Positions 1 through 64,000 of a DNA stretch of 64,000 nt are shown here, in pieces; within the stretch, counting starts at the first letter, position 1, and each line of letters begins with the position of its first letter. This DNA comes from Cliona cf. orientalis. Its lineage: Eukaryota; Porifera; Demospongiae; Clionaida; Clionaidae. Both the position numbers and the translations under genes were made by a program. The DNA lies in the NCBI GenBank assembly GCA_963930775.1, contig OZ005689.1, positions 33,031,235 through 33,095,234 of the forward strand, given 5' to 3'. The notes under the pieces are model-generated. The model was given only the letters and a program-made list of their open reading frames with translations, did no database searches and was not told the origin of the DNA.

Positions 1-628
1 AGTACATGTACTGTAGAGCAGATTATATTTAGAGCAACATGATACAACTTGATATTATGTTTTCATTCATAAAATTTTTTGCTCGATAACCTATAACTGT
101 ACCTACTGCTCTGTAATATAATCAGCTTTGAACAGGTAATAAACAACTGTACCAAGTGCCCAACACAAACAAGTATTGAGATGATACAGAGAGGGAGAAT
201 GCAGCCATATTAATACAAACATACATGTAGTATAGACTGGGATAGAGAACACAAGAGAGAAACATATCTCCAATGTGAAAACCAGAAGCCATCAACGACT
301 CATCACGCCACCCGAGGGTGGGAGCTTCAGGCAACTGACTTCAATGAGGAGAGATACATGTACATCTAGATATTATGGCAGAGCAGAGAACAACCCTGTT
401 TGCTGACATGGCATTTGTGTACTTCCTTATAAGGTAGTACAAAAAAATCAGTCAGCTGGTTTGGCAGTGTCACTACAGGCATACATAACCAGTACCTGTA
501 CCCTATGACCTGACATTCAGGAACCACTTTTAACCCCAAAACAAAATTCAAGAAAGGTAGAGCCTACAACTGCATAAACCTTCCATGCGTCATTAGTTGA
601 CATGCCTTAATACTCGAGAAAACACAGG
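1..628. other. No gene recognised
   Basis: No convincing coding region is visible. A stretch near 145-250 resembles one near 1215-1340, sharing an ATTGAGA...GAGAGAG...ATGCAG pattern, so both flanks may carry old copies of one degenerate repeat. Confidence 0.4.
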
Positions 629-630
629 TA

Positions 631-1173
631 CCGTAAAGTCTGGTTAATAAGCGCATGCACTTATCACTCTAGGTGGTAAGGAAACATGCGCCTATTAGAC
701 GATGTGCGCTTAATAATAGAGAGTGAAATTTTGGCCCTGCCCACTGTCAGCACGTTCGAGCGCTCAATCACAAAGCTAGCAAGTTATGAACACAGCGATT
801 CTTGGAATAAGCTCTGTAATAGTTCATGGGAGTATGATCGGAAGCCATCACTGGAAGAAAACCGTGGAAAAATAGCCGACTTCTTCGGCGAGACTCGCTT
901 TGAAGTCAAGGTCAAGAGTCCGAAACCGTCTCAGTGGAACATCATAGTGTTGAGTATAGCCGATCTCGTGCAGCTGGCTATCCGAAAATAGGTTGGTAAA
1001 TTAGTTCTAGCCATGTAGAGCATGGAACACTCTTGATCGAACGGTGACTATTACTGTCGTCTTTATTGGTTGCATGCGCTTATTAGACAATACTTAGCAA
1101 CAGGAAGGAAGCATGCGCTTATTAAAAAGTATGCGCTTAATAAACATGTGCGCTTATTAACCAGACTTTACGG
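631..1173. mobile_element. TA-flanked MITE with CCGTAAAGTCTGG termini
   Basis: The ends are inverted copies of CCGTAAAGTCTGGTTAATAA, and TA dinucleotides flank both sides at 629-630 and 1174-1175. This fits a short nonautonomous element of the Tc1/mariner/pogo type, which duplicates TA. The word GCGCTTATTAA recurs several times near the ends. A 101-codon reading frame lies inside at 686-991 on the plus strand. It starts with ATG within the left subterminal repeat and matches nothing I recognise, so it may be chance or a remnant of transposase exon sequence. The 28000-28379 element has a similar CCGTA start. Confidence 0.75.
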
Positions 1174-1402
1174 TATGAAGAGAAATAACACTGAGAAGAA
1201 ATAATGTACACATATGTACTAGCATTGAGACGAGCAGAGAGAGAGATATGCAGTTATACATGTACAATGTCATGTATATAATAGAGGAAGAGGTGATATC
1301 ATATCCCAGAGAGAGAAACATAAGAGAGAGAGGATGGATTGGTAATCAGTACATGTGGCCACACCTGGGTATATGATATACAACAAAATACTAGGTAGAG
1401 TT

Positions 1403-4400
1403 TCACAGTGCGGCACATGATTTACACTTCCAGGGGACATCTTTTTTTTCAAAAACATAGTTAGGAACGTCCATGCAGTGTTTGTGATACCACGTTTTAC
1501 ATACATCACACTCGGCCATTTTATCACCTAATTCCTCGGGCAAGCGGCAGGAGCAGTGAAGGTCCACTGACTGGGTGTGCCTGACACCAACAGTCCTGCG
1601 CTCACCGACCGCTGGGAAGCGAGAGAGGCGACATTTCTCCAAGCACTCTGCCAAGTGCTGCCTCATAGACCTGTGATCGTACTTGATCTTGCATGGGTCA
1701 TTACCACTGCAAATGTCGTATGCAAATGCTAAGGCAAGGACTCCACAATCGGAACCATTTGACTGCCTTCCAACATCCATCATTCTCACTACAAGCTGTT
1801 TAGCAGGACTAAACACAAGGCTGGCAATCAATTTGACCGTCCCACTGGAAGCACTGGAGTACATGCTGTCGTACACATTGACCACTCCATCGTCACATCC
1901 AACGTTGGAAATAGTACACCAGTGACAGCCTCCAACAAAGATGATCTGCACAAATTCTCCTCTGAGGATTTGGAACGACAGACTCCTGTGAACTGCCGGA
2001 TCTTGCAGGCCAGCTATGTTTGGGAATTCCTGCAAGATGAGCAACTGACCGGCCCTAATGACTGTGTCTGAGAGCCAACCATCAGATGAAACAATTTCCC
2101 GTTTCTTATCTATGTGCAAGGTGTACAGTGGAGTGGACACCCAGGTGTTGCTTACAACTGCAGAACCATCGGCTGAAGACAAGGCTGTGGGATCGTCAGT
2201 CAGGTCAACAACATGCTCAATAACAGGCTTGGCTAGGCCACAGTTACACACTTTGAGATTTGCAGAATCATTTGCTACATCTCGTAGTGAGGTCCTTCCT
2301 GCAGTTCGCCAGTTGTCTGCTGAAATGGATGGATCACCGCTGATAGCCGTCAACTGCCCCTTTGCATAGCCAGTAGTGAGAACTCCCTTGTGACAACATA
2401 GTAGGCATCGATCACCAAACACTTGCACAACGCGGCAAGGAAGGTGACATTTGCCCAATTTGCTATCATGCAAATTCACGCAGTCACCCACCTTGAAGTT
2501 GGTCCTAGGCCTTTTCGCTGGGGGAGGCTTCTCACCACCTGGCTTTTCTCTCTTTCCTCGACGAGTGGACCTCGTATCGACCGGCTTGCTTGCTTTAGGA
2601 GGTTTGGATTTCACACAATCATCATCCTTGCCATTCTTGTCAGAGTCAGCAGAAGAGGCCTTGGGAAACAATGTGCACCCAACGTAACGATTTCGTGAGT
2701 TTGAGGGGCAATCCCTCTTGTGTGCTCGTCCGAGCGCTCCGCACACACAGATACCACTTATTACGTCATCTTCAAAACACCAACTAGTGTCACCAGTTGG
2801 GGTAGGCACACTTTTTTCCAAAGAAATGCTTTCTGCATCTGACAGGGTATCCTCAGAATAGGAAATGACATCATTATTGTCAGATGCTCTGTCATCCACA
2901 GAAACACCACTTCTCTGATTCTTTACGTTCAAAGGACATTCACTGTGATTGGTACGTAGGTGAGTGGTGGACCCACACTTGCACGTCCCTCCAGTTGTAT
3001 GCTTCTTCTGTCCTTTACGTTTGAGTTCATCTTCGTCTATGTCACTGTCGTCACTGCCGTAGGTATCGTGGCCATGCTTCTTTGACCACAGCTTGCGACG
3101 CTGTGCATCCACTGTTCGCTCACTTTTCAACTGTATTCGCCTCCGCTTGGAGGAATCGGTCTTTTCCTGATCTAAGTACATCATTCTCTGTCGATTGAAT
3201 GTCTCCAGAGCAGCCTGAACACCATCAAACACAGGTAGCTTCAGACGCTCAAACAGCTCAACCACCCAATGATATTGTGGCCCACGCTTCTCATACATGT
3301 ATGTCATGTTGGATTGCAGCAGAGCCAGCTCAGTTGAAACCACATAGTGTAGCCTCTCGAGGAAGATGTGCTTTGGTCTGAAGCGAATGAACACGTTGTG
3401 GGAGGCCTCCAACCAATTGGAATGCCCCCTTTTAAGAATGGGGTGAACCAGCTGTTCGGCCATTTCTGCTCTCTCATGGCATTCAATTTCGTAAGCCAGA
3501 GAGTGGAAAGGACATGTCAGTGCATGCCTTGTGTGATAGTCTGTTCCTTCGCACTTCAGATCCTCTCCATCCTTACACTTGCCACAGTTGCATACTCGAA
3601 GTTGGTGAAAGTCACACCTACCAAACCCCCAATCGTGCTCGTCGCGGGCATGTCTGGCCAATCCTTTCATCTTGGTTGCAAACTCTTCGGCAGATTCACT
3701 CATCGACGAAAAGTAGTTTCTGGCCTTTTCAATGAACGCCTTGGAGAAGCAACCACATCCCTGTTTGTGCCTTGAGCAATGACAGACCACATCGCCAACA
3801 GAGGAAAAAGTGTCTTTATACTTTCTTATTAAATCAACAGTGAAGGACTTGATTTTCTGCAGCTTTTCTAGCTGCTTCTTGTGGGCCCTACCGGCATGCC
3901 CACCACAGATCATGATCTCTGCATTGGGAAAGTGGTCTGTCACTGCCTTAGCAGAGGAGGAGTCGGCATCTTGCCACTGAATGGCAATGTTCATCCCTTC
4001 CTCCTTGGCTTTTTTGAACGTAAGGCGTGCGGCATAGCCTTCGGCACCCTTGGATGTCCCCTGGTAGAGCTCTTCTTCAATTATGTCATCTCTGCCTTTC
4101 TGACAGAGATGCTTGCGGTAAAGAAGAGCTCCATTGTAGTAGTTTCGAATGCTGAAAGTAGCATTCTTGCTGTGATGACCACGTGTCATCCACGTGCCGT
4201 CAGCGGACGTGACGGCACGACTCCACAAACCCAGTTCATTTTGGTCCATGCGTTGCATGTCATCCTTTGCATCACTGCACATCTTATCGACCATCTCTTT
4301 GACAATAGGGTACATTCTCTTGATGGTCGAGTCAAACATTGGCCAACTAACTCCTTCAATCCCAAGTGCATGCTTCAATACCTTGTAATAAGTCACATGC

Positions 4401-4837
4401 GTGCAACCAGCTATGATAAAAGCCACCTGCGCAGCAATACCAATTTCGGTAGCACAGCCAAGTTCGTATTTAGATGATGTTTCAAACAATGCCCACTGAC
4501 TAGCACAACCGTTACAAGCATAGGTGATAGAAAGAGCACCACCCAGCCCAAGGCTTTTCACATGAATGGGACACAATGCACCTTTACAACCAGGTGTGGC
4601 ACAACAACGTATTCGATTCACTTGCTTCATGAACTTGTTCAATTGTTTCAAGTCCATGAAGCAAATACTTGATGGAATAAATGACGTATTTTCTATCCTC
4701 TCTCTAACCTTTCTTTGAGGGGTTGGAATGTACAGGGAGCCATCATTATTCTCCACTGTCACGTTGAGACTGTCAGTCTCTTCATTACTCTCCACTGTCA
4801 CATTGAGACTATCATTATTTGACGTGGGAGTATCCTA
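1403..4837 (-). CDS. Mutator-like transposase fused to Ulp1-type protease and PHD finger (last exon)
   Basis: An uninterrupted reading frame of about 1,140 codons. The N-terminal part has a Cys-rich zinc segment (residues 66-102), then transposase motifs ADGTWMTRGHH (~200-210), QDADSSS (~277-283), ICGGH and NWLEASHN (~462-469). Asp201, Asp280 and Glu466 are candidate DDE residues. Two Cys/His knuckles follow (~607-622, ~685-698). Residues ~885-1060 look like a C48 (Ulp1/SENP) peptidase with His960, Asp978, Gln1013 and Cys1019 in the expected order. The C-terminus (~1083-1129) is a C4HC3 PHD finger. The frame stays open upstream of its first GTG to an in-frame TAG at 4835-4837 that overlaps a TTTAG acceptor-like site, and the next in-frame ATG is ~50 codons in, so an upstream exon is likely. 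A 12-residue tandem repeat (SLNVTVESNEET) sits near the N-terminus. Role inferred: cut-and-paste transposition, with SUMO cleavage and chromatin reading. No terminal repeats were identified. Confidence 0.8.
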
Positions 4838-5208
4838 AATGGCAAAGAAAACTTACGGTGATGTGCATGCATACAGATAACTTCTTTCAATGAACATGTC
4901 ATATAAGCGAAATGTATCAGCCTCCCAGTCTAGTGTACACCCACCAGGCCCTCCCCCAATAGCCAGAGTTAACAAAATGGTAAAAGGTCATCACTCTTCG
5001 GTCATGTAGTATGTAAAGTATATCCTTTGGAAGTCTCATGCCCGCCCACTGTGTGTCTGCCTATAATTATGCATAACTACTGTAACATCTCTCCAGTTCT
5101 TCTTATTCTACCCAGGATTCCTCATATTATTGGGACTTTTAACATTCTTACAACACTGAGAATTTCGTGTTTTTTTTGTTTTTTTTTTCAAGCAGACCAC
5201 ACACTAAG
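4838..5208. other. Upstream flank of the transposase gene; no exon fixed
   Basis: A donor-like CCGTAAGT on the minus strand lies about 20 bases from the acceptor, too close for an ordinary intron. I could not place the upstream exon or a promoter. Confidence 0.3.
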
Positions 5209-5430
5209 CAGAAAAAAATTGTCCGAAAACCACCACATAGTTGAGCTGGATGCATAGTAGAGCCATACAATGCAAGCAGCCTATAAATCAATTTTGACCA
5301 AATTGGGTAATGGTCGTCACGTTGATGTGCGCATGGGCGGAAAATGTTGCAAATACATGGCTTCCTATACAAACATATGGGAAAACTTCAAAGGGCCATA
5401 ACTTTAATTGTAAGGTGTGAATCAAAAATC
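5209..5430 (+). repeat. Dispersed repeat family B, copy 1
   Basis: Shares an ordered series of blocks with 23101-23353: CAGAAAAAAATTGTCC, CACCACATAG, a GGCGGAAAA...TTGCAAA block, CATGGCTTCC, ATACAAACATATGGGA and AAAGGGCCATA. A short related piece lies at about 9360-9445. No ends or coding capacity are recognised; probably an old nonautonomous element. Confidence 0.65.
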
Positions 5431-6150
5431 TGTCTGAACAAACCTCTAGTTTGGACCCATTCTGCATGCCCATGTAAAAACTATCCCCCCCCAGTGCTCC
5501 CAAATCTCCCATGAATTAGTTATTTAAATATGCTTTTTTTTCTACTTAGTGTGTAATTAGTGTGTAATTTCCCTACTTTATGCTTTATGGTTATATTTGT
5601 GCCCAAGACATGTCCTTATAGTGCACAGCAGGGGGACAGAGGGGGGGACATAAGAGGAAGCCACCAGCACCCCACTGGTATCACTGGTATGCCGCACCAT
5701 CAAAATTTTGAAATCACTGCATGCCATCATGGCATGATGTGTGGCCAAACTCCTGATGTGGGAATATAATGTTCAGTATAATTATTATGAGGTTGATCCA
5801 AATTAAGGGGCTGAGTTTAATATTCCATCTCGCTACTAAGATAAGTTATTAAAGGATGGAAGATTGTTCCAGCCTTGAACATTGCATTTTTACGCAATTT
5901 TTACGGTATCAAGCATGGAATTTGTGTAACCACTGACTTGGAGGAGCTGAACCTTTATGGTGATGACTGTGATCGCTATGATCTTCAGTCCAGAAAGAAA
6001 GAGTATCATTGGACGATCATTGTGCTGATCTTGCCTCTCATCCAATATTCTGGTACAGAATTCGAGTCTTATAACAGTCATTTTCCATACATAGCTTCAA
6101 TCTTTTTATGTATGCCTCAACCATCAGGGAAAGCCGGACATGCTCTCAGC
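5431..6150. other. No gene recognised
   Basis: Apart from poly-G/poly-C runs near 5485 and 5641, nothing coding or repetitive was identified. Confidence 0.3.
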
Positions 6151-6470
6151 GTAATTATCCCGCGCGCATGCGCAAGGGGTAAAGTAATCGGTTGTGTCGT
6201 CGTTGTCGTTGTCGTTGTCGTTAGCAGAAGAATCGCCTTATCTCGAGATCTAGGCACCTGAGCGACTAGTAAGCACAATGAATCAGTCGCATTTGGCGAA
6301 AAACGGGCTTCAGTATGTTTCGAATCGAGGGATATGGTCCACGAGCGTCACAAATGGTGCTTTTTTGTTAGCCTTTGTAACCACGCCTATCGACAGTGCC
6401 CACTCAATGCATTATGCACGCACTGCAGCAGGCCTTGTGCTTTCTGCTCATGCGCATAACATTGAATATT
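6151..6470 (+). repeat. Dispersed repeat family A, copy 1
   Basis: Starts with CGCGCATGCGCAAGGGGTAA. It shares the order 'ATCTCGAGAT / CGACTA / ATGAATC / CCACGAGCGTCAC / ACGCCTATCGACAGTG' with an inverted copy at 8535-8831 and a diverged direct copy at 9003-9350. A (GTC/GTT)n run follows the head. Three copies within 3.2 kb indicate local amplification of a nonautonomous element. Confidence 0.7.
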
Positions 6471-7211
6471 ATGGACTGGTAAAGGTCGTCAATAATGCTA
6501 GTGGCACACGTTTGGCTGGTAGCTATTCGCAGACTGGAATACAAAGCCCCACTGGTGTACCTCTAGTAAACTTGTTATGCAAAATTATCACTTGGCTGAT
6601 ATTTCTGGATATACCTACGTGGTTCGAGAATGCAACTGCATGGTCCAGAGCACCCAAAATGGTTCTGAGTAAGCATGCATACCATATATCTCCTACAGAA
6701 ATATAACAATAGTTAACTTTGGTGTACCTCTAATTAGTATCCAATTTTAAGTTTAGCATTAATTAAATAGTTCATAGTGATCATCAGAACACAAGCTATG
6801 CAACCTTATCGTATATTGAACTTTGACCCGTAATACAAACATATGGGAAACGCGTGGGTGGAAACACGTATGATAATTTCCCATATCAGTCGTGTTCGTC
6901 ACGTGCAAAATCCGTATCAGTCGTGTTCGTCACATGATCGCCATATATACAGTGTTGAAACGTTGAACAATGGTTGAACGTTGAGCGCCAGAGAAGAAAG
7001 TGAGTTGCTGCTATCAGTCATTTTTGTTGCCCGAGTTAGATAAATGAGCCACGGTGCCACTGCCCTTACCTTACTTAGCTATACGCCTTGTCTTCGGCGC
7101 CTGAAATGACGGCGGCCATCGCCAAAACTTAAAGCAGTCCCTTCTTCTTAGCTTTGCTGCTCGAGCTACTAAAGCTCCAGTACAGAATAGGCTTCTTAAA
7201 TATACGATAAA
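6471..7211. other. No gene recognised; short direct repeat
   Basis: ATCAGTCGTGTTCGTCAC occurs twice, at about 6886 and 6916, 30 bases apart. No gene is visible. Confidence 0.4.
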
Positions 7212-7363
7212 TACCTTATTACCATAGTAGAACGACGATACCTCGGAATTATCACTCGTTCATTGCCTTTTGCATTGTTACTCGTGCTTCGCACTCGTAA
7301 CAATACGCGGCAATGAACTCGTGATATTTCACGGTATCGTCGTTCTACTATGGCAATAAGTAT
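7212..7363. mobile_element. Palindromic hairpin MITE
   Basis: Two arms of about 70 bases are inverted copies: ATACCTTATTACCATAGTAG on the left pairs with CTACTATGGCAATAAGTAT on the right, meeting near a CTCGTGC/GCACTCG centre. The whole element can fold into one long imperfect hairpin. No coding capacity. Confidence 0.7.
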
Positions 7364-7555
7364 ATAATATCAATGATGACATGAGATGAATAACTTAGAG
7401 TTAGGTTTACCAGAAAAAGTGGTGTAAAACTTGTGCTAGAGAAACGCGCCTATCTCTACAAGTTTACATATATTATATGCATAGTGCGTTTCCAGTCCAT
7501 CTCCCCCCCCCTTGTTAGTCTATGATACAACCGTGCAAGCAGCAACAAAAGCAGA

Positions 7556-8262
7556 TCTATAGATTGCGCAATGCATGTGCGCGTGGGGTATGTGCTCTAT
7601 AGAGCTCTAGTTCTATCTTACATGGTTTGCTCATTCAACCGATTATAATTAGGTAGACTCCCCCCTCAGAATCATCAGGTGATATGCACGTAATAATCTG
7701 CCTATGAACATCGGCAGAAATTAAATTTGCCAACCTCGTTATTGCAATAATACTCCCCCCCCCCCCACCACCCCCCACAAACAAACTCTTATAACATGCA
7801 TTTGTCACCTTACCTTGATAATACTGTCTATCACCGACCTTTCTGGTGTATCACCAGACACAGTATTCATACCCAGTGTAACACACACATCCTGTGTAAA
7901 AACAATAATAATTAAAGTTAATCGCTCAGGTCCGACGCTAATATTTTCTGTACCACTTCTGGTGCATCAGCACTCTCAACTGACTCCATATCACTGCAGA
8001 AGATGAATAGATACAGTATCACCATGCAAGCACTCCATTATGGTCACAATCACACTATGGTACGTATACTCACGTTAATATGTTGAATAACAAAACTTGG
8101 ATGAACTGTTGAAATTTCCAACACAAATCTCTGTAGAAATCAGCACAACACGTAACAGACCATACACCTGTACATGTACCTTGAGTTTCAGAAAATTGTA
8201 GCAACTAGAGCTCTATAGAGCACATACCCCGCGCGCACATTGTGCAATCTATAGATTTACTT
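7556..8262. repeat. Inverted arm pair around 0.6 kb
   Basis: ATTGCGCAATGCATGTGCGCG...TATGTGCTCTATAGAGCTC at 7556-7612 is repeated inverted at 8207-8262. A diverged direct copy (GTGCTCTATAAAGCTC) ends the third family-A repeat near 9340, so these arms are probably the tails of family A copies 1 and 2 displaced by later insertions. A poly-C run lies at about 7753-7766. No gene is seen between the arms. Confidence 0.5.
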
Positions 8263-8534
8263 TCGTTGCATGGCTATAATTTGTGAATTTCAGAGAAATA
8301 ATAGGAGTGCTGCTTAGTTGTAGCTACTGGGGGTTCTGGTGACACTTGAGAAAGTGCTCTCTGCACCCGGACCTAGCCCAGACTAGGAACATATGAATTT
8401 CTATCTATATTTGTTATAGCAATAGTAGAATGGCTTACATCTTACAATCACTTACATTATGATTGGTTCCATAGGGCAGTCACTCGGATATCACCAGCAT
8501 TATTTAGAATATCAATGACCTTTACCAGTCACAC

Positions 8535-8831
8535 GCTTGGCCACTTAGTTGTGTGCATGAGCAGCACAATTGGTATGCATATGCATTGATGGGCACTGTC
8601 GATAGGCGTGGCTACGGTGGCAAACAAAAAGGCACTATTTGTGACGCTCGTGGACCGTATCCTTCGATTTAATGCACACTGAAGCCATTTTTTCGCCGAA
8701 TTCGATTCATTCTTCATGATTACGAGTCGCATAGACACCTATATCTCGAGATATGGCGATTTTTGTGCTAACAATGACGACGATACAACCGATTACTTTA
8801 CCCCTTGCGCATGCGTGCGGGGTAATAATAA
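8535..8831 (-). repeat. Dispersed repeat family A, copy 2 (inverted)
   Basis: Reverse-complement copy of 6151-6470, ending in TTGCGCATGCGTGCGGGGTAA. It forms a large imperfect palindrome with copy 1. Confidence 0.7.
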
Positions 8832-9002
8832 TACACCCACATTTGATAGTAACCCAGTATTGCTCTGCAGACCTCTAAATGACCACCCCCAAATAAGATG
8901 GATACCCTTCTCACAAAATGACTACACCCTCCATAATTATGACACTAATATAGCCCCATACACATGCTGAGCTAGTGAACAACACCAGGAACACATTACC
9001 AT

Positions 9003-9350
9003 CTCACATGCACAAGGGATAAAGTAATTGGTTTTGTCTGTCTGTCTGCCTGTCACCACAAAATCGCCAGATCTGGACATCTAGGCATCTGAGCGACTAA
9101 TAAATATGACAAATCCATACAAGTCGTCCAAAATTTGTCTTCATTATGCTTCAAATGGTTTGGCAAGGCGGCCCACGAGCATCGTAAACACTGCGTCTTT
9201 GTTGGCGACACCTATCGACTCGATCCATCCACTGCAGGCCATGTGTATACGTCACATACGTACATGTACGCCCACTACCGCTGCAGCTCTCATTTCAGAT
9301 GTGGATGCAGATACAATGTGCGAAGGGGTAGGTGCTCTATAAAGCTCAAG
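9003..9350 (+). repeat. Dispersed repeat family A, copy 3
   Basis: A diverged direct copy in which the ACATGCACAAGGGATAAAG head and the GTGCTCTATAAAGCTC tail are only about 340 bases apart. It therefore best shows the length of the full repeat. Confidence 0.6.
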
Positions 9351-10078
9351 TTGTTTCGTAGTGCACTGGGAATGGGCAAGATTATGCGTGACCCCGCCTC
9401 TCAAGTAGCACATGGGCGGAAAACATTGCAAATGTGTGGTAGCAAGATTATTCTTGCACTTGACTTGAAAGGCTTCATGCTGGTATTAGGCAATATTATC
9501 AGGCCATGTCAGCAGATCTGATTATAGACGAATTTCACTGATGCAATGGGCAAAGCAGGGGCACCCGCCACAATATGCAGGAGTGTCATCATGGAATGAA
9601 TGATGTTGCATAGCTCTGAGACTAAGATTATAGGTCTTGAAGTTGCTGGTCCAAAGGAAGCTCATTGCTATTCATAATCCAGTCAGCCGTTCACTTCTGG
9701 GGTACAAGTGTGTATAGGCTCTGTGGGTAAGTGGTGCTGTACGTATAATTCCCCATAGCCTTGCCAACTACATGTAACTAGCAAGTAGCGGAAACGTTTG
9801 CTGTGTAAAACAATAGAGCACTCGAGTTTGTAGCTCAAGGTATAGACCAATGCTAGCTAGCTTGTCTGCATGATGAAGAGATCTAGCTCCTCCGGGGGCG
9901 TATGGCAGCGACTCCTTTGTTGAGCACATAATTTACTCAGTTGGGCAAAGCGTAAACAATGTTCATCACATTGTCAAGCGCAAACAGTAGGTATTGTCAG
10001 GTACATTTTCATCAGTTCTTGTTCATACACGGGCACAATGTATGGCTAGTTATAGCCTAGTTTTAGTTTTTTTCAACA
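9351..10078. other. No gene; family B fragment
   Basis: About 9360-9445 holds a short piece of family B (CATGGGCGGAAAACATTGCAAA). The rest shows nothing recognisable. Confidence 0.35.
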
Positions 10079-10514
10079 CTGTGTCTACTGTACTGGCACC
10101 GGTACCCAAGATTTAGTGCTTGGAGTACCGGCAGCTCTAATATTAGCTATAGCTAATAGCCACTAATACTGAGTGCTAGACGGCTAGTGAGTAGTGGGGG
10201 GGGGGGGGGGGGGGTTGGGTTTCGCTAATCGGTTAGTGATGAGAGGTTATGAGTTTGTTGACAAAGGGTTAGTATTATAGTGACAAGGTGTATAAACGCG
10301 GCAAAAAACTGCATCCAGCAGCAGCGAGCTGGGTTGGCAGAGCGGACTAGGGCTAGGGCTGGTGGAGCGGTGGGCGTGGGTTCAAATCCTGCTTGATCTT
10401 TAGATTTTTTTTTTTATTCCACTTTTGAAAAATTTTCTAAGTTTTTTGGCGGGCTAGTTTGCCGGTACTCGAAGCGCTAAATTTTCAGTACCGGTGCCGG
10501 TACGGTAGACACAG
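10079..10514. mobile_element. TIR element with CTGTGTCTAC ends
   Basis: The terminal ~50 bases are inverted repeats: CTGTGTCTACTGTACTGGCA on the left, and a right end of TACCGGTGCCGGTACGGTAG followed by ACACAG. TTTTTTCAA flanks both sides and may be a target duplication. It contains a 20-base poly-G run at about 10197 and a tRNA-like module at 10318-10455. No transposase, so nonautonomous. Confidence 0.7.
10318..10455 (+). repeat. tRNA-related SINE module, copy 1
   Basis: A box-like GTTGGCAGAGCGG near 10333 and B box GGTTCAAATCC at 10379 are spaced as in a tRNA promoter. A T-rich tail leads into CACTTTTGAAAAATTTTCTA. The same head (GCAGCAGCGA), boxes and tail recur at 46265-46395. I found no foldable complete tRNA, so I call a SINE-like unit rather than a tRNA gene. 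Confidence 0.6.
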
Positions 10515-10987
10515 CCTTTTTTCAATTGTTGCTGTTTGAGTTAGCACTGTACATCAATCTGTGATGGCAATTTTGATCTCGCTACAATGCATGGTGCAAG
10601 TACAAGCCACATTGAGACTACTATCCCCGTAATCAGTAGTCTTGTGCCCAGCCTCTATGTTGCATGCAGAAAATAAAAGTATGGTGAAATGCGCATGGTT
10701 CCCGCAATATCTCATTGCGTCCTTTCAGAATAGTGTCCGTAAAGTTCAGACGAGGGCGATAAGCTCAAATGTAGCTGGCGAGGACGTGGATGACCCATGC
10801 CTACCTACTGGGACAGAAAAATCTCATTTATACAGCTGCCATTTGATCGTCTGGTTGAGAATCGGGCACTGAGACACTCGGACTCCATAATTTGCCAAGA
10901 TTGTGCTTTCAAGGCGTCGGTTGGGTGTAAGGCTGCGTGAATTGTGCATATAAGCAAAACATCGTGATAACGCTATCACTGATAATA
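10515..10987. other. No gene recognised
   Basis: Short reading frames only, none with recognisable domains. Confidence 0.3.
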
Positions 10988-11273
10988 CAGTGGAACCCTG
11001 CATGATGGACACCCCTCAACGGCGGACACCTGCGATATAACGGAAAATTCTGGATGTCCGGATTGTATTTCCATAGACTTCAATACATTCAACCCCCCTC
11101 AACAGCGGACAACACGCTATTCCGTATAACGGACACTTATTTTGGTCCCGCAGTGATGCTTTATCATAGCTGGCCTCGATTGTAGGAGGGGCATGGTCAA
11201 CCACTACCCCTGAGCTAAGGACACTTCGCTATAGCAGACTAAAATTTTGGTCCCGCTTTAGAGGGTTTCCACT
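10988..11273. mobile_element. Pogo/Tigger-like MITE
   Basis: Begins CAGTGGAACCCT after TA and ends AGGGTTTCCACTA before TA. Inside are repeated GGACAC / CGGACA / TATAACGGA words and TTTTGGTCCCGC twice. The CAGTGGAACC end and TA target are known for pogo/Tigger-type nonautonomous elements. Confidence 0.75.
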
Positions 11274-12209
11274 ATATTTGTTTGTGTGTCATAATAATAT
11301 TACATCGTGTACATCTGGAACCAAAGTTGAAAAAACATTTCACCACACTCTTTTTCTGATCTGCGTATGGGTACGAGAATATGCAATCAGGTACTTTGGG
11401 AAAACTTCCGTTCCTTTGGTAACATATCAGGAGGAGGAGGAAGGATCTGGTGTTGTGCCCATACTGGAGTTGTACAAGTGCTTAGCTGCTATGCCTGTGT
11501 GCAAAACCTCACTCGTGAGATGTAGTCTAGTAGCCTAGCAAGCCCTGTAAAAATTGGTGATGACGTGGAGCAATCCCACTCCTGGCTGCAGCAGGTACTA
11601 GTCTCGTATACATAGGCTTAACACCAGAGCCTTCCTCCTCCCCAGTCATAACAATACAAACCTAGCGTTCTAAGCCCAGTAAAATCAGGCGACATGCATC
11701 ATACAGTTCCATAGTCAGGAAAGGCGAGAAAACTATCAGTACGCCATATTATTATATTATGCTCACACAAATAGGGATCATCTCACAACTATGAGAATCG
11801 AATCGTGTCACACACGACAGACACAGACACACACACAAAACTTACCTATAATCTCGGTAGTGCGCAGACGAAGTTCACGTAGTCTCGTCCGGATGTCCCC
11901 AGACGAAAGTTCACGTGGTACGAGGGCCGATATGCGCACGCGCAGTTTGACAGGGGAGGGGCTGGTGCAGATATGCGCGTGCGCAGTTGGACAGGGGAGG
12001 GGCTGATGCATGTGCATTTGGAAGGGATGGGGCTGAAAGCACGACCTTTGACCTTAAAATTGACGACCGACAGCGGATACCAAACGGAGTCATTCATGTC
12101 TCCTACAACGCTAAAAATGCTCAGCAAAGAGTAAGCGGCTAAAATAGACTTATATCAGCGCTTTTGGGGCAATTTGGGGATATATCCACCCACGCAATTA
12201 AATGGTACC
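11274..12209. other. No firm gene; GC-rich duplication
   Basis: A tandem duplication of ACAGGGGAGGGGCTG with GCGC(A/G)TGCGCAG spacers lies at about 11930-12010. On the minus strand a donor-like GGTAAGTTTT at about 11840 ends an open stretch, but no supporting exon was found. Confidence 0.3.
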
Positions 12210-12284
12210 TTAAACGAGCATGTGTTGAATAAATATTCCGTACGTACGCGTTACTTTCGCGAATCGCGATCAATGAGGGCGGAG

Positions 12285-12293
12285 TATAAAAGG
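12285..12293 (+). promoter_or_regulatory. TATA box for the P2X7-like gene
   Basis: TATAAAAGG sits in a block (12279-12307) ending GGTGGTCAGGCC. This block is repeated inverted at the other end of the element. It lies about 230 bases before the chosen ATG; a short upstream frame starts at about 12334. Confidence 0.6.
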
Positions 12294-12516
12294 GGGGTGG
12301 TCAGGCCGGAAGTTCTTGACCATGCGCATAAATATGGCGGATGAATTTCAAATTCAAAACTAGTCCAGAATGCCCGCGATTCTCTGTCTTTCGAGGCTAC
12401 ACAACACGCAAGCGCAACAGGATCGGACACGCTCTGTTAGCTTAGACACGTGTTTACTCCAGCCACATGCACACAAACCAGAAGTCCTTCAACCGTCCTG
12501 TCACGCTGCCGCTAGT

Positions 12517-13278
12517 ATGGCCTCATCAGCTGACAAGAGAGTGATTACAGTAAGATATTCATAGCAGTACTATCATATAACCAAGAACAATAATATAAAC
12601 ATAACACACAAAACTACTAAAACTAGGTGAAAGTAGAATATACACACACTCCTCAAGTTTTTGTATCGTGTGTGAACCGTATGGTCCATGAAAGCCAGCT
12701 GCCTGCTTTGACGGTTCAACTGAGATGGGTACGTCTCGAGGAGGATGAGCCACCATCCACTGACAATGAGACCCAGCAGCAGGGTAGCACAGGTAGCTAC
12801 ATGTACAAACTCAGTAAAAATATACTCAAATATATGACACTTTGGGTGTTACCTTTCCGAGTCACCCCGAAGGCTATCGGCAGTCAAGCAGTTGTCCGAT
12901 TCTTCGTGGCAGGAATAATTGCCCCAACTGTTTGTGTTCCCCTTGCGTCATTGCGTTGCCCCCTGACTTCCTGCGCGGCGCCTGCGGTCCCCATCCGGCG
13001 AATGATGAGAAGCGGTACAGATTGTACAAAGCGTTTTGGAAGTTGCTCAACACTCTCGGCGTCTTCCAGGATGAGGAGTACCTCCTGAGAAAGGAGCGGA
13101 GAACTATAAGGGCAGACAAGAGGGAAATAATTCCGAAATGTGTCATTACAGTAAGCAAGGATTGCACTGTATCAAATAGGTAATATAATGTTTCTGTCTA
13201 TAGGAAATCAGAAGAAGATATCCTAGCCATGATGGCGAATATAAAGATTATATGTCTACTTTCGATGCACTTGATTAA
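12517..13278 (+). CDS. Small P2X7-C-terminal-like zinc protein, four exons
   Basis: Exons chosen by splice sites and phase: 12517-12549, 12627-12792, 12873-13150 and 13204-13278, giving 183 residues with no stop. Exon 1 encodes MASSADKRVIT before GTAAGA. Exon 3 has the Cys cluster NNCPNCLCSPCV, then YRLYKAFWKLL, EEYLLRK and REIIPKCVIT. Exon 4 adds EIRRRYPSHDGEY and ends in TAA. The Cys pattern followed by 'IPxCVxxxIRxxYP..G.Y' is that of the P2X7 receptor intracellular (ballast) domain, a zinc-binding fold also found in stand-alone invertebrate proteins. No transmembrane segment is present, so this is not a receptor. The exon 2/3 junction is the least certain. Its place inside a transposon, convergent with the transposase, suggests an accessory protein. 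Confidence 0.7.
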
Positions 13279-13304
13279 ATTTAAGCAAGAGATATAATTA
13301 TGGT

Positions 13305-13475
13305 AGTCACCGGGGGGGGGGAGACACACAATAAGAATATCATAACACTGTAATGTGGGGGGACACACAATACGAATATCATAGCACGGGGGGGGGGGGG
13401 GGGGGGGGGGGCAAAATACGAATATCATAATAATATAGCACAGGGGGGGGGGGAATACGAATATCATAGCACTAT
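13305..13475. repeat. Tandem array with long G runs
   Basis: About four units of roughly 45 bases: a run of 7-28 G, then ACACAATACGAATATCATAG or a close variant. It lies between the two convergent genes. Long G runs could form G-quadruplexes or hinder polymerases; that is inference. Confidence 0.7.
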
Positions 13476-13668
13476 CCTGTGTGGATGAGATCAGCAATAC
13501 TGTCCTGTGGGCAAGGAGGTCGGTATGGACTCAGTGAGAAAGTGAGGTCAGTGCACATACATTATAACATAAACCTAAACAGCAACAAAAGTATATGCAA
13601 GTGGAGCCAGTAACACCATATCAGTCAGTGACATAATATTATACATACATGTAGTCTTGTGAAATTGC

Positions 13669-16185
13669 TTAGTCGTCATCTGATTCTGCCTCGGATAAAA
13701 GTGTGCCATCGTCAACTTCTCCATCTAGGTCACCAGTCTCCTCATCTTCAGTCTCCTCATCTTCAATCTCTCTGAAGATAAAAAACAATTTTCACATATA
13801 TAAAGTATAGGATGATGTACGATACATACCTGATGTCGGGTTTGTTGTCATCAACATATTATGCTGTCCACACAAGCTCAACAAACTTGAACGTCTTCTC
13901 CACTAGGATCTTCATAGGTGTACGCCTGTCTGGTCGTCGAAGGTCTTTCACCTTGTGTACACTGGAATGAGTGCGATTCACATTCTCATTCTGCATAATT
14001 TACAACGATATAGATATAAAGATACAAACAGCATAAATCATGCATCTGACCCAGTCCATCACTGCGAGGTTCATTCTCATATTGAACACCCTGGTGGAAA
14101 AGTGAATCCGCTTCGGTAAGTATGTGAGCAGCTGGTGGTTGAAACTCTCCACCCAGTAAGTGTCGCGACACTGTATACATGTAATATAAGCTAAATATTG
14201 CAAGAGGACTGACTGTGAAAACCATACATACCCAATAGAAGTCATCGGCATAGCGGTACACGTAGGTGTCCTTCAAACCTTTGAGCAGTGCCTGACATGC
14301 TTGAGGGTTAGTGAGCTCCAGCCTACTGGGAATGTATCCAGGATCATGACATGACGAACGTGGATGGCAGTCAGAGTGGATTCCCTGTAAGTAAATATAT
14401 ATACGTGAACAGCTTCCATATTGTATGACGTAGGACGAACGACTGCTAATACCATATAATGGTTGGGTATGTTGAGAATGACCTTGCGGAGAGCATCTGA
14501 ACATCCACCACAGTTTTTCATGGCCCAGTAGAGATGAATTTTAATACTTCTTCCTGAAAAAGTACACTACATTATCCACATAACTACACAGTACATACAA
14601 GTGGCATACGTTTATCCGTAAGCTCAGTAAACCATGTCACATCACGATCTCTTACTCTGCCCTTGGTGATTTTGGCAAGCTCCTTGGCAACATTCTTGGT
14701 TCCTACACACAATGGTGTAGTCGCATCAATTCAAATATAAAGTATACCATCCATTTCGTACCATGCCATGTGTCAAAGGAGTTGAGGAGCTTGAGATCTT
14801 GCTTCACATAGCGTCCAACAGCAAGCTGCATATCATGTGCAATCTCAACGATTTTCAAACCTGGATGGACATACACAAATTTTATACACATACACACAAC
14901 ACATTATAGTATACATCACATTGTATATAACCTACCTCGAGCAATGACTTGGGGCACAACTACCTTAGTGCATTCAAGTTCACGAGTTTGGGCCACATGA
15001 TGTTCACTTCGCGAAATGGTAGAAATGCCAACAATCTTCATGGTACTGTATGTACATAGGGTACAATAGAAACAATTAGTATTGTCAATGAAAAGCATTG
15101 TCACCTTCCAGAAAGGCAAGGCACAGTGGTGTGGTAGGCATTAGCAGTTGAGTCATGTCTGGCGTCAGTGATGACCCACTGTGAACATAGAACATCACTC
15201 ATTCGTATACATGTACATGTACGTTTATACAAACCTCTCCCTTTGTTACATAGTCTGGGAGGGTCTCCACCTCTTCCACTGCTTTCTTCATGAATTGCTC
15301 GGCCAAACGATCCACTATGCCAATGTACCCACGGCGATTGTATACTGAAATGTTATTGAATTCTTGAAATAAACCAGTGTATATGCGTGACAATTACCTT
15401 GTCTGATGTAGCCATGTCCAACACTGCCCATGCCTGAAAACTTGGAAAAGTTGATGTACTGAGTAGGCAACACACCAGCGCAAGTGAAACCATGAACCAA
15501 CCTACAACAACACAAACGGTAATATAACCACTCTACTCGACACTAAAATTTACTTCTGATTAGCTAAGTAGAGCCCACTGAGTACTCTTGAACTTGACCA
15601 TGTCCTCTTTTGCCGATGGCAACGGCGGCAAGAGAACAGCACACGCAACACATGACCTTTCTATGGGACAAGAAGATCATGACAAACAGCTTGCTATACT
15701 TGACGCTACAATATTGTAACCTGTTTGATAGACTCCACAGCCCATGGCTTTATTGTCAGCCCACAGGGACATGGGGAGGAGAGTCCTTCAACCAGGTCAG
15801 AAAAACAGCACTCTTCGGTCACAAACAATGCTTGGTCTTCCTGGTGCTCATCACTTACATACACTCCTATGTGATGCATACACACTTGAACATAGCTATC
15901 ATATATAGTCTGCACATACTCAGCCTTACCACTGTTTCGTAGAAAGCTCCTTGTTTCCACGCGCTCATTACCCGGGAAATTGTCCTGTGGTCTCGCATTC
16001 CGTTCTACCGCATCCAACAAGGCGCATAACACACCGTGATTGTCTAGAGTGGGGGCTCCTACGGGTTGTAGGAGCTTGCAAACGGCCTCAAATCAACGCT
16101 CAAAGGCTTCCTTCTCCTCGTAAGTCGAGAAAGTCGCCTGTAGAGTGAAGCGATGACGCTTTCGGGAGGAATTAGAACTCGACAT
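13669..16185 (-). pseudogene. Kolobok-like transposase gene, 13 exons, two in-frame stops
   Basis: Exons (minus strand): 16185-15721, 15660-15554, 15501-15398, 15344-15235, 15178-15105, 15045-14936, 14860-14762, 14702-14610, 14553-14453, 14384-14232, 14170-14051, 13990-13830, 13771-13669. All 12 introns have GT/AG ends and phases agree, giving 600 codons. Motifs in order: zinc-like CPCG and CRRCHRQ, VITDARHDS, VEIAHDM, FDTWHGTKN, IHLYWAMKNCGG, YWVESFNHQLL, NENVNR, and an acidic Glu/Asp tail. Asp in TDARHD, Asp in AHDM and Glu in VESFN are candidate catalytic residues. TGA at 16093-16095 in exon 1 and TAA at 13859-13861 in exon 12 interrupt the frame, so the copy looks recently disabled. Family assignment is from memory of Kolobok-type proteins and the TTAA flanks. 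Confidence 0.75.
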
Positions 16186-16380
16186 AATATCACAGATCAG
16201 CTTCGAAACAAATATGCGAACACGTGCACTATTTGGAGCGCTCTTGCTTTTATTCGCGTTTTTGACAGTTGTTAGTGTGTGTCTATGGGTGTATAAGTGC
16301 GAAAACGGTCACTTGGCAGAAGGCAGCCATTTTGTAAGTTCAAAATTTTAGCGAATGACATTTTTTGGCCTGACCACGCC

Positions 16381-16390
16381 CCTTTTATAT
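16381..16390 (-). promoter_or_regulatory. TATA box for the Kolobok-like gene
   Basis: On the minus strand ATATAAAAGG is followed by GGCGTGGTCAGGCC, nearly identical to the promoter at 12279-12307. It is about 195 bases upstream of the ATG at 16185. Confidence 0.6.
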
Positions 16391-16407
16391 GGCGCATGCT
16401 CGTTTAA

Positions 16408-17503
16408 TCTTGGCCACGCCCTATTCACATATATGATATTATAGGCCCTAAAGGTTCAAGCAAGCTTGTAGTGGGCGATACTCAGGGTCATTGAAGCTTA
16501 GTAGCCGAAGTTTCGAACGCGCACAGAATCGAAGCGCTCCTTTCTTAACTTTGTTTTCGATCGCACCGGAAGTGAACGGTTTGGGGTGGTACCGTGCGGT
16601 AATATAGGTGAAATTTGGCAGAAAACCCGCGCGCGCACACCTTTTTCTCCCTGGATGTCATTATTATTAACATATAATCATGATTTAGGTCATACTATCA
16701 GTAAATTAAACCAAAATTTATGTGATTGAAACTGCACAAGATTGTGTATGCTAACAAATTTTGAGAGCAAAGAAGTTTCTTGAGGCATCACAAACAGTCC
16801 CTCTCAGTCAAGAAAGATGATTCAAGGATAGCACCACAATTTTCTTTTGGGCATCAAATTCTTGGCTCAATATCCCATCCTCATAGTGCTTTTCTACAAC
16901 TGATGTAGCTGCTCCAAAATTTTAATTCTTAGATCCAGAGGGGAGAAGGGCGTTTCAGTAGCTACAATAGAAGCTTGAGAAGGGGAGAAAGCCTTCTCAG
17001 GTAATCTAAGGACTGGGTACGCGCGCGCGCCACAACAGCGGTCACGTGCGCGCAATATACTTTAGTCACATGATCACCATATAGTAGCTATACAAAGGCA
17101 GAGGTTGGCTGAGGCGGCGATGAAGACGCTTAGCTATAAAGATATCTCCATTGTACGAAGCGAGTAACGACGATTTTAAGCCATAATGCCCTGGGACAGG
17201 AAGAACTGTTGAACGAGACGGGAGATTTTCAGGTAAATAACCCTCGTGTGACCTTAGGTTTATCACACTTTGGGGCATTCCCGCTCAGTACGATGACATA
17301 TCAACTTGCCCCAGTGACATTTATTAGTTAGGCATATAAACCTTATTTAAGGCCTAGAGAGACAGTCGTCCAGATTGATCTTCACCGCCGCCTTTTGCGA
17401 TCTTGTCTTCGGAATAGCCTTTACGCATGACATCACCAGGAGGCAGCTGATTAATGGGCGTGGCCATTAATTAGTTTGTGGTTAGAGAAATGGTTGGTCT
17501 ATC
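16408..17503. other. No gene recognised
   Basis: No convincing exon. A (GC)n run lies at about 17022 and ACGCGCGC words elsewhere. Confidence 0.3.
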
Positions 17504-18080
17504 TTATGGTGCAACTTCCTTGTTCACAACATGTGGTGTTCTGGAGATATGGTGGCTAAAGTTACAGCTAAAATCATGCTCTGAAATGGGTGTCCCAGTC
17601 CTTAGACCGCCTGAGTTGGCAATAGCAGTTGCTGTGCTAACGAAGGCATCAGTTAGAGATTCTTTCTGAGGTTGGCTTTTTTGGACAGTTTCAGTAATCA
17701 TGGGCACCTTGGGAGGCTCATCCATGTCATCACGTTTTTGCAACGATCATACGGGCCCAAAGCCTTAGCTGTGGTCCAGAAAATTTGCTTTCATGTTTCT
17801 CCTTAAGTTGTTAAAAATAGTTTCTAATTCTTCCTGTTGATCAACCTTTGTCTTCCCGGGCTTCTTTGAACTCTTACTTCTTTTTTCTCTTAAGTCGTCC
17901 TTCATCACACCATAACGAAATCCGTACCTTTCCCTCAAAGCAAGCATACATGGCATCAAGGTCACTTCTTTTTCTGCTGCTTTCCTTCAAAATAGCCTAG
18001 GTTGTATTCTTCATTATCAGGGATTTCATCTTGAAGTTCATGGTAGAGAGCTAAATGTAGAGATCCAATGCTAGTAAATC
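17504..18080 (-). pseudogene. Degraded fragment of an unnamed repeated gene family
   Basis: On the minus strand, pieces in different frames read EYNLGYFEGKQQKK, then DLDAMYACFEGK, then a Lys-rich stretch (LREKRSKSSKKPGKTK), DQQEELETIFNNLRRN, YRLWARMIV and DDMDEPPKVPMI...QKESLTDAF...ATAIAN. The RLWARM...DDxxxPPxxP...SLTDA order recurs, from memory, in an unnamed multicopy family of invertebrates and fish. Several frame changes and a stop show decay. Function unknown. Confidence 0.5.
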
Positions 18081-18206
18081 GATGAGAAACATAAATCTCT
18101 CCATGAAAATTGACTTAGTTGCACTGGATTACAGATTTTGACACTACAAAAATTTCTGAAAAAAGTATATATTATTACAATGATATAAAATTAAATATGT
18201 AATAGT

Positions 18207-18338
18207 TGTACTATGGCTTTCTAAGGTGTATGGGTATTGTACCCTGAGTGTGGTATAATGGAATTCACGAGGGCGAAGGAATTCCATTATACCACACTCA
18301 GGGTACAATACCCATACACCTTAGAAAGCCATAGTACA
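18207..18338. repeat. Perfect 60-base-arm palindrome
   Basis: Left arm 18207-18266 (TGTACTATGGCTTTC...GGAATTC) and right arm 18279-18338 are exact reverse complements around a 12-base loop (ACGAGGGCGAAG). The arms include GGTGTATGGGTATTGTAC, echoed at 20325-20374 beyond the Crypton-like gene (GTATTGTACTAG...CATAGTACAA). Exactness implies recent origin or gene conversion. Confidence 0.9.
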
Positions 18339-18605
18339 GCTGACTTGTACTATGATAAAATCTCTACAAACCACATGTTGATATAATATTTATGCCCAGA
18401 CACTAGGGAATGTTTTTCTATAATTTTTCCCAACCACAATGAGCAGCTGCATTTTATTGTCATGGTAACTGACGTCATGGTGTATAGCCAATGGGATTCA
18501 AGATATTGCTTTGCAGCACTGCTAGCATAGATTCAAAAATTGTCAGCATTGTACATTCTGTCTGTATTGTGCTAGTGCTTTTGCGGTGAGCTTTTTGTGA
18601 GTAGC

Positions 18606-19855
18606 ATGGCTTTCTCTGAAGAAGTGATTTCACAAAGTCTACTAGATTCTGTGAAGTTTCCTCCATCGCGTGCTGCTAGGCTAGGGCTAGGAGGAGAATT
18701 AAAAAGGACTTCAGCCTTGGGATGGAAGAATTTGGTGATCCTTGGTCTGACGTTGAGGAATCAGACAGTGAGGACATTCAACCGACTAAGAAAAAAGCTA
18801 AAATCAACCAGAAAAAAAGCCTGTGCAAAGCCTACAAGTCGCTTTGGAGCTCCCACCACCTCAGAACAACTGGAAAAGCTATCGAAGGGTGTTGTACCAA
18901 AAAACACTCAGACTCAGAAAAATGATACCTGGGCTCAAAAAATTTTTGTTGATTGGTTGAATGCAAGAAATTGTTCTTGCCCAGAAGATCTTTGTCCACA
19001 GGATATTTTATTTACTCATGATGCAGCACTTTTGGATAAATGGCTCTCTCTTTTCACCATTGCAGTAAGGAGAAAAGATGGCAGTGAATACCCATCCGCT
19101 ACTATTCACATGCTGTTATATGGGCTGCAGAGGATAATGCGTCGTGAAAGTGAGCATCCATTTGAAATATTTGCACAGGGAGATATGCATGCGTTTTCGT
19201 AACTTTCATGGTACAATGGAAAGTGTATTTCAGCAACTACACAAAAAGGGAGTGGGAGCTGTGGTAAAGCATGCTTCTGTCATTACTGATCAGGAAGAAA
19301 ACCACATTTGGCAATCTGGAATCATTGGTGATCATTCCCCTAAAGCTCTTTTAAGACCTGTCTTCTATTTGAATGGAATCAATTTTTCTCTACGAGGTGG
19401 GATGGAACATAGGGATCTGAAACGTTCCCAGTTGACGGGGGAAGAGGGTCACTGGAAGTATATCGAAAATGGCTCAAAGTGCTTCCGTGGTGGTGTTGCT
19501 GATCTCCATCGAGAAAATAAAGTTGTTTGCCAGTACCCATTGCCTTCAGCTAATAAGGAGAGGTGCCACGTCAGGCTACTGGATCTTTATATATCTAAAC
19601 TGCTGAGGGATACTAATAATTTCTCTACTGCACACCACTGAAAAGCATACCTCTTGATCCTTCAAAGCCCTGGTTCTCTGTGACACCAGTTGGTTGGAAC
19701 AAACCTGATGCGATGGTAGCTACAATCTTTAAGAATACTGGGATCAGTGGTAAGACAAACCACAGCTTGCATGTCACTGGAGCCACACGTATGTACAACA
19801 GCGGTATACCTGAAAAACCATCCAGAGCAGGACTGGGCGCAAGTGTAGAGGTTTG
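18606..19855 (+). pseudogene. Crypton-like tyrosine recombinase (DUF3504), frameshifted
   Basis: Pieces in shifting frames follow the DUF3504 order: acidic SDVEESDSEDIQ with KKKAK, then NDTWAQKIFVDWLNARN, CPEDLCPQDIL, LDKWLSLFTIAVRRKDGSEY, NFHGTMESVFQQLHKKGVG, INFSLRGGMEHRDLKRSQL, LLDLYISKL, PLDPSKPWFSVTPVG and GKTNHSLHVTGATRMYNSGI. At least three frame changes occur (~18.8, 19.20 and 19.62 kb). In active relatives the C-terminal box is HSLR followed by a TGHRS-type segment. Here it reads HSLH and the downstream segment is lost to PSRAGLG and a stop at 19855. Cryptons are DNA transposons using a tyrosine recombinase, and DUF3504 is also in host ZMYM/QRICH1 proteins; a decayed transposon copy fits better. 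Confidence 0.75.
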
Positions 19856-20489
19856 AGGGTGTATGAGCGACCTAGCAGGGAGCAATAAGCTAAGGCATGC
19901 AGGGCACTCGCTTGTACCGAAACTAAACCAGTTCCAGCCACTACTACCACTGCTCTTTCTGATGTTACCAATCATTTCCAGGCTTCGGTAGCTTCTGTCA
20001 ACCCGAGTGGTCCCAACATGCCTTTTCCTTGGGGTTTTAATGTGCCTAACTTGATTCAATAACTGCAACATTACCATGTACAACGGAAGTGTGACACAGC
20101 GATCCGAATATGCCCTTAATCAAGAACAACTGAACAATTTTGCAGAATTTGACTGACATTCTTGTGGTTTTCTTCATTTTTGAGAATGTTTATGCATTTT
20201 GCCCCTCATTTTGAACAACAATTTTAGTAAAACCAATTGTGTTCAGCATTCTAGGGTGTATGAGATGTACCCTAGGGTGTATGGGTGTATGGGTGTATGG
20301 GACTTCAAAGGGACTAGTTAGAGTACATGGGTATTGTACTAGCTAATTTTCCTTTGATGTATGGCTTCATCATAGTACAAATTATTTTAACCCCTCCCCG
20401 GCCAAAATCCCCCCCCCCCCCACACACACACACAAACTGAGTATACTATCGAAGTTCAGACCGTATATTCTATTGGAGACCTGACGTGG
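19856..20489. other. 3' flank of Crypton-like gene
   Basis: About 20247-20300 repeats GGGTGTATG four to five times. 20325-20374 carries partial inverted matches to the 18207-18338 palindrome, so this may be the other element boundary. A C/CA run lies near 20408. Confidence 0.4.
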
Positions 20490-21456
20490 GAGGCTTCAGG
20501 CTAACTGTAAGTTACAAAGGCGAAATAAGCCTTCCTTTTGACCTACCTAGACTGTACAGCTGCTATGGGCACTAATTAGAATTCTCTACCTAGATACAGC
20601 TAGATTCATCCCTTGGCTGCGCAGGACATGAACTGTTACAAGTGTGGGAGCCAGTGTCGCATGGTGCAGCGGCGAGGCTCGTACTCTTGGAGGTGCCCTT
20701 CCAAAGGCTGTCAGACTTTCACAAGCATGAGAAACAACAGCTTCTCTCGTACCCATCTGAAATTTGACGTTATTGTCGAGCTGCTCTATTTTTGGAGCAA
20801 ACAGGTGAGGGTGACTGACACAGAGAAGGAGGTTGGGTGCACTCAAAGGGTGGCCATTGACTGGTTCAATTTTGTTAGGGATGTCATCGGGTCTAACCAA
20901 GATCAAAGTCAAGTTTTTGTCATATTCATGTCAAAGAGGCTTTCTACTAATCTTTGCCGTCTTCTACGGAGGCTAACTGTGAGTTACAAAGGTGAAATAA
21001 GCCTTCATTTTGACCTACCTAGCCTGTACAGCTGCTATGGGCACTAACTAGAATTTTCTACCTAGATACAGCTAGATTAATCGAACTACTGTACGTTTGC
21101 TCACCTTTTTAGCTTCTTGGGAATCAAAGAACAATCGGCTGTCGTTGTCAACAATGAAATTCAACTCTTGCTTGATCTTTACGTTCGTATCGAACGGCTC
21201 CACATTTAATTGATTTCCAGGTCACGCGTAGTATGCAGAAACGCCATACGCATGCATAGCAACGCCTTTAGACGGTAATTTCTTGATTATTGAGGGTGTA
21301 GCGCGATCGCAAACAAAATGCTGTATCCTCCATAAAAGAGCGTATGATTGGTCTAAGACGAACGCGAGTTAGCTCTATGGTAGAGTTATCATAGATGGAT
21401 CAAACTCAATTTTCACAAAAAATCCCATATGGCGGGTTTTCCCATAGATGGTCACA
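20490..21456 (-). mobile_element. TGTGACC MITE, reverse copies split by a Merlin-like exon
   Basis: 20490-20612 and about 20900-21456 are both reverse-oriented pieces of the same MITE; the second ends GGTCACA before TATA at 21456. Each contains the block GGCTAACTGTRAGTTACAAAG...CTAGATACAGCTAGATT, so it is present twice with the Merlin-like piece between. Confidence 0.6.
20613..20899 (+). pseudogene. Merlin-like transposase exon fragment
   Basis: After an acceptor-like GCTGCGCAG the frame reads DMNCYKCGSQCRMVQRRGSY, WRCPSKGCQTFTSMRNNSF and then LLYFWSKQ...AIDWFNFVRDVIG. A zinc ribbon followed by FRC..C-K...R-.S-F and WYNF-R is the N-terminal layout of eukaryotic Merlin (IS1016-like) transposases. 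No catalytic domain follows. It lies between two pieces of a TGTGACC MITE. Confidence 0.55.
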
Positions 21457-21562
21457 TATATCAGTAGAGATGGAAATTTATTAATTTGCAATCCATTTTG
21501 AGGAGAGTACTTGGCTCATTACAAATCGATTTGTTTCAAAACCACATCTGTAGGAGCGCATA

Positions 21563-22877
21563 TGTGACCACCTATGGGAAAACCTGCCATATGCGATTTT
21601 TTTGTGGAAGTTGAGTTTGATGCATCTATGATAAGCTCTACCATAGAGCTAACTCGCGTTTAAGTTCTAGACCGATCATGCGCTTCGTTGTGGAGATACA
21701 GCGCTTTGTTTGCAATCGCGCCACATCCTCAATAATCGAGAAATTACGGTCCAAAGGCGTTGCTATGCACGCGTATGGCGTTTCCGCATACTACGCGTGA
21801 CCCGGAAATCAATTAAATGGACCTGGGCGGAGCCGTTCGAAATGAACGTAAAGATCGAGCAAGAGTTGAATTTCGTTGTTGACAACGACAGCCGATCGTT
21901 CTTTGATGCCCAAGAAGCTTAAAAGGTGAGCGAACGTACAGTAGTTCAATGAATCTAGGTAGAGAATTCTAATTAACGCCCATAGGAACTGGCTCCAGGT
22001 ACGGCAGCTGGGCCGACTAGGTGGGCCAAAACTAAAGCTTATTTCGCCTCTGTATAGATCGACTGACCTCTGTAGACGACGGCAAGTTAGAAGAAGGGTT
22101 GTTCGACATGTATATGTGACCGGATTTGGGAAAACCCTCCGTATGGGATTTTTTCAGAAAATTGAGTATGATGCATGGTTGATAAGCTCTACCATAGAGC
22201 TAATCCGCGTTCAAGTCATAGGCCGATCGCGCGCTTCATTATGGAGATACAGCGCTTTTGTTTGCGATGGCACCACACCCCCAATAATCGAGAAATTACT
22301 GTCTAAAGGAGTTGCTATGCACGCGTATGGCGTTTCCGCACACTACGCGTGACCCATAAATCAATTAAATGGACCTGGGCGGGGCTGTTCGAAATAAACG
22401 TAAAGATCAAGCAAGAGTTGAATTTCGTTGTGGACGACAGACGATTGTTCTTAGATGCCGAAGAAGCTAAAAAGGTGAGCAAACGTACAGTAGATCGATG
22501 AATCTAGCTGTATCGAGGTGGAGAATTCTAATTTCCGCCTATAGCAACTGGCTCCATGTACGGTGGCTGTGCCGACTAGGTGGGTCAAAATGACGCCTTC
22601 GTATAGCACGACTAGCCTCCATAGAAGACGGCAACAGCTAGAACAAGGGTTGTTCGACCTGTATATGATAAAATCTGGACTTTGACAAATTTCGACCTGA
22701 GTTACTAAAAACACGCATTGCGCGAATTGCGCGCGGATCCCTTACGGAGGGTTTTCCCAAATCCGGTCACATATGACAATCTGGACTTTGACAAATTTCG
22801 ACCGGAGCTACTAAAAACGCGCATTGCGCGAATAGCTCGCGGATCCCATATGCTGGGTTTTCCCGTAGACGGTCACA
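21563..22877 (+). mobile_element. TGTGACC MITE copy split by a nested copy
   Basis: Left part 21563-22112 and right part 22774-22877 join exactly as in undisturbed copies (GACATGTA/TGACAA). It is interrupted by a complete younger copy. It has TGTGACC termini, CATA before the left end and ATG after the right. The interior contains ATGAACGTAAAGATCGAGCA at about 21842. Confidence 0.8.
22115..22771 (+). mobile_element. TGTGACC MITE, full copy nested in another
   Basis: 657 bases from TGTGACCGGATTTGGGAAAA to its inverted partner, flanked by TA at 22113-22114 and 22772-22773. The TA target and ~30-base TIRs fit a Tc1/mariner-type nonautonomous family. No transposase. Confidence 0.85.
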
Positions 22878-23100
22878 TGTCACATGACCTTGGTATGCAT
22901 ATAATAATAATAGTATATCGTTACATGTACATCATGCTGCTAAAATTAATGTTTAGAAGAATGCAGATTACAAATATCTGTTACATATAGCTAAAAAGTA
23001 AACTACGGCAAACCTGAAGCTGAAACAGGCTAGATCTAATGATCCAATGGAGAAACGAACCTATATACATGTACCACAACCTAAAAGCCAACACAATCAT

Positions 23101-23353
23101 CAGAAAAAATTGTCCAGAATCACCACATAGTACACTAGGTTGCACAGTCGAGATGGTTATAATATAAGCAGGGACCGTATACTCCAATTTTGAGTACATC
23201 GGGTAAAGGTAGTAACGTCTATGTGTGCATGTGGCCCCACCCATCAAGTAGCGTGTGGGCGTAAAACATTGCAAACGCATGGCTTCCCTATACAAACATA
23301 TAGGAGAGCTTTAAAAGGGCCATAGCTTGAATTCTAAGGTGTAAATCAAAATT
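23101..23353 (+). repeat. Dispersed repeat family B, copy 2
   Basis: Shares the ordered blocks of 5209-5430, in the same orientation. Confidence 0.65.
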
Positions 23354-23986
23354 CCCAAAGGTCACTGTAGTCGTAACTAATGCTATTCAGAAGTATAATA
23401 TTTCTATTATGGGTGCTATGCTTTGTTCTGCAGATGGCATGCTGCACAAGCTCCTACTCTCTGCTATAGCCTAGGTCTTCCCATTTTGTTGGCCAATGTG
23501 ATGTCCTTGTGGAGAATGTTGTTATTGTGGATGCAGCATTGGAGGAATAATAAATATGATGATAATGATTATTCTTTATAGCTGCACTTGGTGCTCGATG
23601 CATCAGCTTGTGCACTGTGCAGATAGTTGGCCTGTTCATGTTAATGACACTGGAATGCCAGAAGTATTGTGAAATTTAATATTGTTTTAGAAGGACAACT
23701 TAGTATTGTGCTTTTTAATAATGATGTTACGGGTGACTAAGGTATGGCGGGAGTCAAGATCAATACCCTAATGCACGTAAGTCATGCCCCACCTACCACA
23801 CCCCGGGGAACGGAGGGGATTAGACATTTCTAAATGCTAAAGCCTGTGATGCGATGTAGGGCAGTGCTCACTCCCCACCCCCACCTCTGTCAGTGGGGAT
23901 AGAGTGGGGATTTGACAAGTGCTCGGTGGTGAGTTTGATTTGATATTCATACAGATTCAAGAAGGAAGTTTATACAAGAACATATA
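23354..23986. other. No gene recognised
   Basis: AT-rich and GC-rich patches without convincing coding sequence. Confidence 0.3.
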
Positions 23987-24372
23987 TGTGACCGGATTTG
24001 GGAAAACCCTCCGTATGGGATTTTTTCAGAAAAGTGAGTTTGATGCATGGTTGATAAGCTCCACCATAGAGCTAACCCGCATTCAGTATCAGGCCGATCG
24101 TGTGCTTGGTTGTAGAGATACAGCGCTTTGTTTGCGATCGCACCACACCCCCAATAATCGAGAAATTACAGTCCAAAGGCGTTGCTATGCACGCGTATGG
24201 CGTTTCCGCATACTACGCGTGACCCGGAAATCAATTAAATGGACCTGGGCGGAGCCGTTCGAAATGAACGTAAAGATCGAGCAAGAGTTGAATTTCGTTG
24301 TTGACAACGACAGACGATTGTTCTTAGATGCCCAAGAAGCTAAAAAGGTGAGCGAACGTACAGTAGATCGAT
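23987..24372 (+). mobile_element. TGTGACC MITE, right-truncated
   Basis: Starts TGTGACCGGATTTGGG after TA and follows the family to CAGTAGATCGATT. It then breaks off next to the gag-protease fossil. It keeps the ATGAACG...AAAAAG/GTGAGC block. Confidence 0.8.
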
Positions 24373-24399
24373 TGAGCTCGGAATGTCTGGATGGTCCCG

Positions 24400-25640
24400 A
24401 GTTCATCGGAGAAAATTTCCTAATAGCATTCCAATAGTCGACTCAGTTCTTGTTTGGCATCGTCACGTAGCATGACAGTTCCTAACTTGTTCCATTTCAA
24501 TTTTATACGTTTGAACCAATTCCGTCCAAAAAGTGAGGGGCCTTCTCCCTCAATGACAAGTGGGAGGTCAACAGGTGCATTATGCTCGTACCGGACTGTG
24601 ACCGATACTTTTCCCAAGACTTTCATTCGCTCACCAGTGTAGGTGCGTAGGGGTACATTAAGAGGTTGCAACTGAGTCTGGGCAAGCATGGACTGATATG
24701 TCCTCTCGGATATCATCGAAACGCCGGCTCCTGTGTCCAATTCCATGATGAGCGGCTGATCATTAATGTGGACTTCCACCTCGATTGGTTTAGAGGAGCT
24801 CATACTGACAGTGAATAAGGCAAGATCGTCCTCAGCTGACTAGTCGGCATCCACAGCGGGCTTAGGTTCAACTCCAACAAATTTCGTTTGTGGCTTGTTG
24901 GGTCGAGTAGGCTTCTTTCAATTCTGTGGTTTCCTTGCGGATCGGCAAACTGGGGCTATGTGCCCAATCTTGCCATAGTTGTGGCATTTGGCTTCATGGA
25001 ACTTGCAATCTTTCTGATCATGATTGTTGCGCCCACAGCGATGACAAGGTTTGCGTTTAGGTGTGTGTACCTGCATCACCACCGAAGACGCAGGCTCCTT
25101 AAACTCCTTCGCATTTTGGGCGGCAGCCTCCATACCCTTGCCTATTTCCAGTGCCTTGGCAAGGGTAAGCTTGTCTTCAGACAACAACCTTTTTTGTATG
25201 CTCTCGCTCTTCATTCCGACCACGAATCGGTCACGTAAGGCTTCACTTAGAAAACTGCAAAATCACAGGTCCTCGACAAGCGTCGTAGCTCAGCCTGGTA
25301 GTCTGCAAGAGACTCTCCTGCAGCTTGTCCCTGCTTGTAAAAGTGGAACCGTTCGGCAATCACCAAGGGTTTGGGCTCATAATGTTCCTTGAGCACTTTT
25401 TCCAATTTTTTGTAGCCTTTTTCTTTTGGCAAGGTTGGAGCAAGTAGCCCCCTCAACAGCGTATAGACATTGGGTCCAATAACCGTGAGCAAAACGGAGA
25501 CCTTTGCATTCGCCTCGAAGTAGAGTTGCAACCGTTCGAGGTAAGCCGAGATCGTCTCAGCGGTGGGATCGAATTCTTTAATCGTTCCGTAGGTGACGGT
25601 GGCCATGTGCCTTAATCCCATCCTCGTCACCAGTGTAATA
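24400..25640 (-). mobile_element. Ty3/Gypsy-like gag-protease fossil
   Basis: Minus-strand remnant of an LTR-type retroelement. Parts seen: a gag capsid-like region (about 25250-25630), a nucleocapsid region with CCHC-type zinc knuckles (about 24930-25070), and an aspartic protease with an LDTGAG motif (about 24420-24800). No reverse transcriptase, integrase or LTRs were found, so it is a fragment. It is broken in a few places. Age unknown because there are no LTRs to compare. Confidence 0.75.
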
Positions 25641-27182
25641 TCTCAAACGGTTGGCTTTCAAAGATATTATTGTGCACATTTAGCATTCAGTATAATATAC
25701 ATACAATACATGGTATACCAAAACGGTCAGAAAGCATGAACAAAAGAGCTTTGTCTAGAACCTGGCGGCGGGCACCAAGTGCATGTGACACAAAAGAGCG
25801 TAAGTGCAAAGTGTATGAATAAATGATAACATAAATAAATGATGTAATGTGATACAAGTGCACTACAAATGCACGTACATGTACTTAGTACATTTCAACT
25901 ATATATACATGCAGGCACTAATTCACTCATCTACATTTATAACTTGACAAAATCAGGATTCAAACGTGTACGCGTACGTAAATCTCATAATTATGGATAC
26001 TATAGAAAAATTCATCATTAATTGACTTAACTTCAAAGGTAAGTAATGATGGTAGCACCATAAAAGGTACATACATGTACAGAGAATGAACAAAGGTAGA
26101 GAGAATAACAGGAAGGTAAACTATCTTCCTATAATACTACTTAAAATAAAATGTAGGTAGGATACACGTTTGCCTAATCAATTTCTTTTAATACTTATCA
26201 TAGATATACATGACATGTAGCACAAATCAAATATACACATCGTTGGAGAGGCCACTCCTAGGCATAGGTGGTCTAGCCACTCCACATAGTATGACATAAG
26301 TACGTACCACGTATGCTACCCATAACTCTATCCCCAGATACTGGCAACTACTTGTACATGTACTAGAAGCACAAGTCAAATGTACACATTGTTGGAGAGG
26401 CCACACCTAGGCATAGGTGGTGTAGCCACTCCACATAGTATGACATAAGTACGTACAATGTATGCTACCCATAACACTACCCCCCAGAAACTGGCCTGGC
26501 AACTACTTGTACATGTACTAGAAAAAGTTACCCCTCTGACAATGTACAACATAGTAGTATAAAAAAGGGTATCCTAAGCAGGCAGCATGAGCGCCTTCTA
26601 CAAGGTAAAGCTATGGGTGAAGTTTTCTCCAGTAAGATCTGTTTTCCTTAGGTAATGTACTATTTGATAGCTACATGTATTATATAATCCATTGGTGGTG
26701 GAAGCATATTGAATGTGAGGGACTGAGATGTAGGAGGATCCGTGCGCAAAATTTTAAGCCATGCCCACTAATTAGCGGTAACGCATTTGTGAAATGACGA
26801 TGGACAACAGGCAAAAAACAGTCCATTTCAAGGAGAGCAGCAATGAAACTAGCATATTTTTGACTCAGAACTGATAGAAGGCTATTGCAGACAGGTAAAA
26901 TTGACAAGTTCATTGTTTTTTTGCTTAGCACAAGGTAAAAGTGGGTGTGTCAGCCTGGGGGGGGGGGCAGGAGGCCCCCCCTCTTCCGCCCGCCGCCTAT
27001 GTAATCAACAGAGCTAGCAACTGCTGAACAACTGGCAGAAAGGGAGAAGCAACTAAACTTACGAGAAAGGAGGCTAAACTAATTTGGAAAAAATGGCCAT
27101 CACAAGGTAAATAATTTACTTTATTACTCCAGTAGGTGACCACAATATATCTACAAGTACTCACACATGTACTTCTATACAG
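25641..27182. other. No firm gene; minor exon traces
   Basis: AT-rich. Around 27005-27105 an open stretch rich in Glu/Gln/Arg (EQLAEREKQLNLRERRLN) ends before a GGTAAAT donor and may be an exon upstream of the 27183 one; it has an in-frame stop. Confidence 0.3.
26221..26519. repeat. Two-copy tandem duplication, ~148 bases
   Basis: GTTGGAGAGGCCAC...CTAGGCATAGGTGGT...CCACATAGTATGACATAAGT appears at about 26243 and again at about 26392 with few differences. A single tandem duplication is the simplest reading. Confidence 0.8.
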
Positions 27183-27891
27183 CTAAAGGATATCACCCAT
27201 ACAAGAAATCAACAAGAAGAGGAAAGAAAAAAAGACAATATGCCACAACTTCATCAGCCTATATTGATTCCCTTATCTGCTTCTCCTCAAATCGGTCCTC
27301 ACTATACTGAAAACCCTCCCTCTAATCACGGTGCCTCTCATCCAGCAACTGGTTTTGTCCCACCCTCCGCCACTCATACTAGTCACAGTATCTCTGTTTA
27401 AGCAGCTGGTTTCGTCCCACCCTCCGCCGCTCATGCTAGTCACACTCCAGGAACTGGTTTCATCCCATCCTCTACCGCTCATGCTAGTCATGGTGCCTCT
27501 CCTCCAGCAGCTGGTTTCGTCTCATCCTCCACCACTCATGCTAGTCATGGTGCCTCTCCTCTAGAAACTGGTTTCGTCCCACCCTCCACCGCTCAAGCTA
27601 GTCAAGCTAGTCACAGTATCTACCTTCAAGCAGCTGGTTTCGTTCCACCCTCCGCCACTCATGCTAGTCATGGTACCTCTCTTCAAGCAGCTGGTTTCGT
27701 CCCACCCTCTACCACTCATGCTAGTTACGGTACCTCTCCAGCAGCTGGTTTCGTCCCATCCTCTGCTACTCATGCTAGTCACGGTGTCTCCAGCAGCTGG
27801 TTTCGTCCCACCTTCCGCCACTCATTCTAGTCATGGTGCTTCTCCTCAAGCAAGTCGTGCAAAGGAAGTACCACCACTGATTGATTTATAA
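27183..27891 (+). pseudogene. Possible exon with coding minisatellite
   Basis: After the acceptor TTCTATACAG at 27182 the frame reads LKDITHTRNQQEEERKKDN, then a Pro-rich stretch, then about nine imperfect 17-21-residue repeats of the form AAGFVPPSATHASHGTS. It ends EVPPLIDL and a stop. Some units change frame and one contains a stop, so the gene is damaged. Neither the protein family nor its function is recognised. Confidence 0.4.
27330..27850. repeat. Minisatellite, ~57-base unit, about 9 copies
   Basis: Unit core GCAGCTGGTTTCGTCCCACC followed by CTCATGCTAGTCA(T/C)GGT. Lengths vary by multiples of three in most units, as expected of a once-coding repeat. Confidence 0.9.
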
Positions 27892-27999
27892 TCATCAGTT
27901 CCACCTAAGAAACAGAGAAATTGAGGATTTAATGACAAACTTATTACTAAGCAATGAAATATTGAAAATGCTAAACTTTTGAAACTAACATAACAAGTA

Positions 28000-28379
28000 C
28001 CGTAGAATCCCGCGATTACGCCCCCCCTTTGTGCATGCTAGGATTGGGCAAAAGTGGGGAGGGGGCTTATACGCGGGATCCTTACATTTCCGTGTGACGA
28101 CCATTACCGACCGTCGAATGCCACGTGGGCGCGCGATCTCTGTACTTTCTCTGGCTGTTTGGTGGGCAAAACTCGAGAAAAACGACAAAGTAAGGCATAA
28201 TATGACACAAATAGCTAGTTTGCTAGCTGTAGCTGCTGTTTTTGTTGATTTATGGGCTCCATTTTACAGTCAGGGAGGGGGGGCTTATACGCGAGACAAA
28301 AGTACCTATGCAGGAACTTGAGCTAAAAACGCAGGGGGGGCTTATGCGCGAGGGGGGGCGTAATCGCGGGATTCTACGG
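28000..28379. mobile_element. TA-flanked MITE with CCGTAGAATCCCGCG ends
   Basis: Begins CCGTAGAATCCCGCGATTAC and ends with its reverse complement, with TA on both sides. The word GGGGCTTATRCGCG recurs three to four times. Same outer CCGTA as the 631-1173 element. Confidence 0.85.
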
Positions 28380-29110
28380 TATATATAAATAGAAGAATGA
28401 AGTAGGGATGGCAGGGTCAATAAGTACATGAACAAGATTAGGAATAGTCACATCCACTATACATCTCTACAATTGGTTTTCTCGATTGCCATGTGTCTGT
28501 TGATGGTGATCTATTGGTGCTATCCTTAATAATCTTCTATATCATATTCATGTGGGATCGAGAAATTCAATATGCTCGTGATCTGTGTTCATTCACTAGC
28601 TATCTTGTAGTTATCTTCTATAATTAATGTGTAACTATTACTATGTTCAGAAGAAATTTCTAAGATTTTCGTTTTTGCATAGTTTATGTGTAGCTGATAT
28701 CATGCATAGCTACACTCCCATCAGCATTAAAAGGTTGGCCTAAGTATACACATACAATATTAATAATAATCTTTGATTTCAGTTTACAAGACCACTAGTA
28801 GCTACTGAAAGACTCCAGAGTGCATGGTAACCCTAAAGTTTATCTTAACATGTTGACCTATCTTCACTTGTACATGTATATACAATGATACATGTATTTC
28901 TAGATAGATTGAAATTTTATGGAGGTGATGCGGGCTTCTGCCAAGCGCTATGCTATGTTGTTAGTTATGCTAAAGGTGTTTTAGCAGTGAGTGCATGCCC
29001 TGTTTCCAAACTTTGGCTCAGTGGGAGAGCTCAATCAATACACATGCACCTTGCATAAGCCTGGTACCCCGAATACCATCCTATGGTATTGCTGTACCAC
29101 TAGAATGTAC
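28380..29110. other. No gene recognised
   Basis: AT-rich, no convincing exon. AAGTAGGGATGGCAGG near 28400 recurs inverted near 43835. Confidence 0.3.
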
Positions 29111-29111
29111 A

Positions 29112-29562
29112 CTGGCGTAAGAACCAGGGGGGCTGGGGGGGGGGGGCAATTGCCCCCCCAGTCATAAGATTGGGGGGGCAGAGCCCCTCTGATTTTTAGA
29201 CTGCTGTACAAGCCAGGGGGTGGGGCTCACCCTCTGAGGTTTGCACTTTTCTTTTTCATCTGTAGCCACAATCAGGGTTGAGTTATTCATGATTGTGGTG
29301 TATCTTAGCCCCACGGTGTGTAGATATGTCACATGTGAACACAGATTAGTAGTCACTACTGATCTGTGTTCACATGTGACAATCTAAGAGTCCAGAATGT
29401 CCTCGAAAATGCACTAGAAAAGCTCTCAGAAGGTCTAAAACTCCAAAATTTTCCTGGGAGAGCATGCCCCCCAGACCCCCCTAGCTTTCGCGCGCATAAA
29501 GCGAGTCTTCACCTGCTTACTTTCAGCCCCCCCCTGCTCAAAAACATCTTCCTACGCCACTG
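29112..29562. mobile_element. hAT-like MITE, C(A/G)CTGGCG ends
   Basis: Left ACTGGCGTAAGAACCAGGGG and right TTCCTACGCCACTG are inverted, with ATGTA on both sides as a possible partial target duplication. G and C runs flank the interior. Inside, 29328-29382 is a second palindrome (GTCACATGTGAACACAGAT and its reverse complement). CAGTGGCG-type ends suggest the hAT group. Confidence 0.65.
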
Positions 29563-29769
29563 ATGTAGCCATGCTCATCAACCTGTTCATGGAGGTTAGC
29601 TGGCTCACTGATAAAATTGAAAGAAGGCTGTTTGGACCACCTAGCAACAAGTACCTTCTGTTCATGAAGCGAAGTTTAGTGTTGACAGCTACCATTCAAT
29701 TGTCACCGAGCGCTTGAGCTCTATGCGCCGGCAAACGTGCAACACTAGCACTGATCCATGATACCATTT

Positions 29770-30308
29770 GTCACATGACTTCACAATGGCAACACTATAC
29801 AAGCATGCCCATTATTATGACAACATGCCATATCGGAGATGATAGAACGCGCTGCACATGCCCATGATTTACCAGCTATCATGATAACGCAAAAGTGTAC
29901 CACGGACGTACACTTAAGTTAATAGCCTTGTATCCAGGTCACCCCATGTTTTTCAATGTGTAAAAAAATATGGGATGGCCTGGATACGAGGCTATGCTTA
30001 ATAAAATTGAGTGGATTTATACTTGAACTAAGATGAGAGGTAGAAGCAATCTTAAGTTAGCCCTGGATAACGTGAAAGAAGATTACCAATTTGCACTTTT
30101 TAAAAATAGCTGGTTCAGGCATACCTGATTGTTTCCATGGGTGTTTCAGCTAGGGCTTGATAGATAGCTATTCTGGTGCACACACACACACATCCATGCA
30201 CAGCATAGATCATGAATACGTAAGGTTAAAAAACTTTTGCTCTGAATTATCTTTTTGTAACGTATTACATATAATATGGCATATCCGGGCCATCCCTACT
30301 TATAGAGT
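29770..30308 (+). repeat. Dispersed repeat family C, copy 1
   Basis: Shares TCACATGACTTCAC..TGGCAACA, a GCATGCCCATTAT block, and the distal GTATTACATATAATATG...ATATCCGGGCCATCCCTACT with 44560-44848. The interior is longer here and includes the hairpin at 29924-29993. Confidence 0.55.
29924..29993. repeat. Hairpin inverted repeat
   Basis: AGCCTTGTATCCAGGTCACC pairs with GGCCTGGATACGAGGCT across a short loop; a small foldback. Confidence 0.75.
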
Positions 30309-30954
30309 CAATTCAGTAACAGTGTGGTGGTGGGAGGAACCACTTTCCGTACAATATAATATTGGGATTGAAGTCATTGATCGATGAAAGGTATTGGCCC
30401 ATTAGTTGTATTCTCAAATTAAAGTGGAGTCACACACACATAGACAGTACATTAATTTTTAAAATCTCACCACACGTGCATAAAGCATAATTCCAAGTGA
30501 AGCGAGGTCTCTACTCGGCTTGAGAGTTGTAGTATGGGCTCTGGGCATATATCTCACGTGTGTCTAAATATGTTGCTACCCATGGCCTGTCAATCGGCCT
30601 ATTCTTGGCTTCATTGGTCTAAGACTAACGACATAATGGATCTCCTTTTGTTGCTAATGCTGCAGCATAGACGAAAGGCAACACTCCCTTGTCACATGAT
30701 CTGCATGTGCATTATATGCATGCACATGAGGCCATGCAAAGTTAATCTTCTGTTTCTCGTCCCCGCCTGCAATCCCCTCGTGTGTACTTTTGGTATTCAG
30801 ATTTTGGCTGGATGACATCATTAAGCTAATCAATACTTAATTTATATATAATTTCTGCAAAGCAGGGGTTACATGAATTAGCATAAGGCTAGTACAAAGC
30901 ATGCAACCGAATAGAGAAAGTAATAACTAGCATTAGTATGATTTAAATAAAATT
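30309..30954. other. No gene recognised
   Basis: No convincing coding region. AAGTGAAGCGAGGTCTCTACTC near 30495 resembles the family D repeat at 33893. Confidence 0.3.
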
Positions 30955-33065
30955 AAAGTCTCATGAGAGCAGACTTGAATGCAGGCAGGGATGTAGCAGA
31001 AGCTATGCCGGGTGGTAGCGAGTTCCATGCAGCAATAGTGCTTGGAGTGATAAAATTGGGATGAGTGGGATGAAAGGGGGACCGAAGAATAAGAGTGAAA
31101 CAGAGCGAAATGGGTAGGAAGGATGGCTGGCTTGGATTGGGGCTTCAGGGAAAAAGGTTGCTTCATTAATTATCTTGAAAAGGTTTGCATGCTGTCTCCT
31201 AGTTTGCAATGAAGGCAGATTGGATTGCTCGAGTAGCTCTGCGTAAGTTGCACTCCAAGATTTCAAACAAACCCTAAGGCCAAGCAAAATTGATTATTAG
31301 TTTCTCATCCCATGTTCAGGAATTTCCCCAGGCGGGAGGGTGGCTTTTTATTCTATTTTTTGTCATGAATATCATTAAATGTCATGAATTTCATTAAAAA
31401 AACACAATGGGCTGTTGCCACACCACAGAACACTATAAGGTACAAGTAAACATATAAGTTACAAGTACACACATACAAGATACAGAATGCATACACACAT
31501 TGATGTGAAGTACATGGTAGGGAAACTACACCTACACCTACACATTACAAACTGATAAACACTATTAGGTAGCAGCAGAGAAAATAAATCTTGAACTATA
31601 CAAATAGCAGAGAAAAATAAATTAAACACAATAGTCAACAGTGCACACAAACTATGCACACATACAATAGGAAAGCACAAGACTAAGCTGACAAAGACAA
31701 AAATAGATACAATATCTTTCTACTTTTCCTTTGGGGCAAATTTTCTTTTTCGTCGAGGTACAGTAGCCTTATTCGCGAGTATACAGGAGGACCAAATCGA
31801 TAGTTACTTTCTGAGATGACTAGTTCCTCAGTAGTGCCACAGTGATAGCATATATCCTAATACTTGGCTGAGTAGTAGGGTATTCAATACATGACACGCA
31901 TGTTAAGTTTGCTCTCACATACACTTTCTCCACAAGTCCAGTGAGAGATCCTTCAATTTCCTGCATTCGGCTGCCACAAGTATAGGTAAGTGATTCAATC
32001 ACTAGCTCTAGTTCATTCTTTTGTTCTGCATTTAACACAGTTTTATTATAAATAATTCCACTTTTGACATTCATCACACTGCAATACAACACTCACATTT
32101 CTTGCATACTGTGCTGAAGGAGAGAAGGGCATTCCATGGGTGTTCTGCCGATGCTCGCCTCCACCGATATTGTTCGATACTCGTCTGCTAGTGGAAGCGA
32201 ATTATCGAGGAAGCCTGAGCTGAATTCGAGATACACGTCGATAAGTGTGGTCGTTTCAGGAATGCCACAAGCATACCATTCTTTCAGTATCTTGGCCCCA
32301 TCTCGAATTCTGAGGACTACAAGAACCACGATAGATCAAGCTCCAACGGTTGAAGGACGACAAACAGTTGGCAAATAGCTACCCACGTGGCCTTGCGGTT
32401 AAATTGTCGTGTCTATGACATAATGCCTTGTACATTTTTTTATGATAGTTTTAATGATATTCATGAATTAAAATGTGGTCAGGCGGAGGAAAAACTAGAG
32501 GCGGGTGGGGATGAGAAACTAATATTCAATTTTATTTGGCCTCAGGGCAAACTTTTGCGCGTCTTCGATAAGTTCAATATCCTTCAGGAAAGGGTCCCAG
32601 GATGCAGCTGCATATTTGAGATGGGGCCTAATGAATGGTACGTACAGTTTCAGTAGGGTATCGCTAGAACTGTACTTGTGAAAGCGCCTATAGAGTAGAC
32701 CGAATAATTGCCTTGTTTTGATGCAAATCTTGGATATGTGCGCTGACCAGGTTAAATCAGATGTTATTAGCACTCCTAAGTACTTGTAACTGGTAACACA
32801 AGTGAGCGCTGAGTTGCCTAGGGTTAGGCAAGGAGGTGAATTAGAGAGAGAACGTTTCCTAGAGAGAAACATATAACAACACTTTCTTGGGTTAAGGGTA
32901 AGGTACTTGGCAGTGAGACAGGTATTAACTGCATCTATGTCAGCTTGAAGATCTGCATAGTTGTCAGGGGAATTTATGACTATATTATAACGCAATATCA
33001 TCAGCAAAAAGATTAATTTTGCTATCAGCAGAGGTGCAGCTGACTACATCATTAAGGTAGATGAT
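30955..33065 (-). mobile_element. CR1/L2-like LINE, 5'-truncated and split
   Basis: From 33065 down, frames read the RT end: LFADDIAL, then DNYADLQADIDAVN, KYLGVLITSDLTWSAHI, RPHLKYAAASWDP and DAQKFALR. The coding sequence resumes beyond the insertion with VCLKSWSATYAELLEQSNLP...LQTRRQHANLFKI and ends SLPAFKSALMRL and a stop near 30955. 'FADD' is the RT catalytic box. It lacks everything upstream of the FADD region and has at least two frame changes. A 1.26-kb element separates codons FALR and VCLK. Non-LTR clade assignment is approximate. Confidence 0.8.
31280..32539. mobile_element. 1.26-kb TIR element inserted in the LINE
   Basis: Ends are ~32-base inverted repeats beginning CCAAGCAAAATTGATTATTA on the left, with GATGAGAAACTAATATTCAA followed by TTTTATTTGG on the right. 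CCTAAGG and CCTCAGG flank it as a probable 7-8-base target duplication. That length suggests hAT or Mutator, but CCAA ends are unusual. Inside, on the minus strand, an open frame at 32329-31820 (169 codons) is interrupted once by TGA at 32093. It has a Cys-rich end (LTCVSCIEYP) and no recognised domain. Confidence 0.75.
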
Positions 33066-33892
33066 AAATAACTATTCTGTGGGTGTGGTCTCGTCATTAG
33101 TCGCTCGAGGCCCAAGTGGCTACTCTACAAATGTAGAAAATCAGTTGAATGCTCAGCCTCTACCAACAATGTTGTCAGCAACGATCATCAATAACTTGTG
33201 ATACTGAAAATGAGCAGATATAGAGCTAATCATTATTGGAGTTGTCGTTTCAGCTTGTTAGCAATTAATGGGGTGTGGTTAGGGGTGTGTTATCAAAATT
33301 AATTTTAAAATCATCCGTGTCCCTTACGGGCTTTGGAGTATCCTAGAGAAACATAATTTGTGTGGCCTGAATGCCATGATATAGAGCAAATGCAGAGCAT
33401 GCACTGTATGCTTAGAGGGAAAACCCTAAAATATTGTGGAACTTGATTATGTAAGGAAACTTCAGTACAGGATATTGACATAGTGACACACTGAGCAAGG
33501 ACTGCTACACCCCAGTGTAACTTGAGTATATGGTGGACGGAAGCTAGCACAAACACAAACTATAGCTCTCTAAAGCACGTACATAGTATAACCCTGTGCA
33601 CATTACATCCGGGCACGTGCCTGTTGATAATCCCCACCTCTACCTACACTACCTACATGTACATATTGGGCTATGTTGTGCACGAGCAATATAGTATGCA
33701 GTCGTATTGATAACATAAAAATCACAAATTATGTTCACAATGCATGCTCAGAGCTGACCAAATAATTATGAAGCTACACATATAGGATTTGGACAGATTT
33801 GTTGTGCCTACCAGTTGCTATAATGATGCTGTGATCTGGTGAAATCAAAGCACAAAATCAATACAATAGTAATAATGATATTATTATGACCG
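33066..33892. other. No gene recognised
   Basis: No exon or repeat identified. Confidence 0.3.
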
Positions 33893-34255
33893 AAGGGCTT
33901 TGTGTAGAATCCCGAGTGAAGCGAGGGTTCTACTGAGCCGTGAGGTTTACTAAATCACGTAGAACTGACTAAACAGTGTTTAACTACTTTCTTTGTATAT
34001 AAACAACTGCCTAGCAACAAACCAGGCATAGGCCAACAAAATTTACCAGGTTCTTTATGGAGCTTACACATTTTTTTATGGGGCTTACAAGGTTTTTTTA
34101 TGGATAGATACTGCAGTTCAACCAATCAGATCACTTTACAAGTAGGATCTAAATAATAGGTACACACTGTTTAGGAGGTTTCTACGTGATTTAAAAGACC
34201 GAAGGGCTATGCGAAGCGAGGATTCTACTGAGCCCTGAGAGATCAAGTGGCAAGA
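33893..34255. repeat. Foldback repeat family D, copy 1
   Basis: TAAATCACGTAGAA..GACTAAACAGTGT at about 33955 and its inverse (ACACTGTTTAGGAGGTTTCT) at about 34165 enclose a 0.2-kb core with CCAATCAGATCAC. Outside both, GACCGAAGGGCT...GAAGCGAGG.TTCTACTGAGCC is repeated directly. The same modules are at 45815-46531. Confidence 0.6.
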
Positions 34256-34275
34256 ACGTCAATGACCTAAATCCC

Positions 34276-34565
34276 CAGTGGCGGATCCAGAGGGGGATCC
34301 AGGGGTGCAAAGGAACCCCCCTTTTGGCTACACCTAGCACTAAGAAGTATACTGATGATAGGTAAATGGAACCCCCCTTTCTGGCTACAGAACTAAGAAA
34401 ACTGCTCACCTTAGAATGCTTTTGAAGAAATTCGTTCGAAAACAGATCGATTGGACTGAAAGAGCTGGTAGACTGTCTCAAAAACGATCGAAAGTGGGCG
34501 TGGCTTCTAAAAATTCGCAACAGTATATTAGAACCCCGCTTTTTGAAATCCTGGATCCGCCACTG
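34276..34565. mobile_element. hAT-like MITE, CAGTGGCGGATCCAG ends
   Basis: CAGTGGCGGATCCAG at the left and CTGGATCCGCCACTG at the right, with ATCCC on both sides. Inside, GGAACCCCCCTTT..GGCTACA occurs twice. It sits beside, and probably interrupts, the hAT transposase remnant. Confidence 0.8.
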
Positions 34566-34609
34566 ATCCCTGTCACAATAGCACGCGAAAATTTGGGTGC
34601 CTTTCTGCC

Positions 34610-35025
34610 ACTTGACCCGGCACTGTACTTAAAGTGGTGAAACACATCAATTAAAAGGATATCAATGGATATTGGTAGAGTTTTCAAAGCGGCAGCACTG
34701 CATAAGTTAGCCAAGTGATATACTGAAAACTTCAGGTTGTTTATCTCTAATGCGGCTTAGTACTGAATTACGTACACCAACCATGACATCATGACATTTG
34801 CTGTGCCTGAAGTGTAACCGACTACATTCTTCTACGGAATTTTATATTCTTCCATCACTTCATTAAGTGCATCAAATAGCTTTTCTGCTGTGGCAGTGTT
34901 ACATACCAGCATTGCTAGAAATGATGTTGCGACATGATTAACTTTGTTATCCCAATACCTCACCAGCACAGCAAAGTATTTTTTATCCACCTGATCATTC
35001 CCTCCATCATAAAGGATCGTGAAGG
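34610..35025 (-). pseudogene. hAT (DUF4371-type) transposase remnant
   Basis: Minus-strand pieces read DGGNDQVDKKYFAVLVRYWD, VNHVATSFLAMLVCNTATAEKLFDAL, NVVGYTSGTANVM, VRNSVLSRIRDKQPEVFS and LANLCSAAALKTLPISIDILLIDVFHHFKYSA, in several frames. This is the conserved middle of DUF4371/hAT-like transposases. It is truncated at both ends and has stops. It is the only hAT coding trace near the hAT-like MITEs. Confidence 0.65.
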
Positions 35026-36377
35026 GTCATGAACGGCACACACTAACAACATCATCTCTCATTGCAGGTGCCAAGGCATGAGTATTGATGGCAGTAGTCT
35101 CTGTCCTGGCACAAGAATAGGCTTCTACGGTGGCCCTGAAGGTCACGTACTGCTCCATTTTGTCATCGCGTATCGCATGCTGCGTGTATATGTGATGATG
35201 CATTCCATTCCGCGTATCGCATGCTGCGTACATTCAATTCCATGTATCGCATGCCGCGTACGTCACCTGCACCACGCGCTTACACTTAATAATTATGATG
35301 ATGTAATGTCCTATAGTAAACACACACATGCGCGTAAAGTCTTCTGCCACGCTGCCTTCACTGCATTGCACTATATTGTCTGCTGATAGTGTGACGCGAG
35401 ATCAGGTTCGTTACAAGGTTGTGTCTTGAAGGTGATCTCTACTCTCTACAGTCTATATAGATTCGTTTCAATTAAAAGGTAAGGATATTGTAAACATTCA
35501 CAGGCAGCAATAACTATAACCACCATTCTCATTCTAGCTCATATTATGTATGGCAAGATACTTTTTTGTTAGCCAATAATCATTGCTATTGAAGGTATTT
35601 GAAGCAAAATACGCACTCGGTATACCCTCATGGCTAAAGTCCCATTCAGTATGCAAATGTGGATATATATGCAAATTCACAATAGATAAGATAAGACTAA
35701 GAATAATAACAAGATTGAGATATTATTTATAAAGATAACCCCAAGACTATAATAAGAGTTTTAAGAATATTCATGTCAGATAATAATATAGCTAACTAAT
35801 TTTGGCATGGACCAATTTAGATGTTCTTCCCTCTAACATAGCTGTCGATTCTAATTTAGTTAACCAGTATGGTATTCCATATCATCATCAGGTTGTGTAG
35901 ATATTGTATAGTTTTGAAACGAAGGGGGATACTACCAGTCACAATCAACTGACACTGGTTTTGTCTATTACACATGCCTCCAAGAATAATTTAGCTATAA
36001 TATAGGTCCCTGGATGATTTAGCACGTAGTTGCCAAGTGTCCTGGAATCGCCGGGACAGGCCTGGTATTGGTCCTTTGTATATCCGATTGTCTGATTTAG
36101 TAGATTGGGCAAAAGCAATAACACAGTATACTATCTGATTTGTATGTCGATACTTATTAAAATTTATGTAATGTGTCTACGAGTGTGATTGCCAAGAAAA
36201 TGGATGTGACCAGCCAACAGTAGGTATGCTCTGAAAATTTTAGTGTCCTTTGTGCATATTATTATCCTTATTTTCTGCTTCTTCCTGGATCATAAATTAA
36301 TTAGCAACTATTCATGTCAATACAATAGTTAGCATTTACTGTAATTTATTCTTCCAATGCTAGGTAAATGTCAAATA
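35026..36377. other. No gene; short tandem repeat
   Basis: CGCGTATCGCATGCTGCGT and variants occur three times at about 35168-35262. The rest is AT-rich and featureless. Confidence 0.35.
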
Positions 36378-37452
36378 TGGATAAGCTAGTCACGATTCTC
36401 AAAGCTTTGTATGCGAAACCCATACAGGATGCCTTGGATGCGCTTCAGAGGCTTGCTCCAACTCCGGGAGAAAACTCATATGTAATAATTGTACTTAGGG
36501 GACACTTCCTAAAACGTACAAGTGTTGGATCCCACCCTGCCCCCTATAGCGTTAATGCAAGGTTCTCACTAAAATTAGCATCATGCCCCTAACCTCTCCC
36601 ACACTAGCGTCATAATGGCGTTAGCTAATTCTTTTTTTTAATAGTTTAGAATCCCCTTAGCTAAGTGAGAGAAACATGCATGAGAAACTCATGTGTCATA
36701 ATAGTGTTTCCTGATCCATTATGGTGGTGGAGCTAAGGGTGGGGGTGGTATTGCTCCAATGTTAAAAGTGTACACTGAATAAGTTTTGATCACAGCAATC
36801 CAAGAGTATTTTACCGTAGTGTCCCAGGTAAGCCACCCATGGGCACTCAAGCATAACATACTCGTAATTTTGGCCTGGGATATAAATACCATGCATTAAT
36901 TTTGTATGGAGGCTGCTACATTGATGCACAGTGCATGGGCGCTTACCCAAGAGTGGGTGCTTGCCTGGGATACTACAGTATAGTGGTAATGCCGATGAGT
37001 GCTTATTTTATAATACAATATTCCGAATTAGTTGCCAAGTACAAGAAGTCACAGGCAGCATTGAAAGTAGGTGGACCATCTAGCCTAGCAAAGCACTCAT
37101 ACCGAAACTGAAGAATGTATCAACATCCTTTTCGGTGAGTTATGATTATTTTCTTACCCTTTATTATTACTTGCCTATTTCTCTACAGCTGAATTTTGCT
37201 CGCTTTAGACAAAATCTTAAAGAATTTCACAAGAACACAACCAACGTTCAGGTTGTAGGGTTTACAGACCAGGATTCTCGTGATATTTTGAGAAAGGGTG
37301 CAGAAGGGCTTGGATTAAAATGCAATTGTGATTTTCTCTCCCTGGTATGCTCTGGAGGAGAGGTGATGGATTCTCCAATTAATGGTATACCTTGGACTCT
37401 GGGAGAGTACATAAAACTACGTAGAGGGAACCAAAATAGGAATAAGGTTTAG
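36378..37452 (+). CDS. Hypothetical multi-exon gene fragment
   Basis: Open pieces flanked by splice-like signals. From ATG at 36377/36378 they read MDKLVTILKALYAKPIQDAL and ALQRLAPTPGENS. About 37024-37110 reads VAKYKKSQAALKVGGPSSLA. After TTCTCTACAG at 37189 they read LNFARFRQNLKEFHKNTTN, GLGLKCNCDFLSL and WTLGEYIKLRRGNQ to a stop at 37452. I do not recognise the family, and exon joins are unproven. It may be a multicopy element gene. Confidence 0.35.
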
Positions 37453-37631
37453 GGGATCGATATTCCCATTGATGTCGAAGAGGGTGGAATGAAGAGCCAT
37501 GATTGTGTAAGTTATCATAATGTTCACATTAATTCAGACTACATAATACATATTAATGTATAGCGCAAAAATATGGCAAAGTTCTTCATTCTGATGAATT
37601 ATGTGCCAAATTTAAAATTCACTATTTCATG

Positions 37632-40600
37632 TGTTGTGAACTCTGAACTCTGTCATACGCATTACATCATTCATTTTGTATCATGTTCTAGAACATTCCT
37701 AGCTCTCACACGCACGTGTTCTGTCAGTCACTGTTTTGTGTGATAAATTGATTTCTCAAAGTTGATAATAAAAATAGTGTCCAGATACTATATTGGTGAC
37801 CCTGACGATCCTTTGAACAATGGCCACTGGCGAGGCGGACACTCCTGGTACTGCTGCAGCCGTACCTACCGTTGCCGCTGTGAGCATAAAGCTCCCTCCG
37901 TTCTGGCCACAAGACCCCGAGGTGTGGTTCGCACAAGTGGAGGCCCAATTCTCTACCAAAGGAGTAGCGGTACAGAAAACAAAGTTCGACTACGTGATCA
38001 GTTCGTTGAGCCAAGAGTTCGCCTCAGAAGTCTGCGACCTGCTTCTGAAACCCCCCGCTGAAAACCCCTATGACACCTTGAAAGCACAACTCATTAAACG
38101 CACAGCTGCATCTGAGCAGCGTAAACTACAGCAGTTGATTAGCGGTGAGGAGTTAGGAGATCGCAAACCAAACCAGTTGTTACGGAAAATGCAGTAATTG
38201 CTGGGAGAAAAACTAGGGACCAGCACTGATGCAAACTCATTTCTACGAGAACTCTTCCTCCAGCGATTGCCCCCAAATGTCAGGATGGTATTTGCCTCTG
38301 CCGACCCCTCCACGACCCTCGAAAATCTTGCTGATATGGCAGACAAAACCATGGAAGTTTCCACCCAATCCGTTGCTGCCATGTCTACCGCTAGCGTCGA
38401 CAACTCCAAAGTCAAGCAACTACGCGACGAAGTCTCTCGACTCGCTGACCTGGTAGCTTCTCTATCTCGGGCCCACCATTCTCGTCGCCGCACCCTGTCT
38501 AGGACCCGCCCTCCCGCAAACACCCTGCCCCCCAGCCAACCTCCTCAAGATGCCCTCTGCTGGTATCACGCCAAGTTTGGTGCCAACGCCCAAAAGTGTA
38601 GAGAACCTTGCAGCTGGGAACAGGGAAACAGGGAGGCCGGTCGCTAATGGCAACAGGTGTTACCGGCCAAGCACAAAGTCGCCTTTTCTATGTATGTGAT
38701 AATAACACGCACACACGTTTCCTTATTGATACGGGATCCGAGGTTAGCGTCCTCCCTCCCTCCCCTGCCGATTACCGACATCTACCCGACAAACTAACGC
38801 TCATTGCAGTTAATGACACGCCGATCCCAACTTTTGGCAAACGATCGCTCACTCTTGATTTAGGCCTTCATCGATGGATTTTTATTGTCGCTGACATGAA
38901 ACGGAATCAGCTCTCAGACGCCACTACGCAGTTGCGCGTCCAAGGAATCATCACAAACAACCCCTCTCCTAGCCACACGGTACGACCCAAGGACACTAGT
39001 GACCCCTACAACAAACTGCTGTCTGAATTTCCACTCCTTACACAGGTCTGCTCCCCTGACAGCACAATCCTGCATGATGTCACACATCACATCGAAACAA
39101 CAGGTCCACCAGTAACCGCTCGACCACGACGCCTGCCCCCCGAACGCCTAAAGGTGGCAAAACGAGAGTGCTACAATTAGGTATCGTACGTCCCTCCTCA
39201 AGCGCCTGGGCATCAACCCTGCACATGGTGCCCAAGAAAGCCGCTGGAGATTGGCGCCCCTGTGGCGATTATCGTGCGCTGAATCGAAACACAATTCCCG
39301 ATCGATACCCAGTACCACACGTACACGATTTCTCGACTTCTCTGCAAGGTACCACCATATTTTCAAAGCTGGATCTGGTGCGAACGTATCACCAGATACC
39401 TGTCAACCCAGACGATATCCATAAAACCGCTGTCACAACCCCCTTCGGCCTTTTCGAGTTCCTACGAATGCCGTTTGGCCTAAGAAACGCCGCCCAGACA
39501 TTGCAAAGATTTATGGATGAAGTGCTCCGAGGTATCAAATTTGCATACTCGTATATTGATGATGTATTGATTGCTAGTACCACGTCAGAAGAGCACCTCG
39601 AGCACCTACGAGTTGTCTTTGAACGTCTCACTGCTTACGGTATTGTTGTTAACCGATTATGGGCGGGGTTGTACGGGTCAATTGAACTTTGAACTCCGAA
39701 ATATTTAACATGAAAATAAAGCGTCCTATAGACAAGCTTATTGTAGCTAAGTAACAGGCCTTAGCTACCTCTAAAGGCTTTGTTGACAACTACATAAGTT
39801 GCCAGAAGCCTCACGTTCTTCTGTCCCGCCGTACACTATCGAACTAAACGCTGTAGTAGCGTCTAAAAGCTTAAAAGCCTTCTTACCTCGACCATGGCCG
39901 CCGTCTTTAAGTCTGCCGCTCGCGTTCAAGGTTGGCTTCACAAAGCGGCTACTCGTAGGTAGTCGCTATCCACTCGTCTAGCTATGGACCAAGCGCCATG
40001 GCTGTAGCTCTGTTGGTTCAACGATAATAGCCTCGAACTTTCGCCCGGGTCGATCGTAATGGCGATCGAGCGGCTTGGTTAACGGTATCGGTCACACCCA
40101 CTTAATTGCTACCGGCGCGACCTGAAGCCATAACTTAGTAGCGGCGGTCAGCGGCTAACCACAAACCGGACGTAGAGCGTAGTAGCCTAGCGCTATGCAC
40201 GAAAAACGCGAAGAAAACGGCTTTGACGCCATTTGGTGTCAATCGCCTATAACGTACATTACGTATATGACGCCAATTGGCGTCTATCGCCCATAATCAG
40301 TTAATCCAAACTAGTGCATTTTCGGAGCATCGGAGCTGGACTTTCTCGGGCACCACATTGACCGCAACGGGATCACCCCCCTGCAGAGCAAAGTCCAGGC
40401 AGTTACGGATTTCCCACAACCAACCTCTCAACGACAATTACGACGCTTTATCGGGAACGAAGAGGCTGCAGCAGCCTTCATAGCTACAAAGGAAGCATTG
40501 TCTAATGCCACCTCCTCTTCTATCCTAAGTCGGAGGCCCCTACCTGTTTGATGACGGATGCATCCGATATTGCAGTCGGAGCTGTTTTGCAACAGTACGT

Positions 40601-42370
40601 TGATGGCATGTGGCACCCGATTTCTTTCTTTTCGAAAAAGATGAAACCTGCAGAAACACGTTACAGTACGTTTTGACCGTGAGTTGCTCGCCATTTATCT
40701 TGCCATTCGGCACTTTCGGCATTTTCTTGAAGGGTGTGAATTTCATGTGCTGACTGACCACAAGCCTCTCACCTTTGCCTTGCAGGTTCGCCCAGACAGG
40801 CACTCCCCTCGTCAGGCACGACAGTTGGATTTCATTTCTCAGTTCACAGCAACTATCAGACACATTCACGGTTCAGACAACGTGGTTGCAGACGCCCTTT
40901 CACGCATCGAGACGAACGCACTACTCAGCAACCAACCACCAGTTTTGGACTTCGTAGCAATGGCTAAAGCGCAAGCTGCAGACTCACAAATTCGAGCTCT
41001 ACAGTCAGCTCCATCATCCACACTGGTTGTTGAATCTATTCCACTCCCTAACTCTACTGATTTGCTCATCTGTGACGTATCCACAGGATCCCAACGCCCT
41101 CTAGTACCACTACAATGGCGACGAACTGTTTTTGAGTCACTCCATAACCTTTCACATCCTGGTATTCGAGCTACTCAAAAGCTAGTCACATCACACTTTG
41201 TGTGGCCAGGCATCAATGCTGATGTTAGACGATGGACACGATCCTGTATTCAATGCCAGAAAGCAAAAGTCCAACGACACTCCTCTACAGCTCTCTCTCC
41301 ATTTCGTACACCAGATGCACGCTTTGATTTCGTTCACGTCGATCTGGTTGGCCCTCTGCCTACATCTAGGGGGTACACGTACCTCCTGACTTGCATGGAT
41401 CGATACACACGGTGGCCAGAAGTGATGCCACTCACTTCCATCACAGCGGAATCTGTTGCACAGGCTTTCTTACATGGCTGGATTTCAAGATTTGGTGTCC
41501 CTTCAACAATTGTTACAGACCGTGGCCGTCAGTTTGAATCCAACCTCTGGCATCATCTCATGGTATTATTGGGCATCAGAAGAGCACGGACAACTGCCTA
41601 CCACCCACATTCCAATGGGATGGTCGAAAGGTTCCATAGGCAGCTGAAAGCAGCACTAAAAAGTCAGCCGAATCCGGCCTCCTGGGTGGACGCTCTTCCC
41701 CTGGTGCTCCTCGGTATTCGAACAGCAGTAAAAGAGGATCTCTCTGCTACAGTAGCTGAAATTGTGTATGGCACCACACTGCGGCTACCAGGAGAATTTT
41801 TCCAAGTTTCGGAATCCAAGTCTATCATTGACCCTACAGATTATGTGTCTCAGCTAAAAACACACATGCAATGTGTTCGCCCAACCCCACCTCGCACAGT
41901 ACAGAGAAACATTCATGTACCTCAAGCACTGGCTACAGCTACACATGTGTTCGTACGACACGATGCTACACGCAAACCATTGCAGCCACAGTACGATGGA
42001 CCATATCTGGTACTCGACAGAAGTGATAAATTTTTCAAATTAATTGATCGATTGAAACCCGCTTATTTCGATACTCCTCACACCCCCCCACAATCTCAAA
42101 CTCATTCTCACCCAGACGCCACTACTCGAGTTACCCGTTCAGGACGACATGTAAAGTGGCCTGAAACCAGTATAACTTACGTATCTTAGACACTGGGAGG
42201 GGAGTGGTGTTGTGAACTCTGAACTCTGTCATACGCATTACATCATTCATTTTTGTATCATGTTCTAGAACATTCCTAGTTCTCACACGCACATGTTCTG
42301 TCAGTCACTGTTTTGTGTGATAAATTGATTTTCTCAAAGTTGATAATAAAAATAGTGTCTAGATACTATA
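37632..42370 (+). mobile_element. Ty3/Gypsy LTR retrotransposon, broken
   Basis: LTRs of about 161-163 bases at 37632-37792 and 42208-42370 (TGTTGTGAAC...GATACTATA), with CATG on both sides as a 4-base target duplication. A GGTGACCC primer-site-like segment follows the 5' LTR, and a purine tract (GGGAGGGGAGTGG) precedes the 3' LTR. Parts in order: gag (about 37820-38650), aspartic protease with LIDTGSE, reverse transcriptase with YIDDV (about 39170-39650 and on), RNase H (about 40540-40920), and integrase with zinc HHCC, catalytic core and a GPY-like end (about 41100-42189). The LTRs differ at only a few positions, so insertion was fairly recent. It is broken: one nested DNA element plus a few small breaks. 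Confidence 0.92.
39653..40300. mobile_element. TTAA-flanked nonautonomous DNA element nested in Ty3 element
   Basis: 648 bases with TIRs (CCGATTATGGGCG left, CGCCCATAATCAG right) and TTAA at 39649-39652 and 40301-40304. TTAA targets are used by piggyBac and Kolobok families. The interior (GGCTAACC, TTGGCGTC/GACGCCAATTGG hairpin) has no transposase. It must be younger than the retroelement. Confidence 0.85.
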
Positions 42371-42562
42371 CATGCATAATACTGGACTTGCACGCATGTC
42401 ATGACATTATATTATTATTATTATAATACTATCACTCACTGGATAAAATGCAGGGACTTGCTAATTAGAGGAAGCGTTACTGTGAGAGTACTGCAATAGA
42501 TGCTCATTCAAGTATGTTGTTAATGATATGTAAAGTACTGACAATAATAATTACCTATAATA

Positions 42563-42982
42563 TGTGACCGGATTTGAGAAAAGGGGGCACTTCGCGCATT
42601 TCCCAAATTTTGGTTTTAAAACGCTTATATCTCTGGAACCATAGCAGCTATGAACTTCAAACCTGGTATGAATATTCTTTCATCATCCTACTACACTCGC
42701 TGCAAATCGCGAGCCACGCCCACTTCCGGTATGGGCGGGGCGAGCGGCCGCGTCGATCGCGTTCGAAAATCGCCGTTTTATGCCGCTCTTTGGCGGCTCA
42801 CCGCTCGTGACAGGAGGCTTGCTTAGGGTTCTAACGTTGGATCTGTGAAGTAGAAGGTCCAAACTGCTAACAAACCAAGTCTGAAGCCCAAGGCTCTCAC
42901 TGCCTTGAAATGGTGGTAAGTTGAAAAGTGACAAAAAATCGCGTTTTGCGCGAAGTGCCCCCTTTTCTCAAATCCGGTCACA
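42563..42982. mobile_element. TGTGACC-ended MITE, second family
   Basis: TGTGACCGGATTTGAGAAAA and its inverse with TA at both flanks. The next bases (GGGGGCACTTCGCGC) extend the TIR to about 37 bases. The outer 15 bases equal those of the 657-bp family but the interior differs. Confidence 0.85.
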
Positions 42983-44249
42983 TATTGCTGCAACAGAGAA
43001 ATCTCGAACTTCGGAGACAAGTACACCATCTCCCGTCATCTTGAGCTCGGATTCTGAGTCTGGAATGTTGGAGATATGCATAAGAGATGTTACAAGTAGG
43101 TTTGTAGTAGCTATTGTATAATGTCATGCATGTTCATTGAATAAATTTTTGTACAGTCTACAGTGAAGTATAGCCCAGTCATATGTGAGAAATTGTGCAC
43201 ACAAGTGATTGCTGTACGACGACTGGGGGTACGGAGGGCAGTCAACATGGACTACAGTTCAAATGATTAGTACATTATCGATGAGGGGAACAAGCATTTC
43301 TACCAGAAATGGAGAATTTCTTCATCATATAGATAAGTAACCTACCATGATATCAATTGTATCATTGGTTGTTTGATATATTATTATGCATACAGGTACA
43401 TCCAAATATTTATCAGCAAAAGTACCTGATGGTATGTCCAACTTAGATAATGTTGAGTATTGTATGAAAGGTATGTATGATAATGAAAATATATTATACC
43501 AAATGCAGGCTTTCGTACGGGGGGATCAGGGGACAAGAGATGAGGCTGCACGCTAGTTTTATTGTCAACTAGGTCTGAATGTAGTGGAGTTGTGAGGTAG
43601 ATATTAATTTTCAAAGGGGGAATGGCCCCAAACCTCCTAGGCATGGTGAAGTTTATCCGCATTAGATTGGCTCATGCTCATCCCCCCTCCCAGCGAAAAG
43701 AAAGCCTATAACTCACATAATGCAGGTTGTTCCCTAGTTGTCACGATGGTTGGGTTTATCAGTATGATTATTTTTGCACCCCTCAGCGTAGGGATGTATA
43801 GTTGATGCGATTATCTGTACTTTTTGATCCTGCCATCCCTACTTCATTCTTCAATTTTATTCAATTGTTTTTATACTTGTTTCTGTTCTTTTTTTTATCG
43901 CACTTAGTGTAATTTATCAATGCTATCTTACATGGTTTGCTCACAACTTCTGATTAAGTGTAAGATGGGAGGTGTGCAAAACTCTTTGCCACGCCCCTCA
44001 TTCAAACTTGCATTCCGATAATATTATTGTGACGATGAACAGGATGACAAAGAAGGCTTTAGGCGGCCCAAGTAGTGATGATACTTTTCCGCTTAGGGAG
44101 AAAACCAAGTTCTGTTTTACTGTTGGCAGCAGCTAGCAACCCGGCATATTTTTATGATCTTCGTATGATGATGGTACATAGCTATGTATGTCACCAGATC
44201 ATCTGTGATCGATCTAGCATAGCACTAGCACTGCAAGTGCTAGCGAGTA
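42983..44249. other. Gene-poor; possible degraded exons near 42985-43335
   Basis: On the plus strand, ATEKSRTSETSTPS and PVILSSDSESGMLE precede an AG/GTTTGT donor-like site. After a pyrimidine tract, YSPVICEKLCTQVIAVRRLG runs on to one stop and then IIDEGNKHFYQKWR. VILSSDSE resembles a SUMO-interacting motif. Phases do not fit cleanly, so I do not call a gene. Confidence 0.3.
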
Positions 44250-44436
44250 CTGTAGATCTGGAAATTTACGTATAAAGAAACTATCGTATGATAAATATTT
44301 GTGTAAAAAAATTTTCGTAGGAACGACCCCTTACCGTATTAGTGTTAATAGTGCATGCTAATTTTCGTAAGATTAATTTTCGTAGCTGCCATCGACTATG
44401 AAAATATTTTTACAACGAAAATTTCCAGATTTACGG
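44250..44436. mobile_element. Small TA-flanked MITE
   Basis: CTGTAGATCTGGAAATTTACG at the left and AAATTTCCAGATTTACGG at the right, with TA on both sides. Interior ATTTTCGTA words recur. About 187 bases. Confidence 0.7.
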
Positions 44437-44559
44437 TAGCTCACCTTTGCCTAGCGCCTTACCGTTCCTAGAGCCTTGAACCTTCATATCCATGATGGGT
44501 ACACGGTCCAGCGCGCCGTTGCATGCGCTAGCTCGATCGTGCATCTGAACTAGGCGCCT

Positions 44560-44848
44560 AGGGCCAGGCGCTGTCACATGACTTCACCTGGCAACATATT
44601 CCGAGCATGCGCATTATATCATAAAATGGCGTATCAGACACACCCATTCGATAATGCGCCGTACACACCCACTATTACGTAACTGTCGAGATAACACCAA
44701 ACTAGCGTGCCACTGCACTGCGCACTACAAAAGATTCTGATTTTCACACTTAGAAATTTCACAAAATTATCTACTTTGAGATATTTGGGTATTTGTAATA
44801 TATTACATATAATATGTGATATCCGGGCCATCCCTACTTATAGTCTAC
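44560..44848 (+). repeat. Dispersed repeat family C, copy 2
   Basis: Compact copy of the 29770-30308 repeat, from GTCACATGACTTCACCTGGC to ATATCCGGGCCATCCCTAC. Confidence 0.6.
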
Positions 44849-45070
44849 CGACTCTATGATAATATCGATCATGCATGTTTGTCTAGCATACAGTATTTGT
44901 TGCGGACGATCCGTAACGGTAGCTCTTTTCTACACTAAATTCATCTGTATGGTCATGCCTAAGCATCATATGACAGGCAGCAAGTGAAGAGTTCTCCGTT
45001 CCACAGTCACTTCTTATAATTGTAGGTACTCCTATAGGAATTCAAATATTCAATTCGTGGTAACATAATA

Positions 45071-45738
45071 TGTGACCGTATCTGGGAAAACCCGGCATAT
45101 AGCGAATTTTATGATTTTTTAGTTAGCTACATATTTGATAAGCTATACCATAGGGCTAACCCGCGTTCAAGTTTCAGAGCGACACTGCGCTTCGTTGCGG
45201 AGATACAGCGCTTTGTTTGCGATCGCGCCACACCCCCAATAATCGTGAAATTACGGTCTAAAGGCGTTGCTATGCACGCGTATGGCGTTTCCGCATACTA
45301 CGCGTGACCCGGAAATCAATTAAATGGACCTGGGCGGAGCCGTTCGAAATGAACGTAAAGATCGAGCAAGAGTTGAATTTCATTGTTGACAACAACAGAC
45401 GATTGTTCTTAGATGCCCAAGAAGCTAAAAAGGTGAGCGAACGTACAGTAGTTTGATGAATCTAGCTATATCTAGGTAGAGAATTCTAATTAGCGCCCAT
45501 AGCAACGGGCTCCGTGTACGGCTGCCGTACAGACTAGGTAGGGCAAAATGAAGGCTTATTTCGCCGTGGTAACTTACATTTACCCTCCGTAGGTGGTGGC
45601 AAAGGTTAGTAGAAAGGTTCTTTGATATGAATATGACAAAAACTCGACTTTGACATTTTTTACCTGAGGTACTAAAAGCGCGCATTGCACTGCTTGCGTG
45701 TTCTCGCGATATGCCGGGTTTTCCCAGATCCGGTCATA
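45071..45738 (+). mobile_element. TGTGACC MITE, full-length diverged copy
   Basis: TGTGACCGTATCTGGGAAAA to the inverted CCCAGATCCGGTCATA, flanked by TA. It keeps the conserved ATGAACG...AAAAAG/GTGAGC block at about 45347-45437. Confidence 0.85.
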
Positions 45739-45814
45739 TATTATTTGCTGTTAGTATAATAAATTAAATATTTTAGATCCTATATCATAGTTATAACAAA
45801 TCCTGTGATCTGAT

Positions 45815-46531
45815 TGGTCAGGAGCAGGTATCTATTTCCCATATCAAATTGTAGAAACCTCATATTCAAACACCTGTATAAATTCATAAAAGAATCTCAT
45901 TGTTGCCTAATATTATAATTATTATGGTTAGGAGTGTTGCTAGGCAGCAGTTCGAGCTTTTAGGCATTACTGCTAGTATCAAAAATTGTTAGATACTGTT
46001 TATAGTCGGTTTCTACATGATTTAGAAGACCTCTTGTAGCGTGCCACAATGGCTCCATGCGACGTACTGGAATGGCCATAGGGAGGCGTGCGCAACAATG
46101 GTTCATTCATGGTAATACGCATACGTCCCAGCCCCACCCACCTATACCACGTATATGGTATATGCGGTATAGGTGGGTGGGGCTGGGGGTTTGGGGATGG
46201 GTTGCCAATGGTTAGCAGGGTTAGTCTTTAGGGTTTGTCTATAATAGGGGGGAAATAATGATTTGCAGCAGCGACAACAGTGGTGGTGTAGTGGTTGGGG
46301 CTCTTGTGTATGTAGCGGGTTCAAATCGTGCTTTATGCTTTATGCTTTGATTTTTTTCTTTTCACTTGTCGAAAATTAAGTTCTTGCGGGCCATTCCAGC
46401 AAGGAGCCAGTATAGCATGCTGCATCTCTGAGTCAGGGCTCTGTAGAGAACCCTAGCTTGCTTCACTCGGGACTCTACATTGAGCCCTTTGATCTTCTAA
46501 ATCACATAGAAATCTCCTAAACAGTGTCTAA
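45815..46531. repeat. Foldback repeat family D, copy 2, with SINE module
   Basis: TGTGATCTGATTGGTCAGG and the GATACTGTTTATAG...TTTCTACATGATTTAGAAG block pair with CTTCTAAATCACATAGAA..CCTAAACAGTGT near 46497. A second inner pair (TACTGGAATGGCC / GGCCATTCCAGC) is present. 46127-46187 is a palindrome of CCCAGCCCCACCCACCTATA. Confidence 0.6.
46265..46395 (+). repeat. tRNA-related SINE module, copy 2
   Basis: Head GCAGCAGCGA, A box-like TGGTGTAGTGGTTGG, B box-like GGTTCAAATCG, T-rich tail and CACTTGTCGAAAATTAAGTT, as in 10318-10455. Confidence 0.6.
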
Positions 46532-46763
46532 CTACTATCAGACATGCGGTTACTTAATACCTTTGCATGACAGAAGTTATATTAGATAGTATAAAAGTAC
46601 AACTGTTTGATTATTTGTAGGTCCCACTTTGAGCCACAAGATCCTCATCGAGTACCTATAATGAATATGGTCATCAGTCACTTTAACAGTATCAAAAGCC
46701 AACTTATTTGTGCATGCATGCATGGACAGAAAAAAGTCATGTAATAATATAGCATATATAATA

Positions 46764-47640
46764 TGTGACCAGATTTGGGAAAACCCTCCGTATGGGATCC
46801 GCGCACGATTCGCGCAATGTGCGTTTTTAGTAGCTCAGGTCGAAATTTTGTCGAAGTCCAGATTTTGTCATAATATACTTCTTGAACAACCCTTCTAACT
46901 GTTGCCGTCTTCTACGGAGGCTGGTCGTGCTATATGAAGACGAAATAAGCCTTCATTTTGACCCACCTAGTCGGCACAGCCACCGTACACGGAGCCCGTT
47001 GCTATGGGCGCTAATTAGAATTCTCTACCTATATGCAGCTAGATTCATCGATCTACTGTACGTTTGCTCACCTTTTTAGCTTCTTGGGTATCTAAGAACA
47101 ATCGGCTGTTGTCAACAACGAAATTCAACTCTTGCTCGATCTTTACATTCATTTCGAACGGCTCCACCCAGGTCCATTTAATTGATTTCCGGGTCACGCG
47201 TAGTATGCGGAAACGCCATACGCGTGCATAGCAACGCCTTTAGACCGTAATTTCTCCATTATTGGGGGTGTGGCGCGATCACAAACAAAGCACTGTATCT
47301 CCACAACGAAGCGCGCGATCGGCCTAAGACTTGAACGCAGGAGTTGAATTTCGTCGATGAATCTAGCTGTATCTAGGTAGAGAATTCTAATTACCGCCCA
47401 TAGCAACGGGCTCCGTGTACGGTGGCTGTGCCGACTAGGTGGGTCCAAGTGAAGGCTTATTTCGTCTTCATATAGCACGACTAGCCTCCGTAGAAGACGG
47501 CAACAGTTAGAAGAAGGGTTGTTCGACATGTATATGACAAAATCTGGACTTTGACAAATTTGGACCTGAGCTACTAAAAACGCGCATTGTGCGAATCGTG
47601 CGCGGATCCCATACGGAGGGTTTTCCCAAATCCGGTCACA
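46764..47640. mobile_element. TGTGACC MITE rearranged as inverted dimer
   Basis: The left 0.58 kb is a reverse-oriented copy. At about 47341 (GAACGCAG/GAGTTGAATT) it switches to the forward-oriented right part of another copy. Both termini are therefore the family's right end (GGATCCSATACGGAGGG type), giving ~300-base terminal inverted repeats. TA flanks both ends. Confidence 0.85.
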
Positions 47641-47696
47641 TATTATTATAACGTGATTGTCCTGGGGGTACTTACTTTACAATAGAACCGAACATA

Positions 47697-48357
47697 TGTG
47701 ACCTTCCATGACAAAACCAACCATATTGCGCTGACAACCGATTTTTAGTTAAGACCACCATTACCAAGTACAACCTTTGAACTATTGCTCCTGCACATTT
47801 GAAGTCGCTAGCCCATGTAGTCATGGAGATATGAGACTGGGATCGCCTGTAATAAAAATGTGCAGCAAGCTCAATGTACGTACGTTGCACGCGGAAGTCC
47901 GTATACTCGCTGTTTATGCAAAGTTTGTGGCCACGCCCACTAAGTCAAAGAGCCAGATAGCGGCCAAAACATTGGAAAGAAAGCAGCAGCCGGCATTTCG
48001 ATGGAAAAGAACGAAAAGATAAGTGTGTCTATAGATCGTTTGTACACAAAATCAAAGAAAGAAGTGTCTGGAGAGTTTTTTCTGTGCAGCTGCCGTGCTT
48101 GCCTACCTGCAACTATGGCAACGGCTCCGTATCATGGACGGTCAATGTTAGCTACCCGGCCGACTTCTTCGAGCCATAACTCGGTAAGTATAGCGTTCTA
48201 GAAGCTACGAAGCAGATTTGTGTGTAGAGGAATGATTCCTCTATCGATCTATGCCAAAAAGTGAAAAATGATAATTATCACCTTGGGCAACTAAATAGGC
48301 CTGTATCTCAGATTGATATCCAGCGCATTATGGTTGGTTTTGTCGTGGATGGTCACA
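47697..48357 (+). mobile_element. TGTGACC-ended MITE, third family, with exon-like block
   Basis: TGTGACCTTCCATGACAAAA and its inverse (TTTTGTCGTGGATGGTCACA), TA flanks, 661 bases. Inside, ATG at 48001 opens a 61-codon frame (MEKNEKISVSIDRLY..., with a FFLCSCRACLP segment) ending exactly at a GTAAGT donor at 48184. Confidence 0.85.
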
Positions 48358-48510
48358 TATATAAATATATATTATTATTATTATTATTACAAGAAGACTG
48401 ACCGCATCCTAAGTAGAAAAAAGTGTGTTCATTTAGCTAGAAAAACATCTGCATTAGGAGGAACGAACTAAATTTAACAAATTTAGATGTTATGATTATT
48501 ATATTAGTAG

Positions 48511-48737
48511 CCATCAGATGCTTTGGTACCACTGGGCCTACCAACCACTAGTGCTGACAGAATATCCATCAGACGCTTTGGTACCACTGGGCCTACCTCC
48601 AACAGAACAGCCATCAGATGCTTTGGTATCACTGGGTCTACCACCACTAATACTGACAGAATATCTATCAGAGGCTTTGGTACCACTGGGCTTACCACCA
48701 CTGGTGCCCACAGAATAGCCATCAGAGGCCTTATAGT
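48511..48737 (-). repeat. Tandem repeat encoding AT-hook-like units
   Basis: Four to five units of 48-60 bases. In one minus-strand frame they read GGRPSGTKASDGYSVSTS and variants. The GRP core in repeated G-G-R-P-x-G-T is an AT-hook-like DNA-binding pattern seen, from memory, in invertebrate multigene families. It is out of frame with flanking sequence and looks like a gene fragment. Confidence 0.6.
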
Positions 48738-49344
48738 AGTATTACTTGGCTGACCATCTTTTTTACCAAACATAAATCCACAAGCACTGTTTATTATTAA
48801 AAGCATACGTAATTCAGTGTAGAGAACAATTATTGTACCACGAGGCATAGTATTCAACAACTCACTGACCGAATAATAGTAGATCACAACTTGAAACACT
48901 TTTAAATTAACAACCAGCCACCACCAAAAGGATGACAATCAGTCAGTCAGCTTGCACCACAAAGATTGATAATACCGCAAGATACAGCACTTGCTACCAA
49001 ATCATGTGGTGCTTTAATAATGAGCATTAATATCTAGAGCATGACGCAGCCAATGACGATCTTTACCTAACTTTACTTCACTCGAGTATTTAGCTATGGT
49101 AAATATTATTGTCATTGGCCAATATGGCCTAAACTGTGTGTTGATGATGATGCATCAGTATACATACTAGTATTTAATCTTTTATTATCCAATATACATG
49201 AAAGATAACCTTTCCCAGCATCATTGGCTGTTAACACTTAGCGGTCGAGCGCAATAATTTTAAACTTCGCGCACATACGGCGCGCGCGACCCACCCTATG
49301 ACCTCAGAGACGGCCTTTTTCGGACCTCGTGACTCGGGGAGAAA
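48738..49344. other. No gene recognised
   Basis: AT-rich, with GCGC-rich patch at about 49250-49340 up to the target duplication GGGAGAAA (49337-49344). Confidence 0.3.
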
Positions 49345-49495
49345 GGCTCATGGCACATTTAGCGAGTGCTGAAATGATGTAATGCATAATTATTATTATA
49401 ATTATAATAATATTATTATATGTTTATAGCGAGTACTGAAATGATGTAATGCGTAATTATCATGTCGTGTATATATATAGCTAATGAAATGTCTC

Positions 49496-50030
49496 AGTGC
49501 AGGACAGTATAATGTGACAGTGGGACTGTAAGACTGTAGGACAGTATGACAGTGGGACACTGAATATAGGCCCATAATAAGACTGTGGGACAATAAGACA
49601 GTATATACTCAGGACAGTATGACAGTGTGATCGTCCGTACGGGACAGTACTGTGATGACAGTGAGACAGTAAGACTATAGGACAGACTGTATGACAGTAT
49701 GACAGTGGGACAGTAAGACCATATTATATTATAATAATATTATAGGAGTCCTGGACAACCTGTATGATAGTACTATAACAGTGGGACGGTAAGACTATAG
49801 GACAGTAAGACTGTACGACAGTATGACAGTGGGACAGTAAGACCATAGGACAACCTAGCTGTACTGACAGTATAACAGTAGGACAGTAAGACTGTATAAT
49901 TATTATAGGACAATTGTGACAGTGGGATAGTAAGACTATAGGACAGTATGACAGTGGGACACTACATGCATATAAACTGTAAGACCGTATACTGCATGTG
50001 GGACAATAAGACAGTATAGGACAGTATCAT
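49496..50030. repeat. Left subterminal minisatellite
   Basis: Imperfect units of about 18-33 bases built from GGACAGTATGACAGTGGGACAG and TAAGACTATA. Same sequence as the right array, reverse-complemented. Confidence 0.9.
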
Positions 50031-50269
50031 GCACGTGCATCAAAAGGCAATAGACAAGATATTGAAAGAAAGAGGACAACTGTTACAGCAAAATTGAATC
50101 AGCTAAAGCAACAACCAGTAAGTGTAAGCAGGTTCAATGTGTGTATTATAATCATACTGAATGGCATAAATAAGAAATCATAACAATGTTACAATTTATA
50201 ATCGCAAACACCAAGAAATTAGTATTAGCTAACCTCAGCATAAGAGACAGTGTCATAATATTGTTGTAG

Positions 50270-51304
50270 TCATTGTGTAGTTGAGCGTTCAACAACACCA
50301 AAAGATTCAAGCTCCTTGTTATCAGCAGAATCCAACAAGCGATTATGCTGAGAGGCCGTTATGTAGGTTTGGTCAATTTCTTTAAAGCGTTGCATGTAGG
50401 TGTCCCAGTTTTCATCTCCAATTAATTCTGTCACCTTACACTTGTTTTCTTCTGATGGGATCAGCTTATAAGAAGCTGTCTGTGTCCTTGTTAAAGACTT
50501 TAGTTTGCCAATGTGCTGTTGCTCTAATCCATTCATTTCTTCAACCACCTTTTCTGCTTGTGGACGCTGCTTAGTGGTCATATTTTTTATGACACTCCTA
50601 GGTGTCACAAATGCCCCCTTTGTGAGTAGTATGGTAACTGCTAAGGATGGCTTATCTCTAATATTGGGATCTGAAGAAGAGGATGTTTTCAAGTCACCAA
50701 CCTACCAGAATAACCACAATAAACAGTCATCAATAGGTGCATGTACTACCTCTTGGCACCACAATGCTGTGTTATCTGCAATTCCCATGTCAATTTGGTT
50801 ATCCCATTTTATAACCAGTATGTACCAACCAAAACTCATTACAATGTCATAGTAACACCCAAGCCACTGATTGCTTCATTACATGCAACCATTGGCCACA
50901 AGGGGAGTATATAGAAGTGAGACCTGATGCCATTGAATACCTATGTCAAAGAGGATGGGAAAACATATCAAGTATGATTTAAAAATAGAATTTTAACTGA
51001 CAGCCTTGTTAGCTATATACATGTGTGCATTGCATGTACATTGTATCCTTGCTTGGATGAAAAACACATACATGCATACATCCACGCCTGTAGGTAGCCA
51101 GATTAGGGATGAATACCTACATACAATTAGTCAGCCCGACAGATGTCATAGCATGTACATTAAAAACCTGAGTAGCCTAAAATAGTTAAAGACCCCCCCC
51201 CCCCCCCCAAATGCTGGGGTCTGATACCACAAGTGACATACCTTGTCATATGCTTGACGCTGAGCCTGGAAATACTCAGTTAGTGCAATAGCCATCTGCA
51301 CCTC
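50270..51304 (-). CDS. Unknown two-exon gene piece in the 8-kb element
   Basis: Exon 51304-51242 lies between an AACAG acceptor and a GGTATGT donor and reads EVQMAIALTEYFQAQRQAYDK. After an acceptor at 50702, exon 50701-50270 continues in phase: VGDLKTSSSSDPNIRDK, LLTKGAFVTPRSVIKNMT, KQRPQAEKVVEEMNGLEQQH, then a stop. About 164 residues, mostly helical and charged. Upstream exons are probably missing from my model. I do not recognise a domain. It is divergent to the OTU-CXC gene. Confidence 0.45.
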
Positions 51305-52242
51305 CTGTTAAATTACTTTGGTCACCACATCTGAAGTGAAGGTATCATCAGAAAGTACTAGCCTTGCTCTGTCCAAAAACCGCAGTCACGCCCACTAAAT
51401 GACGTCACTCACACTTTGGTGGCTTCCCGAACTGGTACACTTCGGAGCCCTACTCTCGCAGAGGCGGCCCACTTCTATACCCCTTGAGCCTGCCTTATCA
51501 ACTTCTATACTTTCTCAACTTTCTCAATGACCTAAACTAACTTCTAAACGGAGCACTTCTTGATAGCTAGCCCATGAAGGGAGTAGCAACTGAAAAGGTC
51601 GTTTTGATGGGGTCTATAACCCACTATTAGGGCTTATAACTAGTGATGGGAAGTATTTCAAAACAAGCGCTCCGTTAGACTATCTCAGTACATCAGGAAG
51701 AACCTTTCTATGTCCGTGAGGTAAGCTTCAGGTATCGTCTTCCTCGCCGCCTCTTCAATCTACCGCTCTTGCCTTTGAAGCAGCCATTTCTGCTGACTAA
51801 GCAGTGCAATTGAACTTTGACCCACATAGATGCAATACAAGCACCAGCGCGTGGTTAATGCGGTTACCGCGGAATGTCGATTTTGTGCTGACTGATGCCT
51901 AGACAGTCCTTAATGCACCTGAGCAGGCTCTTTCACTGCAGCTATTGTGCCAGGATTACATTGGTGGGCAATAATTGGAGTGGATAAGGTAGCAGGATCA
52001 CTTTAGTGGTCAGAAACTACTACGACTCATATTTCAAAACTGAAAGTGAAAATCAAAAATCTGAGACGATTCAATTATTATTTTTGATCCACTCTACATG
52101 GTGATATAAAAATTATTGCACAATACCTTTTCCTGTGTTTCGAATGAATTATTTACATTACATTACATTACATGCTCACATATTCTTTTATCTTAGGTTG
52201 TAACTTAGTGTATAATTTTTTTTTTTTTTTTTTTTTGGTTAG
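51305..52242. other. Between divergent genes; no exon fixed
   Basis: The N-terminal half of the OTU domain should be encoded by exons here or be lost. I could not find its catalytic-Cys motif. A T run (~18) precedes the acceptor at 52241-52242. A TTACATTACATTACATTACA tandem lies at about 52151. Confidence 0.3.
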
Positions 52243-53090
52243 GAGAAAATTCTCATTTGTATCAATCATTCTTAATACATGATCAGCTACAGAATGAGGC
52301 ACAAAAAGTCCTCCAAGATGGCCACTATAGCGGTGACCTGGGTGACCTTGTCCTTCCTGCACTCGTGAATGTATTATCTCAACCAGTTACAATCTTCACA
52401 TCTGCTGAAAACATGCCAGTTGTAACACTAATGCCGATATCTTCTCCTGTTGTTGACTCACATCCATTTTTCCTAGCATACAACCAAAATGGATCTGGCC
52501 ATTACGACGCAGTATCTCACATTGACCAACTGGAGGAAAAAGAAAACATCCAACCAACAATAAAATGCACGTGTGGAAGAAATTCAACAAAAGGTGTGTC
52601 GTGTGTTTACTCCATGTATCACTACAGCACAAAATGTCCCTGTTTTAAGGCTGAGAGATCTTGCATTCAAGATTGCAGATGCAAAAGTTGTCAGAATCCC
52701 CATGGAGCACGGCCACAAGTTATAACATCAAAAACTGGATTCAAGAGGAAACGTGATCGATACGACACTCAAGCTTATCCACTTAAAGGGAGAAAGACAT
52801 CTAGGGTTATGGAACAAGTATCAAAAGACATGAGCACAGGAAGCACGAGTAATTTTGAGTACCTGCTTATCAGTGCCATAATTCAATATTCATATCCAGA
52901 TGTGCAGGATTGGACAGATGTTGACTTGATTGATCCAGATTTTATTGCACAGAATTTTGATGCTGTTCGGAACATTACAAACATTCTAGGCATGCAATTA
53001 CCACTCTACAAAGGAAGTGTGCAGGAAATTGAAAAAGCACTTAAGCACTACCAGTCTCAGTTCGATGTTTTTTACAAATTGTATACTTAG
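52243..53090 (+). CDS. OTU-like peptidase C-terminal half plus CXC zinc domain (last exon)
   Basis: The frame opens at a TTTTGGTTAG acceptor and runs 282 codons to TAG. Residues ~5-95 match the second half of an OTU deubiquitinase fold: HYSGDLGDLVLPALVNVLS, VTIFTSAENMPVV, then FFLAYNQNGSGHYDAVSH with the catalytic-type His in GHYDA. A CXC (tesmin/CRC-like) region follows: KCTCGRNSTKGVSC, then YSTKCPCFKAERSCIQDCRC and CKSCQNPHG. The C-terminal ~100 residues are unassigned. The Cys half of the OTU active site would lie in upstream exons. OTU plus CXC is, from memory, a layout found in transposon-like invertebrate genes. Inferred role: ubiquitin removal and DNA binding in transposition. Confidence 0.75.
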
Positions 53091-53690
53091 TTATAATGTC
53101 ACTCTCCTTGCTAGGTTAGCTATTATAGCTATCTTCTTTTTCGGTTATTCATGTGATTTCTTATTCATGTATGCATGGTAGATGTTTATACCTACTGGTT
53201 GTTACTGATTCTGTTGTCAGCCTCTTCCTTTCAATATCTTATCTTTAGATGACATGTGCAGGACCTTGTGCACTGAGTATAAAATAACTGCAGGTTCTAA
53301 ACCATGGCATTTTTTTCATGACCCATGCCATAACAGCTAGTGCATACTCACACTTATTACAATATATATATTATTATATGACATGCATGGGACTTGCGTA
53401 TATAACTTGATGTCATCATTGATGTGGCTATGGCAATCCCAGTGTTGTGTCATCACATGACCACGCAGGCTCCATTATAATTGTGGGGTGTTATAATTAT
53501 TATCTATCTGTATCCATTACTTTTAAAATAAAATACCTAATATTTCACTGCTTGTCATTGTCCCAAACATCGGCATATCTTGCTGTCTGTACTGACCACA
53601 ATCCATCTTTTCTACAATCTTAATTACTGTAATACCATCTTACTACCCCAGGCAAGGTCATTGTTATTATATAATAATTATTATTGTTCA
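53091..53690. other. 3' flank of OTU-CXC gene
   Basis: AT-rich; a poly(A) signal-like AATAAA variant (AAAATAAAATA) lies at about 53525. No further exon. Confidence 0.3.
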
Positions 53691-54038
53691 GTCTGCAGTC
53701 TTACTATCCAATCATACTGTCCTACTGTTAAACCATCCTTAGGTTATTATCTCACTGTCATACTGTCTTACTTGTCCCATTGTCATACAGTCCTATAATA
53801 TATAGCCCCGTTTACACGCAGTGTTTAACGTGGATTGGAATGAGTGTTAATTTAACTCGCATACGTGTAAACGCGCTAACGCGCATTGGAAACTGGATTA
53901 CGTAACCCACCTCAGGATGTGGGTTGAACCCGGATTGAACCTGGATTAGGCGCGAAATGTGTGCGTGTAAACAGCTGACGCGAGTTAAGTGAAGCGGGTT
54001 GGAGCTGCTAGCCACCACAGATAGACCACAACTGAAGT

Positions 54039-55097
54039 ATGGCCACCACAAGCACTTCTCGCGGTTCCTCTTGGTCTGTTAACGAGGTCAGGGCTCTCAT
54101 TAGCATCTGGGGAGAGGACAGAATCCAGGAGGAGGTGGATGGAGCTGTGAGATATCAGGCCATATTTAGTAGTATAGCAAAGAAGATGGAAGAAAAAGGA
54201 TATGACAGAGATTGGCTACAATGTAGAAATAAAATCAAAAATTAAAAAAAAGAGTATAGACAAATAAAGGATCATAATGGACAAACTGGGAGAGGGAGAA
54301 AAACGTGCAAGTACTACAAAGAATTAGATGACATATTGGGACATTATCCAGCATCTGTGCCAGCTGTTGTACTTGACACTGGTACCACCAGCAACAGCAG
54401 CAGCACCACCACTGAAGATACCAGTACCAGAGCTGAAGGAGAAGAAAGTGAAACTAATGGTAATTCAAGACACAATTAATTTAGTAATAATATTACGATG
54501 ATAATTTTGTACATTACTTACTAATCAACAGATGGAGATGATGTTCAAGCAACTGCACCCCTAGACAGTGCACTCGTGTCTCAGATAGCTGGTAGTGGTA
54601 CGATGAATGATCAAGGATCTGGGGATAAAACAGGTGTGCATATGTCAAGGATACGGTCTTTGTTATTCATGTATGCACACACACTCACACACACAAAATT
54701 TATTTCTGGAGAGCAAACGCCAACATGAATTCTTAGTCCTACTTTGGTTTTTTTCTTCATGTACATATGCACACGTAACGTACATGACCATGCACGCACA
54801 CGCACACCACTAGCTACCCCGCCAAGGAAGAAGCCTAGACTGAACCCCTCAAAGAAGAGCAAGGCCGAAAAGACACTTGAAAAGGCAATGGAGTCTTTCA
54901 TGAAGTACCAGCATGATGCAGAACAAGATTACAAGAAATACAAAGAGGAGCGCTGGCAGAAGGATAAAGAATTAGAAGAACGAAGAAGACGTGAAGATAG
55001 GGAGCATGACATGAGGATGATGCAGATGTTAGGCACTATGTTCCAAGGTGGCAGCTACAACAGTTATAACTCTCAGCAGTACGAGTTTGACTATTAA
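54039..55097 (+). pseudogene. Harbinger Myb/SANT-like DNA-binding protein, one in-frame stop
   Basis: Exons 54039-54459, 54532-54633 and 54814-55097 fit by splice sites and phase. The N-terminus has the trihelix/Myb pattern SSWSVNEVRALISIWGE, WLQCRNKIKN, then KKEYRQIKDHN and CKYYKELDDILG. TAA at 54243-54245 falls between KIKN and KKEY. Exon 3 adds an NLS (PPRKKPRLNPSKKSK) and a charged coiled coil (EKTLEKAMESFMKYQ; KELEERRRREDREHD). In this superfamily the Myb-like protein binds element ends and helps import the nuclease. Confidence 0.8.
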
Positions 55098-55326
55098 ATT
55101 ATTATAACATATTACGTCATGATACACAACACTAGTTCTATACAGTATAATAATTATTATTAAGTATTCAGCTGTTGTTACATGTACCTGCTTCTACAAT
55201 AAGTTTGTTACATGTATTATAGTCTTAGGTGGTAAAATGTGATTTCAAAGCATCTCTTATGCTATCTTGAGGCTGAGAAGGGACTGCTATACCTGAACTA
55301 CTCACTTGACTCTCAACTCCTTCTAA

Positions 55327-56359
55327 CTAATCGTCATTAAAATCTTCTCCGTGGACTTCACATATGTTGTGAAGGACACAACATGCAGTAACCAATTCTG
55401 GTACATCACCAACATCCACATCCAACAGGACGACGGCCGTTGTTGGGATATGCCTTCATCAACCAGGGTAAGAGTGGATATGCAGGATCACCAAGTATGA
55501 CAAGAGGAATGTCCCTTTCATCCATTTGCTCCTTCCAATCTGGCAAAGGTTACCACTCTGTCCCCTTTGGTATAGGCTAGAGTTGGCAAAGACACGAGCG
55601 TCATGAACCCGACCTGGCCAGCCCACGTACACATCTGTAAAACGGCCTCGATGGTCGACAGTACCTTGAAGGATAATGGAGTGCCAGCCTTTCCTGTTGT
55701 AGTAGTCGGCTGGACACTCCTGAGGAGAGATGATGGGGATATGGGATCCATCGACTGCTCCCGCACACTGAGGAAAACCCAGATTATGCTCAAAACCATC
55801 AACAATCTCCCGCAAAGCCGTTCCACTAGGAAATGTTATGTAGCAAGGGAGCAGACTCTTGACGATGGCAGAACACACATCCTTGGATACCAAACAAACA
55901 GTAGACTTTGATACTCCGAATAAGTGACTGATAGTGCGATAGTCAGCACCTGTGGCTAAAAACCATAACGTAATTGCAACACGCATGTCAGTAGGCACTG
56001 CTCTTCTCATGTCAGTATCACTCTTCTCAATGGAAGACCATAATTCATCGCACAAGTACATGAAGGTACACTGCGACATGCGGAAGTTCTGTAACCAATC
56101 TTGTTGCGTAAATGTTGACTTTACAACATGCATGCTCCCACCAATGACTACTCCTCTCTTTTGACCAAATCGTCCTTTCTGGTGACAGATTGCAATAGCT
56201 CAAGGTCATCAATGCAACAAACATCAACCGCTCCATAGCCTGCCTTCTCAAAAATGCTCGCCTCTTCTCTCTCACTCGCTCCAATCTCTCAGCGGCCCTA
56301 CGCTTCCTTTTCAGCAGAACATTCCGAACTACCGTCACAGCAACACCACGCTTATCCAT
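55327..56359 (-). pseudogene. HARBI1-like nuclease, frameshifted, catalytic Glu region deleted
   Basis: From ATG at 56359: MDKRGVAVTVV, a basic helix (KRKRRAAERLERVREKRR), IWSKERSSHWWEH, a frame change near 56130, FTQQDWLQNFRMSQCTFMYL, VAITLWFLATGADYRTISHL, GVSKSTV, CAGAVDGSHIPI (first Asp), ADYYNRKGWHSI, GRFTDVYVGWPGRVHDARVF (second Asp). After another frame change near 55540 it reads [20 protein letters not shown], then jumps to VPELVTACCVLHNICE and FNDD-stop. The segment that normally holds R-AR-VVENAFG with the third acidic residue is missing, so the protein could not be an active DDE enzyme. Confidence 0.85.
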
Positions 56360-57358
56360 TGTCCAACAAAAGTTTTTAATCCTTGTACGTTTCCAAGTCG
56401 TTACTAGGCAATCGTAACCCCTACGCGCATGCTCAAACCCCACACAAACAACAGTACCAACGAATACTTACCTGTCAACCTGTTCTTGTCTGTTAAACGA
56501 GTTATCGAGCCCTCCTCTTCGTCTTCTGAGCTTCTTTGTTGCTGTTTCCAAATATTGAGCACCTCAGGTGACTGGTTAACTCGTGTCACAATCCTTAATT
56601 GCATTTACACACCACTTCCTTAACGCGGTTTGTGGTTTCGCGTGTGGACAGAGATAACGCGCATTAGAATGCGCGTTAACTAATTTGGATTAGTACGTGT
56701 AAACGGGGCTTATTATACAGTCTTACAGTCTCACTGTCATACTTTATGCTACAGTCTTACTGTCATACTGTCCCACTGTCATACTGTTCTACATGCAGTC
56801 TTAATAGCTACTGTCCTAGTCTTACTCTCCCACTGTCATACTGTCCTACAGTCTTACTGCCGTATACAGTCTTACTATCCCACTGTAATACTGTCCTACT
56901 GTAACAGTCTTATTGTCATACTGTCCTACAGTCTTACTCTCCCACTGTCATACTGTCCTACAGTCTTACTATCCCACTGTAATACTGTCCTATAGTCTTA
57001 CTCTCCCACTGTCATACTGTCCTACAGTCTTACACTCCCAGCTACAGTCTTAATACTGTCCTACGGTCTTACTAGTACTGTCCCATTGTCATACTATCCC
57101 TACAGTGTTACTGTCTCACTGTCATACTGTCCTGCAGTCTTACTGTCATATAGCTATACTGTTCTTACTCACTGTCATGTACTATATATCACATCATGTA
57201 CAGTCTTAATACTATCTTACTATCCTACAGTGTTTAATACTGTCCCACTATACTATTATCATCAACCATAGTATTACATATAATTATATAAATATAATAT
57301 ACTATGATTAATATTATGCATTACATCATTTCAGTACTCGCTAAATGTGCCATGAGCC

Positions 57359-57710
57359 GGGAGAAAGGGGTCATGTTCTTGGGCTTTTCGTGCTTGGTAG
57401 AAGCGTTGCGTTGCCGAGGGCTACTGAAAGCGTGGAGAGCCAAGCCTAAGGCACAGTCTGGAAGGGGTACTTGGCAACGGTAAAGGAAAGGAACGGTGCT
57501 AGAGATCATCAACAAAGCGATGATTATTTTCGGAGTCTATCTGTAGTCTCTACCTCCCACAAATGGATGAATCATCGAAAGAAGACCTGGAAGGTAAACT
57601 GAATTGATTATAAGTCACTAGCACGAGTGTGTGCGTGCGTAAGGTAGATAAAGACAAAAAAAAAAGAGCCAGGCATTACGCCTAGTTACAATGCATGGAG
57701 GGTGTGGTGT
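57359..57710. other. No firm gene
   Basis: A possible small first exon (MDESSKEDLE) starts at about 57562 and ends at a GGTAAAC donor. No partner exon identified. Confidence 0.3.
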
Positions 57711-58187
57711 TTAGCTAGGCAAGTTTCTTTGTGTGTGGTAGAGTTCAAAGCATGGTGATGGGCATAGTGTAGGCTTGGTGCTGCAAGTAGCACATTGGAA
57801 GAAGGTAAGGTGCCTAGTACCTCCTGGTGTCCTATCACTACACACCCAACAGTCCTTGCGTTTCCGCCCCTTCTCTTGAAAGTGACGAACATTCTGAAAC
57901 CTTTCCAGGTTCTGAGCTGGTGGTGGCCTTCTTGTCGTTCGCTGGTGTCCTTGGCTAAAGCCTTGTGCGTCATTGGTCGCTGTCCTCGTGATGTTGCCAG
58001 CTTCTTGTAAATGATATACGAGTTGATGACGGCGACCTCGAGCATCCAAATGAAGATCTTTCTCCACCACTTGACGCTCTTGTGGAGAAAGCTATAGTAG
58101 CTGGCAAACTGATCCAGCTTGTCTACTCCCAGCATGTGCTGATTGTAGTCATCAATAACTACTGGTTTCAGCTTCGTCTGACCGGAT
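57711..58187 (-). pseudogene. piggyBac-like transposase C-terminal remnant
   Basis: After a TTTACAG acceptor at 58188 the frame reads KPVVIDDYNQHMLGVDKLDQ, YYSFLHKSVKWWRKIF and MLEVAVINSYIIYKK. This is the conserved end of the DDE_Tnp_1_7 domain. After a frame change near 57880 it continues RKRKDCWVCSDRT, FQCATCSTKPTLCPSPCFEL and YHTQRNLPS-stop, the usual C-terminal cysteine-rich domain. The rest of the transposase is absent. Confidence 0.8.
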
Positions 58188-58597
58188 CTGTAAACATCAA
58201 TAATTGTGAGTATGTTGGCATATGTGAGTGAGTGTGTGTATATGTACATACATGTACGTGCTTATGTTTGAGCATGTGTATGTGAGCGAGAGTATGTGTA
58301 TGTGTGCATGCATGTGAACATGCATATGCATTTGTTGGTAGTTGCCTAGCAACCATAGTTTTTATCGGTAATTTACCACAGGAGGTACGACAGCATCACG
58401 TGATCAATATTAATTGCGTGCAAGTTGGACTGGCACATAGCAATTGCCATAATATAGATTTGGGCGGATATCCGCAAAACTGATTAGCCATACAGGCTGT
58501 CGCTCAAGGTCAGTCAAGTTCAGCTGTCGACCTATCATTTTGTCTATTGAACCCGATCGAACCCCTACACTTGGAAGCCTGGAACGCTCCACTGACT
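58188..58597. other. Upstream region of the 13-exon gene
   Basis: A GTGTGTATATGTACATAC-rich stretch lies at about 58220-58330. No TATA box was recognised before the ATG at 58598. Confidence 0.35.
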
Positions 58598-61500
58598 ATG
58601 GATGCCGTAAGAAAAGGAAAAAGGCGAAGAGAACGGGCTATTACTCAAGAAGCACACAGAGAAGGATCCTCTTCCGTTGATGTCACACCTAAAAGGCCGC
58701 ATAAGAGGCAGAGAATTCGTAAAAGGTGCAGGAAACCTGACCCATTTCAGTCCTCCACGACCAGTCAGGCCTCAAGCCTTAGTTCGTTATTGTCAATTCA
58801 GACAGAGGCTCAACGTTCTGTAAATGCCAGAAAACAGCTGAAGTTCAATTCTTCAACTGAAATGGTGGGTGTATTGATTATATTCTATCATAGTCACAAA
58901 TATTAAATACTATGGTATAAATTATATGTAACTGTAGCCAAGACCGTGGAGTGAGGAAGAATTGAAGGGGTTGGTAAACTACTTGTTGTGTAGAGGGATA
59001 AGAAAGACTTGGCCAGCTAGCAAGAATTCTGATTTCTGGGCTTCAGCTGCTAGCTTCATTGCTAATTGTAGTCCTGATCACAATAAGCGAACAGGTACAT
59101 GTACACCATGTCAACTTTTGTCATCGTATTTGTATTGACTGTTGGTTTGTGCTACGTTTGTAGGAAACGCCTGTCGCAACAAGGTTCTGAACACACTCAA
59201 GAAAAAATTCGTATCTCCTGAGGCAGCTGAATCTCATTACTTCCCCTTAAAGTTGGTTGCAAGTGAACCACAACCTGCTGGAGTGGAGGTTTCAGTTACG
59301 CCTAGCCTGCAGTCATGTCCAACTCGTAACGAGGGAATAGAGCCAAGCCAGCAGTTACTTGCATTATCTGACCACTTTAAGTCGTTTTGCAATTTGCATT
59401 CATCTATAGACCCACCTGATGACTTCTTGAGTCTAGCTGTATCAGCAATGGAACACCTACATTCCTGTGAGAGGTCTAATGTTGTCTATAAACTTGTGAA
59501 GGTTCTTGGTACAATGAGAGACGACCAGAGTGATTCCCTTCTCCCTGCTCGACGTATGCCCATGGGACTTATCGAGCACTGTGTCAACTTTTTCAGCTCG
59601 TCGTCAATTCGAGAGGTACACGTGCACATAATTTACTATATTATTTGTACAGTCTGTTAAGTATATACACATGTAACAATGTACATAATTATCATGTACA
59701 TGTAGATTCGCTGTCCTGATGATTATCGTCACTGGTTGGGTTCTATGTTTTCACTCTTTGGAACGAAGTTTGTGAAGTTATACAGCGGTCCAATGTGGAG
59801 AGTTGAGACTACTTCACAAGACCAGGCTGTTTCATCGCAAAACAAAGTACCAGTCGAGGTCCATTATAGCAATAGCTTGTTGATTCTATTCCTAATTACA
59901 TTCATGCTTGGTTAAATAGGCAAGAACAAATGTTCCTGGACTATCAGAACGGACTCTGCAGCGGGATATAGCGGGCAGCGGAGTAACTATGGGACCTGAA
60001 ATTCAGGTGCGTACATTAATGTATGTGTACATATGACATCCATAATATGTGACCGGATTTGGGAAAACCCTCCGTAACGAATTTTTTCTGAAAATCAAGT
60101 TTGATGTATGGTTGATAAGCTCTACCATAGAGCTAACCCGCGTTCAAGTTTTAGGCCGATCGCGCGCTTCGTTGTGGAGATACAAGCACTTTGTTTGCGA
60201 TCGCGCCACACCCCCAATAATCGAGAAATTACGGTCTAAAGGCGTTGCTATGCACGCGTATGGCGTTTCCGCACACTACGCGTGACCCGGAAATCAATTA
60301 AATGGACCTGGGCGGAGCCGTTCGAAATGAACGTAAAGATCGAGCAAGAGTTGAATTTCGTTGTTGACAACGACAGCCGATTGTTCTTAGATGCCCAAGA
60401 AGCTAAAAAGGTGAGCGAACGTACAGTAGATCGATGAATCTAGCTGTCTCTAGGTAGAGAATTCTAATTACCGCCCATAGCAACGGGCTCCGTGTACGGT
60501 GGCTATGCCGACTAGGTGGGTCAAAATGAAGGCTTATTTCGCCTTCGTATAGCACGACTAGCCTCCGTAGAAGACGGCAACAGTTAGAAGAAGGGTTGTT
60601 CCACATGTATATGACAAAATCTGGACTTTGACAAATTTCTACCTGAGCTACTAAAAACGCGCATTGCGCGACTTGCGCGCGGATCCCTTACGGAGGGTTT
60701 TCCCAAATCCGGTCACATATTATTACATGAATATATATAATGTGTATATGCATGGCAATACACATACTCCATCCCATTTAATCTGCCTGACTCGTACACA
60801 CACACCTCTCTTTCTCTCTCTCTCTCGCTCCGTCCCTCTTCCCCCTCCCTCCTCCTTTTCCTCCCTTTCACCTGATCAATTGTCTTGAGCAACTGTGTTC
60901 GCCTATGATCCTCTTACATTGTTAGCCTACCCTACTTTTTCTGGTGGGTATCAGTATATCTATGCACATTTGATGTATCTCACATTGATAAATGCAGACA
61001 TTATTATTGGATTCTGCTTCTAAAGCTAATCCACATGCAATATGGTGGATAAAGGGTGATGGCTGTGACGTTGTCCCTGGTATATGTGAGTCTGTGTCCC
61101 TAAAATGGTCTGGTGATATTGATCTAAACACCGGCGAACTTCAGGCATCTTATAAGGCGTACAGAGCGAGATTGAGGTTCATTGCTGAAATTGGCCTGAA
61201 AACTAGACAAGAGAGATGCATTGTTATGGAAGATTTGAAAAAGGTTCGCCAGCAGCTTGTTGATGAAAAGGATTTTGCTATACGAGGTATGGTCAAGGTA
61301 GTACTCACAATGTACACATACATGTAGCTCTTGGTATTGTTAATGAAAGTAACTTACATGTACATACGTGTATAATATTATGCAACATTTGTAATCTACA
61401 GAGCTTTCTACTGCGGATACACTGTACCACGAGAAGCTTCGATCTAATGAAAACAGTATGAAAGAATTATTTACTGCAGGATGGAAAGTGGAGGAGCTGA

Positions 61501-63774
61501 CTCAGCTAGTGGATCGCTTTCGAACGACCATCACTACTGTCAGCAGTGTTATAGACACCATTGCTAATCCCATGATAGACCTAGTTGATGTCAATGTTGC
61601 TGGTCAGTTGTCCCATATCCGTGAGATGGTGACATCCTTAGTACGGGACTTAACACGTCAGAAGCGCACTCCAGCCACTCATATATTTGTTTTGATGATC
61701 AGCAGTGAACTACGAGATGTTAAGCCCTATGCCCTTCCAGTGCAGTGTGTACCTTATCACTCCCTAACCCAACAACAATTGAGACAATTGGTGAGCAAAC
61801 TTGTCAAGGAGATGACCTCCAGAGGAATGAAAATAGCTGGTCAGTAACTACATAGAATTAAAAATACTGGGATGTATATCATTGTGATTCAATGTGTCAT
61901 AGGATTCTGTAGCAATGGTGAGTATAATGCCATGCGAAATCAGGGATATACCAGGCCATTATCTATTCTAAAAATCCGAAGCAATGTGAGATCGAAGTAT
62001 GCAAAAATGTCCAAGAAGCGGATGATTTCAATGCTCTCCTCTACCTGTATGTTAAATGCATTCTAAATGCTCTGTACATGTATACATGCATGTTGCACCT
62101 TGATCTGTACACTGTAGGTACTACAGATGGTCATCGAGTTGCTGAGGTACAAAATCCAGCCATTTCACAGGAACTACTTGTGGAAATTTCTCGTTGGAGA
62201 GCTGATGGTGTTGAATGGAGTGACATAATCTCTCGACTTCGGCCTCGAACAGTACCCTGTGGTTATGTATACAGTACTTGGAAGCCTGGTGAGCACTACA
62301 ATACACTATACTGTTCTTATGATTCTGCATGTATATTTCTCATGCGGCTAGGGTTATGGTTAGATCCTACATCCTAAATTCTCTTATTTAATTTATAGGA
62401 CAGGAAGAGACAGAGATTGAAAAGCTAAGGTCTATTCTGGCTCAGAGAGAGTTTACCTATGTTGTGAGGCAATATGATGAGAGGGGAATTCCATTTAGAA
62501 CACGCCTTCATGTGCCTGAAACTCATCCAGATACAGGAGCAGTGTTTATGGAAAGAGAGGATGAGGGACATGTGCTCAAGGTAACCATTAGGCATATAAT
62601 AATATTATGCAAACATCCATCCTTTTTTTAATATGCTATCTAATAGAGAATTGCTCAATGCACTCGTAATGGAGGTCCACATAAGCTACAGCTGGAAAGG
62701 TACATCGAAGCATTACACGACAGTGAGGCTGGCTTGACATATCCTGCATTGGTCGGGAGTAGAAAACAGTCGGTTCAAGATGCAGAGAGATTGTTTTCTT
62801 CCTCTTTGTTGAAATTTATGGAGAAGAAGGATTATGAGTACGAAGCACGATATATACGTGCCATCAGGGGGTGGAGACAGGCTTGCGACCAGCGTGGACT
62901 GTCTGAATTGGAGAGATGCCGGCATAATTACAACCTTCTTAATTTTATATTGGAAGAATTGATGCCTTGGTATACCCAATCATACGACTTCAGTCTATTG
63001 GAGGTGAACAGGTTTGTTCTAAATACTGTATTAAATTTTGGTTCTGCACATCATATACCCTATACATGGTACGATTGTATAGTGAACTTCAGGACATGCT
63101 CCCAAATCCATTTAGAGAGAGCAGAGATGGTACATGCATGTATTGTACCCCCCCCCCCCCCCCGAGTATGACCTCTGTTATTTAATTCAAAATGAGCACA
63201 AAGGTGTTTAGTCTTAATAATATTATTATTTACTTGCAATTGTAGAGATGTGACCAGCGTGTGTGGTTTCACCCGGGAAGTATTATCTGCTCTGATAGCC
63301 AATATCGAAACGACAGAACTGAGACGACAACAAATTGCTCAAGATAGCCTCCAACCCTCCAACCCACGTGCAAGTAACACTGATGATGTTGAGTGCTTCT
63401 TTAGCGTCTTGAGAGATCATGTGGGGACCAATTTCACCCTGAAACAAGCACAATTTGCTTGGAGAAAAGTTTGTCTGGAATTTCAAAAGCGAATCAATGC
63501 CGACCTACCGTACTACTATTTTACCTCTGCTCATGATCGTTTTTATGAAGGTCCACGACCATCCTTCAACGATCCACCAAAGAAGAAAAAAAAGCAGAGG
63601 CTTCCCAGAGGTGAGCAAGTACACATGGCATCTTTTGCTAGTGGAAGAGCTTCCTTACCTGTACGTGGTACACTGACAGTTAGACCAAAATTTCACAAGC
63701 ATCCCGTGAGTGTTCCTCCACCTTCAAGTATACCAAGTTATGTAGCTGAGCATTCCTACGCTCAACCCAAGTAA
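58598..63774 (+). CDS. 13-exon gene, SANT-like domain, unnamed transposon-like family
   Basis: Exons: 58598-58864, 58938-59094, 59164-59615, 59706-59858, 59920-60006, 60998-61286, 61402-61839, 61903-62046, 62118-62288, 62399-62580, 62647-63011, 63083-63129, 63248-63774. Phases agree and 1,092 codons are open. Exon 1 is basic with NLS-like KGKRRRER and KRPHKRQRIRKRCRK. Exon 2 starts a Myb/SANT-like fold (PWSEEELKGLVNYLL...WPAS...FWASAASFI). Later boxes: CPDDYRHWLGSMFSLFG, WWIKGDGCDVVPG, LKWSGDIDLN, ATHIFVLMISSELRDVKPYA, NGEYNAMRNQG, DVTSVCGFTREVLSALIANI, NTDDVECFFSVLRDHVG, LPYYYFTSAHDRFYEG. The acidic boxes could be DDE-like, but the usual Asp before GEYN reads Asn here. I recall many copies of this family in corals and sponges; function unproven. 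Exons 12/13 are the least certain. Confidence 0.75.
60048..60717 (+). mobile_element. TGTGACC MITE, full copy within an intron
   Basis: TGTGACCGGATTTGGGAAAA to its inverse, TA on both sides. It lies wholly inside the 0.99-kb intron between exons 5 and 6 of the SANT-like gene, same strand sense as the gene. It contains ATGAACGTAAAGATCGAGCA and the AAAAAG/GTGAGC donor. Confidence 0.9.
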
Positions 63775-64000
63775 GACTTTATGTGCAATACAACTCCTTA
63801 CGTAATAGTTAAATCACATTCATTATACAATAATATTGATTGCCTGATGTGGGTACATAGTATATTAATTTTTGTTCAGCATTCAGTGTTCAGTCAATTT
63901 GAAGAATGGGTACTCTAGTACATTGTATTGGAACTTCGATGAACAATTGGTGGCCATGCACCTTTACGGGTGATGTCTATTGCAGCGTAGTACCCCGGCC
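63775..64000. other. No gene recognised
   Basis: 3' flank of the SANT-like gene. No clear poly(A) signal chosen. Confidence 0.3.

Follow-up and report, generated by a model that had tools for sequence, protein, structure and literature searches.

The window, a stretch of 64,000 nucleotides of Cliona cf. orientalis DNA, contains an 8-kb element at positions 49345-57358, which carries terminal inverted repeats (TIRs), an exact 8-bp target site duplication (TSD), and inverted GACAGT arrays at its two ends. The left TSD GGGAGAAA (49337-49344) is matched exactly by the right TSD (57359-57366). Terminal-repeat comparison placed the left TIR, which begins with GGCTCATGGCACATTTAGCGAG, at 49345-49400 on the plus strand, and the right TIR at 57303-57358 on the minus strand. 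The two TIRs, which a preliminary description of this DNA had put at about 47 bases, are each 56 nt long with a complementarity of 91%, and the tips of the element are GGCT. The subterminal minisatellites were defined by repeat analysis and motif counts. The left one (49503-50025, plus strand) consists of 8/16-bp units containing GACAGT, while the right one has the opposite orientation (56733-57244, minus strand); its inner part (53716-53767, minus strand), defined by motif count, lies to the left of a nested PIF/Harbinger transposon which splits the array. On the plus strand GACAGT occurs 25 times in the first 1000 bases of the element but is absent from the last 1000, whereas ACTGTC is absent from the former and occurs 22 times in the latter, in agreement with the earlier claim of oppositely oriented arrays. 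The rest of the window, counted over 55,978 bases, has a background of 11 GACAGT and 14 ACTGTC.

The ends of the element recur in the same genome, where its first 201 bases gave 27 matches. The ends were paired by hand in a sample of 21 stretches, which were the window and 20 others. Copies paired end to end were found in 13 of them, including L028, whose right end was matched over just 18 bases, while the other eight (L014, L015, L017, L020, L021, L022, L023, and L027) showed a single end and were left out of the 13. Flanking TSDs identical in 8/8 positions were present in 8 of the 13 two-ended copies and missing in 5. The GACAGT layout is not universal, as it departs in L012, L018, L025, L026, and L028. 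The joined flanks of the window element, with one copy of the TSD, aligned in one piece to each of two paralogous sites, which by alignment coordinates lie at C1:32089605-32089868 and C1:25296092-25296354 and do not contain the element. The window copy was probably inserted into a host segment of which two paralogs are without it. The preliminary description had proposed a complete element, to be checked by an empty site with one TSD, and had named non-coincident ends and continuing flank homology as grounds against it; the flank homology that was found, to element-free sites, favored the element. The TIRs, the exact TSDs, the recurrent ends and the unoccupied sites support a complete transposon boundary at 49345-57358. 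No point was found to support the alternative that this boundary is a chance or assembly artefact, which the last three of these observations make almost inconceivable.

The comparison with the sister copy L009 showed a loss of 4.0 kb from the window copy, which took out the transposase core along with half of the OTU domain; 0.9 kb of other repeats stands in the gap. This filler consists of a dispersed-repeat piece at 51334-51923, for which several other copies match precisely the same span, at 91-96%, and a piece of a second dispersed repeat at 52000-52204, which was recognized by repeat matches; one alignment to C9:4327316-4328053 (85%) spans both. With a probability of about 0.85, we consider the window copy to be non-autonomous and to derive by deletion from a cut-and-paste DNA transposon of the TIR type that duplicates 8 bp of its target. 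The core was lost through an internal deletion that became filled with dispersed-repeat sequence, plausibly by abortive gap repair. The window copy is without a transposase core because about 4 kb were deleted; the earlier statement that no such core is present is therefore correct for this copy, although not for the stretch, which has the transposase of the nested Harbinger.

What is left of the transposase gene lies at 52236-53090 on the plus strand, as defined by reading frames, Pfam matches, and the comparison with L009, from which it differs at 10 of 846 nt. It encodes the C-terminal half of the OTU domain, with GSGHY near 52491, a CXC zinc domain at about 52566-52691, and a C-terminal region; the OTU half and the CXC domain had both been recognized previously. 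The window CXC matched MSL2-CXC with an E-value of 7.3e-5 and 23.3 bits, below the Pfam cut-off of 26.7, and the CXC of L009, L010, and L060 was also under the Pfam cut-offs. MSL2 CXC is the best Pfam zinc-domain match in the window, in L009 and, by cysteine pattern, in L060; the zinc domain here differs from that of MSL2 in being located behind OTU in a probable transposase. The OTU domain exceeded the Pfam cut-off in L009 alone (27.2 versus 23.3 bits) and was under it in L010, L059, and L060, while the OTU peptidase motifs, DGxC and a late His, are present in L009, L010, L023, L059, and L060. By these motifs and the L009 score the domain is assigned to the OTU peptidases as a predicted enzyme. 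Sequence searches against the PDB gave no firm match; one of them returned two OTU-named chains (E = 0.02 and 0.056) and MSL2 CXC (0.14) beside chance matches, e.g., to neuraminidases.

The fuller relatives place this remnant in a larger protein. In L059 a single open frame of 650 aa contains DHTF, IDNCC, GTNRNE, DGDC, GSGHY, and CXC, with a gap in the core relative to other copies, and in L060 the core and OTU-CXC are likewise in one open frame. L009 and L010 have an extra C-terminal region behind CXC, and their protein is split over several frames, so these two copies may both be defective. The preliminary description had regarded OTU-CXC as cargo, which would imply a gene captured from the host and a transposase located elsewhere. 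The window copy, which by itself showed nothing else of the protein, fits such a capture, but the core and OTU-CXC adjoin in this order on one strand (within 12 kb or less) at 16 of 18 transposase places, the order is kept down to about 30-40% identity, and the two are fused in L059 and L060. We therefore reject captured cargo as very improbable; OTU-CXC is the C-terminal part of the probable transposase in these relatives. The DHTF, IDNCC, and GTNRNE motifs are conserved across the fuller copies, and motif inspection suggests that the D of DHTF, the D of IDNCC, and the E of GTNRNE form a probable DDE core. To the earlier question of which gene is the transposase, the predicted answer is that CXC is a part of it together with this core. 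The core would have an RNase H fold, for which the Pfam and PDB sequence searches gave no supporting match; the RNase H matches of L059 were weak (best E = 0.047) and absent when a profile was used. None of the Pfam transposase families matched in the scanned pieces of L009, L010, L059, and L060. The N-terminus of L010 showed similarity to DUF6729 (E = 0.0046; 17 bits versus a cut-off of 27), which was not seen in L009. DUF6729 proteins elsewhere have a similar core; here, none of six DUF6729 places, taken as one for each contig and cluster among 21 rows, lay closer than 12 kb to any of the 18 transposase places. Searches of viral contigs, prokaryotic genome contigs, and phages, in collections that may omit records from the genome of the window, confirmed no relatives.

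L009 and L010 also contain a gene of a DUF3987 P-loop ATPase on the opposite strand, divergent from the transposase. In the window, a remnant exon at 50270-50701 on the minus strand is probably the C-terminal one of this gene. Its product is nearly the same in L009 and by inspection similar to L010:1359-1850; the assignment rests on its position and on these two copies, because Pfam gave no match to this exon by itself. A second probable remnant exon is located near the deletion border (51146-51307, minus strand), with no significant Pfam match. The search with one ATPase exon gave seven places at E ≤ 1, of which four were strong (C1, C8, C10, and C17), and all four have an OTU-CXC transposase within about 15 kb, while the DUF3987 model was found within 12 kb of just 2 of the 18 transposase places. 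The ATPase domain resembles the DUF3987 domain of prokaryotic mobile elements, described as a predicted helicase (PMC5862659), with the difference that here it belongs to an exon-split gene of a eukaryotic TIR transposon. Pfam detected no primase among the scanned pieces. The minus-strand remnants had been missed in the preliminary description.

The window element is thus a defective copy, and its family is unclassified, possibly a new superfamily, so that of the earlier suggestion of a new or incomplete family the incompleteness is established for this copy. Two placements in known groups are questions of classification and are compatible with the deletion-derivative explanation. The first is that the OTU-CXC family is a deep branch of KDZ (Kyakuja-Dileera-Zisupton), diverged past the reach of Pfam and sharing the divergent DUF3987 ATPase. 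The 8-bp TSD, present in 8 of the 13 copies, is as described for Zisupton (PMC12730594). TIRs are also shared, and in both groups the transposase is accompanied by a zinc domain rich in cysteine. DUF3987 lies 1.6-3.2 kb away from 3 of 41 KDZ places, every time divergently, where 0.06 would be expected within 5 kb under uniform DUF3987 placement, and about 0.1 for contig C1 alone (computed with 24 DUF3987 places; recount 25). Two of these three places, L043 and L054, were examined and matched CxC5, L054 slightly below the cut-off. One KDZ-linked ATPase is weakly related to that of the OTU-CXC family (27% identity, E = 0.03), and motif parallels are visible by eye (YDRAC/IDNCC, VDRFH/LDLFH, and GTNTE/GTNRNE). 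The whole-length score of L010 against L043 was reached by 1 of 500 shuffles; however, the other seven of eight whole-length pairs were unremarkable, as were six of eight tests of the GTN-motif block, which was picked after looking and stood out in two. The profile comparison by hhalign, with just 4 and 2 sequences, scored 12.7, versus 13.4 ± 2.4 for shuffles (maximum 22.0) and 15.2 for the reversed control. The KDZ domain (PF18758) was not detected by hmmscan in the pieces of L009, L010, L059, and L060, while the control was positive in L043 and L054. The CxC-type clusters of KDZ transposases were not found in the scanned members, where the only zinc matches were MSL2-CXC and TCR, and the MSL2-like domain is C-terminal. 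Moreover, none of the 41 KDZ places is within 12 kb of the 18 OTU-CXC transposase places, and partner genes are able to move between transposons. Of the previously noted similarity to Zisupton/KDZ the TSD length fits, and the domain and the proximity were not found in the members scanned. Kinship is suggested by this TSD and by the DUF3987 neighbors, and we regard the KDZ placement as a possibility against which we would lean.

The second placement, as a divergent MULE, is unlikely. Dupeyron et al. (2019) (PMC6446971) listed the Cnidarian MuDR-6_HM with an Ovarian Tumour Gene, and described a minisatellite and a 9-bp TSD for Rehavkus and an 8-bp TSD for Spectre. The OTU domain, the minisatellite, and the TSD length (about 8-11 bp in MULE, 8 bp here) would fit this relationship, with MuDR-6_HM compared by description; in contrast, the MULE transposase domain is not matched here, as no MULE, SWIM, or PHD model was found up to E = 10 in seven scanned pieces, although the HMMER filters already remove the majority of matches with E above about 0.1. 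Some Ginger1 families have a C-terminal OTU protease domain on the transposase (PMC2836005), as do L059 and its relatives, but Ginger1 has a 4-bp CCGG/CCGT TSD, TGT ends, and a Gypsy-type integrase, while here the TSD is 8 bp, the tips are GGCT, and no Gypsy-type integrase core was matched by Pfam among the scanned pieces. The only likeness to hAT and P elements is the 8-bp TSD. These elements are marked by hAT dimerisation, BED, or THAP domains, none of which Pfam found in the scanned pieces.

We tentatively propose, at somewhat less than even odds, a previously undescribed superfamily among the DNA transposons of eukaryotes, which would combine a single DHTF/IDNCC/GTNRNE transposase, OTU, an MSL2-type CXC reader docking on the GACAGT arrays, and a divergently transcribed DUF3987 helicase-like ATPase shared with some host KDZ elements. 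Among the titles and abstracts searched, no description of this combination was found. In the fuller relatives one strand encodes the probable transposase core, then the OTU cysteine protease domain (DG[ND]C, GHY), and then the MSL2-like CXC. Under the deletion-derivative explanation, the transposase would bind the TIRs and probably also the subterminal GACAGT arrays, with CXC as the candidate reader, and would cut and join with an 8-nt stagger. OTU could strip ubiquitin off the transposase or off chromatin at the site, while the ATPase may aid DNA remodelling or repair. If the proposal of a new superfamily is true, it would provide a link to KDZ, and the transposon would be equipped to strip ubiquitin by itself at the place where it acts. 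If the core is outside the known superfamilies, one would be added, with an unusual two-gene design of a deubiquitinase-bearing transposase and a helicase-like ATPase. An OTU-CXC gene that resembles a host gene here forms the end of a probable transposase, so similar genes annotated in animals may be remnants of transposons. A testable question is whether the CXC domain recognizes the subterminal repeats of its own transposon.

The nested PIF/Harbinger transposon, overlooked in the preliminary description, is located at 53804-56710. TIR detection showed perfect 15-bp TIRs AGCCCCGTTTACACG, and L009 is unoccupied at this place. The 3-bp TSD, typically TWA in PIF/Harbinger, is here TAT (53801-53803 and 56711-56713). 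The 8-kb element was also considered as a product of its Harbinger, which was rejected, since the latter has its own TIRs and TAT duplication and is not present in L009. The Harbinger may have hit the window copy later or earlier than the deletion. It contains both proteins that identify PIF/Harbinger, a Myb/SANT-like partner at 54036-54245 on the plus strand (PF13837, E = 2.2e-13) and a DDE_Tnp_4 transposase frame at 55459-56199 on the minus strand (PF13359, E = 1.9e-13).

The window copy of the element, at 49345-57358, had been described as an 8-kb unit with GGGAGAAA on each side. Inverted ends, GACAGT arrays in opposite orientations and a gene encoding an OTU cysteine-protease domain and a CXC zinc domain completed that description, and all of these features were present in the sequence. 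Its terminal inverted repeats (TIRs) were 56 nt long with 91% complementarity. Within the element, the first 1000 bases contained 25 GACAGT motifs and the last 1000 none, and for the complement, ACTGTC, the counts were 0 and 22, respectively; the rest of the window (55,978 bases) had 11 GACAGT and 14 ACTGTC motifs. In the sponge's own genome (216.8 Mb, 149 contigs), 27 places matched the first 201 bases of the element. The copy set consisted of 20 stretches fetched round end matches and the window. Paired ends defined end-to-end copies of 0.95 to 9.2 kb in 13 of these 21 stretches, and 8 had a single end only. A perfect flanking 8-mer, consistent with a target-site duplication (TSD), was found in 8 of the 13 two-ended copies (GGGAGAAA, CCGACTAC, GTTAATTG, ATGCAACT, GGCAAGTT, ACTTGAAT, CAGAGCAC and GAATGATT); the flanking 8-mers of L012, L013, L016, L026 and L028 were not identical. 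The inverted GACAGT layout was seen in the window copy and in copies L009 and L010, and the orientation was reversed, one-sided or mixed in L012, L018, L025, L026 and L028.

Unoccupied sites were sought with the joined window flanks containing one GGGAGAAA (303 bases, junction at 110). This query matched C1:32089605-32089868 and C1:25296092-25296354 at 80%, each in a single piece (query 1-265). Because both matches are unbroken across the junction, their alignment coordinates point to two paralogous sites without the element, which agrees with the element boundary proposed in the preliminary description. To the left, a dispersed repeat (48945-49234), with about 40 other matches listed at up to 98% identity, ended 110 bases from the insertion. 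On the right, the flank (57367-57866) was part of a segment with two paralogs, 70% identical, elsewhere on this contig; a host gene that was duplicated may have its first exon here, in a 14-codon frame starting at 57563.

The organization of the gene was read from the fuller copies L010 (9,169 bp) and L009. In both, the plus strand (window orientation) encoded an N-terminal part with cysteines, followed by the probable-transposase core with the motifs SCDHTF, [YF]IDNCC.W and GTNRNEALH in this order, then the OTU motifs DGNCLF and G.GHY, and then the CXC domain. These motifs were scattered across several frames in L010 and L009, whereas in the distant relative L059 all of them lay within one 650-aa open frame, and in another relative, L060, they also shared one frame. 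In a four-row alignment IDNCC.W and GTNRNE.LH were invariant, with a gap in L059 after IDNCC; the decayed copy L023 had IDNYYAW in place of IDNCC.W. The L010 core matched at least 18 places in the genome, at least 16 of which had OTU-CXC in the same orientation no more than 12 kb away. Among L009, L010, L059 and L060, OTU exceeded the Pfam cut-off solely in L009, and the best match of the zinc domain, MSL2-CXC, was below the cut-off. The core matched no transposase family in Pfam, and its sequence comparison with PDB gave nothing firm.

A second gene was found on the opposite strand of L010, where three exons matched DUF3987, two of them above the cut-off. The Pfam DUF3987 model also matched two stretches of L009, and a Walker A motif was present in both copies. 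Using this model, DUF3987 was detected within 12 kb of 2 of the 18 transposase places. With one L010 ATPase exon as the query, 7 places were found at E<=1. Four of these matches were strong (C1, C8, C10 and C17), and each had the transposase of this family within about 15 kb; for C10 and C17 this is a statement of proximity. In the window copy, 50270-50701 and 51146-51307 are probably remnants of two 3′ exons of this gene. DUF3987 domains of prokaryotic mobile elements are described as predicted helicases (PMC5862659).

Comparison with its sister L009 (C8:9089098-9097457) showed how the window copy was damaged. The two were 95% identical over 2,043 columns and 97% over 1,565; across the right minisatellite and the right end, identity was 92% (672 columns). 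The window copy lacked about 4.0 kb (positions 2034-6063 of the L009 reverse complement), with 902 other bases in place. In a search that scored 40 of 317 candidates, the filler comprised a dispersed repeat at 51334-51923, several copies of which span exactly the same stretch (91-96%), and a piece of a second repeat at 52000-52204. Because C9:4327316-4328053 aligned with both at 85% in one alignment, the two pieces may have arrived together. The deletion with its foreign filler resembles the outcome of abortive gap repair in other transposons. Between the OTU-CXC remnant and L009, 10 of 846 bases differed, with 8 codons amino-acid-changing and 2 silent, and these small numbers give no sign of selection keeping the remnant. 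The right minisatellite was split by a nested 2,907-bp PIF/Harbinger element at 53804-56710, which had perfect 15-bp TIRs, a TAT duplication, and Myb/SANT and DDE_Tnp_4 frames; L009 was unoccupied at this point.

Pfam scans gave no match to the core domains of MULE, Ginger1, hAT and P elements. A transposase that carries OTU has a precedent in Ginger1 (PMC2836005), and OTU also occurs with the transposon MuDR-6_HM (PMC6446971). Searches of the open-licence literature gave no description of a transposase that combines this core with OTU-CXC and is partnered by DUF3987, although Repbase may contain a named entry. The family was therefore placed among the TIR DNA transposons, and the chance that it forms a new superfamily is real. 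Judging from the class of element, it would move by cut-and-paste with an 8-nt stagger, and its motifs suggest DDE catalysis. The CXC domain of MSL2 binds GA-rich DNA, and the GACAGT arrays could be bound by the CXC domain of the transposase. The OTU domain might strip ubiquitin off the transposase or nearby chromatin, and the ATPase might act in DNA remodelling or as a repair aid.

The likeness to Zisupton and other KDZ (Kyakuja-Dileera-Zisupton) elements noted in the preliminary description held for the 8-bp TSD, which the element at 49345-57358 has in common with Zisupton (PMC12730594), but the profile comparison of the core with KDZ, using few sequences, was at noise level, and 0 of 41 KDZ places in the host genome (68 matches before merging) lay within 12 kb of the 18 family places. 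By eye, KDZ motifs resembled those of the core; in comparisons with shuffled sequences, one of the 8 pairs stood out over the whole length, and two of the 8 did so over the motif block. A divergent DUF3987 gene, an arrangement also seen in L009 and L010, lay 1.6-3.2 kb from 3 of the 41 KDZ places (C1:29808217/29810688, C1:33922494/33924632 and C1:25102454/25098268), with 0.06 expected within 5 kb under uniform placement and about 0.1 for C1 alone. Two of these loci, L043 and L054, had KDZ above the cut-off together with CxC5, which in L054 was just below its own cut-off. This may be a two-gene KDZ design. Kinship with KDZ may thus be regarded as a lead, not as membership. The KDZ places C8:8149759, C19:2731353 and C1:27603201 had identical scores and frame lengths, which suggests recent KDZ copies in the host. 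At C5:1855738-1869638, DUF6729 matches formed a run of about 14 kb, which may represent genes clustered in tandem or the relics of transposons.
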